A DNA stretch of 64,000 bases from Thiorhodovibrio frisius (GTDB taxonomy: Bacteria > Pseudomonadota > Gammaproteobacteria > Chromatiales > Chromatiaceae), in NCBI RefSeq assembly GCF_033954835.1, contig NZ_CP121471.1:1668501-1732500 (forward strand). Direction: 5' to 3'. The notes under the pieces are model-generated. The model saw nothing but the letters and a program-made list of their open reading frames with translations. It had not been told where the DNA came from and did no database searches. Shown here in pieces: positions 1 through 64,000 of this stretch. A program made the position numbers and the translations under genes. Numbering within the stretch: position 1 is the first letter of the stretch; every line of letters begins with the position of its first letter.

Positions 1-2
1 AT

Positions 3-584
3 CAGTTCTTGTTGCAGCCGGCGGCCGAGAATTCGATGGTCACGAATCCCGGTGGCGACCTGTCGCTGCGCGCGGAGCTGACGCGACTGCCCTTCGCCTC
101 CGATAGCCTGGATGCCGTGGTGCTGCCGCACAGTCTGGACTTCTCGCCCGATCCGCACCGGGTGCTGCGCGAAGTGGAGCGGGTGCTGATTGCCGATGGA
201 CGAGTGTTTCTGTTCGGTTTCAATCCGCTTAGCACCTGGGGCGTGCGACGGGTATGGCCGCGACGGCGCGGTGTCGTGCCTTGGTGCGGTTCGCGGCTGA
301 CGCTGTTTCGCGTCTGCGACTGGCTTAAGCTGATCGGCTTTCATGTGGAGGTTCGGCGCATGCTGGTTTTTCGCCCCCCCTGGCGGCGCGCTTTTACCAC
401 GCGGCTGGACTGGGTCGATGCGCTCGGCAGCCGGTATTGGCCGGTGTTTGGTGGCGTTTACGCGGTGCGCGCGGTCAAACGGCTGTCGGCGGTGACACCG
501 CTGCGCTCGAGTTGGAAACCACGACCGTCGTTGCTGCCGGGTCGAGCGGTCAAGCCCACGGCTCGGGAGTCCAGTTATGACTAA
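3..584 (+). CDS. Class I SAM-dependent methyltransferase, 5' truncated by window edge
   Basis: The frame is open to the left edge, so only the C-terminal part is present. The stretch [19 protein letters not shown] followed by [11 protein letters not shown] is the post-motif region of Methyltransf_11-type class I methyltransferases: acidic loop, hydrophobic strand, then the helix carrying the conserved xxLREVxRVL. A second strand [11 protein letters not shown] follows. The stop overlaps the rnhA start by 8 bases, implying translational coupling. A YafS-like methyltransferase beside rnhA is a common gammaproteobacterial arrangement. The substrate cannot be told from the sequence. Confidence 0.8.
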
Positions 585-1044
585 AGCGGTCGAGATCTTT
601 ACTGACGGGGCCTGCAAGAAGAACCCTGGGCCGGGCGGTTGGGGCGCCTTGCTGCGCGCGGGTGAGCACCAGAAAGAACTCTGTGGTGGGGAGCCCATGA
701 CCACCAACAATCGCATGGAACTCATGGCGGTGATCCAGGCGCTGGAGGCGCTCAAGCGCCCAAGCGAGGTGGTCATCACGGTCGATTCGCGCTACGTCCA
801 GGATGGGGTGGAGCGCTGGATGGCCAACTGGAAGCGCAATGGCTGGCTGACCAAGGCGCGCGAGCCGGTCAAGAATCAGGACCTGTGGCAGCGCCTCGAC
901 CGCGCGCTGACCGGGCATCGGGTGCGTTGGCAATGGGTGCGCGGGCACAGTGGCCACCCCGGGAACGAAACCGCCGACAGGCTCGCCAATCGTGGCATTG
1001 CCGAGATGGACAAAAAGGCCAAGATGGCAAAGAAAACAGGGTAG
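577..1044 (+). CDS. rnhA: Ribonuclease HI
   Basis: This 155-residue protein is the usual length for bacterial RNase HI, which cleaves the RNA strand of RNA/DNA hybrids using two metal ions. The catalytic carboxylates sit at the same positions as in the E. coli enzyme: D10 (IFTDGAC), E48 (NNRMELMA), D70 (TVDSRYV) and D134 (NETADRLAN), with H124 in RGHSGHPGN. The basic handle region [16 protein letters not shown], used for substrate binding, is intact. The start lies inside the preceding methyltransferase gene. dnaQ follows 86 bases downstream on the same strand, whereas in E. coli rnhA and dnaQ are divergent. The C-terminus carries a short Lys-rich extension. Confidence 0.97.
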
Positions 1045-1130
1045 ACCGAAACCTCTTGAGATTTTGGCTCGTTTTGGGCCGCCACCCGACCTAAAACCGA
1101 AAACCATTGATGTCATTGGTATAAGACAGC

Positions 1131-1853
1131 ATGCGACAGATCGTACTGGACACCGAAACCACCGGCCTAGAGCCGAGCCAAGGCCATCGCATTATTGAGA
1201 TTGGCTGTGTCGAGCTAGTTGATCGACGCCTCACGCGCAGCTCATTTCACCAGTATCTGCAACCGGACCGGCAGGTGGAGGAGGGCGCGGTTCAGGTGCA
1301 CGGGATTTCCGATGAATTTCTCGCCGACAAGCCGCGCTTTGGCGATGTGGCCGAGCAATTTCTGGACTACATCGGTGGTGCCCAGCTCATTATCCATAAC
1401 GCCGATTTCGACCTTGGCTTTCTGAATCACGAGCTGCGCTTGTGGCGCAAGGGCGCAGCTAGCCTCGAGAGCCAGTGCGAGGTGATCGACACCCTGAAGC
1501 TAGCTCGCAGCCGCCATCCTGGTCAGCGCAATAGCCTGGATGCCCTGTGCAAGCGCTATCACATCGACAACACCAGGCGCGATCTGCACGGTGCTCTGCT
1601 CGACGCCGAGATTCTGGCCGAAGTGTACCTGGCCATGACCGGCGGTCAGGCCAGTCTGGAGCTGGACGTGCAGCCGGCGCGCCAGCGTGACGGGCAGGGC
1701 GCTCAGGCGGCGCGGGTGCTATTAAAGGACCGCCCGCCACTGGCTGTTATTCGCGCGACCGAGGTCGAGATCGACGCCCATCGGCAGCGGCTGGCGGCCA
1801 TCGACAAAGCCAGTGAGGGGCGCTGTGTGTGGTTGCGCCAGAGCGATGCCTGA
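1131..1853 (+). CDS. dnaQ: DNA polymerase III epsilon subunit, 3'-5' proofreading exonuclease
   Basis: DEDDh-family exonuclease of 240 residues. Exo I is visible as DTETTGLE near residue 7, Exo II as HNADFDLGFLNHE (the Asp near residue 90), and Exo III as LHGALLDAEILAEVYLAMT, with the catalytic His and Asp. In the DnaQ family it proofreads the Pol III core together with alpha and theta. The C-terminal third contains the variable linker and alpha-binding tail. The gene follows rnhA in the same direction and may be cotranscribed with it. Length and motif order are normal for gammaproteobacterial DnaQ. Confidence 0.96.
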   Translation: MRQIVLDTETTGLEPSQGHRIIEIGCVELVDRRLTRSSFHQYLQPDRQVEEGAVQVHGISDEFLADKPRFGDVAEQFLDYIGGAQLIIHNADFDLGFLNHELRLWRKGAASLESQCEVIDTLKLARSRHPGQRNSLDALCKRYHIDNTRRDLHGALLDAEILAEVYLAMTGGQASLELDVQPARQRDGQGAQAARVLLKDRPPLAVIRATEVEIDAHRQRLAAIDKASEGRCVWLRQSDA

Positions 1854-1917
1854 TGGGCTAAAGCCGGGGAGGGATCAGTCTCCGCCCGGCTTGCGAGGCA
1901 CAAGGGCCGGGGCGGTT

Positions 1918-3426
1918 TTAGCCAGTAGTCGCGGACACCAAACCTGCCGGCAGCTTAAAGGTCCCGAAATTGATGATGAAGTGGCAGAGAATGGACGCGA
2001 AGTAACCCGCCGCGATATAGGGCATCCACTTCAGATGGCCAAAGAAGGTATACATCCCTTTGGACTGGCCCATCAGTGCCACGCCAGCGGCAGAACCAAT
2101 CGATAGCAAGCTGCCGCCCACTCCGGCCGTGAGCGTCACCAGCAGCCACTGGCCCTGGCTCATGTCCGGGTTCATGGTCAGCACTGCAAACATGACCGGG
2201 ATATTATCGACGATGGCGGACAGAATGCCGATCAGGGTATTGGCAATGGTCGGCCCCATGCCGTCATAGGCAACATGGGAGACCAGTTCCAGATAGCCGA
2301 TAAAGCCCAGCGCGCCGACGCATAGAATCACGCCGTAGAAGAACATCAGGGTGTCCCACTCCGCGCGTGCCACTTTATTGAAAATGTTAAAGGGCATGCT
2401 GTCTTCGATGTTGCCCGCTCGCACCGTTGACATCTCTCCGGTCATGTTCAGGTAGTAGCTGAAGAAGCTCAGATAGGCCAGGCCAGTCATCATGCCCAGC
2501 ACCGGCGGCAGGTGGTAGTAATTGTGAAAGCTCACCGCCGTGCCAATGGTGGCAATAAACAAAAGCACCACCCGGATTGCGCCGCGTTTCATGCGCACGC
2601 GCTCATTGCTTGGCGGTGGCTTGATGTCGGGGATTTCCTTGTGCATGAACCAGGCTGGCACCGCAAAGCTCACCAGCGAGGGGATGAACAGCCGGAAGAA
2701 GGTCTCGAAATGCAGCAGGCCCTTCTGCCACACCATCAGGGTGGTGATATCGCCGAATGGGCTGAAGGCGCCGCCTGCGTTAGCCGCGATTACGATATTG
2801 ATGCAGGCGAGCCCGACAAATTTGGGACTGTCGGCACCGACCGCCATCACGACCGCGCACATCAGCAGCGCCGTGGTCAGATTATCGGCCACCGGGGAGA
2901 TAAAAAAGGCCAGGAAGCCTGTCATCCAGAACAGGGTGCGGTAGCCGAACCCCATGCGCAGCAGCCAGGAGCGCAGGGCATCGAAGACCAGGCGCTCCTC
3001 CATGGTATTGATGTAAGTCATGGCCGCGAGCAGGAACAGAAACAGCTCCCCAAACTCCATGATGTTATGCCGCACCGCTTCGGCCGCCGCGTGCGGGCTG
3101 CCGTGATGGGTGGAGTAATAATAGGCGATCAGCAGCCAGATCGCGCCTGCCGCCAGCATGACCGGCTTGGACTTGCGCAGATGGGTGAATTCCTCGGTCA
3201 TCACCAGGCCATAGGCGACGACAAAGATCAAAAGTGAGGTAAATCCTACCCAGGTGGTGGTTAGATTCAGATGTGCAGCGCCGCCTTCAGAGGCCAGCAG
3301 ACTGCCCGAGAAAAGCAGTAACAGCGTTCCAAGCAGCGCAGTGCTGATGCCGAGGGTCGTGCGGCCAATGACAATGGAGGGCAAGGCCGGGAGGGACCGG
3401 AGTGGCCGATTGCGAAGATCGTGCAT
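1918..3426 (-). CDS. nhaD: NhaD-type Na+/H+ antiporter
   Basis: Polytopic membrane protein of about 502 residues, matching the NhaD branch of the ion transporter superfamily. The N-terminus is signal-like (a hydrophobic run ending SGSLLASEG), then LTTTWVGFTSLLIFVVAYGLVM and many further membrane segments. Family-typical stretches include ISPVADNLTTALLMC, ANAGGAFSPFGDITTLMVW and SAIVDNIPVMFAV. NhaD proteins exchange Na+ or Li+ for H+ at neutral to alkaline pH, mostly in halophilic or marine bacteria. I place the start at 3426 because AGGA lies 9 bases upstream; the frame stays open to an ATG at 3534, which would add 36 unlikely residues. The gene converges on dnaQ. Confidence 0.92.
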   Translation of the reverse strand: MHDLRNRPLRSLPALPSIVIGRTTLGISTALLGTLLLLFSGSLLASEGGAAHLNLTTTWVGFTSLLIFVVAYGLVMTEEFTHLRKSKPVMLAAGAIWLLIAYYYSTHHGSPHAAAEAVRHNIMEFGELFLFLLAAMTYINTMEERLVFDALRSWLLRMGFGYRTLFWMTGFLAFFISPVADNLTTALLMCAVVMAVGADSPKFVGLACINIVIAANAGGAFSPFGDITTLMVWQKGLLHFETFFRLFIPSLVSFAVPAWFMHKEIPDIKPPPSNERVRMKRGAIRVVLLFIATIGTAVSFHNYYHLPPVLGMMTGLAYLSFFSYYLNMTGEMSTVRAGNIEDSMPFNIFNKVARAEWDTLMFFYGVILCVGALGFIGYLELVSHVAYDGMGPTIANTLIGILSAIVDNIPVMFAVLTMNPDMSQGQWLLVTLTAGVGGSLLSIGSAAGVALMGQSKGMYTFFGHLKWMPYIAAGYFASILCHFIINFGTFKLPAGLVSATTG

Positions 3427-3677
3427 GACGGGAAATCCTGAAAAAGACAGCAGGTGCGGGACAGGCGGCTGATTGCAAACCAGCCCCAAGGGCAAAAAAG
3501 CGCTAAGGATGTCGCGATTGCGCCGCCGATGCAAGACAGTGCTGACCGGATCGCCACTGCGCGCCTGAGAGTTGATAGGGCATTCTGTTGTGACTGATGC
3601 TGTTTTAGTGCCTTGACAGTCAGAGGCTGATATATCGAAACCCTTTTATATTTCAGCGCGTTCTGGGCCACTCGAGC

Positions 3678-4436
3678 TCAGTTGCTCTCCCGTCGGCTAG
3701 CCCGATTTTGCGCAACGCCCGCGAGGGTCTCGAGTCGCGCCATGTCAAGCACCTGCACATGCTTGCGGTCGACATCCAGCAGGCGCTCGTCCTGAAAGCG
3801 GGTAAATAGTCGGCTAACGGTCTCGACCGCCAGCCCCAAGTAATTGCCAATCTCATGCCGCGACATGCTGAGGTGAAAATCCGTTGTCGACAGGCCGCGC
3901 TTACCAAATCGTTGCGACAAGCTCACCAGAAAAGAGGCAAGGCGCTCCTCGGCATTGCGTTTGCCAAGCAGCATCAGGAGTTCGGATTCCTCGACAATTT
4001 CCTTGCTCAGTAGCCGGTAGAGCTGATGTTGCAGTGAGGGCAGGGTGGCTGCCAACTCCTCGAGCCGGCGGAAGGGGATCTCGCAGATCGCCGAGGTCTC
4101 AAGCACCCGAGCCGAGCAGGAGTGAAAATCCTGATCGATGGCATCCAGACCGACGATCTCGCCGGGCAGGTGAAAGCCGAGCACTTGCTCGCCGCCCTCG
4201 GAGCTTGGGGTATAGGTCTTGACCGATCCGGTCTTGACGACAAAGAGCGATTGAAAACGCTCACCGCCGGAAAACAGATGCTCGCCGCGATGCAGCGGTC
4301 GCGAGCGCTTGATGATGCTCTCCAGCTTCTCGACATCCTCGCTCGACAGGCCCATCGGCAGACAAAGGGCGTTGAGCGAGCAACTGCGGCAAGCAACCCG
4401 GATATTTTCGAAAGAGATGATTTTGTCCTGACTCAA
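3678..4436 (-). CDS. fnr: FNR-type Crp/Fnr family oxygen-responsive transcription regulator
   Basis: Crp-fold regulator with a cyclic-nucleotide-type beta roll and a C-terminal winged helix. It has the four cysteines expected for an oxygen-labile [4Fe-4S] cluster: CRSCSLNALC near the N-terminus, and the Cys in LETSAICEIPF 102 residues after the first, the same interval as E. coli FNR. The recognition helix EIGNYLGLAVETVSRLFTRF has the E..SR signature of FNR, predicting binding to TTGATnnnnATCAA. Two starts are possible. TTG at 4436 has GGAG 9 bases upstream and leaves a good FNR-type box in the promoter. ATG at 4481 has no purine-rich site and overlaps that box. I chose 4436, but the longer form cannot be excluded. 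Confidence 0.93.
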   Translation of the reverse strand: MSQDKIISFENIRVACRSCSLNALCLPMGLSSEDVEKLESIIKRSRPLHRGEHLFSGGERFQSLFVVKTGSVKTYTPSSEGGEQVLGFHLPGEIVGLDAIDQDFHSCSARVLETSAICEIPFRRLEELAATLPSLQHQLYRLLSKEIVEESELLMLLGKRNAEERLASFLVSLSQRFGKRGLSTTDFHLSMSRHEIGNYLGLAVETVSRLFTRFQDERLLDVDRKHVQVLDMARLETLAGVAQNRASRRESN

Positions 4437-4480
4437 GGTGCTCCACTCCGTTTGGTTTTTTTGCCATTTTGCAGCTGTCA

Positions 4481-4494
4481 TTGACGGAGATCAA
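4481..4494. promoter_or_regulatory. FNR-box-like operator upstream of fnr
   Basis: TTGACGGAGATCAA matches the consensus TTGATnnnnATCAA at 9 of the 10 specified bases. It sits 45 bases ahead of the TTG start proposed for fnr, or directly abuts the alternative ATG. The placement suggests autoregulation. Whether it activates or represses depends on the transcription start, which cannot be seen. Confidence 0.55.
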
Positions 4495-4561
4495 GAGACG
4501 TGATGCATAAGGCGAATCCTGAGGGTGATTTGTCAAGGTCAACAGGGAATCGAGCGGGCAC

Positions 4562-4592
4562 AAAAAAGCCGCGCCTTGATTAGGCGCGGCTT
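4562..4592 (-). terminator. Intrinsic terminator after the sulfur-globule-like gene
   Basis: A perfect 10-bp GC-rich stem (4566-4575 pairing with 4583-4592, 7-base loop) is followed on the minus strand by six T residues at 4567-4562. This is a canonical Rho-independent terminator about 70 bases after the stop of the gene ending at 4660. Confidence 0.88.
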
Positions 4593-4595
4593 GGT

Positions 4596-4618
4596 GCTCA
4601 GGCACTTGTTGCCTGAGC
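4596..4618. repeat. 9-bp perfect inverted repeat next to the terminator
   Basis: GCTCAGGCA and its reverse complement TGCCTGAGC are separated by 5 bases. The hairpin lies between the end of the sulfur-globule-like gene and its terminator. It could be an extra transcript 3'-end hairpin or a transcript-protecting stem. Confidence 0.55.
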
Positions 4619-4659
4619 GGTCTGCTTAAGGAGCTAAGAAGCAGACTGTCCGAGTCCGA

Positions 4660-5061
4660 TTATTGGGACTCGCCACCGGCGGGCGGAGCCGGGGGAGCCG
4701 GCGGCGCGCCATAGGGAGCACCATAAGGAGCTGGAGGTGCGTAGCCGTAACCCGGATAGCCATAACCCGGATAGCCATAGCCATAACCCGGGTAGCCATA
4801 ACCCTGGTTGTAGTAGTTATTACCGTAGCCATAGCCGCGACCCTGACCACGGCCCTGACCACGACCACCGCCTGACATGCCAAAGTTGAAGTCGCCATAG
4901 CCGTCGCCAAACATGTCGCCGACGCCGTCACCCCAGCCGTTGTTGTTGTAACCGCCGGGACCGCCCCAGCCGCCTGGTCCCCAGGCCTGCGCCGAGCTCA
5001 TCGAGAAAGCAGCAGCGCCAGCGATGGCGGCAACACCGAGAATTTTGGAAAATTTCGTCAT
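4660..5061 (-). CDS. Sulfur-globule-type Gly/Tyr/Pro-rich extracytoplasmic protein
   Basis: A 133-residue precursor with a clear signal peptide ([19 protein letters not shown], cleavage after SSAQA). The mature part starts [20 protein letters not shown] and continues [19 protein letters not shown], a signature I associate with the sulfur globule protein family of purple sulfur bacteria. In Allochromatium Sgp proteins coat intracellular but topologically periplasmic sulfur droplets. The rest is low complexity: repeats of YGYPG and then Ala/Pro. AGGAGAG lies just ahead of the ATG and a strong terminator follows. The family assignment rests on composition and remembered motif, so another structural Gly-rich envelope protein is possible. 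Confidence 0.72.
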
Positions 5062-5774
5062 CGTCTCTCTCCTGAATGGTTACGTCTTGCGGGTAAGCGG
5101 TTTTATGTCATTTACTTAAAAACACAATGCCTGCTCCGAATCAGAGCGGGTCTACCCATTTGGGTCGGGCCAATCGGGCCGGACCAGGCTCGTTAATATT
5201 CGGCCGGTTTCGCGCCGAATCAAGAGTCCAATAAAACTGTCCGACCGCTCCTGCGGCCCCGACTCGTGCATTCGCAGAAGCGAATGGCTGGCCAGTATAG
5301 GTGCAGATTCCGCGCTTGTGAAGTAGCGAAAGAACGCCTTCGGCACGATTTGACAAGGGGAATTGTCATTACGGCTTGCGGGCGGTCTTTTAGCAACTCT
5401 AGCAACGGCAGGCTTCGCTGCCAGCCTGTGCCGCAATTTGACGCGGGTTCGGGAAGCGTCTTCGCTCGGGTGAAAAATGCTCTGTGTCCCAGATGGCGGC
5501 CAGATGGAGCCAGATAGTGGCCGGATACAATGGGTATTTTGTCCTTGCTTTTCCGCTGCATTCGCGTATGGTGTCCGCTCAGATGCAGCGCCCTCCGGTC
5601 GGCGCGCCCGGTCTCAAGGCTTGTTTGGTTTACCGCCGCTCCTTGACTACCTAATCAAGATTGCCCATCAGGGGCCTTAGGCCCTCCCGCTCTTACCCCA
5701 CCGCCTAGACCGGCCCAGCCTGAATCCCTGGGTAGGCCAACCCAGTACCTTCCCCGGGAACTTCAGGAGTCTCT
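5062..5774. other. 713-bp intergenic region, no gene recognised
   Basis: No reading frame here resembles a known protein and none has a convincing ribosome site. It holds the divergent promoter regions of the sulfur-globule-like gene and rhlE. The roughly 250 bases before rhlE contain several short GC-rich inverted repeats and could be a structured 5' leader, as is common for cold-inducible helicase genes. That last point is inference. Confidence 0.5.
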
Positions 5775-7091
5775 ATGTCCTTTTCCGATCTCGGCCTGTC
5801 GGCCAAATTGCTGCGCGCCGTGACGGCGCGGGGCTACACCGAGCCCACCCCCATTCAGAACCAGGCTATCCCCGCCATTCTTGCAGGTCGTGATGTGATG
5901 GCCGGCGCTCAGACGGGCACAGGCAAAACCGCCGCTTTCACCTTGCCGCTGTTGCAACGCCTGAGCCAGAGCGGCCAACAAGCCAGCGCGCGTTCGCCGC
6001 AACCCCGTGCTCTGGTGCTGACGCCGACCCGCGAGCTGGCTGCGCAGGTGGGTGAGAGCGTCAGTGCTTATGGCCAGTATCTGCCGCTGCGCGCCTTGCA
6101 GATTTTTGGCGGTGTTGGCATGGGGCCGCAAATCACCGCCTTGCGCCGGGGCGTCGATATCCTGGTCGCCACACCAGGGCGCCTGCTTGACCACGTCGGT
6201 CAGGGTAATCTGGACTTGGGCCATGTCGAACTGCTGGTGCTTGATGAGGCCGACCGCATGCTCGATATGGGCTTCATGCCGGCCATCCGCCGGGTGCTGA
6301 AGCTGCTGCCGGCTCGGCGTCAGAATTTATTGTTCTCGGCAACCTATTCGCGCGACATCGAGCAGCTTGCTACTGGCCTGCTGAACGACCCGCTGCGCAT
6401 TGAGGTCGCTCGCCGCAACACCGCCGCCGAGACGGTGCGGCAACTTGCGCACCCGGTCGAGCGTGGCCATAAGCGCGCGTTGCTCTCGCACCTGATTGCC
6501 AGCGGCGGCTGGGACCAGACACTGGTCTTTACTCGCACCAAGCATGGCGCCAATCGACTCGCGCAGCAGCTCGAACGCGATGGCATCAGCGCCGCCGCCA
6601 TTCATGGTAATAAGAGTCAGAGCGCGCGCACCCGCGCCCTGGCCGATTTCAAACGCGGGGCCGTGCGCACCCTGGTCGCCACCGACATTGCCGCGCGCGG
6701 GCTCGACATCGAACGCCTGCCGCATGTGGTGAACTTCGAGCTGCCGAATGTGGCTGAGGATTACGTGCACCGCATTGGCCGCACTGGTCGTGCCGGAGAG
6801 AGCGGCACCGCCGTCTCTTTGGTTAGCCCCGAGGAAGGCTCGCTGCTCGCTGGCATTGAGCGCCTGTTGGGCCGTCGCATCGAAAGCCAGGCCATCCCCG
6901 GCTTTTCTGATCGCAAAGCTACTCCCGCCAGCGCGGATGATGGCGCAGACACCCGCTCGCGCACCAAGGGCTCGCGCCCGCCACGTTCGGCGTCGCCCAA
7001 TGGCGGCTCCGCTCGGGCACATCGCCAGACGCTGCCGGGTGCACGCGGGCGGAAAACGTCCCGGGCTAGCGGTCCCCGCGCCGCGCGTTAA
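5775..7091 (+). CDS. rhlE: ATP-dependent DEAD-box RNA helicase, RhlE type
   Basis: Both RecA-like helicase domains are present in 438 residues. Q motif: [10 protein letters not shown] near residue 25. Motif I: AQTGTGKT at 45-52. Ia: [14 protein letters not shown] at 157-160 in [18 protein letters not shown] at 188-190. Motif [12 protein letters not shown] near residue 335. After about residue 370 comes a basic, Ser/Arg/Pro-rich tail likely to bind RNA non-specifically. RhlE-type helicases remodel rRNA precursors and mRNA structures, often in the cold. AGGAG sits 6-10 bases before the ATG. The small RRM protein gene follows, giving a plausible RNA-metabolism pair. Confidence 0.94.
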
Positions 7092-7220
7092 CAGCCCGTT
7101 ATTCGAACAGTCGCGGCCATCCGCAATGGATTGGTCGCACACTCTTCATCCAGGCCGCGCATCGCCTGGTTGGAGTCTTCTTAGGTTGATGCGCAATGTC
7201 CCTTAGAGAGAAAGCGATAG

Positions 7221-7505
7221 ATGAATATTTACGTTGGCAACCTGGCCTATGGCGTCACCCAAGACGAACTCCGCGACACCTTTGCCGCCTATGGTCAAGT
7301 GGAAAGCGCCAATTTGATCACTGACAAATTCACCGGTGATTCCAAAGGTTTTGGCTTCGTTGAGATGCCGAACAATTCCGAAGCTGATACCGCGATCAAA
7401 GCCCTGAACGAAACTCCTTTGAAAGGTCGCCCATTGCGCGTCAATCAGGCCAAGCCGCGCAGCGACCGTCCCGCACGTGGCGGTGGCGGCGGCGCGCGCT
7501 GGTAA
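7221..7505 (+). CDS. Small RRM-domain RNA-binding protein
   Basis: A single RNA recognition motif fills almost all 94 residues: RNP2 is IYVGNLAYGV at the N-terminus and RNP1 is KGFGFVEM near residue 46. A short Arg/Gly tail (RPARGGGGGARW) follows. Such small glycine-tailed RRM proteins of cyanobacteria and proteobacteria are RNA chaperones, often cold-induced. The location 129 bases after rhlE supports a role in RNA remodelling. GAGAG lies upstream of the ATG. Two hairpins follow the stop. Confidence 0.93.
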   Translation: MNIYVGNLAYGVTQDELRDTFAAYGQVESANLITDKFTGDSKGFGFVEMPNNSEADTAIKALNETPLKGRPLRVNQAKPRSDRPARGGGGGARW

Positions 7506-7529
7506 GCACAAAACCAGCCAAAGCCCTCC

Positions 7530-7549
7530 AAAGCCCCCCTGCGGGCTTT
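7530..7549 (+). terminator. Probable terminator hairpin after the RRM gene
   Basis: AAAGCCC (7530-7536) pairs with GGGCTTT (7543-7549) around a 6-base loop, 25 bases after the RRM stop. The T tract is short, so termination may be weak or assisted by the next hairpin. Confidence 0.55.
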
Positions 7550-7583
7550 CCGCGAGCCATGGGTAAGCCCCCCTGGCTCGCGG
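7550..7583 (+). terminator. Second hairpin, 10-bp perfect stem
   Basis: CCGCGAGCCA (7550-7559) pairs perfectly with TGGCTCGCGG (7574-7583), followed by TCTTTCCCC. It directly abuts the previous hairpin, so the two form a tandem 3'-end structure. Confidence 0.5.
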
Positions 7584-7635
7584 TCTTTCCCCTCCGAGTT
7601 TCCCCATCCTCTGGCCCATCTTTTTGATCGGCGCC

Positions 7636-7833
7636 AAACTCCATGCCTGGCGTATGGCGCTCGACCCGATTGCGGCCGTTGCGCTTGGCCGCATACGTGG
7701 CCAGATCGGCGTGTTTGAGCAGTGCGCCCAAGTTGGGGCTGGTTTCATCCAACTCGACCACACCCAGGCTGATGGTCACCTGGAGTACCTGGCCGTGTCC
7801 ATTCCCACCCGACTTCCCCCCCTCCCTTCAGTC
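7636..7833 (-). pseudogene. Relic of a GGDEF (diguanylate cyclase) domain
   Basis: The minus strand encodes VTISLGVVELDETSP, then LLKHADLATYAAKRNGRNRV. This is the unmistakable C-terminal third of a GGDEF domain: TxSxG strand, then ADxAxYxAKxxGRNRV. The GG(D/E)EF active site and everything before it are missing. A TGA stop at 7828-7830 closes the frame upstream and the downstream residues are unrelated, so this is a dead fragment. Confidence 0.75.
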
Positions 7834-8176
7834 GGCCTCCACATCGATGAGGTCGACATATAGCCGTGCGCTAGCACGCAAAGGCTCTTTGTCGCATTCT
7901 GCAAGCAGACTGACCAGCACAAGCGGCACCTGTAGCGGTTCGACCAGAACCTTCGTCTCCTCGGCGACCCGATCACGGAATGAAAGCCAGAATGATGTCT
8001 GCCGGCAGGTTGCGGGTTTTCATTATCCAGCAGAGCCGCGACTGAGGGGCTCGGATCAGGCCATGGTTTAGGGGCGAGAAATAAGCTGAGCTTAAAGCTA
8101 AGGGTTTTGCGCCCATGGCAACATCGGGGTACGCCTTATGGCAGTAACGGGCAAGCTCGCGCATGCTTATTTGCAA
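7831..8176 (-). pseudogene. Possible frameshifted relic of unknown family
   Basis: Two minus-strand frames look protein-like and join around 7975 if one base is shifted. The first ends NLPADIILAF; the second continues FRDRVAEETKVLVEP, then VPLVLVSLLAECDKEPLRA and stops at 7828. No family is recognised. The stop is immediately followed in frame by the GGDEF relic, so both may derive from one decayed gene. Coding status is inferred from residue composition only. Confidence 0.28.
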
Positions 8177-8377
8177 GGGAGTGCGCCTGTTCGCAGTCGG
8201 TCAGCCGGACATGCGCCATGCAAGCCTCGCAATTTTGCCACGCCAGTTTCCCAATCAGATCGCTAATTAGTAGCGGGACAAATCTATTGCAAAGAACCCA
8301 GATAGCCGGGTTCGTCCTCACTCGGGCTGGTCTGCCATGCAGGCCGGAGTTCATTCACCGCAACAGGAGCATTTGTC

Positions 8378-8596
8378 ATGCGTTTTGATTACAAACAACC
8401 CAACATGGGTAATACCGATACCTTGATCCGCGCGATTGTCGGTGCACTCATGATCATCGCGGGATTTCTCGGTGGTGGCTGGATAGTCGCGGTGATTGGC
8501 GCGGTGGTGTTGACCACCGCTTATTTCCGCTTCTGCCCGGCCTACGCGCTTTTTGACTTCCGCTCCAACAAGAAAGCGGCGGCCGTGAGCAAATAG
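8378..8596 (+). CDS. DUF2892 (YgaP-like) small inner membrane protein
   Basis: A 72-residue protein with N-terminal NMGNTDTLIRAIVGALMII and a second hydrophobic segment ending CPAYALFDFRS. This is the DUF2892 signature: N(M/V)GxxDRxxR, then a C-P-x-Y turn. Two membrane segments (about residues 20-34 and 37-50) form a hairpin. The family is often fused or adjacent to rhodanese domains in sulfur metabolism, but no rhodanese is visible here. GGAG lies before the ATG. Confidence 0.88.
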   Translation: MRFDYKQPNMGNTDTLIRAIVGALMIIAGFLGGGWIVAVIGAVVLTTAYFRFCPAYALFDFRSNKKAAAVSK

Positions 8597-8640
8597 GTCA
8601 TCAGAACGCCAACCATAAGCCACAGTGAGAAGTGAGACTG

Positions 8641-8784
8641 ATGACTAAGCTATTTAGCCTAATGCTGTTGATTGCGATCACGGGGCTATCCGGCTGCAGC
8701 ACCATCGAAGGCGCGGGTAAAGATATCCAAAGTGGCGGCGAGTCCGTGAGCGATGCGGCGCGAAGCGTCAGAGGTGATATGTGA
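8641..8784 (+). CDS. Entericidin A/B-like small lipoprotein
   Basis: A 47-residue lipoprotein precursor. The signal ends LSGC (LITGLSGCSTIEGAGKDI by pattern), giving a lipidated Cys followed by STIEGAGKDIQSGGESVSD, matching the entericidin consensus of gammaproteobacteria. Entericidins are small cell-envelope lipoproteins linked to stress-related lysis. It lies 44 bases after the DUF2892 gene, and a weak 6-bp stem (8800-8805 with 8813-8818) follows. Confidence 0.85.
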   Translation: MTKLFSLMLLIAITGLSGCSTIEGAGKDIQSGGESVSDAARSVRGDM

Positions 8785-8884
8785 CGCATTAGAAATCGGA
8801 GGGCGTTGCGAGCGCCCTTGCGCCTTTACGTGAAGTCGACTTTTGGTTTTCCCCTAATCAATAAATTACCCGCGAGAAAATCCC

Positions 8885-9025
8885 ATGAACAAAGAACAAA
8901 AAAGCAATAAAGAAACGAAGAAAAAACCCGCGCAGACGCTAAAAGAAAAGCGGGCGACGAAAAAGACCAAGGAGGAATCCAAAACTCTGCTGGGGAACGT
9001 CAAGCTAGTGTCGGCTCGGCTTTAA
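8885..9025 (+). CDS. Small Lys-rich basic protein
   Basis: A 46-residue reading frame beginning MNKEQKSNKETKKKPAQTL and continuing KEKRATKKTKEES. The opening resembles a family of short, highly basic conserved hypothetical proteins (M-x-x-x-x-K-S-N-K-E-x-K-K-P, then PKEKRAAK) found widely in proteobacteria. That similarity and the extreme Lys bias favour a real gene. No function is known; nucleic-acid binding is only a guess. It precedes the N-ATPase operon by about 100 bases. Confidence 0.6.
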   Translation: MNKEQKSNKETKKKPAQTLKEKRATKKTKEESKTLLGNVKLVSARL

Positions 9026-9047
9026 GGGCCACTCTCGCGCGTGGTGA

Positions 9048-10538
<1,491 letters not shown>

Positions 10539-10757
10539 TGTCCTCTTTCCGGTAACGAACACGGCAGGTTTTGGAAACCGCTAACAGCAGGCATGTTGCG
10601 AGCCTTCGGTGCGTCTGATGGGACTTGCGGATTTGCGGACTGAAGGAATGACGGACTTAAGGCTTAAGTGCGGAACCGAACAGACTCGGACCGATGCCGT
10701 GGTTACAGTCTCGGATGAGTGCCATGACTAACAAAAGCACCAACACAGGTGATCACC

Positions 10758-11033
10758 ATGAAAACATCTCTGGCCAGCAACAATTCGGCAGGCGAGCAAT
10801 CGAGGAATCGGGTTTCACAATCTCCCTCGATCCCACCCGCTTCGAAGCCCGTTGCCCGCGACATCAAGCATGTCGAGGAACTCATCGCCATGCGCAGGAG
10901 TGTGTCCCTGAGATTGAAGCGGACAGGAAGAGAGACTGACCGCGTCATGCTTGAATCACTGGATAACCAATTAGCTTTGCATCGGATCGATATACCCACT
11001 GTTAAGCAATGGCTTACAAAAACCAACCGTTGA
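10758..11033 (+). CDS. Hypothetical protein inserted between atpD and atpC
   Basis: A 91-residue protein of unknown family with ATG at 10758 and AGGTG upstream. The N-terminal third is Ser/Asn/Pro-rich. From about residue 35 it is predicted helical and charged (RDIKHVEELIAMRRSVSLRL, then DRVMLESLDNQLALHRIDIP). There are no membrane segments and no Cys. It stops 18 bases before the atpC start and is codirectional with the operon. It does not belong to the standard N-ATPase gene set; an assembly or regulatory role is possible but unsupported. Confidence 0.6.
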   Translation: MKTSLASNNSAGEQSRNRVSQSPSIPPASKPVARDIKHVEELIAMRRSVSLRLKRTGRETDRVMLESLDNQLALHRIDIPTVKQWLTKTNR

Positions 11034-11051
11034 ATGCCTGAGGAGCAAGTC

Positions 11052-11459
11052 ATGTCCTTCATGCCGATGAATCTTGCGGTTCTTCTGCCCTTCCGGATTT
11101 TTTCGCATGCAACGCGCGTATTGCGCATCGTCGCGGAGACGCCGGACGGCTCCTTCGGACTCCTGCCCCATCGATTGGACTGTGTCACCGCGCTCACGCC
11201 GGGAATTCTCACCTACGAAACCGAGGCCGAGGGCGAGGTCTATCTGGCCGTGGACGAGGGGGTGTTGGTCAAAGCCGGCGCTGAGGTGCTGGTTTCCGTG
11301 CGCCGCGCGACCTGCGGCAGCGATCTCGATCAATTACGCGCGACCGTGGTCCAAGAGTTTCTGATTGTGAATGCGCGCAAGAACAACCTGGAAAGGGTAA
11401 TGGCAAGAATGGAAGCCGGATTCATGCGCCGCTTCGTGAGCCTGCAACATGACCAATGA
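11052..11459 (+). CDS. atpC: N-type F1F0 ATPase, epsilon subunit
   Basis: About 135 residues. The N-terminal beta sandwich is recognisable: LPFRIFSHATRVLRIVAETPDGSFG, then LPHRLDCVTALTPGILTYE. The C-terminal helical hairpin includes NNLERVMARMEAGFMRRF. AGGAG sits 7 bases before the ATG at 11052. It belongs to the central stalk and in F-ATPases can restrain ATP hydrolysis. The stop overlaps the start of atpQ by about 11 bases. Confidence 0.92.
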   Translation: MSFMPMNLAVLLPFRIFSHATRVLRIVAETPDGSFGLLPHRLDCVTALTPGILTYETEAEGEVYLAVDEGVLVKAGAEVLVSVRRATCGSDLDQLRATVVQEFLIVNARKNNLERVMARMEAGFMRRFVSLQHDQ

Positions 11460-11823
11460 CCCGAGCAAACAGACTCCGAACTTGGGGTCTGGATCTGGGT
11501 CTGGTTCGGAACATGCCTTTGCCAGTCAGGTCGGTGCCAAGGCGGCGCGCAAGCTTCATGCCCGGCGCAACCCCACGCCTGGGGTTTGGTTTGGCCTGGG
11601 CATGATGGGGCTGATCGGCTGGTCGGTGGTGGTGCCGACGCTACTCGGCGCGGCCCTGGGACTCTGGCTCGACAAGCAGCATCCAGGCGCACATTCTTGG
11701 ACTTTAGCGCTCTTGGTGGGCGGTCTCACGCTCGGCTGTTTCAATGCCTGGCATTGGGTTGCCAAGGAAGAACGGGCGATGCGGGCGGAGGATCAGGAAG
11801 ATCCGGAAGAACGCGATGAATGA
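11449..11823 (+). CDS. atpQ: N-ATPase accessory membrane subunit AtpQ (AtpI-like)
   Basis: A 124-residue protein with two membrane helices: WFGLGMMGLIGWSVVVPTLL, then SWTLALLVGGLTLGCFNAW around the conserved GxWLDK. This is the AtpI/DUF-type putative F0 subunit 1 arrangement. The N-terminus contains a Gly/Ser run (GSGSGSGS) encoded by near-perfect hexamer repeats, and the C-terminus is acidic. In N-ATPase operons AtpQ pairs with AtpR, probably for c-ring assembly or Mg2+ supply. It overlaps atpR by 8 bases. Confidence 0.88.
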   Translation: MTNDPSKQTPNLGSGSGSGSEHAFASQVGAKAARKLHARRNPTPGVWFGLGMMGLIGWSVVVPTLLGAALGLWLDKQHPGAHSWTLALLVGGLTLGCFNAWHWVAKEERAMRAEDQEDPEERDE

Positions 11824-12223
11824 AACCCTGAGCCCATTGCTGGAACTGGATCTGGAACTGGTGCTGATCATGGTGCTGGCCGGGGTCGCGGGCCTAGCGC
11901 TTGGGGCGATCTTCTTCGGAGGGCTCTGGTGGACGCTGCGTAAAAGTCTTGAGTCCCCGCGCCCGGCGCTGTGGCTTCTGGGCAGCCTGCTGGTGCGGAT
12001 GGGTGTGCTTCTGTTTGGTTTGTATCTGATCTCCGACGGCCATTGGGAGCCTTTGCTGGCCGCGCTGCTCGGCGTCATCGGCGCTCGGGCGCTGGTTCTG
12101 CGATGGACTCGCCCAGCTGACCATCCATTAGCCGATCGCCCATCACCCAAGCAAGCAGCACCCAGTCAAGCCGCCGCCAATCAACCGTCAAAGGGTCACG
12201 ACGGAGACCGGACATGCGCCTAA
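11816..12223 (+). CDS. atpR: N-ATPase subunit AtpR
   Basis: A 135-residue, three-helix membrane protein starting MNETLSPLLELDLELVLIMV, the N-ATPase-specific AtpR family. The second segment contains FFGGLWWTLRKSL and the third SLLVRMGVLLFGLYL with the family's conserved membrane Arg. Dibrova and colleagues proposed that AtpR interacts with the c-subunit carboxylate through this Arg. The C-terminal 40 residues are a Pro/Ala/Gln-rich tail. It overlaps atpQ and atpB at both ends. Confidence 0.88.
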   Translation: MNETLSPLLELDLELVLIMVLAGVAGLALGAIFFGGLWWTLRKSLESPRPALWLLGSLLVRMGVLLFGLYLISDGHWEPLLAALLGVIGARALVLRWTRPADHPLADRPSPKQAAPSQAAANQPSKGHDGDRTCA

Positions 12224-12903
12224 GTCCCGATGAAATCGTCTACTGGCAATCCGGCATTATCCAGCTCAACGCGACCATCGTTTTCACCTGGGCGCTGATG
12301 CTCGTGCTGGTGGTTGGCTCCATCCTGGTGACGCGCAAACTCTCCCGCGACCTCACCCGTTCGCGCTGGCAGAACCTGTTGGAAATCCTCGTCACCGGCA
12401 TCGAAAAGCAGATCGCGGAGGTCGGGCTGCCCGACGCGCGGACCTATCTCGGCTTTCTCGGCACCCTGTTCCTGTTCGTCGCTGCCGCCGCCCTGGCCAC
12501 CATCATTCCAGGCTACGAGCCGCCGACGGGATCGCTGTCGACCACGACGGCGCTGGCGCTTTGTGTGCTTGTGGCTGTACCCGTTTTTGGCATCGCGGAC
12601 CAGGGACTCGGCGGCTACCTCAAGTCCTACATGGAGCCGACCTTCATGATGCTGCCGTTCAATATCATCAGCGAGGTCTCCCGCACTCTGGCCCTAGCGG
12701 TGCGGCTCTTCGGCAACATGATGAGCGGAGCGATGATCATCGCCATCCTGCTCACCATCACGCCCTTTATCTTTCCGATCCTCATGACGGCGCTCGGCCT
12801 GCTCACCGGGATGGTGCAGGCGTACATCTTCAGCATCCTGGCAGCCGTCTATATTGCGGCCGCCACGCAGACACGAAAGCCAAAGGCAGCAACCAACCCG
12901 TGA
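12214..12903 (+). CDS. atpB: N-type F1F0 ATPase, F0 subunit a
   Basis: Stator ion-channel subunit of 229 residues with five or six membrane helices. The essential Arg is R164 in LALAVRLFGNMMSG, equivalent to E. coli R210. The final helix pair contains LTGMVQAYIFSILAAVYIAAA. Together with the c ring this subunit provides the two half-channels for ion flow. The start overlaps the atpR stop by 10 bases and atpE follows after 31 bases. Confidence 0.94.
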   Translation: MRLSPDEIVYWQSGIIQLNATIVFTWALMLVLVVGSILVTRKLSRDLTRSRWQNLLEILVTGIEKQIAEVGLPDARTYLGFLGTLFLFVAAAALATIIPGYEPPTGSLSTTTALALCVLVAVPVFGIADQGLGGYLKSYMEPTFMMLPFNIISEVSRTLALAVRLFGNMMSGAMIIAILLTITPFIFPILMTALGLLTGMVQAYIFSILAAVYIAAATQTRKPKAATNP

Positions 12904-12934
12904 GATCACTCATGCAAGCAACCGAGGACCTATC

Positions 12935-13216
12935 ATGGACAGTTTAGCGCTGATCGCGGTGATTTCGATCGTCATGGCCGGCCTCACCACCGGCTTCGGT
13001 ACCATGGGACCAGCCCTGGCGGAAGGCCGAGCGGTAGCGACCGCACTGACAGCGCTGGCGCAGCAGCCTGACGCCTCCGCCACCATCACCCGCACCCTGT
13101 TTGTCGGTCTGGCGATGATCGAGTCCACGGCCATCTACTGCTTCGTGGTCTCGATGATCCTCATCTTCGCCAATCCCTTCTGGAACCTCGCCATTGCCCA
13201 GGTCGCAGGAAAGTAG
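12935..13216 (+). CDS. atpE: N-type F1F0 ATPase, F0 subunit c with two carboxylates
   Basis: A 93-residue helical hairpin. Helix 1 has GPALAEGRAVATAL and helix 2 has GLAMIESTAIYCFVVSMIL. Against the Na+-binding Ilyobacter c subunit, P26, E63, S64, T65 and Y68 match the Na+ ligand set, but the Gln of helix 1 is replaced by E30. A double-carboxylate site is reported for N-type c subunits. The Burkholderia pseudomallei N-ATPase c17 ring, from this family, was found to be proton-specific. Ion specificity here is therefore open. Confidence 0.94.
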   Translation: MDSLALIAVISIVMAGLTTGFGTMGPALAEGRAVATALTALAQQPDASATITRTLFVGLAMIESTAIYCFVVSMILIFANPFWNLAIAQVAGK

Positions 13217-13219
13217 ACC

Positions 13220-14035
13220 ATGCTCATCGACTGGTTCACCGTCGGCGCGCAGGTGCTCAACTTTCTGGTTCTGGTGTGGCTTCTCAAGCGCTTTCTGTAT
13301 AAGCCGATTCTCGACGCCATCGGCGCGCGCGAGCAGCGCATTGCGGCAGAGTTGGCGGACGCCGACGCAAAACGCGCCGAGGCCCAACAAGAGCGTGAGA
13401 CCTTCCAGCAGAAGAACCAGGAGTTCGACCAGCAACGCGCGGCACGCCTGGCCAAAGCCGTGGATGAGGCGAAGACCGAACGCCAGCGCCTGCTTGATGA
13501 GGCCCGGCAAGCTGCCGACGCCTTGCGTGCCAAGCGACAAGTTGCGCTGCGACAGGAGTCCGAGCAGCTCAATCAGGCCCTAATGAACCGAACTCAGCAG
13601 GAGGTGTTTGCGATTGCGCGCAAGACGCTGACGGATCTGGCCGGGGCGAGCCTTGAGGAGCGTCTGGTTGATGTGTTCGTCAAGCGCTTGGAGTCTTTGG
13701 ATGGAGAGCCGCTCGCCGTGTTGACCAAGACGCAGAAGACGGCGACCGACCCCGCGCGCCTGCGCAGCGCCTTTGATCTGAGCGCTGATCAGCGCGCGAC
13801 GATTCAGACCGCACTGAACAAGACATTTGCAACTGAGATTCCGGTTCGGTTTGAGACTTCGCCTGACTTGATCAGCGGGATTGAACTGAGCACGAATGGG
13901 CAAAGGGTCGCTTGGAGTATTGCGGAGTATCTGAAGTCGCTGGAGCAGGAGGTTGGGGAGTTGCTGAAGGCAAAGGATCAATCCGATGTCGAGCCCAAAG
14001 CCGCGCAGCCCGCACCCGACGCAGCGCATCCATGA
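13220..14035 (+). CDS. atpF: N-type F1F0 ATPase, F0 subunit b with delta-like C-terminus
   Basis: 271 residues, about 110 longer than an ordinary b subunit. A single N-terminal membrane helix ([20 protein letters not shown]) is followed by a long, Gln/Glu/Ala-rich coiled coil (about residues 40-140). From about residue 190 a domain with [18 protein letters not shown] and [20 protein letters not shown] resembles the C-terminal part of delta, replacing the absent atpH. That matches the 'alternate' b subunit of N-ATPases. The stop overlaps the atpA start (ATGA). Confidence 0.93.
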
Positions 14036-15702
14036 GCGCCGCACCCGAGCGTCTACAATCGGTCTTCGATCAAAGCTTCAGCGCCATCGCCCAAGCGAGA
14101 GACGCCTTCACGCCGCAACTCGCCCCTCACGAAATCGGCACCATCGCCAGCGTCTCCACCGGCATCGCCAAGGTCTCCGGCCTGCCGGGCATCGGCTTCG
14201 AGGAGCTGCTCGCCTTTCCCGGCGATGTGTTCGGTATCGCCTTCAACCTGGACCCGGACGAGATCGGCGTGGTCTTGCTCGGCGACTACTGGCAACTGCA
14301 CGCCGGCGATGCGGTGGAGCGCACTGGCCGGGTCATGGACGTGGCCGTCGGCGAGGGTCTGCTGGGGCGCGTCATCGACCCGCTCGGTCGACCGCTCGAT
14401 GGCCTCGGGTCTGTCCCCGCCAGCCAACGCCTGCCAATTGAGCGTCCCGCCACGCCCATCATGGACCGCGCGCCCGTCACCGTGCCTTTGCAGACGGGGC
14501 TCAAGGTCATCGACGCCCTCATTCCCATCGGGCGCGGCCAGCGCGAGCTGATCCTGGGTGATCGCCAGACTGGCAAGACCGCCATTGCGATCGACACCAT
14601 TCTCAACCAGCGCGGCCAGGATGTGCTGTGCGTCTATTGCGCCATCGGCCAGCGCGCGTCCGCCATCGCCAAGACGCTGGCGACCTTCCGGGACCAGGGC
14701 GCGCTGGACTACACCCTGGTGGTCGTGACCGAAGGCAACGATTCGCCGGGGCTCACCTACATCGCCCCCTATGCCGCGACCAGCATCGCCGAGCATTTTA
14801 TGGAGCAGGGCCGCGATGTGCTGATCGTCTATGACGATCTCACCCACCATGCGCGCGCCTATCGCGAGCTGTCGCTGCTGCTGCGCCGTCCGCCCGGTCG
14901 CGAGGCCTTCCCCGGCGACATCTTCTACATCCACTCGCGCCTGCTAGAGCGCGCCACCCACCTGCGCGAAGACCTTGGCGGTGGCTCGCTCACCGCGCTG
15001 CCCATCATCGAGACCGAGGCGCAGAACCTCTCCGCCTACATCCCGACCAATCTCATCTCCATCACCGACGGACAGATCTACCTCTCGCCGTCGCTGTTCG
15101 AACTTGGCGTGCTGCCCGCCGTCGATGTCGGCCAGTCCGTCTCGCGTGTTGGCGGCAAGGCGCAGCGGTCGCCCTACCGCGCGGTGGCGGGCGATCTGAA
15201 ACTGGCCTATGCGCAATTCGAGGAGCTTGAAACCTTTGCCCGCTTCGGCGCCCGCGTCGATGAAGACACCCAGGAGCGCATCGCGCATGGGCGGCGCATC
15301 CGCGCCTGCCTCAAACAGCCTGAATTCGCCCCGGTGTCCATGCCCGCGCAGATCACCATCCTGCTGGCTCTGACCGCCGGGCTCTTCGACACCGTGCCGC
15401 TTGAGCAAATGCCCGACGCCGAGCGCGCGGTGCAAGACGCGGCGGCGATGATCCCGGAGGATCTGATCGAGCGCTTGGTGAGCGCCGATTCCTTGAGCGA
15501 TGAGGATCGTCAGACCATCGTGGAGATCGGGCGCGAGGCGCTCGCCGGGTCCCAGCCCGAGTCCCAATCCCAATCCCAATCCGTGCCCGAGCGCCAGCCC
15601 GAATCGCAGCCGAACTCGGAGCCGAACTTGGAGCCTGGCGTGGAACCCAAACTCGGCGGATCGCCTAAACCGGCCCTATCAGCAGAGAAGCGCCAAGCAT
15701 GA
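14032..15702 (+). CDS. atpA: N-type F1F0 ATPase, alpha subunit
   Basis: Non-catalytic nucleotide-binding subunit, 556 residues. The P loop is GDRQTGKT (176-183). Walker B lies in [18 protein letters not shown] and the arginine finger region is [15 protein letters not shown]-like ([20 protein letters not shown]). The last 50 residues are an unusual Ser/Gln/Pro/Glu tail encoded partly by tandem TCCCAA hexamers (about 15560-15580), absent from standard alpha subunits. The start was set at 14032 from the ATGA overlap with atpF. The stop also overlaps the next gene (ATGA), so the DUF2254 gene is translationally coupled. Confidence 0.95.
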
Positions 15703-17126
15703 TCACCAAACTCCAGCATGCTTGGCAATCGATGCGCTCGAGCTTCTGGTTCGTCCCTGCCCTGATGGTCGTGGATGCGGTGGTGCTGGCCATTGTCCTC
15801 ATCACCCTGGACACCAACATCGATCTGCATCTGGCGGCGCGCTGGCCGCTGATCTTTGGCACCGGCGCGGCGGGTGCGCGCGGGCTGCTGACGACCGTGG
15901 CCAGCTCCATGATCACCGTGGCGGGACTGGTGTTCTCGATCACCCTGGTGGCCCTGTCGCTCACATCCAGCCAGTACAGCTCGCGGGTGATTCGCAACTT
16001 CATGCGCGACCGCGTCAACCAGTGGGTGCTGGGCGTCTTTCTCGGCATTTTTGCCTACTGCCTGGTGGTCCTGCGGACGATTCGCGAAGGTGGGGCGATC
16101 GAGTTCGTCCCTTCGCTCGCGGTCTTGACTGGCCTGCTGCTCGCCTTCGTCGGCATCGGGGTGCTGATTCACTTCATCCACCATATCGCGACCTCAATCC
16201 AGGCATCGAGCATCGTGGCCAAGGCCGCACAAGAGACTTTGGCAGCCGTGGATAAGCTGTTTCCGCCGCCGCCAGATAAGTGCGATCATGAGGACAAAGA
16301 CGGGCGCGTGGGCGAGAACAAGAAAAAGCGCAATCACGAAAACGGTGAAGGGGGCTGCAACGAAGGCAAGGACGAAGACGGCGATCAAGCCCTGGATGAC
16401 GACCTGGCGGACAGGCTCGCCAGACAGCCCTGGTCTCCCGTCCCGGCGCGCAAAACCGGTTACATCGAGCGCGTCAATGCGGACGCGCTGCTGGATGTCG
16501 CCCGCAGCCTGGACAGCATCCTGCGCATGGAGCATGGCGTCGGTGACTTCGTCGTCGAGGACACACCGCTGGTCTCGCTGCTCGACTCGGCTGAGCTGAA
16601 TGAGACAACGACGGACAAGCTGAACGCGGCTTTCGTGATCAGCAGCCAGCGCACGGTGGAACAGGATGTCGCCTTCGGCATCCGCCAGATCGTCGACATC
16701 GCCCTGAAAGCGCTGTCGCCCGGCATCAATGACACCACCACGGCGGTGATGTGCGTCGACTACCTGGCGGCGATTATGACCCGGCTGACGGCGCGCCGGA
16801 TTGGCACAGGGCACGGACTGGATCAGGGCGTCGTGCGCGTCATCGCCTGCGGCCAGAGCTTCGAGAGCCTGCTGAGCGAGGCCTTCGATCAGATCCGCCA
16901 GGATGCCGAAACCAATGTCGCCATCCTGCTGCGGCTGCTCGGCGCGCTGGAAACCATCGCCGATCTGACCGCCAGCCGGGACCGGCGCTGGTTGCTGCGA
17001 GAAAAGGTGGAAGAGATCGCCGAGGCCGCCGAGCGCAACATTGTCGCGCCGCATGATCGGACTCACCTGGCACGTCGGCTAACGCAGGCGCGCGCAGCCC
17101 TCGACAGGCGACGGAGCGCCCCGTGA
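15699..17126 (+). CDS. DUF2254 membrane protein embedded in the ATPase operon
   Basis: A 475-residue predicted membrane protein of the DUF2254 family. Four membrane segments lie in the first 170 residues, with the family-typical [21 protein letters not shown] and [20 protein letters not shown] soluble domain follows, with [15 protein letters not shown] and [20 protein letters not shown], the strongest family signature. A charged insertion of about 45 residues (near 190-235; [25 protein letters not shown]) interrupts the start of the soluble part. It overlaps atpA and atpG by 4 bases at each end. Function is unknown; channel or transporter roles have been suggested for the family. Confidence 0.88.
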
Positions 17127-18139
17127 GTGACACCACCGCCAGCCTGCGCCGCCAGATCAACAGTGCCGGAGACCTTCAATCGGTCGTGCGCACCATGAAG
17201 TCACTGGCCGCATCCAGCATCCATCAGTACGAGCAATCGGTGGATGCCCTGGTCGATTACGCGCGCACCGTCGAGCTGGGTCTGGGTGTCTGCTTCCGGG
17301 GTATCGGCAAGGCAGGCGGGCCGGCGGCCCCATCCAGGCAAACCGCTTCAGGCCCGATTGGCGCGGTCATCTTTGGCTCCGATCAGGGGCTGGTGGGCCA
17401 GTTCAATGATCGGGTGGCCGATCATGCCGTGCAGAAGCTGGCCGGACTGGCAGCCCCGCTGTCTGGCGCACAGCCTGCTGGACAGCTTGACGCAGGGCCT
17501 GACGCGCCGCTTGATGCACGGCCTGACGCAAAGAAGGACCAATCACCGAGCCAACCCCAGGTTTGGGCAGTCGGCGAGCGCGTGCAGGCGCGCTTGGCGG
17601 ACGCCGGTCTGACGGTGGTGGGCCAGTTCACTGTGCCCAGCTCGGTCGAGGCCATCACCGCGCTAGTCGGGGAGATTCTGGTCGAGATCGAGGCGCACCA
17701 GCGTCAGGGCGAATTCGGCGCGCTTTACCTGTTTTACAACAGACCCAGCTCCGGTGCCGTCTACGCGCCCGTCGACCAGCGCCTGCTGCCCCTGGACGCG
17801 CCCTGGCGGCACGCGCTCGCCGATGTCCCCTGGCCGACGAACAATCTGCCCGAGGTGATCGGGGGCGATAGTGACAGCAATACCGGCACCCTGCGAGCGC
17901 TCATCCGCGAATACCTCTTTGTCTCCATCTTTCGCGCCTGCGCCGAATCCCTGGCCAGCGAAAACGCCAGCCGCCTCGCCGCCATGCAACGCGCTGACAA
18001 GAATATCGACGAGCTGCTCGACACACTCAACGCCACCTTCCACCGTCTGCGCCAAAGCGGCATCGACGAGGAACTCTTCGATGTCATTGCCGGCTTCGAG
18101 GCGCTCTCCGAGCCACGGCGGTCAGCGCAAAGCTCATGA
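17123..18139 (+). CDS. atpG: N-type F1F0 ATPase, gamma subunit
   Basis: Central-stalk subunit of 338 residues starting at GTG 17123 inside the DUF2254 stop. The N-terminal helix LRRQINSAGDLQSVVRTMKSLAASSI and the C-terminal helix ENASRLAAMQRADKNIDELL form the coiled-coil shaft expected for gamma. The Rossmann-like middle is interrupted by a low-complexity insertion (about residues 118-146, Ala/Asp/Pro/Gln) encoded by imperfect repeats, which makes it longer than usual. It is the last gene of the operon; no clear terminator is visible after it. Confidence 0.92.
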   Translation: MSDTTASLRRQINSAGDLQSVVRTMKSLAASSIHQYEQSVDALVDYARTVELGLGVCFRGIGKAGGPAAPSRQTASGPIGAVIFGSDQGLVGQFNDRVADHAVQKLAGLAAPLSGAQPAGQLDAGPDAPLDARPDAKKDQSPSQPQVWAVGERVQARLADAGLTVVGQFTVPSSVEAITALVGEILVEIEAHQRQGEFGALYLFYNRPSSGAVYAPVDQRLLPLDAPWRHALADVPWPTNNLPEVIGGDSDSNTGTLRALIREYLFVSIFRACAESLASENASRLAAMQRADKNIDELLDTLNATFHRLRQSGIDEELFDVIAGFEALSEPRRSAQSS

Positions 18140-18290
18140 CTGGCGGCGCGATAAGACCCGGTTGCAGCCGTTGGTGGGTGTTTGGGGCGGGGATCGTTCG
18201 GGTCAGCGTATCGAGCTTGTCAGGACATCATACGGACATTACCATCAGCGCCTAAGTGTCTTGCCTGGAGTCTCTTGCTTGGAGTTACTC

Positions 18291-18569
18291 ATGAGCGCAT
18301 TGAATCCCACCAAGACGGATCGAATCGACGTCCGTACCAGCCATTCGGTGAAGCTGCTACTGCAAGAAGCGGCCCGCGCCAGTCATAAAACGGTCAGCGA
18401 ATTCCTGCTGGATGCAGGCCTGACGGCCGCTAACCAAGCCCTCGCGGATCGCCGCCATTTTCAGCTGGATGAAGCACAGTGGCGGGCCTTTGCAGCGGCG
18501 TTGGATCGTCCTGTTCAGAGCAAGCCGCGCCTGAACCGACTGCTCAATGACCCTGGGGTTTTGGGTTGA
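18291..18569 (+). CDS. DUF1778 ribbon-helix-helix antitoxin (TacA-like)
   Basis: A 92-residue protein starting at 18291 with GGAG upstream. KTDRIDVRTSHSVKLLLQEA, then RASHKTVSEFLLDAGLTAA, matches DUF1778: a ribbon-helix-helix N-terminus that binds DNA and a toxin-neutralising tail ending near HFQLDEAQWRAFAAALDRP. The stop overlaps the start of the GNAT toxin (TTGA), giving the classical antitoxin-first pair. Autorepression of the promoter is expected from the family. Confidence 0.92.
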   Translation: MSALNPTKTDRIDVRTSHSVKLLLQEAARASHKTVSEFLLDAGLTAANQALADRRHFQLDEAQWRAFAAALDRPVQSKPRLNRLLNDPGVLG

Positions 18570-19072
18570 GCGTCGGCTATGAGGCGGTTCGCAAACTCAC
18601 GGCGGTCGATCTTATCGATGGGTTCGACTGTGGGGAACCGGCGCTCAATCTTTTTCTGCAGCGTTTCGCGCTCACCAATCAGAAAGCCAACAGCGCCCAG
18701 ACCTACGTTTGCTGCCAAGACGGTGCAGTCGTGGCTTTCTACAGCCTGGCTGTTGGCAGCATCGACCCCCTTGTTGCGCCGGCTCGGGTCTTGAAGGGGA
18801 TGGCTCGTCACCCTGTGCCGGTCATGATTCTGGCGCGCCTTGCGGTCGATCAACATCACCAGGCCCGTGGGTTAGGCAAAGCCATGCTGAAAGATGCCCT
18901 AATGCGCACAGCACAGGCCGCCGATATTGCCGGCATTCGCTGTTTGTTGGTGCATGCGAAGGACGATACAGCCAGGCGGTGGTACGAAGCCTGGGAGTTC
19001 GAACCCAGTCCAACCGATCCGTATCATCTGTTCCTCCTACTGAAGGATCTTAAGGCGATGCTCAGTGGATAG
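18566..19072 (+). CDS. GNAT-family acetyltransferase toxin (TacT-like)
   Basis: A 168-residue N-acetyltransferase fold protein. The acetyl-CoA motif is LAVDQHHQARGLGKAML, and the family-typical start GFDCGEPALNLFLQRFA and end ARRWYEAWEFEPSPTDPYHLFL are present. TacT-type toxins acetylate the amino group of charged aminoacyl-tRNAs and stop translation. The start is a TTG overlapping the antitoxin stop by 4 bases. All conserved elements are intact, so the toxin is probably functional. Confidence 0.92.
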   Translation: MSVGYEAVRKLTAVDLIDGFDCGEPALNLFLQRFALTNQKANSAQTYVCCQDGAVVAFYSLAVGSIDPLVAPARVLKGMARHPVPVMILARLAVDQHHQARGLGKAMLKDALMRTAQAADIAGIRCLLVHAKDDTARRWYEAWEFEPSPTDPYHLFLLLKDLKAMLSG

Positions 19073-19148
19073 GTATGCAGGCGTTTTCCTCATTCGGTAT
19101 ACACGAGATTTATCATCAGGCGGACGATTTCGCGTGGGGTGATCAAAA

Positions 19149-20156
19149 TTGGCCTACCAGCCTCCCTGCACCCTGACTCCCGAGATCCTGAACCGGGTCG
19201 CCGCGATCAGCGAGACCATCGGGCGTTTGACCGTGCTCACCGATCAGGACAGGGCGCTGCGGCTGCGGCGCGTCAATCGCATTCGCACGATCCAGGGTTC
19301 CCTGGCCATCGAGGGCAATACGCTGAGCGAGGCGCAAATCACCGCGATCCTTGAGGGCAAGCGGGTCATGGCTCCGCCGCGCGAGGTGCTGGAGGTCAAA
19401 AACGCCCTGGCCGCTTACGACCGCTTCGACGCCTGGAAGCCGACGACCGAAAGGGACCTGCTTGAGGCGCATCGAATCTTGATGTCCGGCCTGGTCGAGG
19501 AGGTAGGCCGGTATCGGCACGGGGGTGTGGGCGTCATGGCGGGCGATCAGGTCATCCACATGGCCCCGCCCGCCGATCGGGTGCCGCATCTGATGGCCGA
19601 ATTGTTCGCGTGGCTGGCCGCGACCGAGGTCCATCCACTGATTGCCAGCTCGATCTTTCATTATGAGTTCGAGTTCATTCACCCTTTCACCGATGGCAAC
19701 GGCCGCATGGGCAGGTTGTGGCAGAGCTTGATTCTGGCCCGCTGGTCCCGCCTGTTCGCTGAGATTCCGGTGGAAAGCCTGATCTTCGAACACCAGCGCG
19801 AATACTACCAGGCCATTGAGGAGAGTACCCGCCAGACAGACTCGGCGCCCTTCGTCGCTTTCATGCTGCGGATGATCCTGGATGCCCTGATCAGCTTCAC
19901 CCCCCAAGTCGCCCCCCAAGTCGCCCCCCAAGTCGGCGAGCTGCTGGCGATGATCCAGGGCGAGATGGATCGCGCGGCACTGCAATCCGCCTTGGGCCTC
20001 GCGGATCGAAAATCCTTCCGCGAGCGCTACCTCAAACCGGCGCTGGCCGACGGCCTGATTGAGATGACCATCCCCGACAAGCCCAATAGTCGTCTACAGA
20101 AATACCGCCTGACCGACAAGGGCCGCCAGCGACTGGCGCGGCACGCGGACGGATGA
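19149..20156 (+). CDS. Class II Fic-domain protein with C-terminal winged helix
   Basis: 335 residues. The Fic catalytic motif is HPFTDGNGRMGR (from residue 178), matching HxFx(D/E)GNGRxxR. The N-terminal inhibitory helix carries SLAIEGN (51-57), the (S/T)xxxE(G/N) motif that blocks ATP binding in class II enzymes. The C-terminal 80 residues resemble a winged-helix domain (ALQSALGLADRKSFRERYLKP, then LTDKGRQRL). Fic enzymes AMPylate target proteins. The start is TTG; upstream in-frame codons are weaker. A 12-bp triplet repeat encodes PQVAPQVAPQVG before the winged helix. Confidence 0.9.
   Translation: MAYQPPCTLTPEILNRVAAISETIGRLTVLTDQDRALRLRRVNRIRTIQGSLAIEGNTLSEAQITAILEGKRVMAPPREVLEVKNALAAYDRFDAWKPTTERDLLEAHRILMSGLVEEVGRYRHGGVGVMAGDQVIHMAPPADRVPHLMAELFAWLAATEVHPLIASSIFHYEFEFIHPFTDGNGRMGRLWQSLILARWSRLFAEIPVESLIFEHQREYYQAIEESTRQTDSAPFVAFMLRMILDALISFTPQVAPQVAPQVGELLAMIQGEMDRAALQSALGLADRKSFRERYLKPALADGLIEMTIPDKPNSRLQKYRLTDKGRQRLARHADG
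19900..19935 (+). repeat. Three perfect 12-bp tandem copies inside the fic gene
   Basis: CCCCCCAAGTCG occurs three times in a row, encoding PQVA-type units in the linker between the Fic domain and the winged helix. Being a multiple of three it keeps frame, so copy-number slippage would lengthen or shorten only the hinge. Confidence 0.85.
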
Positions 20157-20344
20157 CTGCGCAAGGCCCAACTACGGCAACGCCCAGCAGGTATTTGCTT
20201 TATAACCTAGAGCTTTACAAGCAATTCACGGTTTTCGTATGTGCCAGCAAACAAGTTCTGTCGGCGCTTGATGAGAAGCTCCCTGGGCCGTTCTGCCAGC
20301 CAAGCGCAGACCGTGCGATGCTGAGTCCATTACCGAGTCAACCC

Positions 20345-22138
20345 CTACTGGCTGAGCGCGGATGGCGGAGTGCTGCGCCACAGCAGCCGCTCAAACCCCA
20401 GTGCCACCACGGCATGGGTGTGCAGGCGCAGCCGCCCGCCGTAGGCCTGTTCGAGTCCCTGGCGGTGGCGGGCAAGCTGAGCTTCGGCCTCGTCGAGCCG
20501 GGCGGCGACCTGGGGCCGCGCACTGAGTTCATCGCGCGATAGCTGCCGCAGGCGCTCGGCGCTTTCTCCGAGATCCTGAAGACTCAGGTACTTGAACTCC
20601 AACAGATGATCGAGCAGCGCGAAGCGGCGCATCTCCTCGCGCACGATCAGTGAGAGATCGGCATGGTCGCGCGTAATGGCGGTTTCCGAGTCCATCACAT
20701 AGAAGATGTCGGCGAACAAGGCCACCAGAAAAACGGTCTTGACCGTCAGTTCGTTCGACCAGCGATAGTCGCGATTATCGAACACCCGCAGATGGTTGGT
20801 TTCCAGCACCTCGACGAGCGGGCCAAGGTCGCCGTTGGTGTAGAAACTTTCGGCGGTGGCGCGCAGGCTTTCGCGCTCGGGATACTCGGGGAACAGCTGA
20901 TCGCGGAACTTCTCGACATACAGCTTGCGGATGACCAGATTGGGCACATCCAGCACCAGTCGCCCCATGGCATCCTGATCCTTGAGGGTAAGCGCGCCAA
21001 GAAAATACAGCAGCGAGCCAAGAAAGGGCGCGTCTCTGGGCGCGCGGCGCAGATCCTCGACCCCAAAGCGGTGCGCCAGACTGGCGATCACCGGCGGGTG
21101 CTCGGGATCGAGCGCGGCACCGATCAGCTCCTGCCCATGCGGCTGACGGGCGACGAAGTCGATGCGGTTGCGATCCATCGCTAGGTTGTTGTCAAGCATC
21201 TCCCGTGGCGGCTGCCCGGTGGAGGCCAGCGCATCGAAGAAATACAACGCCAGGGTCGGGTTGTAGAGACCGGGGCCGGGGTCGTAGCCGAAGCGATAGC
21301 CGTTGTACCAGGTGCGCATGGTTGCCAACATGCGTGCTGACCACTCCGGAGCGTGCTCTTTTTCGGCAGCGAGTTGATCAAGCACGGCGGCGATTTCGGA
21401 TTCCGTGAATCCGCACAGATCGACAAAGCGGGCATCAAGACTGATGTCTTTCGAGACATTGTAGCCGCTCGAAATATCCGCCAGCACCACCGGCGAGACC
21501 CCGGTGATGAACACACGGTCGATGCCTTGACCGGAGGCCAGGGACTTGACCGCCTTGAACAGGGTTTTCAGCAGACCTTCTCCAGAAACCAAGGCCTCAT
21601 AATCCGCGTGCCGCCCCTGCATCAGTTCGTTGGCGAAGTTGTCGTATTCGTCGATCAGGAGATAGACATCATGCCCTTGGGTGCGGGCGGCACTCACGGC
21701 GGATTCCAAGGCCACCAGCCCGTTCTCTGGTTGCAGACTCAGCGACCACTGGCCCAGATGGTCGCGATAGCGAGCAAAAAACGCGCGTGCCCGACTATTG
21801 AGGTGATCGTGCAAGGCTTGGCGAATCTCCGCCAGGCTACCGCTGGCATCGACCATGGAGAAATCCCAGCGCAGCACGAAGTATTGATTGCGCCGCGCGG
21901 TAGGGTCGCGACCAATGGCAAGCGAAGCGAACAGGGCGTCGAATTCCCCGGCACGGGCCAGATCGTAATAGTTCTCCAGCGTGGTCAGCCAGGCGGTTTT
22001 GCCGAAGCGGCGCGGGCGCAACAACAGAAGCTGCTCGCCGGCGTTTTCCAGCGTGCGAATGTGCGCGGTACGATCTGCGTAGTAATAGCCGTCGGTGATG
22101 ATTTTGTGAAAGTCAGCCGTGCCGTAGGGAAATTTCAT
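20345..22138 (-). CDS. AAA-ATPase-like protein with PD-(D/E)XK nuclease-like domain
   Basis: A 597-residue protein of the AAA-ATPase_like/DUF1703-type family. It starts MKFPYGTADFHKIITDGYYY, and the P loop is LLLRPRRFGKTAWL (about 38-51). Walker B is DVYLLIDEYDNF and a conserved YNGYRFG element follows near residue 275. The C-terminal third has LSLIVREEMRRFALLDHLLEF with EFKYL, the D...ExK nuclease-like core. These proteins are abundant in mobile and accessory regions; their role is unknown and defence or DNA processing has been suggested. It faces the fic gene, and 188 empty bases separate the two. Confidence 0.85.
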   Translation of the reverse strand: MKFPYGTADFHKIITDGYYYADRTAHIRTLENAGEQLLLLRPRRFGKTAWLTTLENYYDLARAGEFDALFASLAIGRDPTARRNQYFVLRWDFSMVDASGSLAEIRQALHDHLNSRARAFFARYRDHLGQWSLSLQPENGLVALESAVSAARTQGHDVYLLIDEYDNFANELMQGRHADYEALVSGEGLLKTLFKAVKSLASGQGIDRVFITGVSPVVLADISSGYNVSKDISLDARFVDLCGFTESEIAAVLDQLAAEKEHAPEWSARMLATMRTWYNGYRFGYDPGPGLYNPTLALYFFDALASTGQPPREMLDNNLAMDRNRIDFVARQPHGQELIGAALDPEHPPVIASLAHRFGVEDLRRAPRDAPFLGSLLYFLGALTLKDQDAMGRLVLDVPNLVIRKLYVEKFRDQLFPEYPERESLRATAESFYTNGDLGPLVEVLETNHLRVFDNRDYRWSNELTVKTVFLVALFADIFYVMDSETAITRDHADLSLIVREEMRRFALLDHLLEFKYLSLQDLGESAERLRQLSRDELSARPQVAARLDEAEAQLARHRQGLEQAYGGRLRLHTHAVVALGFERLLWRSTPPSALSQ

Positions 22139-22349
22139 GGCGATACGGTCTCTTTCCGGGTGATGGCGGCTGGGTCGTCCTGCCGGTCAAGGGGCGCGAT
22201 CTATAGGTTACCCTACAAAGCCCTTGCCTGCGGGCATCAGGGAAACCTCCATGCGCTGATCAGGAGCTTTACTATTTCAATCGCTCTGCGCGCCAGCGAA
22301 CATACAGCCCGCATGGCGATCATTATGCTTTCTACCAGATCCTCTGGAG

Positions 22350-22757
22350 TTACCCTGGAAAGCCTGCTGCATATTTTTCGATCCACTCGACAGCCGCCTC
22401 TTCACTGGTGAGTTCGCGTCCTTCGGTTTCGCGGATGTGGCGGATATAGTGTTCAATCTGGCACAGTTGCTCAACCATGCGCACACTGTATTCCGCCTCG
22501 ACACCGTTGAAACGAACCCCAACTTCGTGCTCGTTTCCCTGTGTGCGACACCAGGCAACGATGCCATCGGCTTTGAATTCCGGCTGCACAATTGGGATTT
22601 CGATATGGATATTGGCGCCAATCGGAACGGCGCTATTCGAACGAAAGCAGAGGCCGCCGTGACCAATATTGCGGAGATAGTCGTTGCGGTCGGCCACTAA
22701 ATCCCCAAGGCGATAGACAATGGGAATATCCGATGGATGACGAAGATATTGGCGCAT
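22350..22757 (-). CDS. PilZ-domain c-di-GMP-binding protein
   Basis: 135 residues from the ATG at 22757; an upstream start at 22838 would add 27 unconserved residues. MRQYLRHPSDIPIVYRL carries the RxxxR arm and NIGHGGLCFRS the (D/N)xSxxG-type motif, so c-di-GMP binding is likely. The segment IVAWCRTQGNEHEVGVRFNG completes the beta barrel. A helical tail (YSVRMVEQLCQIEHYIRHI) follows. It lies divergent to the GGDEF-EAL gene, placing a receptor beside an enzyme of the same second messenger. Confidence 0.88.
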   Translation of the reverse strand: MRQYLRHPSDIPIVYRLGDLVADRNDYLRNIGHGGLCFRSNSAVPIGANIHIEIPIVQPEFKADGIVAWCRTQGNEHEVGVRFNGVEAEYSVRMVEQLCQIEHYIRHIRETEGRELTSEEAAVEWIEKYAAGFPG

Positions 22758-23012
22758 AATCAATCGACCTGTAGGCGGTGCCGTTGCCAGGGTTGAAGCT
22801 GCACTGGATCCGCGCGGCGCTGTCTCAGCAACAATCAACTGGCGGTCTTATAGATTACCGCACCTGGATGGCGAGTGGCTCGATGAAACCCTGATGACCT
22901 GCCGGGTAACCTGCCGGCTCGGTTTGGATGACACAGATGATCAATCGCTTCGAAGGATGGCAGCGCTGCCTCGGTCGCATGCGATCACCCTGCCTGTCAC
23001 GGGTGCTCTGAC

Positions 23013-26000
23013 ATGAAGACTTCCTCCGCCATGCCCCCGCTCGGCCGCCTCAGTTGGCTGCGCCCCTTCCTGCTGCCCGCTGTGATCCTGTCCGTTGGGC
23101 TCACGCTGACCGCTGGGCTTTGGTTGATCGCTGAAGAGCATGTGCGCCAAGACCGGGAGGAAGAACTCGGTGAGTTGGCGAGCAAGGTCGCCGGCTTGAT
23201 CGATGAGCGGTTCCAGGACAACGTCCAGTTGCTGCGCGGGGCGGCGGCCCTGTTCGATACCCCGGAGTGGATCACCCACGAACGCTTCCGGCGCTATTTC
23301 GAGATGCTCAAGCTGCAGGATCAGTATCCCGGCATCCAGGGCATCGGCTTTTTGCTGCTGATCCCTGATGACGAGAAGGACGCGCGGGTCGCCGCCGTGC
23401 ATCGGGAAGGGTTTCCGCAGTTTCAGATCCACCCCGAGGGCGAGCGGGCCTTCTATGCGGCAGTGCTCTATATCGAGCGCTTCTCCGGTCGCAATCTGCG
23501 CGACTTTGGCTATGACATGGGCTCGGAGCCGCAGCGCTGGGAGGCGGCGACCCGTGCTCGGGATCAGGCCACGGCGGCTCTGTCGGCCCGGGTGACTTTG
23601 AAGCAGGAAGACGCTACCGATATCCAACCGGGCTTCGTGTTGTTCCTGCCGGTCTATCGTGCCGACGCCCCCCATGACAGTGTTGCCGAGCGGCGCGCGA
23701 ATCTGCTCGGCTGGGTCTATTCGCCGCTGCGGATGCGCGACCTGATGCAAGACGTGCTGCGGCCCGTGCAGTCAGACCTCGCGCAGCCCGGACTGCGGTT
23801 GGATGTCTACGCTGGCGAGCGCCTAGAGCCCCAGCAGCGGCTGTTCACCTCAGGGCCAGCGCAGATCAGCCCAGAGGCCAACGGGAGCATGCGCAAGATC
23901 CAGTGGGTGGAGTTCGGGGGGCGTCAATGGTCGGTCGCGGTCACGGCCGCGCCCTGGTTCGAGTACGCCTTGGCCAACGACATCGCGACATGGATCGGCC
24001 TGAGCGGACTCACCCTCAGCCTGCTGCTGGCACTGCTCGCTGCGGTGCAGACACAGGCGCAGCGGCGCGTTGCCCTCGCCATTGGGGCCTTGGAGCGTAC
24101 CAACCAGCACCTCGCCGAGCAGGAGCGGCTGCTGCTGTGGGCACAGCGAACCGCCCAGCTCGGGAGTTGGAACTTTGATCCGAGCACCGGACAGGTGAGC
24201 TGGTCGGAGGGCATGTTTCCGATCTGGGGCCTGGACCCCAAGGATGCCGCACCGAGCTACGAGGCGCATCGTCGCTACATCCATCCCGACGATTGGGACG
24301 CCTTCGACCAAGCCGTCAACCGGGCTGCGCAGCGGGGAGAGCCCTACCGGCTCAGGTTGCGCATCCGCCGCCCCGACGGCCAGGAGCGCTGGATGATCAC
24401 CATCTGCACGCCCCATCTGGACGCTCAGGGCCAGGTCGTGCGGCTTTCCGGCACCGTTCAGGACATCACCGAGCGCGAGCAAGAGGACATCGAACGGCGT
24501 CATCTGCAAATCATGCTCGCCCGCACCGAACAGCTCGCCCATATCGGCAGTTGGGAATTGGAGGTCGAGACGAACACTGTCACCTGGTCTGAGGAGCTGT
24601 TTCGCATCTTCCAGATGGTCCCGGCTGAGGGGGTGCCTCCCTTCACCGAACACCACCGGCTTTTCTGTCCCGAAGACTTCGCGCGCCTGACTACGGCGAT
24701 GAACGCGGTGATCAATGAAGGCACCCCCTACGCCCTGGAGTTGTGCGCGCGACGCCGCGACGGCAGCACGCGCCAGTGTTTTGCGCGGGGCTATCCCGAG
24801 ACCCGGTCGAACCACGGCGTCACGCATGTCTACGGCACCTTCGAAGACATCACCGAGCGCAAGCAAGCTGAGCAGAAGCTGCGACTCGCCGCCAAAGTCT
24901 TCGCGCACAGCTTTGAGGCCATCATTATCACTGATGCCGAGAACCGGATCATCGACACCAATCCCGCCTTCACCACCATCACCGGCTACGAGCAGGCAAG
25001 CGTGCTCGGCAAGGACCCGAACATCCTTGCCTCTGGCCGTCAGGATGAGGCCTTCTACCGTGAGATGTGGGATGCGATCACGCACCAAGGGTCTTGGCGG
25101 GGCGAGGTCTGGAATCGACGCCAGGATGGCCAGCTCTACGCCGAGTTGTTGTCGATCTCGGTCGTTCATGACGCCGCGGATGCGGTCCAGAACTATATTG
25201 GCGTCTTCTCCGACATCAGCGAAATCAAGGCCCACGAGGGGGAGCTGGACCATCTCGCCAACTACGATGCGCTGACCGAGCTGCCCAACCGGCGGCTGTT
25301 GAGCGACCGACTGGAACAGGCGCTGGCCGGAACGCGACGTTCGGAGCGGTTCATCGCGGTGTGCTATCTCGACCTCGACAACTTCAAACCGATCAACGAT
25401 CAGCACGGGCACGAGGTGGGCGATGAGGTGCTGATCGGCATTGCCGATCGGTTGCGCAAGCTGATGCGCGCGCAGGATACCGTGGCCCGCCTGGGCGGCG
25501 ACGAGTTCGTCCTGCTCTTTACCGATCTGGCGCGAGCGGAAGACTGTCACCTGCTCCTAGAGCGCGTCCTGGCGGCGGCAACGACGCCGATCCTCTCGCA
25601 CGGTGTGGCCCACCGCGTCTCGGCCAGTATCGGGGTGGTCCTGAGTCCGCCGGATGTCGACAGTGCCGACACCCTGCTGCGCCATGCCGATCAGGCCATG
25701 TACATCGCCAAGGAGGCCGGTGGGAATCGCTATCACCTTCACGACGCGGAACAAAACCGGCTGATTCAAGAGCAGCGACTGAAACGGCATCATCTCGAAC
25801 AAGCGCTGGACGGCCAGGGATTCGTGCTCTATTACCAGCCCAAGGTCAACATGGTCAGTCGCGAGGTCATCGGCGTCGAGGCACTGATCCGTTGGCCGCA
25901 TCCGGACGAGGGTCTGCTGCTGCCGGGTGCCTTCCTGCCCTTGGTCGAAGGGAGCGACCTGGAGATTGCCATCGGTGAGTGGGTGATCGCGGCGGCCCTG

Positions 26001-26630
26001 ACCCAGTTGGCGACCTGGCAGCGTCTCGGACTCAAATTACCGGTCAGTGTCAATATCAGTAATGGGCATCTGTTGCAGCCGAGCTTCGCCCAACGTCTGG
26101 AGCAGTTGCTCGCCGAGCATGGCGACTGTGATCCCGGGTGTCTTGAACTGGAGGTGCTGGAGACCTCCGCCTTGAGCGACATCGAGCGCACGAGCCAAAC
26201 CCTCACCGCCTGTCGCGCACTCGGGGTGCGCTTCGCCCTGGATGACTTTGGCTCGGGCTATGCGTCCCTCGCTTACTTCCGCCGCTTGCCAATTGACGTG
26301 CTGAAGATCAATCAGAGCTTCGTGCAGGATATGCTCGGCGACGCCGAGGACCGGGAGATTGTCGAGAGCGTCGTCCGCTTGGCGCACGCCTTTGACCGCC
26401 TGGTCATTGCCGAGGGCGTCGAGACACCCGAGCAGGAAGCCTTGCTGACCTTGCTCGGTTGTCGCATGGGTCAGGGCTTCGGCATTGCCCGCCCGATGCC
26501 CGCGGAGGCGATTCCCGATTGGGTGTCAAACTGGTCGGAGCAAGGCCAGTCCCAGTCGCGCCCGGTCGTCCCAATCACCGCAACCACCCCCATCGCGCTG
26601 GAGGAAAAAACAGCCGAGCTGACACAATAA
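23013..26630 (+). CDS. CHASE-PAS-PAS-PAS-GGDEF-EAL signalling protein
   Basis: A 1205-residue membrane sensor for c-di-GMP turnover. Order: membrane helix (about 13-33), periplasmic CHASE domain (about 80-235, with YPGIQGIGFLLLIP and FGYDMGSEPQRW), second membrane helix (about 312-336), three PAS domains (about 380-470, 505-600, 625-740), GGDEF (about 750-910; intact RLGGDEFVLLF) and EAL (about 925-1175; intact GVEALIRWPHP, plus LDDFGSGYASL). Both catalytic signatures are complete, so it could be bifunctional. The DUF1840 gene follows 30 bases downstream. Confidence 0.94.
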   Translation: MKTSSAMPPLGRLSWLRPFLLPAVILSVGLTLTAGLWLIAEEHVRQDREEELGELASKVAGLIDERFQDNVQLLRGAAALFDTPEWITHERFRRYFEMLKLQDQYPGIQGIGFLLLIPDDEKDARVAAVHREGFPQFQIHPEGERAFYAAVLYIERFSGRNLRDFGYDMGSEPQRWEAATRARDQATAALSARVTLKQEDATDIQPGFVLFLPVYRADAPHDSVAERRANLLGWVYSPLRMRDLMQDVLRPVQSDLAQPGLRLDVYAGERLEPQQRLFTSGPAQISPEANGSMRKIQWVEFGGRQWSVAVTAAPWFEYALANDIATWIGLSGLTLSLLLALLAAVQTQAQRRVALAIGALERTNQHLAEQERLLLWAQRTAQLGSWNFDPSTGQVSWSEGMFPIWGLDPKDAAPSYEAHRRYIHPDDWDAFDQAVNRAAQRGEPYRLRLRIRRPDGQERWMITICTPHLDAQGQVVRLSGTVQDITEREQEDIERRHLQIMLARTEQLAHIGSWELEVETNTVTWSEELFRIFQMVPAEGVPPFTEHHRLFCPEDFARLTTAMNAVINEGTPYALELCARRRDGSTRQCFARGYPETRSNHGVTHVYGTFEDITERKQAEQKLRLAAKVFAHSFEAIIITDAENRIIDTNPAFTTITGYEQASVLGKDPNILASGRQDEAFYREMWDAITHQGSWRGEVWNRRQDGQLYAELLSISVVHDAADAVQNYIGVFSDISEIKAHEGELDHLANYDALTELPNRRLLSDRLEQALAGTRRSERFIAVCYLDLDNFKPINDQHGHEVGDEVLIGIADRLRKLMRAQDTVARLGGDEFVLLFTDLARAEDCHLLLERVLAAATTPILSHGVAHRVSASIGVVLSPPDVDSADTLLRHADQAMYIAKEAGGNRYHLHDAEQNRLIQEQRLKRHHLEQALDGQGFVLYYQPKVNMVSREVIGVEALIRWPHPDEGLLLPGAFLPLVEGSDLEIAIGEWVIAAALTQLATWQRLGLKLPVSVNISNGHLLQPSFAQRLEQLLAEHGDCDPGCLELEVLETSALSDIERTSQTLTACRALGVRFALDDFGSGYASLAYFRRLPIDVLKINQSFVQDMLGDAEDREIVESVVRLAHAFDRLVIAEGVETPEQEALLTLLGCRMGQGFGIARPMPAEAIPDWVSNWSEQGQSQSRPVVPITATTPIALEEKTAELTQ

Positions 26631-26660
26631 TCCACGCATCAAGACAGAAGGGAGAAGACC

Positions 26661-26975
26661 ATGCTGATTAAATTTGAAACCAAAGCCTATGCCAGCATCA
26701 CCATGTTCGGCGATATCGCCGTGACACTGATCAAGCTGATGGGGCATAGCGGCACAGTGCCAGGCGCCCTGGTCGCCGAGGATGTACCCGCCGCGCTCGC
26801 GCATCTCAAGGCCGCAGTCGAGGCGCGACCCGATCAGCCCCTGGACCCCGCCAGCGGCCATGCGAAAGATGGGGACGAAGGCCCGCACGTCAGTCTGGCC
26901 CATCGGGCACTACCGCTGATCGAACTGCTCACGGCTGCTGCGGCTCAGCAGGAAAATGTCATGTGGGATGTCTGA
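26661..26975 (+). CDS. DUF1840 family protein
   Basis: A 104-residue cytoplasmic protein. MLIKFETKAYASITMFGDIA, then LIKLMGHSGTVPGALVAEDV, is the DUF1840 signature. The C-terminus AHRALPLIELLTAAAAQQENV ends MWDV. Function is unknown. GGGAGAAG precedes the ATG. A decayed copy of its 3' end lies at 31.3 kb. Confidence 0.92.
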   Translation: MLIKFETKAYASITMFGDIAVTLIKLMGHSGTVPGALVAEDVPAALAHLKAAVEARPDQPLDPASGHAKDGDEGPHVSLAHRALPLIELLTAAAAQQENVMWDV

Positions 26976-27055
26976 GCGTGATGAGGCGACTATCCCTGGT
27001 GCTTGATGGTCTCGCGCAGGGCGGCATTGATGCGCGTCTGGTCTATGTTCTATAG
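26931..27055 (+). repeat. 125-bp dispersed repeat, copy A (DUF1840 3' end plus conserved 24-codon frame)
   Basis: This segment aligns without gaps to 31347-31471 at roughly 82% by eye. It covers the last 15 codons of the DUF1840 gene, its stop, and a following 24-codon frame (26981-27055) encoding MRRLSLVLDGLAQGGIDARL, ending VYVL. Both copies keep that frame and its stop. Its stop codon shares bases with the histidine kinase stop on the other strand. Confidence 0.75.
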
Positions 27056-29407
27056 CTCTGCATCCGCGAGCCCGACCAGGATGTCAAACTGAACCGCCGT
27101 GCCGCGCCCCGGCGCGCTTTCGATGCCAACGGCCCCATCCATCAGTTTGACGAGCCGCTTGACGATAGAAAGCCCCAGGCCAGTTCCTTGGAATTTTCGG
27201 GTGAGTGAGCCGTCCGCTTGTGCGAAAGGTTCAAAGAGGTCGTTGATTTGCTCCTCGGGGATGCCGATGCCGGTATCTGTGACCCTGAACCCCAGACGCA
27301 GGCGATGGGGAATGGACTTTTCGAGGACGCGCACCTCGATGCGAACGCCGCCTTGATCGGTGAATTTTACCGCGTTGCCGACAAGATTAAAGAGCACCTG
27401 GCGCAATCGGGCCATGTCCCCGACGACTTCATTCGGCACATCCGCAGCGATCCGGTAGTCAAGCGCAATACCTTTGCTCCGCGTTTGCGTGGTGAAGGTG
27501 AGGACCAGCGCTTTGAGCAGGGAATCGATTCCGAACGGGGCGAGGGTGAGGTCAAGCTTTCCCGCCTCGACCTTGGAGAAGTCCAGAATGTCATTGATGA
27601 CGGTCAGCAGACTGTGCGAGGACTCCAATGCGATATTGGCATACTCGGAGGATTCCGCATCCAGTCCCGAGTCCTCAAGCAGCTGTAACATGCCCATGAC
27701 CCCGTTGAGCGGGGTGCGAATCTCATGGCTCATGTTGGCCAGGAATTCGGACTTTGCCCGGCTGGCAGCTTCGGCGCTTTCCTTGGCGTGTTTGAGTTGC
27801 TTTTCGGCCAGGCTGCGGGCCACGATCTCACCGATAAGTCGGGCAGAAGTAGCAAGCCGCGACTTGGCCTCATTGAGAATAAATTGCGGGCGGTGTTGGT
27901 ATTGAGCCGCCAGGGTTCTGAGTTCAACGATTGGAACCCGGTAGGTTTTAGCCAGCTGTTCCAAGGCGTCCTGGTCCGTGGGAGGGGAGCCGTACCCGAA
28001 GTTAATCGCCCCGACAATGTCATTCCCTGCCCGGATCGGAACGGTGTACAGCCGAATACCCCCATTGCAAGCAATGTCGGTCGGCTTGCCGGTCTCAATG
28101 GCAACCTTTGCCGCATTGGTCCAGCAGGACTCATGGCAGAGCCACCTGCCGCTGGCCATGGCTTGCGTATTGTCCTGACAGTCGCACAAGCCACGCGAGG
28201 CATGGTCCATGCGCTTGCACCAGCCGGACGAGAAGAGTCCGAGCGCATGGTCGCCATTCTTTTCGTAAACTGCGGAGGAGGTTTCCAAAAGGAGCATGTA
28301 GTCATTGACGATGTCGTACAGGATGTCCTCACCCACCGCATCGAGAATGACACGCGAGTTGTTTAGCTCGGCAAGGTTTCCATAGCGCTGCCTCGGCAGG
28401 GTTCTCACAGGGTTGGGTTTCTTGTCGAGCATCCACTCGATGGTCTGGAGCGCTTCTTCGGCCCTCTTCTTGTCGAGCAGCGAGAGGACGCCCGAGGTGA
28501 AGGCGTGCACCATCTCGACATCTTCTTGGGTGTATTTCCCCTGCTTATTGGAGACGGCGGACAGTGCTGTCACTTTGCCTTCGCGGAGGATGGGCACGGA
28601 GATCAGATTCGAGAGCGGCACATGACCTTGAGGCAGCCCTTTCTTTCTCGGGTGCTCCAGACTCAGGTCATTGAAGATACTTGGCTTTCTATCAACAACG
28701 GCTTGTGCCCACAGCCCAGCCTGATGGATGGGAAAATGGATGGGCTTGTCCTCAACTGTACACGAGGGCATAGCACTCTTAGACCAGGCATGAATGGCGA
28801 AATCGCTTTCGTCTTCGTTCAGGAACCCGAAAAAGGCGAACTGGCTGCCGGTCATCCGCTGGATTTCCTCAAGCACCAGATCGCAGAGTTCTTTGTGTGT
28901 CGCCTCGGTATGCTTGGCGATATTCCACAGGGACTGAAGATGGTTTTTGAGTTTGACCGTCTCCTTTTCTGCCAGCTTGCGCTCGGTGATGTCCTCGGAG
29001 AGGATTTGCACACCAAATGTAGCACCATGCTCATCCGCAACAGGCTGATAGGTCGACTGAAACCACCTGTCCCCACCGGGAAGCGAAACTAGGTCCAAGT
29101 ATTCCTGGGTCGCGTTGTCATCAAAGGCCTGACGGATTCGGCGCAGAGTCTCCCCAGAATTCTCTGAAGCGATCTCCCGAAGGTTGCGACCGACATAGTC
29201 ATCCGGGCTGCCGCCGAGCAAAGCGGCTCCTGCCGTGTTGATAAAAATGAGTGTGCCATCAGGCTGATAGAGTGCAAGCGGAGCGCTCAGATTGTTGAGC
29301 AAATGCCGGTGGAATCCGACAGAAGGCTCGCTTTCTGAAATCCGCCCGCCGGTTTGCCCTGGTTGCCCAAGGCGATGGTCCTTGGCCTCGTTCGGGTTGC
29401 GCGGCAT
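27050..29407 (-). CDS. Sensor histidine kinase with PAS, GAF and PocR-type sensory domains
   Basis: A 785-residue soluble kinase. PAS (about 30-145), GAF (about 165-320), then a Cys-rich PocR-like sensory domain (about 335-500; [53 protein letters not shown]). HisKA follows with the phospho-acceptor in [16 protein letters not shown] (near residue 560), then HATPase_c with [18 protein letters not shown] and [13 protein letters not shown]. PocR domains are believed to bind small hydrocarbon-derived ligands or metals. There is no receiver domain and no adjacent response regulator, so the partner is elsewhere. AGGAGG precedes the start. Confidence 0.92.
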
Positions 29408-29760
29408 CGCCGACCTCCTCTTGTATGGTTGAGAAAATCAACCGGACACCTTAGCGGAATGCTATGTCGGCCAGCCTCATTGACCGCCAAAGTTTGCCGA
29501 GTGCCTGATCGCTCTGCGCTCGACGAACCAGGTTTTTCCCCATGCCATTGTCAGGGAAAACCGGCACTGCCCGGCGGTCTTTGTGCGCTAACGTACAGAG
29601 AGCGGCCCTGATCATGGCAACTCATAGGGGAGCGAATCATATGCTACATGCTGGACGTGCGAATGCTACCAGGTGGTCAAAAAGGAGTTCCAACGCCCCT
29701 GCTTCCAGAGAGACCGCGCAATAGGCCCAGCATTGTTGATGGGCATCGCAAGGAGGCCGC
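29408..29760. other. 353-bp intergenic region, nothing recognised
   Basis: It contains the divergent promoters of the histidine kinase and the hemolysin III family gene. No reading frame resembles a known protein and no strong hairpin is visible. Confidence 0.5.
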
Positions 29761-30375
29761 ATGTATGCCACCGAAAAATTCAATAGCATTAGTCATCTGA
29801 TTGGCGCGGTCCTCGCGCTCATCGGTGGCGCGCTGCTCATCACCCTGGCGGCGAAAACAGGCGATACTCGTGCAATCATAAGCGTCAGCCTCTACGCGGT
29901 CACGCTGTTCCTGCTGTATCTGATCTCCAGCCTCTATCACAGCCTGAGCGGCCGGAAAAAACAGATCTTCCGAGTACTCGACCACCAGGCCATTTATCTA
30001 CTGATCGCCGGAACCTACACGCCCTTCACGCTGGTCGGGCTCAAGGGGCCGCTCGGATGGTGGATGTTTTGCACGATATGGGCGCTCGCCGTGCTCGGCA
30101 TCGTCCTCGACGCCCTGCCCCACCGAGGGCCGCGCGTGATTTCCATGATCATCTATCTCCTGATGGGCTGGCTCTGTGTGTTCGCGCTAAAACCCGTGAT
30201 TGCGGCCCTGCCACCCGAGGCCTTTCGCTGGCTTCTGGCGGGCGGCATCTTCTACACCTCGGGCATTCTCTTCTACGTCCTCGATCACCGGTATCCCGCA
30301 GGTCATGGCATCTGGCATCTTTTCGTGCTCGCGGGCAGCATCAGTCACTATGTCGCGATTGTGCTTCTTATGTGA
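29761..30375 (+). CDS. Hemolysin III family (YqfA/PAQR-like) membrane protein
   Basis: A 204-residue protein with seven membrane helices. Family signatures are SLYHSL after the second helix, FRVLDHQAIYLLIAGTYTPF, and HRYPAGHGIWHLFVLAGS near the C-terminus; they supply the Ser, Asp and His residues that bind a metal in the PAQR/hemolysin III superfamily. Despite the name, most members are probably lipid-modifying or receptor-like proteins. AGGAGG lies 5 bases before the ATG. Confidence 0.92.
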   Translation: MYATEKFNSISHLIGAVLALIGGALLITLAAKTGDTRAIISVSLYAVTLFLLYLISSLYHSLSGRKKQIFRVLDHQAIYLLIAGTYTPFTLVGLKGPLGWWMFCTIWALAVLGIVLDALPHRGPRVISMIIYLLMGWLCVFALKPVIAALPPEAFRWLLAGGIFYTSGILFYVLDHRYPAGHGIWHLFVLAGSISHYVAIVLLM

Positions 30376-30990
30376 CCTCACAACTCGTCATGCGCTCCGA
30401 TCTCAATCAGGCGCTCTGGAGTTACGGAGTGCAAGAGGGGAAGCCGTCAGCAGCGGTTTATATGAACCGACTCGCGAACGAAGTATAAAAAGTGGATGAC
30501 ATGGCCGCACTCGCATTGCCCGCCGGCCAACATCTTCGACAGCCAGGGCCGCGCGATCCGACCCATCGGCACCCACTGCGTGACTTATCGCCGCCGAATA
30601 GCCGCGACTGAGTCAAAGTCTCCCTGGTCTTTCTTGGTGGTGCAGCCTTACCAGCTGCGGCGGCAGTGCATTCGCGGAAATCAGTCTAGGGCCTGGAAGC
30701 AGGCACCCGGTTCAGCGGACTTCCGGAAACCGCATTGGGGGGCGCGGTGTTCTGGGCGCTTTCGGTCAAGCGGCTGCTGGACCAGGTGCCTGTTCTAGCG
30801 CCGCGTATCGCAGGGTTCCAGGGGTCGTCCGCTGTCATGGTTCAGAACATGGACCATTGCGGCTTCGTTTTCACCCAAGGAATGTACTGCGATCCCGTCT
30901 CACGCGCGTCGAGCTTCCAGGAGAACTTGGGACCGAACGGCCTCGCTTGGAGACACGGGCACGATCAGTTAAAGGCTTGGCAGAGAGTAA
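30376..30990. other. 615-bp region without a recognisable gene
   Basis: Several short frames on the plus strand carry no family resemblance and lack ribosome sites. Codon use looks degraded, so this may be decayed coding sequence. It separates the hemolysin III family gene from the DUF2934 gene. Confidence 0.45.
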
Positions 30991-31188
30991 TCAGTCAACT
31001 TTGGCCAGCTCGGCCTCGGCTTCGAGCCAGTCGTCCATCTCGTGGCCGGTTTCGAACCCTCGCTGTTCGGCCTTGAGGTAGGCGAGCTCCGCGACTTTTT
31101 CGTCTTTTGCAGGTCGGTCGTAGCGGGGCGGGTCGATGTTGGCTGTTGTCGTGCTTGTGCGTTTTTTGGGAGTGGTAGTTGTCGTCAT
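30991..31188 (-). CDS. DUF2934 domain protein
   Basis: A 65-residue protein with a Thr/Lys-rich start (MTTTTTPKKRTSTTT) followed by EKVAELAYLKAEQRGFETGH and EMDDWLEAEAEL, the DUF2934 signature of (I/V)AELAYxxAExRGFxxGH and DDWLxAE. The family is small, cytoplasmic and of unknown function, often near stress genes. AGAGG lies 9 bases before the ATG at 31188. Confidence 0.85.
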   Translation of the reverse strand: MTTTTTPKKRTSTTTANIDPPRYDRPAKDEKVAELAYLKAEQRGFETGHEMDDWLEAEAELAKVD

Positions 31189-31299
31189 GGGGGTTGCCTC
31201 TGTTGGATAGATTTGCAGCAGCGCGGAGAACGAGGGTGCTGGACTGCTGCGCGAACACAGCCCTCTGAGAAACAACCTTATTATGGGGACTCACGTGGG

Positions 31300-31391
31300 C
31301 TGTGATGATCGGGGAAACCCCTATCCTGGGGTCGGGGCATCAGGTGACAGCCGCCGCAGCGCAGCAGGAAAACCTGATGTGGTATGCCTGA
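31300..31391 (+). pseudogene. Relic of a second DUF1840 gene (3' end)
   Basis: One frame ends VTAAAAQQENLMWYA before TGA at 31389-31391, almost identical to the DUF1840 C-terminus at 26.9 kb. Upstream of about 31347 the similarity fades and no intact gene exists, so this is a degraded paralogue. The start coordinate is approximate. Confidence 0.6.
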
Positions 31392-31471
31392 GCTTGATGA
31401 GCCGATTCACCCTGGTGCGCAATGGTCTCGCGCAGGGCGGCATTGATGCGACTCTGGTTTATGTTCTGTAG
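31347..31471 (+). repeat. 125-bp dispersed repeat, copy B
   Basis: Gap-free partner of 26931-27055. It retains the DUF1840 stop and then a 24-codon frame (31397-31471) encoding MSRFTLVRNGLAQGGIDATL, ending VYVL. The core GLAQGGIDA is identical at nucleotide level in both copies. Confidence 0.75.
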
Positions 31472-31628
31472 CGTACAGACCAGAAGGATGGAAAGGGTGT
31501 TTGATGGCGATTCCCGGACACGCGATATCCGGCATCTACTCGCCATCGTCTGGGTGAGGCGCTGCATGGCCAGGTAGCAGCAAACCCCAGGCGGCTTCTT
31601 CCAAGCCATATCCTTCAGGAATCAGCCC

Positions 31629-33989
31629 ATGACCACGGCGACCCAGCCCCTTGATCCAGAGAGTCTGCGCAAGCTTGATGCTTGGTGGCGCGCGGCGAAC
31701 TATCTCTCGGTCGGACAGATCTATCTTTACGACAATCCGCTGCTGAAAGAGCCGCTGGCGCTTTCGCACATCAAACCGCGCCTGCTCGGGCACTGGGGCA
31801 CGACGCCGGGTTTGAGTTTTATCTACGTGCATCTCAATCGGGTTATCAAGGAGCATGATCTGAGCCTCATCTATGTCACCGGGCCGGGGCACGGCGGGCC
31901 AGCCTTGGTGGCGAATGCCTACCTGGAAGGCACGTACAGCGAGGTCTATCCGAATATCTCCCGCGACGAGGAGGGAATGCGGCGGCTGTTCAAGCAGTTC
32001 TCCTTTCCCGGTGGCATCCCCAGTCATGTCGCGCCGGAGACACCGGGGTCGATCAACGAGGGCGGTGAACTAGGCTATGCACTGTCCCATGCCTTTGGCG
32101 CGGTCTTTGATAATCCCGAGCTGATTGCTGCCTGCGTGGTCGGCGATGGCGAGGCAGAGACTGGTCCGATGGCCACGAGCTGGCACTCGAACAAGTTCCT
32201 CAACCCGATCCACGACGGGGCCGTGCTGCCCATCCTTCATCTGAACGGCTATAAGATCGCCGGCCCCACGGTTCTGGCGCGCATCCCGCGCGATGAGCTG
32301 GAGGCGCTCTTCCAGGGTTATGGTTATGCGCCCCACATTGTCGAGGGTGATGACCCTATGGCGATGCACCAACTCATGGCAGCCACGCTCGATACCGTGG
32401 TCGCCGAGATTCAGCGCATTCAGAACGACGCCCGTGCCTTTGGTTTTCAGACTCGTCCGCGCTGGCCCATGATCATCCTGCGCTCGCCCAAAGGCTGGAC
32501 TGGCCCAGAAAGCGTGGATGGAAAAGCAACTGAAGGCACCTTCCGCTCCCATCAGGTGCCGATGGCCAACATGACGGAGCCAGGGCATCTGGGCATTCTG
32601 GAAGACTGGCTGAAGCGCTATCGCGCGGAGGAGTTGTTCGATGCGACCGGCCGACTCAACGCGGATATCGCGGCTCTGGCGCCGCAGGGCGAGCGGCGCA
32701 TGAGCGCCAATCCGCACGCCAATGGCGGCCTGCTACTGCACGATCTGCGGATGCCGGATTTTCGCGATCACGCGGTGGATGTGCCCCGCCCGGGTGGTGT
32801 GGAGGCTGAGGCGACCCGCGTGCAGGGTCGCTTTATTCGCGATCTGATGCGGCTCAATCCGCACAACTTTCGCGTCTTCAGCCCGGACGAGACGGCCTCT
32901 AATCGCTGGGGTGCCGTGTTTGAGGTGACTGATCGCTGTTCAGTCGCGGAGATTGTCCCTGGCGATGAGCATGTGGGCCCCGATGGCCGGGTGATGGAGA
33001 TGCTGAGCGAGCATCAGTGCGAGGGCTGGCTTGAAGGCTATCTGCTCACCGGGCGTCATGGTTTCTTTTCCTGCTACGAGGCCTTCATCCATATTATTGA
33101 TTCCATGTTCAATCAGCATGCCAAGTGGCTTAAGGTGTGCGACGACATCCCCTGGCGGCGGCCGATTGCATCGCTCAACTATTTGCTGTCGTCGCATGTC
33201 TGGCGGCAGGATCACAACGGCTTCAGCCATCAGGATCCCGGCTTTATTGACCATGTCATCAATAAGAAGGCCAAGGTCATCCGGGTGTATCTGCCGCCCG
33301 ATGCCAACACCTTGCTCTCGGTGACTGATCATTGTCTGCGCAGCCGCAACTACGTCAATGTCATCGTCGCCGGCAAACAGCCCGCCCCCCAGTGGCTCGA
33401 CATGGATGCCGCCATCAAGCACTGCACCGCCGGCATTGGTATCTGGCCCTGGGCCAGCAACGACCAGGACGGCGAGCCGGAGGTGGTGATGGCCTGCGCC
33501 GGTGACGTGCCGACACTCGAAACCCTGGCGGCTGTTGCCCTGCTGCACGAGCACTTCCCTGAGCTCAAGATCCGGGTGATCAACGTGGTTGACCTGATGA
33601 AGCTCCAGCCGCCCAGTGAACACCCGCACGGCTTGAGCGACGCGGATTTTGATCTGCTCTTTACCACGAACAAGCCCATCATTTTCGCCTATCACGGCTA
33701 TCCCTGGCTGATCCATCGGCTCACCTATCGCCGCACCAACCACCACAACCTGCATGTGCGCGGCTACAAGGAAGAAGGCACCACCTCGACGCCTTTCGAT
33801 ACGGTGATCAAGAACGCGCTTGACCGTTTCGATCTGGTCGCCGATGTCATAGATCGCGTGCCACGGCTAGGCCCCCAGGCCGCCTACGCCAAGCAGGCGA
33901 TTCGCGACAAGCTCATCGAGCACAAGCACTACATCACCGAGAAAGGCGAGGATATGCCGGAGATACGGGATTGGAAATGGCTGCCATAG
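31629..33989 (+). CDS. xfp: Xylulose-5-phosphate/fructose-6-phosphate phosphoketolase
   Basis: A 786-residue thiamine-diphosphate enzyme of normal family length. It splits xylulose-5-P (and usually fructose-6-P) with phosphate to acetyl-P plus glyceraldehyde-3-P or erythrose-4-P. Signatures: [40 protein letters not shown], and the ThDP-binding [20 protein letters not shown]. The C-terminal part has [24 protein letters not shown] lies 9 bases ahead of the ATG. In an autotroph it could feed acetyl-CoA from Calvin-cycle sugars. The L,D-transpeptidase gene overlaps its 3' end if the long start is used. Confidence 0.96.
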
Positions 33990-34786
33990 GGCATCTAGCG
34001 GCCCGCGCCCTGTGCGCGGCTAAACCAGCTCAGCTGGTCACACGAGCCGGATCGGTGAGGTGCCGCCAGAACAATCAGATCTTGAGCATGGCGCTAAGCC
34101 TGTGTTTGCTTCCCTTGGTTGCCGGTTGCAGCCCGGACCTGGCAACGTCGGCGGACACTGTCGCTCATCAGCCTAGCCCGATGTATGGCGCGAACTACGC
34201 GGACGACGCCGATGTCCCCTTCGTGAGGAACGCCATTACGGCCACGGACAACGATCTCAAACAGACGAACTTTAAGGCCGAGGGCGCCTCGCCCAGAACA
34301 CGGGCGATGGCGGATTGGGTGATCCGCTCAGGCGATAACCTCAACATGCCGTTCGCGATTGTCGATAAAGTCAACGCCAATATTTATGTGTTTCAAGCAG
34401 ACGGAAGGCTTTACGCAGCAGCCCCCGTGCTATTGGGGCTGGCGCAGGGGGATAACACGGCTCCCGGCCTTGGTCACATGCGGATGTCACAGATCTCCCC
34501 CGCGCAGCGCACGACACCGGCGGGTCGTTTTGTCGCAACCATGGGCCGCAATTCTCTTGACAAGGAAGTATTCTGGCTGGACTACGAAAACGCCATCTCC
34601 ATGCACCCGGTGATTACGAGCAGCCCCAAAGAGCGCCGGGCGCAACGCCTAGCCACATTATCGCCGCTTGATAACCGTATTTCCTATGGCTGCATCAATG
34701 TTCCAGCGACATTCTTCGACCAGGTGATCCACTACCTGTTTTCCAAAACGCCAGGCATTGTCTATGTTTTGCCGGAAACCCGCTGA
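33971..34786 (+). CDS. YkuD-type L,D-transpeptidase, probable lipoprotein
   Basis: The C-terminal half is a YkuD domain with the catalytic ISYGCINVP (Cys within SxGCxN) and the upstream His in [11 protein letters not shown]. Such enzymes make 3-3 crosslinks in peptidoglycan or attach proteins to it. A lipobox (LLPLVAGCS) follows a hydrophobic stretch; using ATG 34088 or GTG 34055 gives a standard lipoprotein signal, whereas the ATG at 33971 gives a long N-region overlapping xfp by 19 bases. The true start is therefore uncertain and the shorter forms are more plausible biologically. Confidence 0.82.
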
Positions 34787-34813
34787 GTTAGGCCATCTGT
34801 TGGAATACGCGAC

Positions 34814-35560
34814 TCACTGCTGTAAGCCTAATGGCGGCCGATGACAGAGGTCGTCAATAGAATGCGGGGTCGCGTTTATCCGGTTAAAAGGCGGGTTCCA
34901 TGCCTTCTTTTTATCGGTCCAGCTCAGCAAGGGCATGACCATTGGCAGATGGCCGTTAGGCCGATACCAGGAGTCAACACTCCAGTAAACCCCATTATCC
35001 GTATCGATGATAACAGCCGTCCAGTGAACTGCGATGAGATCGAAGCGACCGCGCACTTTGGGCGATGCGACCGTCCAACTATTCAATTCCCCAATATCCT
35101 CGAGAATATGCAGGTAAGTCGTGGTATTGCTAGTGTTGTCAATACAATCCATCCGCCCATTAACACCCGCCTCACCATCGTTAATGGCCAGGTCGTTGGC
35201 CAACAAGGGCTGATATTGCTGTGCCAGTAACTCCATTTGCCAGATACCAATACGCACACGTTGCAGCCTGTCGTGAAGACTCCCCCCTGGACAAGCTGCT
35301 ATAAGCTGTTTAAGGATGGCGATGTCGTCAGGAGTGAAGGTCATGGTCTGCCTGTAAGCGCATGACCAGTTAAAGCAGATTCGCAGCGTTACGGAGCCGT
35401 CCTTGTTGATTGTGTATTCAGGCACCAGTGGACTGGAAACCGATCCTTTAGCACTATCAACAACCGGCTGTGAGGCGGTGGGGCCAACCCAGCCGGCAGG
35501 GCCGACGAGGATGACAAAGAAAACAATGATAGTGGGCCGGAAACGCCTAAGAACCAACAA
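34814..35560 (-). CDS. Secreted protein of unknown family with Cys/His/Asp triad-like motifs
   Basis: 248 residues starting at TTG with GGAG upstream. An N-terminal hydrophobic segment (TIIVFFVILVGPAGW) looks like a signal peptide or anchor. The core contains GRMDCIDNTSNTTTYL (C139), IAVHWTAVIID (H179) and VYWSVDSWYRPNGHLP (D196). Cys-His-Asp in this order and spacing is reminiscent of papain-fold or transglutaminase-like enzymes. I know of related hypothetical proteins but no assigned function, so the catalytic role is inference. It converges on the L,D-transpeptidase gene. Confidence 0.72.
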   Translation of the reverse strand: MLVLRRFRPTIIVFFVILVGPAGWVGPTASQPVVDSAKGSVSSPLVPEYTINKDGSVTLRICFNWSCAYRQTMTFTPDDIAILKQLIAACPGGSLHDRLQRVRIGIWQMELLAQQYQPLLANDLAINDGEAGVNGRMDCIDNTSNTTTYLHILEDIGELNSWTVASPKVRGRFDLIAVHWTAVIIDTDNGVYWSVDSWYRPNGHLPMVMPLLSWTDKKKAWNPPFNRINATPHSIDDLCHRPPLGLQQ

Positions 35561-35669
35561 GTGGTGCTCCGATCATGAGTCGTTTCACATGAAAGATCGC
35601 CGGGCTTTGCCGTCAACTCGAACTGTTCAATGTCCAAGTTAACGGCAAATACAATCAACAGAAAAATGA

Positions 35670-35822
35670 CTAATTGCGATCAGCTTTTGGCTCATACATC
35701 GGTGCTGGGGCGGCGGGCGCCGGCTCATACTTCGATGCGGTGCTGCATGCCGAGAGCGTTGCTGTCAGTACTAGCACAAATGTCATGATGCTAAGAATTG
35801 CAGTTGTAGATAGAGATTTCAT
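35670..35822 (-). CDS. Small lipoprotein
   Basis: A 50-residue precursor: MKSLSTTAILSIMTFVLVLT, then lipobox LSACST and the tail KYEPAPAAPAPMYEPK. The lipidated Cys would be near residue 27, leaving a short Pro/Glu tail. It is too short for a function call. A GGTGAGGATC sequence upstream of the ATG supplies a ribosome site. Confidence 0.65.
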   Translation of the reverse strand: MKSLSTTAILSIMTFVLVLTATLSACSTASKYEPAPAAPAPMYEPKADRN

Positions 35823-36184
35823 TGATCCTCACCTGCTATATAGCTGGTATTAGAAAATCAGGCTACTGAAATGACGGCGGCAATATCGCTGCTAGCCTGC
35901 CAGCCTCTCCTACACAGAGCCGTCTGTTTTCATGCCACCCAGACATCCAATCTCGATGTCTGACTCTTAGCATACTCGGCACGCGGCTCTTTCTCTTTAC
36001 GGTGGCGCACATTGGATGCATGTGGAGGTTAACCGCAGCCGCAGAGAAAGGATGGAAAGGGCGCGAGGCAGCAAAAGCCATGCCGGCGTTGCCATCAGGA
36101 GACATTGGGCGCAAAATGCGCGCGGCGTCTGCTATCTGATGGCGGATTGCTGCCAGCGCGAGCCGATTAACCGGAGAGTTTTCT
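35823..36184. other. 362-bp intergenic region, nothing recognised
   Basis: Divergent promoter space between the small lipoprotein gene and the DUF3302 gene. No coding or RNA feature can be supported. Confidence 0.45.
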
Positions 36185-36628
36185 GTGGCCGATAATCCCC
36201 AAATGCTGATGGCTGTCTCAGTGGGTCTCATCTTGACCTGCATCATTGTCATCATCTTGTTCATCATCTTTGTGCACACCATGCCCGGTAAGATCGCTAA
36301 GAAGCGAGGCAGCGCTCAGGTCGAGGCGATCGAGATCCTGTCCTTGCTCGGGCTGCTGATCTTTCCACTGTGGATGGCCGCGCTGGTGTGGGCCTATCTA
36401 AAACCTTTCACCCTCCCGGTGAAGATGGTCGATCATGGTAGCTCCGGCACATCGGGTTTGGAGCCAGCGCCAGAATCCGAACCGGCCCAGCAATCTGCCC
36501 AGCAATCGGCGACGCAGGCAAAACCGCAACCAAAGCTGGAGCCGGAAATTGAATCAACACTCGCATCGGATTCGGCGCCTGCGGTCGCGCAAGTCGAACG
36601 GCCCGCCAACACTGAAACGGAGGCATAG
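36185..36628 (+). CDS. DUF3302 (YiaW-like) inner membrane protein
   Basis: 147 residues starting at GTG with GGAGAG upstream. Two membrane segments (VSVGLILTCIIVIILFIIFV and ILSLLGLLIFPLWMAALVWA) flank a basic cytoplasmic loop PGKIAKKRG, as in E. coli YiaW. The C-terminal 55 residues are a Gln/Pro/Glu-rich tail not found in YiaW. The HlyD-like gene starts 3 bases after the stop, matching the yiaW-yiaV pairing. Confidence 0.87.
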   Translation: MADNPQMLMAVSVGLILTCIIVIILFIIFVHTMPGKIAKKRGSAQVEAIEILSLLGLLIFPLWMAALVWAYLKPFTLPVKMVDHGSSGTSGLEPAPESEPAQQSAQQSATQAKPQPKLEPEIESTLASDSAPAVAQVERPANTETEA

Positions 36629-36631
36629 CGC

Positions 36632-37666
36632 ATGGAACTGCTGGTCACTATCGCCTACTTCTGCCTCGTCTGGCTGATCTTCTTCCGCTTCCACCTGCTG
36701 CGGTTCAACCTGTTTTGGAGCTTCGTCGTTTTCGGCCTCTATGCCGGTGCGGCTCTCACCGAGATCGTCGTTCTCGGCCAGACCACGCCCTACTCGAAAG
36801 AGCTGGTGGTCGAGCGCTATGTGATTCAGCTCGCTCCGGAATTCGGCGGTCTGGTGAGCGAGGTCCACGCCAAACCCAATGTGCCTATTGCCAAGGGCGC
36901 GCCGATTTTTAGCATGGACGTGACCCCGTGGCAGAACAAGCTGACCGAGGCGACCGGCGACTTAGCCAGTGCGACCCAGGAGCAGAAATCGGTCGAGGCC
37001 GAGTTGGCGGAGGCAGAGCGTAAGCTCCAGGATGCGGTGAAGCTGGTACCACAGAAGATGATGGCGGCCCAGGAGCTGCCCATCCGCCAGGATCGTGTCG
37101 AGGGGCTCAAGGCGCAGGTTGCCGGCATCCTGAGCAAGCAGGAGACCCTGAAGGCCGAGGTGGAACAGGCGCAATATAACCTGGATCATGCGACCATCGT
37201 CGCTCCCACCGATGGCTATCTGGTCGATCTGGTGCTGCGCCCTGGGAGCTTTATTCGCCTTAAGACGCCCGTGGCCAATTTCGTCAGCTCCGAGGACGTC
37301 TTCCTGATTGCCAGCGTCGATCAGCGCTCGGTGCAGTGGATTCGCCCTGGAGACAAGGCCCATTTTGCGCTGAGCATGTATCCAGGGCGTATTTTCAAGG
37401 CCAAGGTGGACTCGGTTGCTTGGGCCACGGGTCGCGCCCAGCTCAGGGCAACGGGCCCGCTGCCCTCGGAGCAGCAGGTGGGAACGAGCAGAACTTTCTT
37501 CGTCAAGCTTGACCCCGAGGGTGATTTCAGCGAGACGCCGCTGGAATTCGGCTCGAGCGGACTGGCGGCGATTTTCACCAGCAAGGCAATCGATCTGGTG
37601 CAGGTGTTGCGGATGATCGAGATCCAGTCCGAGAGCTTGCTCAACTACATCTTCAATCCGTTCTGA
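36632..37666 (+). CDS. HlyD/EmrA-family membrane fusion protein (YiaV-like)
   Basis: 344 residues: two N-terminal membrane helices (AYFCLVWLIFFRFHLL and WSFVVFGLYAGAALTEI), then a lipoyl-like half (YVIQLAPEFGGLVSEVHAKP). A coiled-coil hairpin follows (about 105-180), then the second lipoyl half (NLDHATIVAPTDGYLVDLVL) and a beta-barrel domain. The membrane-anchored adaptor arrangement is that of E. coli YiaV. No inner-membrane transporter of the MFS or ABC type is adjacent; the DUF3302 protein is the only partner in sight. Confidence 0.9.
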   Translation: MELLVTIAYFCLVWLIFFRFHLLRFNLFWSFVVFGLYAGAALTEIVVLGQTTPYSKELVVERYVIQLAPEFGGLVSEVHAKPNVPIAKGAPIFSMDVTPWQNKLTEATGDLASATQEQKSVEAELAEAERKLQDAVKLVPQKMMAAQELPIRQDRVEGLKAQVAGILSKQETLKAEVEQAQYNLDHATIVAPTDGYLVDLVLRPGSFIRLKTPVANFVSSEDVFLIASVDQRSVQWIRPGDKAHFALSMYPGRIFKAKVDSVAWATGRAQLRATGPLPSEQQVGTSRTFFVKLDPEGDFSETPLEFGSSGLAAIFTSKAIDLVQVLRMIEIQSESLLNYIFNPF

Positions 37667-37715
37667 TTCAGCGCGAGCCGGCGGGCGTCTGGTTTTAAGT
37701 GACGCCCCGCATCCA

Positions 37716-38375
37716 TTACCCTGCTGTTTTGAATGCAAAAAATCCCGTCAGGGCAAATTGCACGCCCATGGCCAGCACGATCAGGCCCATCATGCGGGTC
37801 ACCATGTCGCGCCCAAAGCTATTTCCCTTGGATGCGCCAAAGCGCGCGAACAGCCACATCGTAAGCCAGGCGATCAGAGTCGCCACGGCAACCGCAATCA
37901 GCGCGGTGATGGGAAAGGCCGAGGGCGTATGGGAAACGGCTATAGAAATAACTGCCGTGATGGTGCCCGGACTCGCCGCAAACAGGATGACGGGTGCGAG
38001 CGAGACCTTTGCGCCCGTTTTGGTTGCGGGCGCAGTGGATGAGGACGCCGCACCCCCGCTGCTGAGCATTGAAAACCCCATCCAGGCCAGGACGCCGCCG
38101 CCTGCAACCAGGAACGCATTGAGAGACACGCCAAAGAGTTGCAACAAGCGCATCCCAAACAGTGCCGCTAACACCAGGATTATTAGAATGACCAGTGCGG
38201 TCCTCGTCGCGTCGGCCAGTGGTCGGGGCTGGGATTGGGCCGCCTCAACCTGAGCCAACATGAGACCGCAGATCGCAGGGTTGACGACCGACAGCACCGT
38301 GACGATGGCTTGAAGATGATCGGTAAAGGTGGTCAAGGAAAGTGCTGGGGCAAGCAAGGCTTGAAGCTGATCCAT
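37716..38375 (-). CDS. MarC family integral membrane protein
   Basis: About 219 residues with six membrane helices. Family features: VLSVVNPAICGLMLA in the first helix (the conserved NP), VLIILVLAALFGMRLLQLFG, VAGGGVLAWMGFSML and APVILFAASPGTITAVISIA. MarC-type proteins, first linked to the mar locus, have no proven substrate. Start chosen at ATG 38375, one codon after an in-frame GTG. Confidence 0.88.
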   Translation of the reverse strand: MDQLQALLAPALSLTTFTDHLQAIVTVLSVVNPAICGLMLAQVEAAQSQPRPLADATRTALVILIILVLAALFGMRLLQLFGVSLNAFLVAGGGVLAWMGFSMLSSGGAASSSTAPATKTGAKVSLAPVILFAASPGTITAVISIAVSHTPSAFPITALIAVAVATLIAWLTMWLFARFGASKGNSFGRDMVTRMMGLIVLAMGVQFALTGFFAFKTAG

Positions 38376-38533
38376 CACGCAGGTACCCAGTTTTTGTCAG
38401 GGAATGAAATTACCAGGGGCGGTGGCCCCGCGGTTCTTGAAGAGCGGCGTCTTGCGGGTCCAGGGTGCACAGATAGACGGGGGGTCATCGGGATTATAGC
38501 GTGCGTTTGCGACGGAGAACCCGACCTGTCCGA

Positions 38534-41500
38534 TCAGGGTGCATCAGAATAGCGTTTCAACACCTTCTCGCACGGGTTGCCGAAGGCGCTGAGACGGCCA
38601 AGGATTTGATCGGCCACCAGGCTCAGGCCGCCGGTGGCCCAGGCTGCGCCGCTTTCGACGAGCAGGTCGCGTCGGTTGATGCTGGCGCGCGGGGCCTTGA
38701 GCGTGCCGGTAAGGTCGATGAAACGGTCGGCGATGCCGAGCAGGCTCAGCCCGACTCCGGTGCGTTTAGCGGTCTTGAAGCTCAGCTGGATCTCGCCAGT
38801 CTCAAGCTTGATGGCGCCGCCACCGAGCACATTGAGGTTGTCGGTTTGTAGCGCCAATCCGCGCTTGCTGGTGGCGATGCCATCGGCGACATCGAACTGG
38901 AGCACCGCGCATTTCAGGCTCAGAAGATCCCGCCGAAGGTCGATGGTGCTGAAGTCGGCCGGATTGACGGTGTCCAGCAGGCTGACCACAACGCCCCCCA
39001 AGGGCAGCCCGGACGCCTTGCGGTCGAGTCGTCCGGCACCCAGGACCAGCCCCAGGTGCCCGTCGGCGGTGCCAAGCAGTGCGGGCATTGAGGCACCTGT
39101 TCCGTGCAGGCGGATGTCGATTGCGGCGGGGAGGTCGGAGGCTGTCGTTTGCCGATGCTTCGACTTAATCAGGTCATCGAGGTTGAGATTGCCCTGATGG
39201 TGCAGGTCGAACTGCCAGCTGGTTTGCCCAGGCTGCACATCAAGATTCACGGACAAGCGGTCCTGCCCGGCATCGCCCGCGAGCACCAGATGTCCGGCGT
39301 CGAGGCTCGCATAGAGCTGGCCATTGTCGATGCTGAAGTGTCCGAACTGGACCTGAGCGGCGCTCAGTTTGAGGGAGCCATCAAGGCGGGTTAAAGCATC
39401 TAATGGCAGCGGTCGCTCGCTGGTGTTATTGCGCTGGATTGGCGAAACAACGTCTTCCTTTGCGCCACCAGGCTTGTCAGCCGGGTTTGTGTCTGGGTGC
39501 GCGTCTGGGGCCAAAAACGGGATCAGGTCCAGAGTCTCGGCGTTCAGGGTGGCGTCGATTTGCGGGCGCTCGCGGAGGGCGATACGCACCTGCCCGGCGA
39601 GATCGCTGCCAGCGCTCTTGGCTTTAAGGTCCAGCAGTTCAATCTGATCGGCCTGACCCTGGACGCGCGCTGACGCTGCGAACGGTTGCGCGGGCAGGCC
39701 AGGATGCAATGTCGCCAGGCTCTTGGCTTTGAACTGCGCCTGGAGTTGGTTTCCCGCAAGGCCGTCGAGTCGGGCGAGCGTGCCGGTGAGGGCGCCGCTC
39801 AGGCCGGTGTCTTCGGTCAGGGTCAGATTGACCCTCAGGTCGCGGCCAGCGCCGATGGCCGCGAGCGGCCCCAGATGGCCGCGGATGCTGAGCGCATGCT
39901 GGTGGATGCGGGTCTGCGCAGCGATCTCGATGCGCGGCCAGGATTGACCCGCGGGCAGCAGGTCGGCCAAAGGTCCGCCTGTCAGTGTCAGATCCAGCGC
40001 CTGCCCGGCCCGCGCCAGGCTAGTCGTAAAGCGCACGGCTTGACCAGCGTCGACGCGCACGCTGGGGCTGGTGAGTTCAATGGCCGCAGTCTCTTGGCCC
40101 CGCTTGGCGGGTGGCAGCAGCCGCATCGATTCGGCCTTTAGCGTGCCACTCAGGGCGCGGATTAATGTCGCAGGAGTCGAACCAGTGGCCGCAGCGTCCA
40201 GGCTTAGATTGACGATGCGACCGTCGAGCTTCGGGCTCTGGGTCAGCATCGACCGGGCCTCGGCCAAGTCGATGCGCTCCGTTTTGATCTGGAGGCTGAG
40301 CGCGGGTGATTTGGCGCTGGCATCGATGACCGCCTGGCCGGTGACTGTCAGCCCGGGTAGCGCCAGTCTGGCCCCGTCGATCTGGAGCCGACCGCCGCTG
40401 AGTTTGGCCTGAGCCTGTAGCTTGCGCAGGGTGATCTGCTTCCAGGTCAGCGCCTCGGCAGCGAGGTCCAGATCCGCATCAAACCGAGTCAGGGCCGCAA
40501 ACGGCAGTGGTCGGTCGATCCAGCTTGGCGCTGTCGCCGACTGGGTCTTGGTGGCAGGGGCTTTCGGTGGGGGGCTCGCATCTGCCTGCTTGGCTTGCGC
40601 GCGCGTGAGCTGTCCCAAGTTGATGGCTCCGAGCTTCAGTGTGCCGCTGAGCCGCGCTCGCGCATCAGCTGATGCTGGTCGCAGCTTGCCGTTAAAGCGG
40701 CTGTCGGCAAGTGTCGCCTCGATCATTAGATCGCTGGTTGGCTTGGTCGCGGCAGACTGGGTTGCGGTCGTCTGGGGGCCGCCAGCCTGGGCGCCGGAAA
40801 CTGGGGCGTCACCTTGCGGCGGGTCTATCGGCGCCAGTTGCAGCATCGCGGGCTGATCGCCGAGCTTCCCGGCCAGTCGCACGGACCAAGCTTGATGCGT
40901 CGAGATGTTGATCTCGCCATCGCTGAGGGTCAGCGGCGCGGGCAGGGCATGGGCATCCAGGGAGCCGCTGATCGCACTGGCCTTCAGAGTCTGGCCGCTC
41001 CAGCTTAGGTCTGTGTTGAGCTGAAATGGCGCATCCGGCAGCCCCGTGATTCCGGCGATGTTCCCAAGGGGTATCGCCGTCGGCCCCTGCACCTGGAGTT
41101 TGGCTTCCAATCCGCTAATCTCGAACGGTGCCGGGGCGCTGCCATTTAACTCGATACGGGTATCGGCACTTTGCGCCTGCACCTGGAAGGGCCAGCGAGC
41201 GCCGGTCGGAGCCTGCGCGTCACTGGCGTTGGAATTGGCACCAGTATTGGCACTAGCATCGGAGCTGGCACCAGAGCTGGTTCCGGCACTGGTTCCAACA
41301 TTGGCGCTTAATCTCAGCGGCGTCTGATTGATCCGCAGTTCAGCCTGGAGGACCAGGGGCGGGGCACCCAGCCCGTCGAGTTGAAGCTCCGTGATATCGG
41401 CGCGTCGCACGCGCCCTTTGGCCGGTGCAAAGGCAATTTCGGAGTCGAAGACCTGAATTCTGGGCATCCGCAGGCGGATTTTGCCGGTGTCCTTGTCTTT

Positions 41501-41932
41501 GCTACCACCAAGTTGCCAGTTGTTGCGGCCATCAGGGGTCTTTCGCAGCATCAATCGCGCATCGCGGATCAGCAGTTGATCGATGCGAACCTGTCGCCAC
41601 AACAGCGCCCGCAGTTGCAACGACAGGTCCACCCGGTCGGCCTCCAACAGGTAAGGCCCCAGTGCATCATCCTTGTCCCAGTCCGGGTTCGATACTCGCA
41701 GTCCCTGGAGTGCGATCGACAAGGCTGGGCGTGGATGCAACAACCACCCCAGCGTGACCCTATCGATCACGACCGGCCGCCCAAGGGCCTTGCTCGCAGC
41801 GGTCTCGAGTTCCGCCTTATGATTTTGCAAATAGAAGGGCAGATAGGAGGAGACGCCGACCAGGATTAACAAGAGTGACAGCAGCAGCCAGGCGAAAACG
41901 CGCAGGATTTTCATTCGGCGGCTGGTGCTCAT
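38534..41932 (-). CDS. Large AsmA-family protein
   Basis: 1132 residues. A single N-terminal membrane helix (VFAWLLLSLLLILVGVSSYL) is followed by the AsmA N-terminal domain (ALGRPVVIDRVTLGWLLHPR). A very long repeating beta-groove region follows. The AsmA C-terminal domain includes LSLKCAVLQFDVADGIATSK and LKAPRASINRRDLLVESGAA. AsmA-like proteins span the periplasm and are thought to carry phospholipids to the outer membrane. Ala/Gly/Ser/Thr-rich linkers near 205-240 and 370-395 are low complexity. E. coli AsmA has 617 residues, so this is a long form. Confidence 0.9.
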   Translation of the reverse strand: MSTSRRMKILRVFAWLLLSLLLILVGVSSYLPFYLQNHKAELETAASKALGRPVVIDRVTLGWLLHPRPALSIALQGLRVSNPDWDKDDALGPYLLEADRVDLSLQLRALLWRQVRIDQLLIRDARLMLRKTPDGRNNWQLGGSKDKDTGKIRLRMPRIQVFDSEIAFAPAKGRVRRADITELQLDGLGAPPLVLQAELRINQTPLRLSANVGTSAGTSSGASSDASANTGANSNASDAQAPTGARWPFQVQAQSADTRIELNGSAPAPFEISGLEAKLQVQGPTAIPLGNIAGITGLPDAPFQLNTDLSWSGQTLKASAISGSLDAHALPAPLTLSDGEINISTHQAWSVRLAGKLGDQPAMLQLAPIDPPQGDAPVSGAQAGGPQTTATQSAATKPTSDLMIEATLADSRFNGKLRPASADARARLSGTLKLGAINLGQLTRAQAKQADASPPPKAPATKTQSATAPSWIDRPLPFAALTRFDADLDLAAEALTWKQITLRKLQAQAKLSGGRLQIDGARLALPGLTVTGQAVIDASAKSPALSLQIKTERIDLAEARSMLTQSPKLDGRIVNLSLDAAATGSTPATLIRALSGTLKAESMRLLPPAKRGQETAAIELTSPSVRVDAGQAVRFTTSLARAGQALDLTLTGGPLADLLPAGQSWPRIEIAAQTRIHQHALSIRGHLGPLAAIGAGRDLRVNLTLTEDTGLSGALTGTLARLDGLAGNQLQAQFKAKSLATLHPGLPAQPFAASARVQGQADQIELLDLKAKSAGSDLAGQVRIALRERPQIDATLNAETLDLIPFLAPDAHPDTNPADKPGGAKEDVVSPIQRNNTSERPLPLDALTRLDGSLKLSAAQVQFGHFSIDNGQLYASLDAGHLVLAGDAGQDRLSVNLDVQPGQTSWQFDLHHQGNLNLDDLIKSKHRQTTASDLPAAIDIRLHGTGASMPALLGTADGHLGLVLGAGRLDRKASGLPLGGVVVSLLDTVNPADFSTIDLRRDLLSLKCAVLQFDVADGIATSKRGLALQTDNLNVLGGGAIKLETGEIQLSFKTAKRTGVGLSLLGIADRFIDLTGTLKAPRASINRRDLLVESGAAWATGGLSLVADQILGRLSAFGNPCEKVLKRYSDAP

Positions 41933-42011
41933 TGAGTCATCGGATGCTTTAGGAAGATGCTTCTGGTAGATGGTGATAGTAGATGGTTTTGGCGGATGCT
42001 TCAGTACCGGC

Positions 42012-43541
42012 TTAAAGATGACCGACCCAGACGTCCTGCATGATCACGAACAAGAAAGCCGTCGAACAGCCAAACATCAGCACCCCGGAGATAGCGATCA
42101 GTGGTCCGATATGTCGCCAGGGATATTTCAGCAGGACATCGCCGAAGCCCAGCGTCGTGATGGATGCGGCGGCAAAATAGACACCTTCGGTCAGGCTTGG
42201 CAAGAGCCGCGTTCCGCGCAAAAAAAATCCCCAGGCCGCAGATTCTGCCAGGTGGGCCGCGAACAACAGAAAGAAACAGCCAAGGATCAAAGTCTTGCCA
42301 GTATGGTGCCCAAAATGCTCCAGCATCCACGCTTTCTGTCCAATGATTGCGCCAGCCACATCGAAGATCATAACAAGGTGAAAAAAGAACAGAGCAAGCG
42401 CAAGCAGCAGCGCAAAGCCATAGATCCGGACAATCTTGCGACGGAAACCCGGGTGATGTCCTTCCACTGCGGTTTGATCTGACTTGTCTTGATGCCCGGT
42501 TTCCGCGCTGGGCCGGGGAGGGAGCGTCAATTCGACGTTTTCTGGACTCAAGGTCTTGGGCTCTTGCGCTAGTGTCTTTTTCGGGCGACTGGCCTGATCG
42601 AGCTGGCGATCGTGGATTTCCCGACGCAGCAAGACCCAAGCCAGCAGAGCAACGAGGACAGACAATCCCGTCACCGTCCAGAAGCCAAACGGATTGTGTT
42701 GATCGGGAATCCCCGCGACGTTCATTCCGAGCAGACCGGTGATGAAGGTCAAGGGCAAAAACACGGTCGCGACGATGGTCAGATTCAGGCTGGAACGCGT
42801 CATGGTCTCCGAGCGTTGTGCATCGATTTGATCCTCCAGCAGCTGCACCCGGGTGCGGCATTCATCCAACCCTTGCAAATAGCGGGTCACGTAATTTGAG
42901 GATCGGACCAAGGTTTCACGGTCATCGGCATCCAGCACCAGGGCGGGGTCGGTCGTCATCGGAGCGAGCACCTGCTGAGTGGCATTCACTTGCCGTCGGG
43001 TGCGAAAGATTCGCCGCCGCAGCTCGCTCAGCGCCTGCGGGGGAGGCGCGGTACCGCCGTCGAGCAGGGCATCCTCGACGGCATCGATGTCTTGGGTCAG
43101 ATCAAAGATGACCGCTTCCATCCGCTTGGTCATCGCCGACACCATGAAACCGAGCAAATCCACGGCCGTCACCAGAGAGCTGTCCGACCTGTGCCGTCGT
43201 AGCACCTCCACGGCGGCGATCGGGCCAGATCGCACGGTCATCGCCCGGGCCGGGCCGATCAGCAGCTTCAAATCGGCGAGTTCGCTGATATCCTCGATCT
43301 GCTCGGAACGCGGGGTTCTGATACTTACCAAGGTGCCGTCAGGCACCTGTTCATAATGGTTGAAACGCACCGGCGCCAATAACGCCTGCCTGGTCTGATC
43401 GTTAATCTCTTGCAAGCCCATCAGCCATTGGCGATCAGCGTCGTCGGCCATGTCGACGTCGAACCAGGTGGCACCAGCAGCACCAGTGGCACCGGAGTGA
43501 TGCGAGGCTTTTCCGAGCCCGAATTGGGAAATCTCAGGCAT
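42012..43541 (-). CDS. CorA/ZntB-type transporter fused to a K+-channel-like pore domain
   Basis: 509 residues in one uninterrupted frame. Residues 25-310 are a CorA/ZntB-type cation transporter: cytoplasmic alpha/beta funnel, long helix (about 215-265), two membrane helices (about 253-271 and 286-305) and the periplasmic GMN loop, here GMNVAGIP (272-279). A charged linker of about 60 residues follows. Residues 370-509 form a separate membrane domain: helices at about 374-395 and 415-437, then TEGVYFAAASITTLGFGDVL, whose TLGFGD (463-468) matches K+-channel selectivity filters, and a last helix at 477-500. The fusion is unusual and its function is unknown. Confidence 0.87.
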   Translation of the reverse strand: MPEISQFGLGKASHHSGATGAAGATWFDVDMADDADRQWLMGLQEINDQTRQALLAPVRFNHYEQVPDGTLVSIRTPRSEQIEDISELADLKLLIGPARAMTVRSGPIAAVEVLRRHRSDSSLVTAVDLLGFMVSAMTKRMEAVIFDLTQDIDAVEDALLDGGTAPPPQALSELRRRIFRTRRQVNATQQVLAPMTTDPALVLDADDRETLVRSSNYVTRYLQGLDECRTRVQLLEDQIDAQRSETMTRSSLNLTIVATVFLPLTFITGLLGMNVAGIPDQHNPFGFWTVTGLSVLVALLAWVLLRREIHDRQLDQASRPKKTLAQEPKTLSPENVELTLPPRPSAETGHQDKSDQTAVEGHHPGFRRKIVRIYGFALLLALALFFFHLVMIFDVAGAIIGQKAWMLEHFGHHTGKTLILGCFFLLFAAHLAESAAWGFFLRGTRLLPSLTEGVYFAAASITTLGFGDVLLKYPWRHIGPLIAISGVLMFGCSTAFLFVIMQDVWVGHL

Positions 43542-43582
43542 GGCGGATCATCTTTGGGAGGGTCACTCGCAATGCATCGGAC

Positions 43583-43954
43583 CTACTGCATCGTTGGAAT
43601 GTAGACGTAGGCCGTTGGAACATTGGCCCCGACCACCTTGATGGCGTTGCTTGCGTCTAAACCGCCCAGTGACACGGTTTCGCCGGCGGGAAAGTCGCCG
43701 ATCTTAACCTGATTTCCCGTGACCTCGTAGGTGCCAGAGCCTGGCGGCATCTGGAAGGACACCTGACAAGGGGTCGTCTCGCAGGTCGCGGTGTCACCAG
43801 GCTTTAGGGTGACCTGCATGACGCCGGAGATATGGTTGCCATCGCTTCCGTTTGAGGCGCAGGCGCCTAGCACCGATAGGGCCAGTGCGGAGATTAGCCA
43901 AGAAGCTTGGCGCATGGTCGCGCGCGGGGTTTCAATGTGACTTTTTGTGTTCAT
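43583..43954 (-). CDS. Hypothetical lipoprotein
   Basis: A 123-residue precursor. The signal ASWLISALALSVLGACASNG contains lipobox LGAC. The mature domain is beta-rich, with two Cys (CETTPCQVSF) likely to form a disulfide, and contains SGVMQVTLKPGDTATCETTP. AGGACG lies upstream of the ATG. The family is not recognised. Confidence 0.7.
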   Translation of the reverse strand: MNTKSHIETPRATMRQASWLISALALSVLGACASNGSDGNHISGVMQVTLKPGDTATCETTPCQVSFQMPPGSGTYEVTGNQVKIGDFPAGETVSLGGLDASNAIKVVGANVPTAYVYIPTMQ

Positions 43955-44275
43955 TGTTTCGTCCTAAATGTTGATTGCTGCGGCAGTGATTGAATCTTTT
44001 CGCAATGGCCCCTGGGACCGGCTTGCTCCTCTGATTTTGCCAGGCTTGAGCGCCTCAGTCTGACCATTTCACGCCAATTCGCGGGGCGCTTCCCCGTCCC
44101 GATCCAAGCTCGGAGACAGCGATCTGAGCATTCCCATCGTGCAGGCGCAACATCTGATCCGCAATACTGAATCACTGAACGCCGTATCACTCAACGCCGT
44201 GCTCTAGCCGGAGCTGTCGATGGCGCCAAAAACATGTGGATGGACGTTGTGTAGCCACTGGGCTACACTTGGGGC
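43955..44275. other. Intergenic region with a short repeated peptide-coding segment
   Basis: No gene is supported. A plus-strand stretch near 44030-44095 encodes FARLERLSLTISRQFAGRF and is related to the palindrome-rich region at 50.9 kb, which encodes FAGFRRLSLTIARQLARNG in the same way. It probably reflects a small dispersed element. Confidence 0.4.
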
Positions 44276-44566
44276 ATGATCGAGGTTCGCAAAACGGAGG
44301 TCTATGCCAAGTGGCTCGATGGGTTGCGTGATATCCGCGCGCGTGGCCGAGTTTTGGCGAGAGTCGAGCGCTTGGCGGCAGGTAACCAGGGCGACGCCGA
44401 GCCGGTCGGTGAGGGTGTCTCTGAGTTGCGAATCAATTATGGCCCCGGTTACCGGGTGTACTACAAACAGCAAGGACGTGAGTTAGTGATTCTTTTGGCT
44501 GGCGGCGATAAAAGTAGCCAGTCAAGAGACATCAAGACGGCTCTGGGCCTTGCCCGCAATCTGTAG
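44276..44566 (+). CDS. RelE/HigB-type toxin (addiction module killer protein)
   Basis: A 96-residue protein with RelE-like fold features: VYAKWLDGLRDIRARGRVLA, SELRINYGPGYRVYYKQQG, LVILLAGGDKSSQSRDIKTA. This matches the 'putative addiction module killer' subgroup. Such toxins usually cleave mRNA on the ribosome. The antitoxin gene starts 8 bases after the stop; toxin-first order is typical of higBA-like pairs. Confidence 0.93.
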   Translation: MIEVRKTEVYAKWLDGLRDIRARGRVLARVERLAAGNQGDAEPVGEGVSELRINYGPGYRVYYKQQGRELVILLAGGDKSSQSRDIKTALGLARNL

Positions 44567-44574
44567 GATAACCC

Positions 44575-44931
44575 ATGAAAAAGACAGTTACGTCCCGCTA
44601 CGATGTTGCTGAGCATCTCCGTACGCCTGAAGAAATGGCGGCATATCTGGAAGCCTGTTTGGAGGAGGCACAAGGTGATGCCACCTTTATAGCAAAGGCG
44701 CTTGGTGATATTGCCCGTGCGAGAGGTATGTCGCAAGTGGCCCGCGATGCTGGTGTATCACGTGAAAGTCTATACAAAGCGCTTTCTGGGGAACGAACCC
44801 CAGGGTTCGACACAATCCTGAAGGTAATAGGAGCGCTGGGCCTGAAGTTGCATGCGGAAGCGGTGAAGATGCCAAATCATATCCAACAAGCCACTGCAAC
44901 TGACGCCTTGCCACACACGGTTGAGCGATAA
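44575..44931 (+). CDS. HTH antitoxin of a HigBA-like pair
   Basis: 118 residues. The XRE-like helix-turn-helix is LGDIARARGMSQVARDAGVS, then RESLYKALSGERTPGFDTIL, the hallmark of the addiction-module antidote family. The N-terminus YDVAEHLRTPEEMAAYLEAC is also family-typical. The C-terminal 25 residues are probably disordered. It should bind its own promoter with the toxin. Confidence 0.93.
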   Translation: MKKTVTSRYDVAEHLRTPEEMAAYLEACLEEAQGDATFIAKALGDIARARGMSQVARDAGVSRESLYKALSGERTPGFDTILKVIGALGLKLHAEAVKMPNHIQQATATDALPHTVER

Positions 44932-45007
44932 GAGTTATGCGGTCTGAGATTTTTCCCAGACCAATGAATATCTAGGGATATTGCGGGCCATGTCGTAACC
45001 AGCGCTC

Positions 45008-48000
45008 TCAACTGCTGACCTGTGCGCCCAAATCACCGTGACTCGCTTGCTCGATCTGCACTCGCAAGGGGCTGATGGTGTCGATATGCAGGTCGCGTTG
45101 CGGGAAGGAAATACTGATGCCGGCGGCATTGAACTTGTCGTTGATGACCACGTTCAAGGCGCTGATGGTGCTGACGCGCTGATCGATGGAACCGACGAAA
45201 CAGCGCAGCAGCAGACCGAGCGAATTGTCGCCGAAGGTCTCGAAGATGACGGTCGGGGCCGGTTCATCGAGCACATTGGCATTCTCCCTGGCGGCTTCCG
45301 CCAACAGATCCATGGCCTGGCGCACAGGGGAACCGTAGGCGATGCCAATGGCCAGCACCAACCGCGTGGTCTGATCCGACAGCGACCAATTGAGCAGGCG
45401 CCCGGTAATGAACTCCTTGTTGGGTACCAACAACTCCTTGCCGTCCCAGTTGCGGATGGTGGTGGCGCGGATCTTGATTTTGGTCACCACGCCATCGGTG
45501 TCGCCCACGGTGACGGCATCGCCGACGCGGATGGGGCGCTCGAACAGGATGATCAGGCCGCTGATAAAGTTGGCGACAATCTCTTGCAGGCCGAAACCGA
45601 TACCGACGCTGAGCGCCGCCGCCAGCCATTGCACTTGCGACCAGCGCGCGCCCATCGTGCTGAGCACCAGCAACACACCCACCGCGATGATGGCGTAGGT
45701 CGTCAGCGTGGTCACCGTATAGCGACTGGCCGCCGTCATCTTGAAGCGCTGCAAGAGCACGATCTCCAGCAGGGCCGGGAGCCGATCCGCCAGCACCCAG
45801 GTGCCGATGGCATAGAGCAACGCCAGGCCAAGGCTCGCGAGCGTGATCGGATGGGATTGCTCAGTACCATCAACCATGACAGTCCCATGCCACAGAACCA
45901 CATCGTCGAAGATGCGCAGCGCCGGCAGGGCGCTGAACCAGATCAGGTAGAGTCCTCCGAGCGCCGTGGCGAAGATGAGGATGCGGATCAGGCCGTGCGT
46001 CTCGTCGCTCAGAGCGGTGATATCGACATCCGGTTCCTCAAATTGCAGATCCCCGACATCGCCCTCGTCCTCTTCTTCCGCTTCGGCTTGCTCCGCGCGG
46101 CGGCGCTCCATGGCGGCATCGTAGGCCAGGCGCCGTCGGGTCACCTGCAACCAACGCTGCGCGAGGGCGTTGCTCAGCGCCAGCGCCAGCAGGAACCAGA
46201 GCGTCAATAAAAACAGATGAGAATAGGCCGTGGCGGTGTAGACATAGCCGGTCCAGGAGAGAGCAAGCAATACCAGGGGATAACCAACTGCCAGCGGGTA
46301 CCATATCAAGTAGGTGCGGGTGACCGTTGGGTAAGCGCCGCTTGAGCGCAGGTGAGCGAGCACGCCGCGCTGGGGGTGGAGCACCCGGTACAGGAACAGC
46401 GACAGCGGAACATAGCCCAACAGCAGGCCTAGCTTGGCCAGGGTGCCGCCGGAGTCGGTCGGATTGAGATCAATCGCGAGCTTGACGATCAAGGCCGAGA
46501 TCGCGAGCGGCCAGATGACCAGCTTGAGCTGGGTTCGCAACAGCTTCAAATTGCGCTCTGGCCAGCGGAAATGCGCTGCCGCCAAGCCATGAGGTAGGCA
46601 GATGGCGCGCAGGCTGAGCAGAATGGCCAGATGCAGGGCGACCCAGATCAGGGATGTACCAAGGGCATGGGACAGTGCGGTTCCGCCACCCGCGCTCTGG
46701 AGCTGCCAGCCCACCATTCCCACCAGTGAGGGCAGCGGTGCCGCGAGGAGCAGGGTCAAGGCCAACACACGCCAGGTATGACCCATGCAGTCGGTCGTGG
46801 GTTTGCCGAGTCGGGGGGCGACCGAGTTAATGGTGGCGATGGTGCCCCGGCGTCGCCACAGCAAGACCACAGCGCCGACCAGGACGAACCAGAAGGCGGG
46901 ACTGAGCGCGAGTTCCTGACCGATCAGGCGCGGCAAGCCGGGGAGGTCTGCGCTGACAAACTGGGCGCGGAGCTGGCTCGGCAGCGCGCGGATGTCCTCT
47001 AGGCTGATGGGTTTAGCGTTGCGCAACCAGGGCAAGTTTTCACCCAGAAAGGCGTCGTACTCAGCGGCGGTCGCGAGCAACGCCTGCTCCGCTCGATCAA
47101 GCTCCCGCAGCTTGCCGAGGTAGAGCCGATTCGTTTCCAAGGCTTGGTCGAGCTGCGCCTGACGTTGTTGCACCAGCTCTTGCAGTTTCGCAATTTGCGC
47201 GGCGAGTTCCTGGTCCGTCCTGGGCGTCGTCGAGTCATCGGCTTGGAGCGGCTGCGCGAGTCGTTCAACTGTCGCATCCGTGTCCGCGATGCGCCGCGCC
47301 TCCGAGCGATACTCTAACCGGCGCACGTTGAGGTTCGCGATCTCGTCCTGGCGCTGATCGGCCTTTTCAGCGAAGGCGCGCGGATCGGGCAGGGTATCGA
47401 GCTGGCGCAACAGGATACGGCCAAGATCGTCGTTGACCTCCCCGGACTCCAGGGTTTCCTGGGCATCTTGGTAATCGGCGCCGAGCTGTTCCAGGCGCTG
47501 CTCGAGTGCTTGTCGTGCTTCATCTTGCGCTTTGACCTGCTCGATCATTGTGCTGACATCGCGCGACAGGGCGGCGTTTTGTTCAGACAGCTCGACCAAC
47601 ACCGGGTGCATTCCCTTAAGCTCGCGCCGCGTCTGCTCGGCTTTTGCCGTCGCTTGCTCCGCTGCCTGACGACGTTTGAGGTCAATCAGCTCCTCGAGCA
47701 TCCCGACGCGCTCGCCGATCTGTTCGGCGCTGGCCTCATCTCTGGCGAGCTTGGCTTCCAGCAGTTGTGTTCGCAGCGGCTGGCTCGAAAGCTCCTGGTT
47801 GAGCATGGTGATCTCGGTGCTCAGCGCCACCTGGCGCGTCGCCAGCTCCCACTGTTGCGCCTCCACCAACACCGCACCCGCATCATCCTCGTCGAGTGCC
47901 TGGCGCTGCGCCGCTGCCTCCTCGCGTTCTTGCGTTGCATCCGCAAGGCGCTGGCCGATGACATCCGGGCGCGCCTCGAGTATCGCCAGCCGGGACTCGG

Positions 48001-48463
48001 CATCTGCCCGTCGCGCATCGACCGTGTTCAGGTTCGCCTGCTCCTTCTGCAAGAGTTGTTCAAGCGCGGGCAGCGGGGTGTTTTCATCCGCCTCCAGGCC
48101 CTCGAGTGGCACGGATTTCGGCTCGGTCTGCGGCTCGGTCTCTGCCGGGGGCGCCAGCGCTGCTTGGATGGCCTGAATCTCGGCCGGCGCACGCTCGGCG
48201 ATCTGTTCGAACTTGGCGGCCGCTGCCTCATTGTCCTGTGCTGTGCGCAGATGGCTCAGTGCTTTGCGGTAAAGCTCGATCAGCCGGCTCTTGGCCTCCT
48301 CGGGCATGTCGGTCGCGGCCTCGACCTCTGCGATCTTCGACTCCAGTGCCTCCGCGGTGACAGGCGATGCCGCCAGCGCGCTCTCGGTCTCCTGAGCGCC
48401 AACCAACGAAAGCGAGGCCATCCAAAGGAGGGTAGCGGTGAGAAGAAAGGGAAGTGTTCGCAT
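45008..48463 (-). CDS. mscK: MscK/KefA-type mechanosensitive channel
   Basis: About 1151 residues. A signal peptide (MRTLPFLLTATLLWMASLSL, cut near VGAQ) is followed by a long Gln/Glu/Ala-rich periplasmic coiled coil (to about residue 500). Roughly ten membrane helices follow, and then the MscS core: pore helix and neck ALSVGIGFGLQEIVANFISG, beta domain PIRVGDAVTVGDTDGVVTKI and ELLVPNKEFITGRLLNWSLS. An acidic cytoplasmic loop (AEAEEEDEGDVGDLQFEEPD) separates helix groups. It releases solutes on osmotic downshock; E. coli MscK also needs external K+. I use ATG 48463 because it gives a clean signal peptide. Confidence 0.9.
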   Translation of the reverse strand: MRTLPFLLTATLLWMASLSLVGAQETESALAASPVTAEALESKIAEVEAATDMPEEAKSRLIELYRKALSHLRTAQDNEAAAAKFEQIAERAPAEIQAIQAALAPPAETEPQTEPKSVPLEGLEADENTPLPALEQLLQKEQANLNTVDARRADAESRLAILEARPDVIGQRLADATQEREEAAAQRQALDEDDAGAVLVEAQQWELATRQVALSTEITMLNQELSSQPLRTQLLEAKLARDEASAEQIGERVGMLEELIDLKRRQAAEQATAKAEQTRRELKGMHPVLVELSEQNAALSRDVSTMIEQVKAQDEARQALEQRLEQLGADYQDAQETLESGEVNDDLGRILLRQLDTLPDPRAFAEKADQRQDEIANLNVRRLEYRSEARRIADTDATVERLAQPLQADDSTTPRTDQELAAQIAKLQELVQQRQAQLDQALETNRLYLGKLRELDRAEQALLATAAEYDAFLGENLPWLRNAKPISLEDIRALPSQLRAQFVSADLPGLPRLIGQELALSPAFWFVLVGAVVLLWRRRGTIATINSVAPRLGKPTTDCMGHTWRVLALTLLLAAPLPSLVGMVGWQLQSAGGGTALSHALGTSLIWVALHLAILLSLRAICLPHGLAAAHFRWPERNLKLLRTQLKLVIWPLAISALIVKLAIDLNPTDSGGTLAKLGLLLGYVPLSLFLYRVLHPQRGVLAHLRSSGAYPTVTRTYLIWYPLAVGYPLVLLALSWTGYVYTATAYSHLFLLTLWFLLALALSNALAQRWLQVTRRRLAYDAAMERRRAEQAEAEEEDEGDVGDLQFEEPDVDITALSDETHGLIRILIFATALGGLYLIWFSALPALRIFDDVVLWHGTVMVDGTEQSHPITLASLGLALLYAIGTWVLADRLPALLEIVLLQRFKMTAASRYTVTTLTTYAIIAVGVLLVLSTMGARWSQVQWLAAALSVGIGFGLQEIVANFISGLIILFERPIRVGDAVTVGDTDGVVTKIKIRATTIRNWDGKELLVPNKEFITGRLLNWSLSDQTTRLVLAIGIAYGSPVRQAMDLLAEAARENANVLDEPAPTVIFETFGDNSLGLLLRCFVGSIDQRVSTISALNVVINDKFNAAGISISFPQRDLHIDTISPLRVQIEQASHGDLGAQVSS

Positions 48464-48610
48464 GGTCAGCCGTCTGACAGCAGGGCTTCTTTTACCCGAA
48501 TAGGCGAAGCGGATTTCGACATGGCGTTGCTCTGTTCTTTGGATGCGTGATTGGGATGCGTGATTGGCCAGGAGCGTAGCAGTGCGCTGTGGCGGGCTCA
48601 AGGGTCTCGC

Positions 48611-50665
48611 TCACGATTTTTCGCCCAAAGCCGAGAGGGTCCCAATATCATCCGACTCCTTCCCACTATCATTACGCAGATAGAGCGTCTCACTCGGGAA
48701 CGCAATGCTCAGCCCATTGGCCTCGACGATGGCGCAACAACGAAAGATCACGTCCTGCTTGACCTGGAGCCAGCCTTCCCAGTCGACGGTCTTGGAGAAG
48801 CAGTAGATCAGGATGTCAATTGAACTGTCGCCGAGGGCATCGAGATAGACCAGCAGCGTTCGCTTGATGCCGTAACCATCCATGGCGTCCGCGATCTTGG
48901 CGAGTTGTTGTTTGGTATAGCTGGAGGTGTCGGTGCTGCTATCGGCGATGTCTTTATGGGCAATCAGCATGGCGCGAATGTCATCGACTGTCTTCTTCAC
49001 CTGCTGCATATCACTGCCGTATTCGAGCCCGAGCGTAAACTTGATGCGCCGTCCCAGTTTGCGCCGATTCCAGTTGCGCACGTCGATGCTGGCCACATAA
49101 GCGTTGGGCAAAAAGATCACTGCATTGTCGAAGGTGCGGATCTTGGTGCTACGCAGACCAACATCGATCACCGTGCCCTCACCGTTTGGCGTCACGATCC
49201 AATCGCCTTGCTGGAACATGTCGTCGGCAATGATGGAAATGCAGCCGAAGATGTTCGCAATGGTCTCCTTGGCCGCGAAGGCGACAGCCAGACCGCCGAT
49301 GCCGAGCGAGGCCAGCAGGGCGCGGATGTCGAAGCCGAAGTGCTGCAGCAGGTAGAGCAGGGCGAATACGATCACCAGGAAGCGGGTCATGCTGGACAAA
49401 AAGTTGACCAACTCGCCGCGCAGGGTCGGATAGCGGCGAAGCAACTCGCTCGAATACAGCATCACGAAGTTGTCGATCAGGCGCAGTAGCGCCCACACGA
49501 CCAGCACGACATACAGGCTGTCGATCACGCTCATGATGCGCTCGCCGGATACGCGCAAGAACAGAATGCGCGTCGCCTGCGCAATGGCGATCAGCACCAG
49601 CAGGATGCGCAGCGGACCGAGAAACGACTGCTCAAGTAGGCGCAGAAAGCGCTCGGATTCGGTCGGAGCCTGCTGCGCGCTCTGCGCCTGTTGCGGCGCT
49701 GCCCGTCGCGGCCATACCCGCCGCAAAAGTCGCAGCAGCATCGGCAACAGAATCAGACCGACGCCGGTCAACGCCAGAAACAACGCAGCAGCAGCGACAA
49801 TCTGGCCAAGGCTAATGAGTTGGCCAATGTTGTTGTCGGTGCCCGGCAGGATGCTGGCGTTGAGGTCGATGGCCCAAGGCTGCGCATCGATGGTGCCGAT
49901 TAGCGTGCTGATGCCGAGCCAATGCAACAACTGGTTGCTGGTTGCCGCGTCCTTGACGAAACCGAACAGCGACTGCGCCACGGCGTCATAGACCTCGGCG
50001 CGCTGGCTGTAGTCATGATAGGCGCTGATGAGTGTTTGCTCAGCGTTACTGGGCGTGCTCGCCTTGCCGGCTTCCAAACGCTGCACGGCGCGCCCGAACG
50101 GGACCTGATTGAAAGCGGTGCGATGCTCAAAGCTGTTGAACGCACCATCAAAGTTTGCGGCTGGGGCGAATCTGATCCAGTCGCGCGCCACCGTCGTCAA
50201 TAGATCCGTGAAGCTCTGATCCAGGATCGCGCTGTTGAGGCGCAGAATTGCGATCATCTCGGCGGTCTTGTCCCCGCTGCGCCGAGCACTTGAGACGGCA
50301 TCGCGCAGACGCAGCAGTTCGTCCGCCGGGAGCCTTGGTGCAAAACCGCGACCGCCTTGGGACAGGATGGCCCGGTTGAGTTGCTCCAACACCCGGGCGC
50401 GCTGATGCGTCAGCCGGGCCATGTCGGCGCTATCGGTGGTGGTGCTGATACGCTGGTCGAGGTTGGCAACCGCGAGCAGGAGCGGCTGTTTGAAGGGCGT
50501 TGTGTCGCCGAGGTTCTCTGCGCGCATCACCGGCGCATCCGCTGCCGGCAAGCTCACTGGGAACAGCAGCAGCCCGAGCAGCAGGGCTGGAATCACAGCT
50601 GGAATCGCAGCTTGCATTGCAGTTGGGGTCACACTGGAACCTATGCCGTTTCTCGATTCATTCAT
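48611..50665 (-). CDS. MscS-superfamily mechanosensitive channel, long form
   Basis: About 684 residues from the ATG at 50665 (GGTG upstream). A signal peptide (VIPALLLGLLLFPVSLPAAD) precedes a helical periplasmic domain (about 30-260), five membrane segments and the MscS core. Core motifs: LASLGIGGLAVAFAAKETIA, DDMFQQGDWIVTPNGEGTVI, VIFLPNAYVASIDVRNWNRR. The C-terminus forms the usual cytoplasmic alpha/beta cage. It is tandem with the MscK-like gene, so the cell has at least two large osmotic valves in one locus. Confidence 0.92.
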   Translation of the reverse strand: MNESRNGIGSSVTPTAMQAAIPAVIPALLLGLLLFPVSLPAADAPVMRAENLGDTTPFKQPLLLAVANLDQRISTTTDSADMARLTHQRARVLEQLNRAILSQGGRGFAPRLPADELLRLRDAVSSARRSGDKTAEMIAILRLNSAILDQSFTDLLTTVARDWIRFAPAANFDGAFNSFEHRTAFNQVPFGRAVQRLEAGKASTPSNAEQTLISAYHDYSQRAEVYDAVAQSLFGFVKDAATSNQLLHWLGISTLIGTIDAQPWAIDLNASILPGTDNNIGQLISLGQIVAAAALFLALTGVGLILLPMLLRLLRRVWPRRAAPQQAQSAQQAPTESERFLRLLEQSFLGPLRILLVLIAIAQATRILFLRVSGERIMSVIDSLYVVLVVWALLRLIDNFVMLYSSELLRRYPTLRGELVNFLSSMTRFLVIVFALLYLLQHFGFDIRALLASLGIGGLAVAFAAKETIANIFGCISIIADDMFQQGDWIVTPNGEGTVIDVGLRSTKIRTFDNAVIFLPNAYVASIDVRNWNRRKLGRRIKFTLGLEYGSDMQQVKKTVDDIRAMLIAHKDIADSSTDTSSYTKQQLAKIADAMDGYGIKRTLLVYLDALGDSSIDILIYCFSKTVDWEGWLQVKQDVIFRCCAIVEANGLSIAFPSETLYLRNDSGKESDDIGTLSALGEKS

Positions 50666-50778
50666 CAGTTTCACCGCGAGATACCCCCATCCTTCAGTGC
50701 GGGGAGGGATAGCGGGTGTTCACAGTGCCGCCAAAGAAAATAAGTGCAGGCTTTCCACCGGCTGGGCCGTGAGACTCT

Positions 50779-50792
50779 GCCCTTTAAAGGGC
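50779..50792. repeat. 14-bp perfect palindrome
   Basis: GCCCTTTAAAGGGC reads the same on both strands. First of three perfect palindromes in the divergent space between the MscS-type gene and the Cys-rich protein gene. Confidence 0.8.
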
Positions 50793-50800
50793 TTGGTGAC

Positions 50801-50818
50801 CGAAGCCGCGCGGCTTCG
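50801..50818. repeat. 18-bp perfect palindrome
   Basis: CGAAGCCGCGCGGCTTCG is self-complementary over all 18 bases and lies 8 bases after the 14-bp palindrome. Confidence 0.8.
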
Positions 50819-50887
50819 CTGCCCTCGTCAGCGAGCCGTCGTCGTAAGCCAATGGGTCAGTTTGCCGGGTTTCGTCGTCTGAGTCTG

Positions 50888-50917
50888 ACCATTGCGCGCC
50901 AATTGGCGCGCAATGGT
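50888..50917. repeat. 30-bp perfect palindrome
   Basis: The left half ACCATTGCGCGCCAA is followed directly by its exact reverse complement, with no loop. It could form a cruciform or bind a dimeric regulator. It also sits inside a plus-strand frame encoding LSLTIARQLARNG. Confidence 0.85.
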
Positions 50918-51138
50918 AGGTCGCGATCTCGACCGATGGGGCAAAATCCTGCCCGCGCTTCTGAAATTGCCTGATCCTCGAGAGGAGCGGTCGGTGAGCC
51001 GACCATCGCCTATCGGGAGCCCTTCAACATGACGATCCGGCTTGGTTTGGTTATGGATGCTAGGGCCACAGGCGAATCTGGGTTTTGATCGCCCTGACCA
51101 GACGAAATCGATTTCGTCCAATCCTAGAGGAACACGAA

Positions 51139-51414
51139 ATGAGATGTATCGCTTTGACCGCACTGTGCCTGCTTTCGCTCTTTGCCTGGGGAGAAGACGG
51201 ACCGAGTGAGTTGCAGACCCTGGGTCTGTCCGGTGCGCAATCCGGCTCGGAGTGTGCCTCCTCTTGCGAGGCGACCTTGGCGACGTGCAAGCAATTCTGT
51301 CGGGATACGACCGCGCGGGGCGACGTGAGGCACTTTGATGAGCCGGATGTGTCGGTATCGTCCTGCATCAGCGACTGCGAGACCGATGCGTCGATCTGCA
51401 ACAAGGACTGCTGA
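51139..51414 (+). CDS. Secreted small protein with two identical CX3C-X6-CX3C modules
   Basis: A 91-residue precursor with signal peptide MRCIALTALCLLSLFAWG. The mature part has eight Cys in two modules of identical spacing: C39-C43-C50-C54 (CASSCEATLATCKQFC) and C76-C80-C87-C91 (CISDCETDASICNKDC). The last residue is Cys. The spacing suggests two helical hairpins, each pinned by two disulfides, like twin CX3C proteins. No family is recognised and metal binding is also possible. AGAGG lies 7-9 bases before the ATG. It faces away from the MscS-type gene. Confidence 0.75.
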   Translation: MRCIALTALCLLSLFAWGEDGPSELQTLGLSGAQSGSECASSCEATLATCKQFCRDTTARGDVRHFDEPDVSVSSCISDCETDASICNKDC

Positions 51415-51446
51415 CCTTATAGCACGGCAATCGCCTTAACCAGACC

Positions 51447-52640
51447 TCACGAAGGTCGCGAGGCTCGAGTTAGCGCCTTAACCAGCGGATTGGCACTCAG
51501 GCCGTGCAGCAGGATACTCAGCAGGATGGTGCAGACCAGGGTGCCGGTCAAAGTGCCTCCGCCGGGTAAGTCGGCGCTGAATACCATGATACCGAACACG
51601 ATGCTGGCCAGACCGCGCGGCCCAAACCAGCCGATAAAAAGCTTGGTTCTGGGCTGCAATGGCAGCCCCCACAGGGACAGATAGACTGGAAGCATGCGGA
51701 TTAGGGTCAGGCTGAGCACTGCGTAGAGCAGCACGGACCAATTGAAGTAGCCCAGCGTTTGGCCCACCAATCCGGCACCGAAGAGCACCCAGGTGACCAG
51801 GGCCAGGGTGTCGCCGCTGCCCTCGGCGGGGAGCAGAAATCTATGCTTCTCCTGCTGCGCCAAGGCGCCGAACAAAAGGCCGCCGGAGAAGGCTGCGATG
51901 AAGCCGCTGCCGCCAAGCAGCTGGGCCAGGGCAAAGCAGGACAAGGCGAGCGCCACCACGGGGAGTTGCCGCCAGGTCTCGGCGATCCAACCCTGACGGG
52001 TGCAGAGCCGCAAAAGCCAGGTTGCGGCTAAAGTGGCCCCGACCCCCACAGCAACGCCAATGCCGATCGCCTCGGCGAAATACCCCAGGCTAAACCCCAG
52101 CCGATACTCTTCGACGCCGGTCGCCAAGGCCAGCAGAGCGAGCAGGATAGGCACGCAGATACCGTCGTTCAGACCGCTCTCTACGTTGAGTCCCTCACGC
52201 ACGTCCGCCGGGACGGAAGCGTTGGTGACCACGGCCTTGCCGAGGGCCGCGTCGGTGGGGGCGAGCATGGTCGCGAGGATCGCAACCTCAAACAGTCCGA
52301 GGTCGGGGAACAACAGGACCCCGAGCGCAAATCCCAACAGGATCGTCAGCGGCAGACCCAGGCTCAGCAGGCGCTCAGGAATGTGCCAGCTCTTGCCCAG
52401 GACCGAGAGATTGGCATTGGCCGCGTCCGTGAACAGGACCAAGGCGAGGGTCAGTTCCGCCAGGGTGCGCAGACCCTCCCGGTCGATATCCAGATTCAGC
52501 CAGCCAAGCCCGACGGGCCCGAGCGCCAAGCCAAAGGCGGTAAAGACCATGGGGCCGGTGACGGGCGTGCGCTCCACACCGCCGGCAATGGCGCTGTAGA
52601 CAAAGACAAAGAGTGCGAGAAGGCTGAGGTTTGCATACAT
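51447..52640 (-). CDS. CPA1-type cation/proton antiporter
   Basis: About 397 residues with twelve or so membrane helices. Family motifs: LTLALVLFTDAANANLSVL, ILATMLAPTDAALGKAVVTN and the ion-site stretch VREGLNVESGLNDGICVPIL (ESGLND). It also has GWFGPRGLASIVFGIMVF, with GPRGLA typical of CPA1. It exchanges Na+ or K+ for H+. Start chosen at ATG 52640, with GGGAG 8 bases upstream, instead of an in-frame start at 52664. Confidence 0.92.
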   Translation of the reverse strand: MYANLSLLALFVFVYSAIAGGVERTPVTGPMVFTAFGLALGPVGLGWLNLDIDREGLRTLAELTLALVLFTDAANANLSVLGKSWHIPERLLSLGLPLTILLGFALGVLLFPDLGLFEVAILATMLAPTDAALGKAVVTNASVPADVREGLNVESGLNDGICVPILLALLALATGVEEYRLGFSLGYFAEAIGIGVAVGVGATLAATWLLRLCTRQGWIAETWRQLPVVALALSCFALAQLLGGSGFIAAFSGGLLFGALAQQEKHRFLLPAEGSGDTLALVTWVLFGAGLVGQTLGYFNWSVLLYAVLSLTLIRMLPVYLSLWGLPLQPRTKLFIGWFGPRGLASIVFGIMVFSADLPGGGTLTGTLVCTILLSILLHGLSANPLVKALTRASRPS

Positions 52641-52746
52641 GGCGAGGCTCCCAATTAACACCATTATGCCGGAAGTAAGCTCGCGTTACGCAACCATCAT
52701 CTTAATACCTGTCTGTGGGAGCTCTCTGGGATCTCTGAGACTCCCG

Positions 52747-53171
52747 AGGTTGAGGCGCACTGCTGCGCTCCAATGGATCGGCTATTACAGCGTCAAAAGG
52801 CGATTCAAAAAGCCCTGGCTAAGCGTCATTTGCGCAATGGCCATGTGATCCTCTATGAGGTCAGCGATCCCGCTGACCCGTCCCGCCCCTATTGCCTGTG
52901 CCGTAACCCCCAGACGGCGCAGCGCGAGTCTCATACGCGCGAACGGCTGCTGGATCTCACCACCAAGACCCTGGCTGAGATCGCCGCCTATAAGCGCGCC
53001 ACGACCGTTGAGAAGCTCGGTGCGCGTGTCGGTCAACGGTGTCGAGTTCGATCAAAATAGTACCCCAACACCCGAGCAAGAACAGATATTAAAGCTCCTG
53101 CAAGTCACGATGTCGCCACCCGCGTGAAATCCGAAATCGCCTGCCAGCCCTGTAGTAGCGGGGGGTTTTGG
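52747..53171 (+). pseudogene. Deletion derivative of an IS1634-type (IS4 superfamily) transposase
   Basis: One frame reads MDRLLQRQKAIQKALAKRHL, then NGHVILYEVS, which in the intact family continues into the DDE core. Here it jumps to DPADPSRPYCLCRNPQTAQR and RERLLDLTTKTLAEIAAYKR, the late part of the same transposase, so the catalytic middle is gone. After LGARVG the frame changes and ends TPTPEQEQILKLLQVTMSPP. A second copy of the last 211 bases lies at 60790-61001. Confidence 0.7.
52961..53171 (+). repeat. 211-bp near-identical repeat, copy A (IS1634 scar)
   Basis: Nearly identical to 60790-61001, with about a dozen substitutions and one 1-base length difference near the end. It covers the last part of the transposase relic plus about 45 bases after its stop, ending at TTTTGGT. 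Confidence 0.85.
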
Positions 53172-53237
53172 TAACAAGCCACTTCATGCCTCCTCCAACA
53201 CAACGGATATTTCAGGCTCAAAGTGCGATAGGATTGA

Positions 53238-54362
53238 CTATTGGCTAGGATCGAACCGGGACAGGAGATCAGAGGCTCTTGCTTGCAGTTCTTTTTCATT
53301 GTCCTCAAAGGAAGGTGACTCCGCTGCCATGGCCTTCCTGTGATCATCAAGCCAGCGAATCATCTTCCCCTGCTGGAAATAAAACCGATCTTCCGTGATT
53401 CTGGTTTTGCCAGCGTCGAAGGCTTCTACCCCAATGGCATCGGCCTCTTCCTGAACGAGGTAAAAAGGCGCGTTATACTGATGCCTTGCCCGCAGAACAA
53501 AAATCAAGGAGCCCTCGCTGAAGTAAAACTCCTCGCGTATCATCCCAGTATCGAAGTAAAGCGAAAGCTCAATCAGACGAATCCGTCCATCCACATCGCG
53601 ATATGCCGTGGCTTCGCCTCCCTCGGTCGATAAATCAGAGATATCCGCCTGCTCGGTCGTCAGTAGCGGCAATGCCTCGCGGATTGCCTGATATTCACCG
53701 CGAATGAAGAGGATGCCCGATTGCTGATGTGCGGGCTGGACCGCTTGCAGGGTCGATGTCTTGATCAGCCCGACCGTGGTTGCCTTGGTGCCGATGTACC
53801 GCGCCAGAACATAGTCGCCCGCCTGTCCATGCTGTGTCGGAACAGTTTGGACCACATCGCCCTGAACGACATAGGCTTGCCGCAAAATCGGTGGCATGAG
53901 CATGACCGTATAAAAATGCGAAACGGCTGTGATGACGCGAAACTCCTCGGCGGCAGCAAAGCCATCCCGGCTGAAACGCTCACCCGGCCAGTTGGCTCCG
54001 CAAAAGGACAAAACTCCCGCCATCTGTTCCATGCGCACCCCGTCCTCAGTGACCTGGATGGCCAGGGTGCCTTGATCGTCGACAAAGTGGTAAAGGCCAT
54101 TGCCCACCAGGCCAGCCACACCAGCTCCGTCGCAAATATGCGCCGCAGGCCCGAAGACCGAGGAATAGGAAAACGACAGGGCATCGCCGGTCAGCATAAG
54201 CGCAAGCGACCCCTGAGCATTGCGCCAGCTTCCGCTTGGGTCTATGGCATTGTCCAACCGCGCAGCCCAAGCGGTGGACAATGCCGAATAATAGACGGCA
54301 AACGCGGCCAGAACCGCAGCGAGAGAGGCAGCCCTCCGACTGATGTGCGTTGTCGTTTTCAT
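53238..54362 (-). CDS. Secreted protein of unknown function
   Basis: A 374-residue precursor with signal peptide (RAASLAAVLAAFAVYYSALS, then TAWA). The first half has aspects of a beta-sandwich domain (DPSGSWRNAQGSLALMLTGD and FVDDQGTLAIQVTEDGVRME) with two Cys. The second half, IRLIELSLYFDTGMIREEFY then FSEGSLIFVLRARHQYN and RFYFQQGKMIRWLD, resembles a repeated strand domain seen in many secreted hypotheticals. No enzyme signature is visible. It ends 67 bases after the transposase scar. Confidence 0.75.
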   Translation of the reverse strand: MKTTTHISRRAASLAAVLAAFAVYYSALSTAWAARLDNAIDPSGSWRNAQGSLALMLTGDALSFSYSSVFGPAAHICDGAGVAGLVGNGLYHFVDDQGTLAIQVTEDGVRMEQMAGVLSFCGANWPGERFSRDGFAAAEEFRVITAVSHFYTVMLMPPILRQAYVVQGDVVQTVPTQHGQAGDYVLARYIGTKATTVGLIKTSTLQAVQPAHQQSGILFIRGEYQAIREALPLLTTEQADISDLSTEGGEATAYRDVDGRIRLIELSLYFDTGMIREEFYFSEGSLIFVLRARHQYNAPFYLVQEEADAIGVEAFDAGKTRITEDRFYFQQGKMIRWLDDHRKAMAAESPSFEDNEKELQARASDLLSRFDPSQ

Positions 54363-54389
54363 AATGATGATATCAAAGCGTAAATGTGT

Positions 54390-54545
54390 TTAGAAGATGG
54401 GGCTTAGAAGACGGGCGTGCTCTTCGCGAACCGTGCGGCGAAGGAAATCAGCCGGCGGCTGGAGGTCGGCATCGAAAACCACGACCAGGGGCACCATTGA
54501 CAGATTGGCGCAATCATTGATGGAAGGCAGCTCGGATACTCAGAC
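54390..54545 (-). pseudogene. Relic of a family 2 glycosyltransferase
   Basis: The minus strand encodes VPLVVVFDADLQPPADFLRR, which matches the DxD substrate-binding segment of processive GT2 enzymes (FDADFxPPxDFLRR). Only about 40 residues remain before TAA at 54390-54392. It is probably a dead fragment; a short translated frame could start at 54497. Confidence 0.4.
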
Positions 54546-54566
54546 TCCTTGATCCGCACGAATCCG

Positions 54567-55901
54567 TCATGAGGTCATCCTTTTACTCTCTATGCGCTGA
54601 TCAATTGGCCGATAATCGCGTTCTTGAGCGCCGGTATATATTTGCCGTGGTCGCCCGATGCGACTGCCAGGGGTGCGGTTCTGCTCCCACCAGTGAGCGA
54701 TCCAGCCCGGTAGCCGACCGATGGCAAAGACCACGGTGAACATGTTGGTTGGAATGCCGATCGCCCGCAACAGGACGCCGCTGTAGAAGTCAACATTGGG
54801 GTAGAGCTTCCGTTCGATAAAATACGAGTCCGACAGAGCAATCTCCTCCAACCGTCGCGCAATCTCTAGCAGTGGATCATTACCGGCGAGCTGCGGTAGT
54901 AGGCGTTCCGCAATGGCACCCAGCATGCGCGCCCGGGGATCGAAATTCTTATAGACACGGTGACCGAAGCCCATCAATCTCACCTTGCTGTCCTTGTTTT
55001 TCGCGAGCCTGACGTATTCCTCCGGCGAGATGTGGCCTTGATGAATGCGCTCGAGCATGTCGAGTACCTCCACGTTGGCGCCACCATGCAAGGGCCCCCA
55101 GAGCGCGCAGACTCCGGCAGCGCAAGAGGTAAACAGATTGGCTCCGCTCGATCCAACCAGACGAACGGTCGATGTCGAACAATTCTGCTCGTGATCCGCG
55201 TGGAGGATCAGAATGAGATTTAGCGCCTCCCGCACCAGTTGTGGGCACACGTACTGCTGATAGGGTTGGGAGAACATCATGTGGAGAAGGTTTGGCACAT
55301 AACGTAGATTTTGGTCCGGGTAAATGTAAGGCAGGCCCCGGGAGTGCCGAAACGCATAAGCGGCAATGGTGCGCACTTTGCTAATCAACCGCGCGGCGGC
55401 CTGGCGGACCTGTTCAGCATCGTCGAGCGCGTGCAGTTCCGGATGGAAGCAGGACAACGAGTTGATCATCGCCGACAGAATCGCCATCGGCGGCGCGCTG
55501 CGCGGGAACCCTTCGAACTGATGCTTCATGCCCTCGTCGAGATTGGCAAAGCGGGTCAGATCGGCGGAAAAAAGGTCGTACTCCGCCTGGGACGGCAGTT
55601 CGCCGCAGAGCAGCAGCAGGGCCACTTCAGTGAAGCTGGCACCATTTTCGAACTGCTCGATGGGTATCCCTCGGTAGCGCAGAATGCCTTGCTCGCCGTC
55701 GATGAAGGTGATGGCACTTTCACAACTTCCGGTGTTGCCATAGCCGGGATCGAAAGTGATGCAGCCCGTACGGGCACGCAGGCTTTGGATATCGATCGCT
55801 CGCTCGCCTTCGCTGCCGACCAACAGTGGTAGCTCAAGCTGCTTTTCGCCAAGTGTCAGGAGGGCGTTAGCCGGGGTCATTTCGGCTGTGGTGTCAGACA
55901 T
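54567..55901 (-). CDS. gltA: Citrate synthase, type II
   Basis: 444 residues, matching proteobacterial type II citrate synthases that condense acetyl-CoA and oxaloacetate at the entrance of the TCA cycle. The active-site regions are present: GPLHGGANVEVLDML, RLMGFGHRVYKNFDPRARML and KLYPNVDFYSGVLLRAIGIP, giving the two His and one Asp. An N-terminal beta domain (FDPGYGNTGSCESAITFIDG) is typical of the hexameric, NADH-sensitive form. Confidence 0.96.
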   Translation of the reverse strand: MSDTTAEMTPANALLTLGEKQLELPLLVGSEGERAIDIQSLRARTGCITFDPGYGNTGSCESAITFIDGEQGILRYRGIPIEQFENGASFTEVALLLLCGELPSQAEYDLFSADLTRFANLDEGMKHQFEGFPRSAPPMAILSAMINSLSCFHPELHALDDAEQVRQAAARLISKVRTIAAYAFRHSRGLPYIYPDQNLRYVPNLLHMMFSQPYQQYVCPQLVREALNLILILHADHEQNCSTSTVRLVGSSGANLFTSCAAGVCALWGPLHGGANVEVLDMLERIHQGHISPEEYVRLAKNKDSKVRLMGFGHRVYKNFDPRARMLGAIAERLLPQLAGNDPLLEIARRLEEIALSDSYFIERKLYPNVDFYSGVLLRAIGIPTNMFTVVFAIGRLPGWIAHWWEQNRTPGSRIGRPRQIYTGAQERDYRPIDQRIESKRMTS

Positions 55902-56131
55902 TGTCGAGTATTCCGAGCAGAGGTTTGAGGAAATGCTGCGCCACCGTGACGTTTCTCAAGGGCGCGCGGGTTGAAATCAGGGGGATATACAGCCGCGAAT
56001 TATCGTGTAATGGGAAAATTCCGCATTGAAATCGCGTTTGTAGAACTTAGGCAAAACAACCGGCTTCATCTTCCGGTAGTAGCCGGGACCATGAATAAAA
56101 GCGCTGCGCACCCCGTCCCCCAAGCGTGCCT

Positions 56132-56935
56132 TCAAGCCGCCCGTGCCGGCGGGTGGTCAGGGTGGTTACGCTGATCGGTTTTTCCGCTCAGATAGCTCAT
56201 CATCAAGGGCCCAAGCTGGATGCCTAGCCGGTTGGTTACGGCATTGCCGAAGCGGGTATTGAGCTCAATGAGATACCAATGTCCTTGGACCTCGGCTAGG
56301 TCGAATCCACCGTGATCAATGCCCAAATGTCGTGCGACACGGGAGACCAAGTTCAGTGGCGCGTCCGGAATGTCCATGAAGTCTGCCTCTGCGCCGCGCG
56401 CGAGGTTGTAGTGGAAACCGTCTCCACCAGTGCGCCAATAGGCGCAAACAATTTGATCGCCGACCCAAACCACACGCAAATCGCGCTCGATATCGAGAAA
56501 TTCCTGGGCATAGAGCACTTCCAGTTTAAGCATCAGGGCTAACAATTCCCGGCGGGTCTCGATGCGATGCACGCCAAGCCCCATGGAACTGCGCGGCACT
56601 TTCACGACCAGCGGAAAGCCCAGTGACTCCCATGCCTGCTCGGCTGCCTGCGGCGTCGCCGGCAGAATCAGCGTCTCGGGCAGATGCTCTGGGCAAAATG
56701 CCCAGAGCCCGCGGGTGAACTGCACCTTATCCTGCCCGAAACGGTAGCTGGGCACGCTCGGAAAGACGCGGACCTTTAGCGCGTAGGTCAACGCATTGAG
56801 TTGCCATTCCTCTGGGAAGAGTACCCAGTCGGCTGCGGCGATGTCCAAGCGTCGGCGAAACATCTCCTCCGGCTTGAAATGGGTGACGCCACGGATGCCG
56901 AGGGTCCGATAAGGATCGAAACTGATGAGACGCAT
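56132..56935 (-). CDS. RimK-like ATP-grasp ligase
   Basis: About 267 residues from the ATG at 56935; upstream codons to 57127 are open but overlap transposon sequence. MRLISFDPYRTLGIRGVTHF starts a small pre-ATP-grasp domain. The ATP-grasp fold shows FPLVVKVPRSSMGLGVHRIE (lysine and flexible loop), YAQEFLDIERDLRVVWVGDQ, and metal ligands in GGFDLAEVQGHWYLIELNTRF. RimK-type enzymes add amino acids to carboxyl groups of proteins or small molecules; the substrate here is unknown. It is divergent from the second ATP-grasp gene. Confidence 0.88.
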   Translation of the reverse strand: MRLISFDPYRTLGIRGVTHFKPEEMFRRRLDIAAADWVLFPEEWQLNALTYALKVRVFPSVPSYRFGQDKVQFTRGLWAFCPEHLPETLILPATPQAAEQAWESLGFPLVVKVPRSSMGLGVHRIETRRELLALMLKLEVLYAQEFLDIERDLRVVWVGDQIVCAYWRTGGDGFHYNLARGAEADFMDIPDAPLNLVSRVARHLGIDHGGFDLAEVQGHWYLIELNTRFGNAVTNRLGIQLGPLMMSYLSGKTDQRNHPDHPPARAA

Positions 56936-57074
56936 CACGCAACAACCTGAAACGCAATACGCGAGAGAAGCGATTTGGGGAGCGCGGATCATAAGTCCGA
57001 CGCGCTGGAACTGCAATGCTCGCGCGGCGCCAGTCGCCGACGCCGCGCGCAGGCAGTATCGACAACCACCGCCT

Positions 57075-57345
57075 CCCCCAAGAAGAACGACGACTGGCTC
57101 CGAGCGCATCCGAGCGTTCTTTTCCATTTCACACCGACACCCGCCAGTTGGGTGAGCCAGGTGGGGGTGTGGTTCGGGATTATGTCACGCAAGGTTCTGC
57201 GCGAAGGCAACTTCACGGTCGTCTCGGAACTGGATGCCGGGGCGGAAACCGACATCGCGGCTTACTACTAAAGAGGCTCGCCCCTTTGGTTGGAAGAAGC
57301 GTGAAGTCACTGGAACCCAGACAATAATGCAATCGCATCATTATC
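57075..57345 (+). pseudogene. C-terminal relic of an IS630-family transposase
   Basis: One frame reads FHFTPTPASWVSQVGVWFGI, then MSRKVLREGNFTVVSEL. This matches the end of IS630 DDE transposases (HxTPTHxSWLNQVExWF). After a stop at 57269-57271 the next frame continues ARPFGWKKREVTGTQ, equivalent to the family's AKPFxWT ending, so a frameshift separates them. No N-terminal or catalytic part remains. Confidence 0.7.
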
Positions 57346-57619
57346 CGATCAGACGCTAGGCGCTGGTAAGCAGGCGAGCAGCGGAAACCTTCGGCCCTGA
57401 CTGCGGCACTAGCGGCTCGACGAGCGCGGCGCTATACTGGCAGGCGTCAATCTGTATCGGCTGACTCTCGACGCGACGGGCTTCTCGCGCTGGCAGGGTG
57501 AGGCGACCTGAGTCATCGGGCGCTTCGCTCTGCAGCGGAACGTGGCGGACGGGGTTGGACCTGTGCTTCGCGGCCGCCGCCGATCCGTCCGCTTCTTCCG
57601 CGGTCGAGGCATGCACGCG

Positions 57620-58792
57620 ATGCGCCGGATCTGGTTTAACCGGACCTTCTCCAGTGTCCGAGCACTTTTCGAGCTGATTCGCCAGGGCGACACGGCGAGT
57701 GCATATCGGCTCTTCTGCACGCACCCCCACCCGAGCTTCCCCGGCTTTGATTTGGCCGACGAATGGGCCTTGGAGCCCGCCGATCTAAGCGACGAAGACT
57801 ATCTAGAGTACTGTCTCGGCGTCTGCCGCGAGCAGCGGGTCGATGCGTTCTGGCCAGGCAAGGCCGCCGAGCTTATCGCGCGACACCAGGCCCGCTTCGC
57901 CGCCCTGGGAGTGCCGGTGCTCGCTGTTGCCGATGCCGACACGCTTGCGCTGCTGCGCGACAAGGCGCGCTTTTACGACCGGGCGCAAGCGTTCTCCGTG
58001 CCACCACCGGCTCATCGCTGCCTCACGGTGGCGACCGAGTTCGAGCCTGCCTATGCGGCACTGAGGACACTCCACTCAAGACTTTGCGTCAAACCGGCCG
58101 AGGGGGTCAACGGGATCGGATTCCGGGTCATCGATGAGCAGCGCAGCGGCCTCGAGCTGTGGCTGCAGGGTGCGCTTCACACGATGGACCTGCCGAGCCT
58201 GCGCCAGCTCCTCCAGGCTGCCGAGTCTTTCCCGCCCCTGCTGCTGATGGAGTACCTCGATGGCCCGGAGTACAGCGTCGACGCGATCGGTGACGGCCGA
58301 AAGCTTGTGGCGCTCGTGCAGCGCGAAAAGGCACCTACCGGCGCCTATGGTCAGCGGATCGTCGCGCTCCCGGCCATCGAGCAGGCTGTCTCCGAGATGA
58401 CCGCCGCGCTCGGTCTGCGCGGGCTGTTCAATGTTCAGTTCCGTGAGGGCGAGAGCGGGCTGCGGCTGCTCGAGATCAATCCGCGTTTCGCGGGCGGGAT
58501 CGGTTACACGGGTCTTACCGGCGTCAATCTCCCGTACGTGGCGCTCCACGGTCTGCTACAAGGCTTTCCTACCGGGGAGTTGCCGGCGGTCGCGATCGGC
58601 ATGCGGATCCTTGAGGTATCGCAGGTCCGCCGTGTCGAAGTGCCGGCCATCACGAATAAGGTTGGATCGTCCGAGCGAAGCGAGCGACGAGCTGAACCCT
58701 TTGTTACTGCGGATCTCATGGATTCATTCTCCAGCGTGGCCAGGACCATCAGCGCTCGTTTACCCGAAGGCATTGTGAAGGAGGCACCATGA
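57620..58792 (+). CDS. ATP-grasp enzyme (PylC/carbamoyl-phosphate-synthase-like)
   Basis: About 390 residues from ATG 57620, with GAGG 8 bases upstream; a frame to 57542 is open but not conserved. The N-terminal Rossmann-like half (LEYCLGVCREQRVDAFWPGK, LLRDKARFYDRAQAF) precedes the ATP-grasp part: LCVKPAEGVNGIGFRVID, PLLLMEYLDGPEYSVDAIGD, LFNVQFREGESGLRLLEINP, then RFAGGIGYTGLTGVNLPY. These are the nucleotide and metal ligands of the ATP-grasp superfamily, close to PylC-like ligases. The product is unknown. The stop overlaps the next gene (ATGA). Confidence 0.88.
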   Translation: MRRIWFNRTFSSVRALFELIRQGDTASAYRLFCTHPHPSFPGFDLADEWALEPADLSDEDYLEYCLGVCREQRVDAFWPGKAAELIARHQARFAALGVPVLAVADADTLALLRDKARFYDRAQAFSVPPPAHRCLTVATEFEPAYAALRTLHSRLCVKPAEGVNGIGFRVIDEQRSGLELWLQGALHTMDLPSLRQLLQAAESFPPLLLMEYLDGPEYSVDAIGDGRKLVALVQREKAPTGAYGQRIVALPAIEQAVSEMTAALGLRGLFNVQFREGESGLRLLEINPRFAGGIGYTGLTGVNLPYVALHGLLQGFPTGELPAVAIGMRILEVSQVRRVEVPAITNKVGSSERSERRAEPFVTADLMDSFSSVARTISARLPEGIVKEAP

Positions 58793-59244
58793 AATGGTTA
58801 TGGTTTGGGCTCGGCAGCGCCGTACTCGTCGGTTTTGTTGTATTCCTGTTCCTTGGCAGGGGCGCGGAAATGCTGGTTACGGCGGATATTGACACCAGTA
58901 TTGTGCAGCCCTACATCGCGTATGTCACCAAGGGGGACTACACCAGCGCCTATGCGCTCCTCACAAGAGACTATCGCGAAGAAGTCCCACTGGAAAAGTT
59001 CCGCATCGGCCATGAAAAGCGCAAAGCCGATCTAGGCACCATCACGACGAGCCACATGATCCGGGACAGGGTGCTGTACAACATTTTTTCCTCGAAGCCC
59101 GAGGTGCGCTTGAAGTACGAGCTTTATTACGGGAAGAAGCGACGGGTTGGCTGGATATGTCTGGAACAAGATAACGACCGCTTTGCGGTCGATGGGACTT
59201 ATCGGGAAACCGCCGGCGACACCTTGGCCTACGAGCTTTGGTAA
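58789..59244 (+). CDS. Membrane-anchored NTF2-like protein
   Basis: 151 residues. An N-terminal anchor (WFGLGSAVLVGFVVFLFL) is followed by a small alpha/beta domain: YIAYVTKGDYTSAYALLTRD, YREEVPLEKFRIGHEKR, GWICLEQDNDRFAVDGTYRE. The helix-strand order resembles NTF2/SnoaL-like or DUF4864-type folds. It is coupled to the ATP-grasp gene by an ATGA overlap with AAGGAGG upstream, so the two probably act together. Function unknown. Confidence 0.75.
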   Translation: MKWLWFGLGSAVLVGFVVFLFLGRGAEMLVTADIDTSIVQPYIAYVTKGDYTSAYALLTRDYREEVPLEKFRIGHEKRKADLGTITTSHMIRDRVLYNIFSSKPEVRLKYELYYGKKRRVGWICLEQDNDRFAVDGTYRETAGDTLAYELW

Positions 59245-59607
59245 CCGCGCGTTATGCTCGGCAGCGCTAGCCATCAGGGCTTGGTATAGATTGGCAGCCT
59301 TGGCGCCAGAGGTCATCGTTCCAGCAGTCCTGCAATGGCGCTTCATGCACCGATGAAACGCCGAAGCACATTGTTATCGGCCAGAGCGGAACAACGCTTT
59401 CAATCCGGTCTCCCGCCAGAATATGAGCAACCCGTTCTTTAGAGTGGCTAGGCAATAACGACATCGCTTTGCAATTAACACTGGATAACGTGCTTAGACG
59501 CATAAGGAGAAAGGCATATCCTGGTCACCTGAGTTGACCGGATAGACATTGCTTCGAAAAATGATACGGTGATCCGTTTTTTTATCTCTATTCAGGATTT
59601 ATCGAAC
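59245..59607. other. 363-bp intergenic region, nothing recognised
   Basis: No coding similarity in any frame. Base composition is richer in A and T than neighbouring genes, and this continues through about 60.6 kb. Confidence 0.4.
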
Positions 59608-60120
59608 ATGAGAACCCCTGTTCTGATGCCAGTCTATTCGCTGCTTTTTTTGGTTTTATTTTTCAGCTTTTTTTCATCTATATCCTTTGCGCTTGATGCG
59701 GCAAACTCGGATTCGTTGGAGCGGAGCTTTCATTTGATCGAGGAAGCGCTAGGGACAACGCCGGCGGAGGCCCAGCAAGCACACGGCCCACCGATCGACA
59801 CGAACGTGACCACTTTGGAGATTGAGGATTTCGCGGCGCCGGTTACTAGAACGGAACTCATCTACTCTGACGGCGCTCTTGTGTATGACCGCGTCGGCGA
59901 TGAGGAGGTTTTGTTTTCAGCGGATTTCCGTGGCGACAACAAGCACATTGGCGAGATTACGCTTGGCCAAAATGCTGACGACATCGAGCGTGCGCTCGGA
60001 CCTCCTCATGCTGTCCGAAACTGGGTCTGGACTTACCACGATGGCATGAGGCGCATTCATATCGGTTTCGATATTGAAGGTCGGGCGAACAGATTGACTT
60101 ACGAGCGGGATTGGTTCTGA
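59608..60120 (+). CDS. Secreted protein with possible SmpA/OmlA-like C-terminal fold
   Basis: 170 residues from ATG 59608, with AGGA upstream; an upstream start at 59569 is possible. The signal MRTPVLMPVYSLLFLVLFFS continues with SISFA before the mature part. The C-terminal half contains GEITLGQNADDIERALGPPH, then WVWTYHDGMRRIHIGFDIEG, resembling the G-x(S/T)xxxVxxxLGxP helix and strand pair of SmpA/BamE-like domains. Family unassigned. Confidence 0.65.
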   Translation: MRTPVLMPVYSLLFLVLFFSFFSSISFALDAANSDSLERSFHLIEEALGTTPAEAQQAHGPPIDTNVTTLEIEDFAAPVTRTELIYSDGALVYDRVGDEEVLFSADFRGDNKHIGEITLGQNADDIERALGPPHAVRNWVWTYHDGMRRIHIGFDIEGRANRLTYERDWF

Positions 60121-60358
60121 TAAACCAGTTCTGACATAGTATTTCGGCGGAGCTTCCCTAAGGGGCCTTGTGACTGAGTGTTCGTGCGGACTAAAAGTGG
60201 ACAAAGATTAACCCCCCCCAGACTGTCCGCCACAAACGTGAAATGGCCATGACCGTATGCGGATCGGTGCTCCCGGTGGCTGGTGAAGTACCCTGTTGCC
60301 GTCTACAACTCTTTGGCTATGATCCCGCCCGCGAGACAGTGTTATAAGGAGAATATCG

Positions 60359-60629
60359 ATGCGCGCGCTATTCGGTCTTTTGCTGATAATCGGCGTCTGG
60401 CCAATGGCTTTCCCGGCGCAAACGTCTGAGGACGCGCCTGTGCACGTCGGCGCGCTCCTGGAGGAAGCTGGACCCGCGTCGACTGTTTTTCAAAGTTCTC
60501 GCGGATCGCCAGCATGCCCTGATCCTTGGTCAAGGAGTCATCTTCTCTACGAAGAACGCACTAAACGTCGTCAACCCTCCGCCGCATGAGAAGAACGCCG
60601 TAAGCGCCGCTGTGACAATTCGGCAATAG
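60359..60629 (+). pseudogene. Small secreted protein gene split by a frameshift
   Basis: MRALFGLLLIIGVWPMAFPA is a good signal peptide with GGAG upstream, followed by TSEDAPVHVGALLEEAGPAS. Near 60483 coding sense moves by one base into LFFKVLADRQHALILGQGVI, then FSTKNALNVVNPPPHEKNA, ending at TAG 60627-60629. Joined, it would encode about 90 residues. Either a real frameshift or a sequencing error explains it. No family is recognised. Confidence 0.55.
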
Positions 60630-60789
60630 CGCGCAGCATGACACTTCGTCATCGCACAGCCACGCACCGACCGGTGGGTTGTCCCCGAAGCCTAGCCCAC
60701 GCGGAAGGGCGAGAGCTATGACAGCAAAACGCGAATCAGCAATCTCTTTCGTGCGCCTATTGGGAGCCGATTACAACGTCTATTAGTCG

Positions 60790-61001
60790 CACCAAGACCC
60801 CGGCTGAGATCGCCGCCTATAAGCGCGCCCCGACCGTTGAGAAGCTCGGTGCGCGTGGCAGTCAACGGTGTCGAGTTCGATCAGAATAGTACCCCAACAC
60901 CCGAGCAAGAACAGATATTGGAGCTCCTGCAAGTCACGATGTCGCCACCCGCGTGAAATCCGAAATCGCCAGCCAGCCCAGTAGTAGCGGAGGATTTTGG
61001 T
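60790..61001 (+). repeat. 212-bp near-identical repeat, copy B (IS1634 scar)
   Basis: Second copy of 52961-53171. It begins abruptly at CACCAAGACCC and ends at TTTTGGT, and contains the same internal deletion and frame break as copy A, so both descend from one already-deleted element. Confidence 0.85.
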
Positions 61002-61041
61002 CGGTCTGGCGGGGTAAAATCAGACAAGAGCGAGCAGTGAC

Positions 61042-61956
61042 ATGTCAATGAAGAAAACAGTCTCTTTGATCTTGGGAAGCGGCGGTGCACGTGGGCTGAC
61101 GCACATAGGTGTCATTCGGGAATTGGAGGAGCATGGTTACCAGATTGCATCCATCGTCGGTTGTTCGATGGGGTCTTTGATCGGCGGTATTTATGCGGCG
61201 GGCCGGCTTGCCGATTTTGAGTCCTGGGTGACGACGCTGTCTGAATGGGACGTGCTGCGCTTCCTCGACATCTCCTTGACTAACCGCTCTGGCATGATGA
61301 AGGGCGACCTCATCATGAACGAATTGCGCGCCCTGATCGGTGACACCAACATCGAAGACCTGCCGTTGCCCTTTACGGCCGTGGCTACCGACGTGGTTAG
61401 CAAGAAGGAAGTCTGGCTTAACTCCGGCGACCTGTTCGACGCGATTCGCGCCTCGATTGCGATTCCGGGGATTTTTACACCCAAGCTCACCAATGGTCGC
61501 GCCCTGGTTGATGGCGGGCTGCTGAACCCGTTACCGGTGGCTCCATCCACCGACGATGTCACGGATTTGACCATTGCCGTGAGCCTGGCCGGACGGGAGG
61601 TCTCGCAACCCTTGGGGCCGAATCCGCTGCCTCCGCGCGCTGGGTCTATTCAAGCGTATCGCTCACGCATCGAAAACTTTATCGATACTGTCCAAGGTAA
61701 GCTGGGGATGGAGCAAGCGGCCAAGCCTGGCGAAGAGCGTCCTCTGCCTCTAACGGATGTTCTGATGGGCATGTTCGATACCATGCAGGCTGCCATTTCC
61801 CGCTATCGGCTGGCCTCCTATCCGCCGGACATCCTGATCGACATCCCCTACAACGTGTGCCAAACCCACGAATTCTACAAGGCGGAGCAGTTGATTGAGG
61901 CTGGACGCTACTGGGCCACGGAATACCTGATGCGACATGGCGAAGACCAAGGGTGA
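61042..61956 (+). CDS. Patatin-like phospholipase
   Basis: 304 residues. The oxyanion loop is GSGGARGLTHIG, the nucleophile Ser42 is in VGCSMGSLIGGIY (GxSxG), and the dyad Asp157 is in ALVDGGLLNPLPV. It resembles the cytoplasmic RssA/YchK-type patatins, having no signal peptide. Expected activity is acyl hydrolysis of phospholipids or lysophospholipids. It starts 41 bases after the transposon scar. Confidence 0.92.
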   Translation: MSMKKTVSLILGSGGARGLTHIGVIRELEEHGYQIASIVGCSMGSLIGGIYAAGRLADFESWVTTLSEWDVLRFLDISLTNRSGMMKGDLIMNELRALIGDTNIEDLPLPFTAVATDVVSKKEVWLNSGDLFDAIRASIAIPGIFTPKLTNGRALVDGGLLNPLPVAPSTDDVTDLTIAVSLAGREVSQPLGPNPLPPRAGSIQAYRSRIENFIDTVQGKLGMEQAAKPGEERPLPLTDVLMGMFDTMQAAISRYRLASYPPDILIDIPYNVCQTHEFYKAEQLIEAGRYWATEYLMRHGEDQG

Positions 61957-62124
61957 TGGCAACACCAGCGTGCTGACAGACCTGGACCAGCTCCGCCAAG
62001 GAGGAGGGGGCAGTTCGAGTATCGACAGGGCTCACAGAAGGCGTTTCCTAATGCCTCTTTCTTCCACAATGATCCTGCAGATAGAAAGCCGACGGGCGAC
62101 ACAGTCGGGTTGCGATCTCGTCCC

Positions 62125-62163
62125 AGCCAGATTGACCAGCCAGATTGACCAGCCAGATTGACC
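62125..62163 (+). repeat. Three perfect 13-bp tandem copies
   Basis: AGCCAGATTGACC occurs three times without spacing in the region between the patatin gene and the arylsulfatase remnant. Confidence 0.9.
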
Positions 62164-62172
62164 AGATAGGTC

Positions 62173-62196
62173 AAACGCAAACGCAAACGCAAACGC
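62173..62196 (+). repeat. Four tandem AAACGC hexamers
   Basis: Perfect hexamer repeat directly before the hairpin at 62195-62224. On the minus strand it reads GCGTTT and supplies the T-rich stretch after the hairpin. Confidence 0.9.
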
Positions 62197-62224
62197 GGGC
62201 CGCTCCCTTCCAGGAGTGGCCCGC
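62195..62224 (-). terminator. Hairpin, possible terminator of the arylsulfatase remnant
   Basis: A 12-bp stem (62195-62206 with 62213-62224, one G-T pair) follows the remnant's stop on the minus strand and is succeeded by GCGTTT repeats, not by a pure T run. Termination is plausible but not certain. Confidence 0.5.
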
Positions 62225-62252
62225 GCGTTCCACGATCGGTTTCGCTAGTCGC

Positions 62253-62498
62253 TTATTCGCGACCGGCTTCCACCTGCTTCAAACCTTCCTCCAGCTTCTT
62301 GATCTCCTCCGGCGAAAGCACCGGCCGATCAACCTTGATCGTCAGCTTGTCCAACTCCGCGGTGAGAGGGAAGGGCGGCAGGTAGTCCGCGTCGTTGACG
62401 CCCGTGATGGTGTCAGAGCCGATGTCGAAGCTCTCGTCCCATTGCAGGATGATCGGGATGGTCTTCTCCATCGGGTGCGGCTCCTTTAGAACGACGCT
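62253..62498 (-). pseudogene. C-terminal remnant of an arylsulfatase gene
   Basis: MEKTIPIILQWDESFDIGSD followed by TGVNDADYLPPFPLTAELDK and a tail with VDRPVLSPEEIKKLEEG is the C-terminal end of large bacterial arylsulfatases (VEKTIPxxxQWDExFDIGSDTxTGVxDxDY). The frame continues upstream of the Met as LSVVLKEPHP, also sulfatase-like, then hits TAG near 62498. The active-site domain is absent, apparently cut off by the transposase element starting beside it. A frame from ATG 62471 (72 codons) could still be translated. Confidence 0.72.
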
Positions 62499-62621
62499 CA
62501 GCGACTAGAAAACAACAGCTTAACCAGCTAGAAACCTGAGGACAGGGAAGACAGGGCCTCCACTCGGGTGCGAAACTGAAGGGACGAAACTTTTGTCACG
62601 GACCCTGAGGAGACCCTGTCG

Positions 62622-64000
62622 ATGCCATGCTACACGATTTCTTTGCCAAGCCTCGATTGCTACGAGGGGGCGATCGCGCAGTTCGTCCAACTGCTTGAGA
62701 CGCTGAGCGGGGAGCAAGCCCAACATGCCACGCACGGGGAAATCGAAGCGCTGGTGCAACAGGGCGGCATGAAGCTGCTGTGTGAGATGGTCCAGTCGCA
62801 CCTGGAACAAAGAGCGCGAGAGGAACCGCGGTATGCGTCCGTGATTGGCGCCGATGGTTATCCCCGGACCCATCATCGCGCCGGCTGTACCCGACTTCTG
62901 GAGACCCGCTTTGGGGAAGTGACCGTCACGCGCCGGGGCTACGGTGCGCGGGGACTCCAGAGCGTCTTCCCCTTGGATGCTGAGCTGAATCTGCCCCCGG
63001 GCAGGTATTCCCATGGCCTGTGCGAGGTGCTGGCCGGTGAGGTCGTGAACAACTCCTTCGACGCCGCGCTTGCGGCACTCGAACAAGCCGGCGGCGGGAC
63101 GCTGGCCAAGCGCCAAGCCGAGGAGGTGGCCGTGCATCTGAGCCAGGACTTCGACGCCTTCTACGCCCAACCCTTTGTCCCCCAGGAGCCGAATGAAGCG
63201 AGCGAACGCCTCCTGATCATCAGTGCTGACGGCAAGGGCATCGTGATGCGCCCCAGCGATTTGCGCGAGGCCACCCGCAAGGCGCGCGAGCGCCAAGCGC
63301 ACAAGCAACAGACCCGGCTGAGTCCTGGGGAGAAAAAGCAGCGCAAACGCATGGCCACCGTCGCCTCGGTCTATGAGGTCGAGCCCTACCCACGCACCCC
63401 AGAGCAGATCCTTGATCCCAAACAAGCCCCCGCGGGCAAACGTCCCGAAGTCCAGAACAAACGCACCTGGGCACGCGTGGAGGCCGATCAGCGCACCGTC
63501 ATCGAGCAGGCGTTTGAGGAGGCCATGCGCCGCGACCCGGATCAGCACCGCCGCTGGGTGGTGCTCTGTGACGGTCAGGAAGATCTGCTGCGCCAAGTCA
63601 CAGCCGCGGCCGAGCGCTACAAGGTCGAGGTGGTGGTGATCCAGGACTTCATCCATGTGCTGGAATATCTGTGGAAAGCCGCGCATGCGCTCTTTCCCGA
63701 GACCCCCGCGGAGCGCGAGCAGTGGGTGATGGAGCGCGCCATGGCCATCCTCGAAGGTCGCGCCCACGACGTGGCCGTGGGACTGCGCCGCGCGGCAACG
63801 CGCAAGCAACTCGGCGAGACGGCGCGCAAACCCATCGATAAGGCGGCCGACTATATCGACAACAACCGCGAGCGCCTCGAATACGACCAAGCGCTTGCGC
63901 TGGGGCTGCCAATCGCCACTGGTGTGATCGAAGGCGCCTGTCGCCATCTCGTCAAAGATCGCATGGATCTCACCGGGGCGCGTTGGGGGCTGGCCCGCGC
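62622..64000 (+). CDS. ISKra4-family transposase, 3' truncated by window edge
   Basis: The frame from ATG 62622 stays open for 459 codons to the window end. Motifs along it: LDCYEGAIAQFVQLLETLSG, ADGYPRTHHRAGCTRLLETR, VTVTRRGYGARGLQSVFPLD, DGKGIVMRPSDLREATRKAR, GEKKQRKRMATVASVYEVEP, VVLCDGQEDLLRQV, QDFIHVLEYLWKAAH, GLPIATGVIEGACRHLVKDR and MDLTGARWGLARA. All are the expected ISKra4 landmarks in order, including the DDE regions. It appears intact so far, so the element may be active. It overlaps a long antisense frame that is only a shadow. Confidence 0.93.
   Translation, partial: MPCYTISLPSLDCYEGAIAQFVQLLETLSGEQAQHATHGEIEALVQQGGMKLLCEMVQSHLEQRAREEPRYASVIGADGYPRTHHRAGCTRLLETRFGEVTVTRRGYGARGLQSVFPLDAELNLPPGRYSHGLCEVLAGEVVNNSFDAALAALEQAGGGTLAKRQAEEVAVHLSQDFDAFYAQPFVPQEPNEASERLLIISADGKGIVMRPSDLREATRKARERQAHKQQTRLSPGEKKQRKRMATVASVYEVEPYPRTPEQILDPKQAPAGKRPEVQNKRTWARVEADQRTVIEQAFEEAMRRDPDQHRRWVVLCDGQEDLLRQVTAAAERYKVEVVVIQDFIHVLEYLWKAAHALFPETPAEREQWVMERAMAILEGRAHDVAVGLRRAATRKQLGETARKPIDKAADYIDNNRERLEYDQALALGLPIATGVIEGACRHLVKDRMDLTGARWGLAR

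Follow-up and report, generated by a model that had tools for sequence, protein, structure and literature searches.

In Thiorhodovibrio frisius, a single uninterrupted gene joins a CorA/ZntB-type transporter domain to a K+-channel-type pore, and the pore is predicted to sit in the membrane the other way up from that of ordinary K+ channels. The analysis confirms the fusion, and its strongest new point is that the pore is predicted to be inverted. An inverted pore would be unusual, and it would provide a clear natural example of a K+-channel-type pore that has turned over, one that can be compared with unturned relatives from its own bacterial family. The fusion also poses the question of how five-fold and four-fold assemblies share one chain.

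One reading frame encodes a CorA-type domain and a K+-type pore

The gene lies within a 64,000-nucleotide stretch of the T. frisius genome, here called the window, and is read on the minus strand from position 43541 to 42012 as one frame of 509 codons; the plus-strand translation contains internal stops. An earlier note on the window had described an uninterrupted gene of this length at these coordinates, with a CorA/ZntB domain and a separate K+-type pore in one chain and a linker of about 60 residues between them. Each of these points is borne out, the coding strand being the minus strand: both Pfam families score above their curated cut-offs, and the GMNVAGIP and TLGFGDV motifs lie at the residues that the note had assigned to them (Table 1). 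The search for full-length homologues that it had proposed returned such proteins, each in a single frame, from five further genomes, at identities of 98% (G028), 88% (Rhabdochromatium marinum, G004), 70% (G023), 66% (G101) and 65% (G070). Two findings were to count against the fusion, a break in the frame between residues 305 and 370 and homologues that always occur as two genes; this region is free of frame breaks in all six fused genes, and fused homologues exist alongside separate ones. A missed stop or sequencing artefact is ruled out, as the frame is kept in six species with no internal stop.

Table 1. Features of the fused gene and its neighbours, in window coordinates.
Feature	Coordinates	Strand	Basis
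CorA/ZntB-type domain, linker and K+-channel-type pore in one gene, 509 aa	42012..43541	-	single open frame; whole-protein homologues in 5 other genomes
CorA-like (2-TM-GxN) domain, residues 23-307	42621..43475	-	PF01544; closest structures; hydropathy
GMNVAGIP, residues 272-279	42705..42728	-	sequence; GMN in 6/6 fused proteins
Polar linker, residues ~310-368	42438..42614	-	fast-evolving, variable length
Pore module (TM0, TM1, P-loop, TM2), residues 369-509	42015..42437	-	PF07885; hydropathy
Extra helix TM0, residues ~372-397 (limits by eye), preceded by FRRKIVR	42351..42428	-	hydropathy
Selectivity-filter motif TLGFGDV, residues 463-469	42135..42155	-	sequence, alignment
MscK/KefA-type mechanosensitive channel, upstream neighbour	45008..48601	-	MscS_porin, MscS_TM and MS_channel domains
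Second MscS-family channel, neighbour	48611..50674	-	domain scan

The N-terminal half matches the CorA family (PF01544) over residues 23–307 with an E-value of 2.1e-48 and 165.6 bits against a cut-off of 27. Its two hydrophobic peaks are centred at residues 263 and 296, and GMN (residues 272–274) sits between them, which is the GxN arrangement of 2-TM-GxN transporters. The nearest NCBIfam models fall well below their equivalog cut-offs (ZntB, NF007092, 126.3 bits against 292; CorA, TIGR00383, 77.2 bits against 200.75), marking the domain as CorA-like rather than as a close ZntB or CorA. By sequence, the closest solved 2-TM-GxN relatives are CmaX of Pseudomonas aeruginosa (7nh9, E 2e-23, residues 83–307) and ZntB (5n9y, E 5.7e-20, residues 21–301); unlike the T. 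frisius protein, neither has a pore domain, and the motif reads GIN in CmaX and GVN in ZntB. At E 1e-3 the fusion is the sole CorA-family match in the T. frisius genome, which also holds two MgtE matches and five Ion_trans_2 matches, the fusion included.

In the C-terminal half, Ion_trans_2 (PF07885) matches residues 445–501 with an E-value of 4.2e-7 and 30.2 bits against a cut-off of 22.5, and the same family was found in all 17 rows of an alignment of the pore subfamily, which comprises the six fused pores and eleven close standalone ones. Together with this match, the filter TLGFGD, of the TxGYG/TxGFG form, identifies the module as a K+-channel-type pore. Hydropathy shows three peaks in this half, at residues 384, 427 and 491; the P-loop falls between the second and the third. 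The first peak, an extra helix denoted TM0, is the highest of the whole protein (mean 2.59 over 19 residues).

The pore is predicted to face the cytoplasm

The GxN loop is periplasmic in the CorA family. For ZntB, one report describes a cytoplasmic N-terminal domain followed by two membrane helices, with the GxN motif in the sole periplasmic loop (PMC5670123), and the CorA-type domain of the fusion should therefore end in the cytoplasm. A pore that starts there and crosses the membrane three times would have a P-loop entering from the cytoplasm, the reverse of K+ channels: TM0 would run outward, TM1 would lead back in, the P-loop would re-enter from the cytoplasmic side and TM2 would end in the periplasm. 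Because TM1 contains the conserved His430 and Glu433, it is less certain to cross the membrane than TM0 is. The earlier note had mentioned neither the extra helix nor an upside-down pore.

We examined this orientation through the distribution of positive charge, taking as charge bias the Lys and Arg count on the side that holds the N-terminus and P-loop, less the count on the opposite side (TM0–TM1 loop and C-terminus); the window sequence served to set the segment limits. The bias is +4 to +6 in all six fused pores and 0 to +6 in the eleven close standalone pores, two of which are at 0. A first set of broader three-helix relatives, restricted to the 21 rows with E below 1e-10, ranges from -3 to -7 throughout. 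A second sample was taken from other families in the class and gives -1 to -6 in 22 of 22 counted loci, among them a 96-residue piece without TM0 (L120) and an atypical longer protein (L128); 23 loci were given, L118 was dropped as its filter pattern was unmatched, and the window itself (L115) and L108, the same place as L111, were excluded. Overall, the bias is thus 0 to +6 in 17 of 17 subfamily pores, and all 43 broader relatives fall between -1 and -7. Mann-Whitney values on these data assume independence among related sequences, and no probabilities are drawn from them. Starts of the pore relatives were placed by a distance rule, a ribosome-site-like triplet lying upstream in 16 of 21 broad and 10 of 11 close relatives, and the N-terminal flank entering the count depends on the start codon chosen; with this flank omitted, the bias is +1 to +3 for the fused pores, -3 to +1 for the close standalone pores and -3 to -7 for the first broader set. 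The shift stays, and the close standalone set is then not clearly positive; given also the two members at 0 in the full count, not all of this set are clearly N-in. By these charges, the broader family looks canonical, with N-terminus and P-loop outside, and the subfamily looks turned over.

The alternative that fares best is a fusion in which the pore keeps its normal orientation, TM0 being re-entrant or interfacial instead of crossing, so that an ordinary outward-facing pore is tethered to CorA. The P-loop region does match ordinary K+ channels, and all 43 of the broader relatives are canonical-looking by charge; set against this, TM0 is the top hydropathy peak of the protein and aligns with the TM0 of the broader family, which must cross for those relatives to be canonical, and the charge bias has switched sign. 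We regard the normal orientation as unlikely. The reading that we prefer, and to which we give somewhat more than even credence, is a CorA/ZntB-type divalent-cation transporter or channel, expected to be a pentamer, with an inverted, GluR0-like three-helix pore tethered at its cytoplasmic end. Whether the whole Chromatiaceae pore subfamily flipped in evolution to a cytoplasm-facing filter, leaving its trace in the reversed Lys/Arg bias, and was then locked in that state by fusion to the cytoplasmic end of the CorA-type pentamer, giving two ion pathways of different symmetry, we judge to be evenly poised.

The filter is altered in one draft sequence and the linker evolves fastest

The filter TLG(F/Y)GDV is intact in five of the six fused genes. 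In R. marinum (L002:4001-5521), as given by one draft assembly to which both loci showing the change belong, it reads MLGCDGV with the frame kept. The four changes (T463M, F466C, G467D, D468G) fall within six residues, three of them at positions that do not vary among the other five fused pores; outside the filter, R. marinum alters two (L380F and T494A) of the 71 such invariant positions (74 in all). Either conduction has been lost in this lineage or the draft sequence is wrong, and a filter lost from an otherwise conserved pore would mean that conduction may be dispensable.

Selection was compared between the parts of the protein in six pairwise comparisons, in which dN/dS is 0.07–0.32 for the CorA half, 0.18–0.43 for the pore half and 0.20–1.02 for the linker, the fastest-evolving part. 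Both halves are under purifying selection. Between lineages, linker length also differs by about 13 residues with the frame retained, as would suit two functional domains held together by a loose tether. These data bear on a further alternative, that the pore half no longer conducts and instead anchors the CorA half in the membrane or partners it in assembly. The R. marinum gene, with its four filter changes but its frame and most of its pore kept, speaks for such a module. Against it, TLGFGD or TLGYGD, both K+-type filters, persists in the other five fused genes, purifying selection acts on the pore, and R. marinum is one draft assembly seen twice; we consider a non-conducting pore quite improbable. 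The inverted pore of our preferred reading would presumably conduct ions.

The earlier note had further proposed that Mg2+ or Zn2+ status could be coupled to K+ conductance. This idea finds no support, since a fast-evolving, length-variable linker argues against tight or rigid coupling; in R. marinum, moreover, the filter is gone, yet the gene is still open. The tether would instead set 1:1 expression, location and orientation for both ion pathways, with strict allosteric coupling between them less likely. The least probable alternative, which we rate as very doubtful, has the chain separated after synthesis or by internal initiation, so that the CorA pentamer and the pore are free of each other and no symmetry mismatch arises: the linker is polar and fast-evolving, as this would allow, but no start codon position in it is common to the six genes, no ATG, GTG or TTG occurs between residues 335 and 383 in R. 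marinum, and, with ribosome sites judged by eye, internal initiation was rejected apart from G023, where it could still begin at an ATG at residue 371 that directly precedes TM0.

Within the pore subfamily, the first filter position is Ala or Gly, not Thr, in nine of the eleven close standalone pores (in the context TALGYGD or TGLGYGD), and Thr is kept there in the fused pores except that of R. marinum.

In the genomes searched, the fusion occurs in one family

The whole fused protein occurs in one open frame in six of 210 genomes of the order, all from one family and spanning four genera. A scan of genome contigs gave four loci, one of which is the fusion in R. marinum. Only T. frisius itself carried the fusion in a class sample of 369 genomes, where up to four candidates were scored in each, and in a phylum sample of 398, where up to three were, and misses are possible in both; 132 plasmid records match, none with a place covering 80% of the query. 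A widespread fusion was rejected on these class, phylum and plasmid samples, and the patterns used found no viral relative of the pore.

The two halves also occur separately. Among 194 family genomes, CorA-only genes at 58–62% identity are present in G132, G152, G177 and G141, and in truncated form in G167, and pore-only genes at 51–56% identity are found in eleven genomes. The pore subfamily is set apart by its scores, with 16 matches at 233–248 bits and the next at 77 among 185 genomes, and splits from other relatives in the tree with 100/100 support. Among the 369 class genomes, a match of subfamily strength was seen only in T. frisius, the other three reaching 60–78 bits.

In both half-trees the six fused rows form one group and the fused state needs one change, which makes a single fusion event the simplest reading. 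Support for the group is 96/46 in the pore tree, where the SH-aLRT value of 46 is weak, and 93/99 in the CorA tree, which was built from 31 chosen loci and the window sequence. In G035, a broken CorA fragment adjoins a standalone pore and runs in the opposite direction (L048:7708-8497); this pore branches beside the fused group in the pore tree, and the pair is perhaps a broken fusion.

Symmetry and comparison with known systems

CorA-type cores are pentamers and K+-type pores are tetramers. From this family knowledge, a pentamer/tetramer mismatch, on which the earlier note had remarked, would be expected within one chain. With a loose linker of about 60 residues, tetramers could form from the pore modules of a single pentamer or of several, an arrangement that would either leave one pore module over or link pentamers together.

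The first step proposed for glutamate-receptor evolution is that an inverted K+ pore became joined to another domain. If the T. frisius pore is inverted, that step would become testable outside the glutamate-receptor lineage. In GluR0 and ionotropic glutamate receptors, according to a published account, a K+-type pore is thought to be inverted and is joined to another domain (PMC6385376). The partner domain of GluR0 is periplasmic, whereas that of the T. frisius pore is cytoplasmic, and the T. frisius protein has the extra helix TM0 and no ligand-binding domain: a substrate-binding-protein-like domain of the GluR0 type is absent, only CorA and Ion_trans_2 reaching Pfam cut-offs.

The three-helix bacterial K+-channel-like proteins (PF07885, ~150 aa) have the same TM0-TM1-P-TM2 order and a filter of the LGYGD type and can be aligned over their length. 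The T. frisius subfamily differs from them in its reversed Lys/Arg bias, in an N-terminus that is longer and positive, in a nearly uncharged C-terminus and in the CorA fusion of six genomes. In MthK-type channels, a pore is covalently joined to a cytoplasmic ion-sensing domain. Compared with MthK, the domain order here is reversed, there is no RCK among the Pfam matches and no common internal start. In the open-licence literature searched we found neither a paper describing a CorA-pore fusion nor an inverted three-helix K+ pore; the available portion of one article has no mention of inverted K+ channels (PMC3962082), and that of a SHOCT paper mentions both Pfam families, in separate proteins (PMC3581485).

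Mechanosensitive-channel genes neighbour the fusion

The two mechanosensitive-channel genes beside the fusion (Table 1) have counterparts in related genomes. Homologues of the second MscS-family channel (76–82% identity) lie near the fusion in G028, R. marinum, G023 and G101, where the MscS-type homologues are on the strand of the fusion; none was found within the stretch examined around the G070 fusion. An MscK-type homologue (70–72% identity) adjoins a standalone pore gene in G023 and G152, the pore lying ~120 bases downstream of it in G152 and at a similar distance in G023. The other standalone pores examined are not beside MscS genes: that of L055 adjoins a LysM protein gene, that of L057 a gene resembling it, and the remaining neighbours, read from translations, are chromate-transporter-like or unrelated genes. 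A CorA-only gene seen in L003/L058 (one contig) adjoins another MscS-type gene.

The MscK and MscS neighbours suggest osmotic or envelope ion balance as the function, and we infer that the fusion may act under stress; the neighbourhood may partly reflect shared ancestry. A similar juxtaposition is described for P. aeruginosa, where a CorA-like gene, cmaX, and an MscS-type gene, cmpX, form a putative operon (PMC7641640). E. coli MscK is described as requiring high K+ to be activated (PMC1890815).

Several further features of these neighbourhoods were observed. In both L055 (3404-6768) and L057 (1066-4613), a large gene upstream of the standalone pore gene ends in a one-base overlap with it, which suggests coupled translation. 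In the window, a toxin-antitoxin-like pair (Gp49-like protein and HI1420-type antidote; 44276-44931, plus strand) lies between the MscK-type gene and a lipoprotein-like gene, with no match to the pair in the examined G028 stretch or at any other locus searched. Upstream of the G070 fusion there is a PqiB-like gene with an MlaD domain (L044:7858-9597), and look-alikes of this gene, read from translations, lie near the CorA-only genes in L046 and L003.
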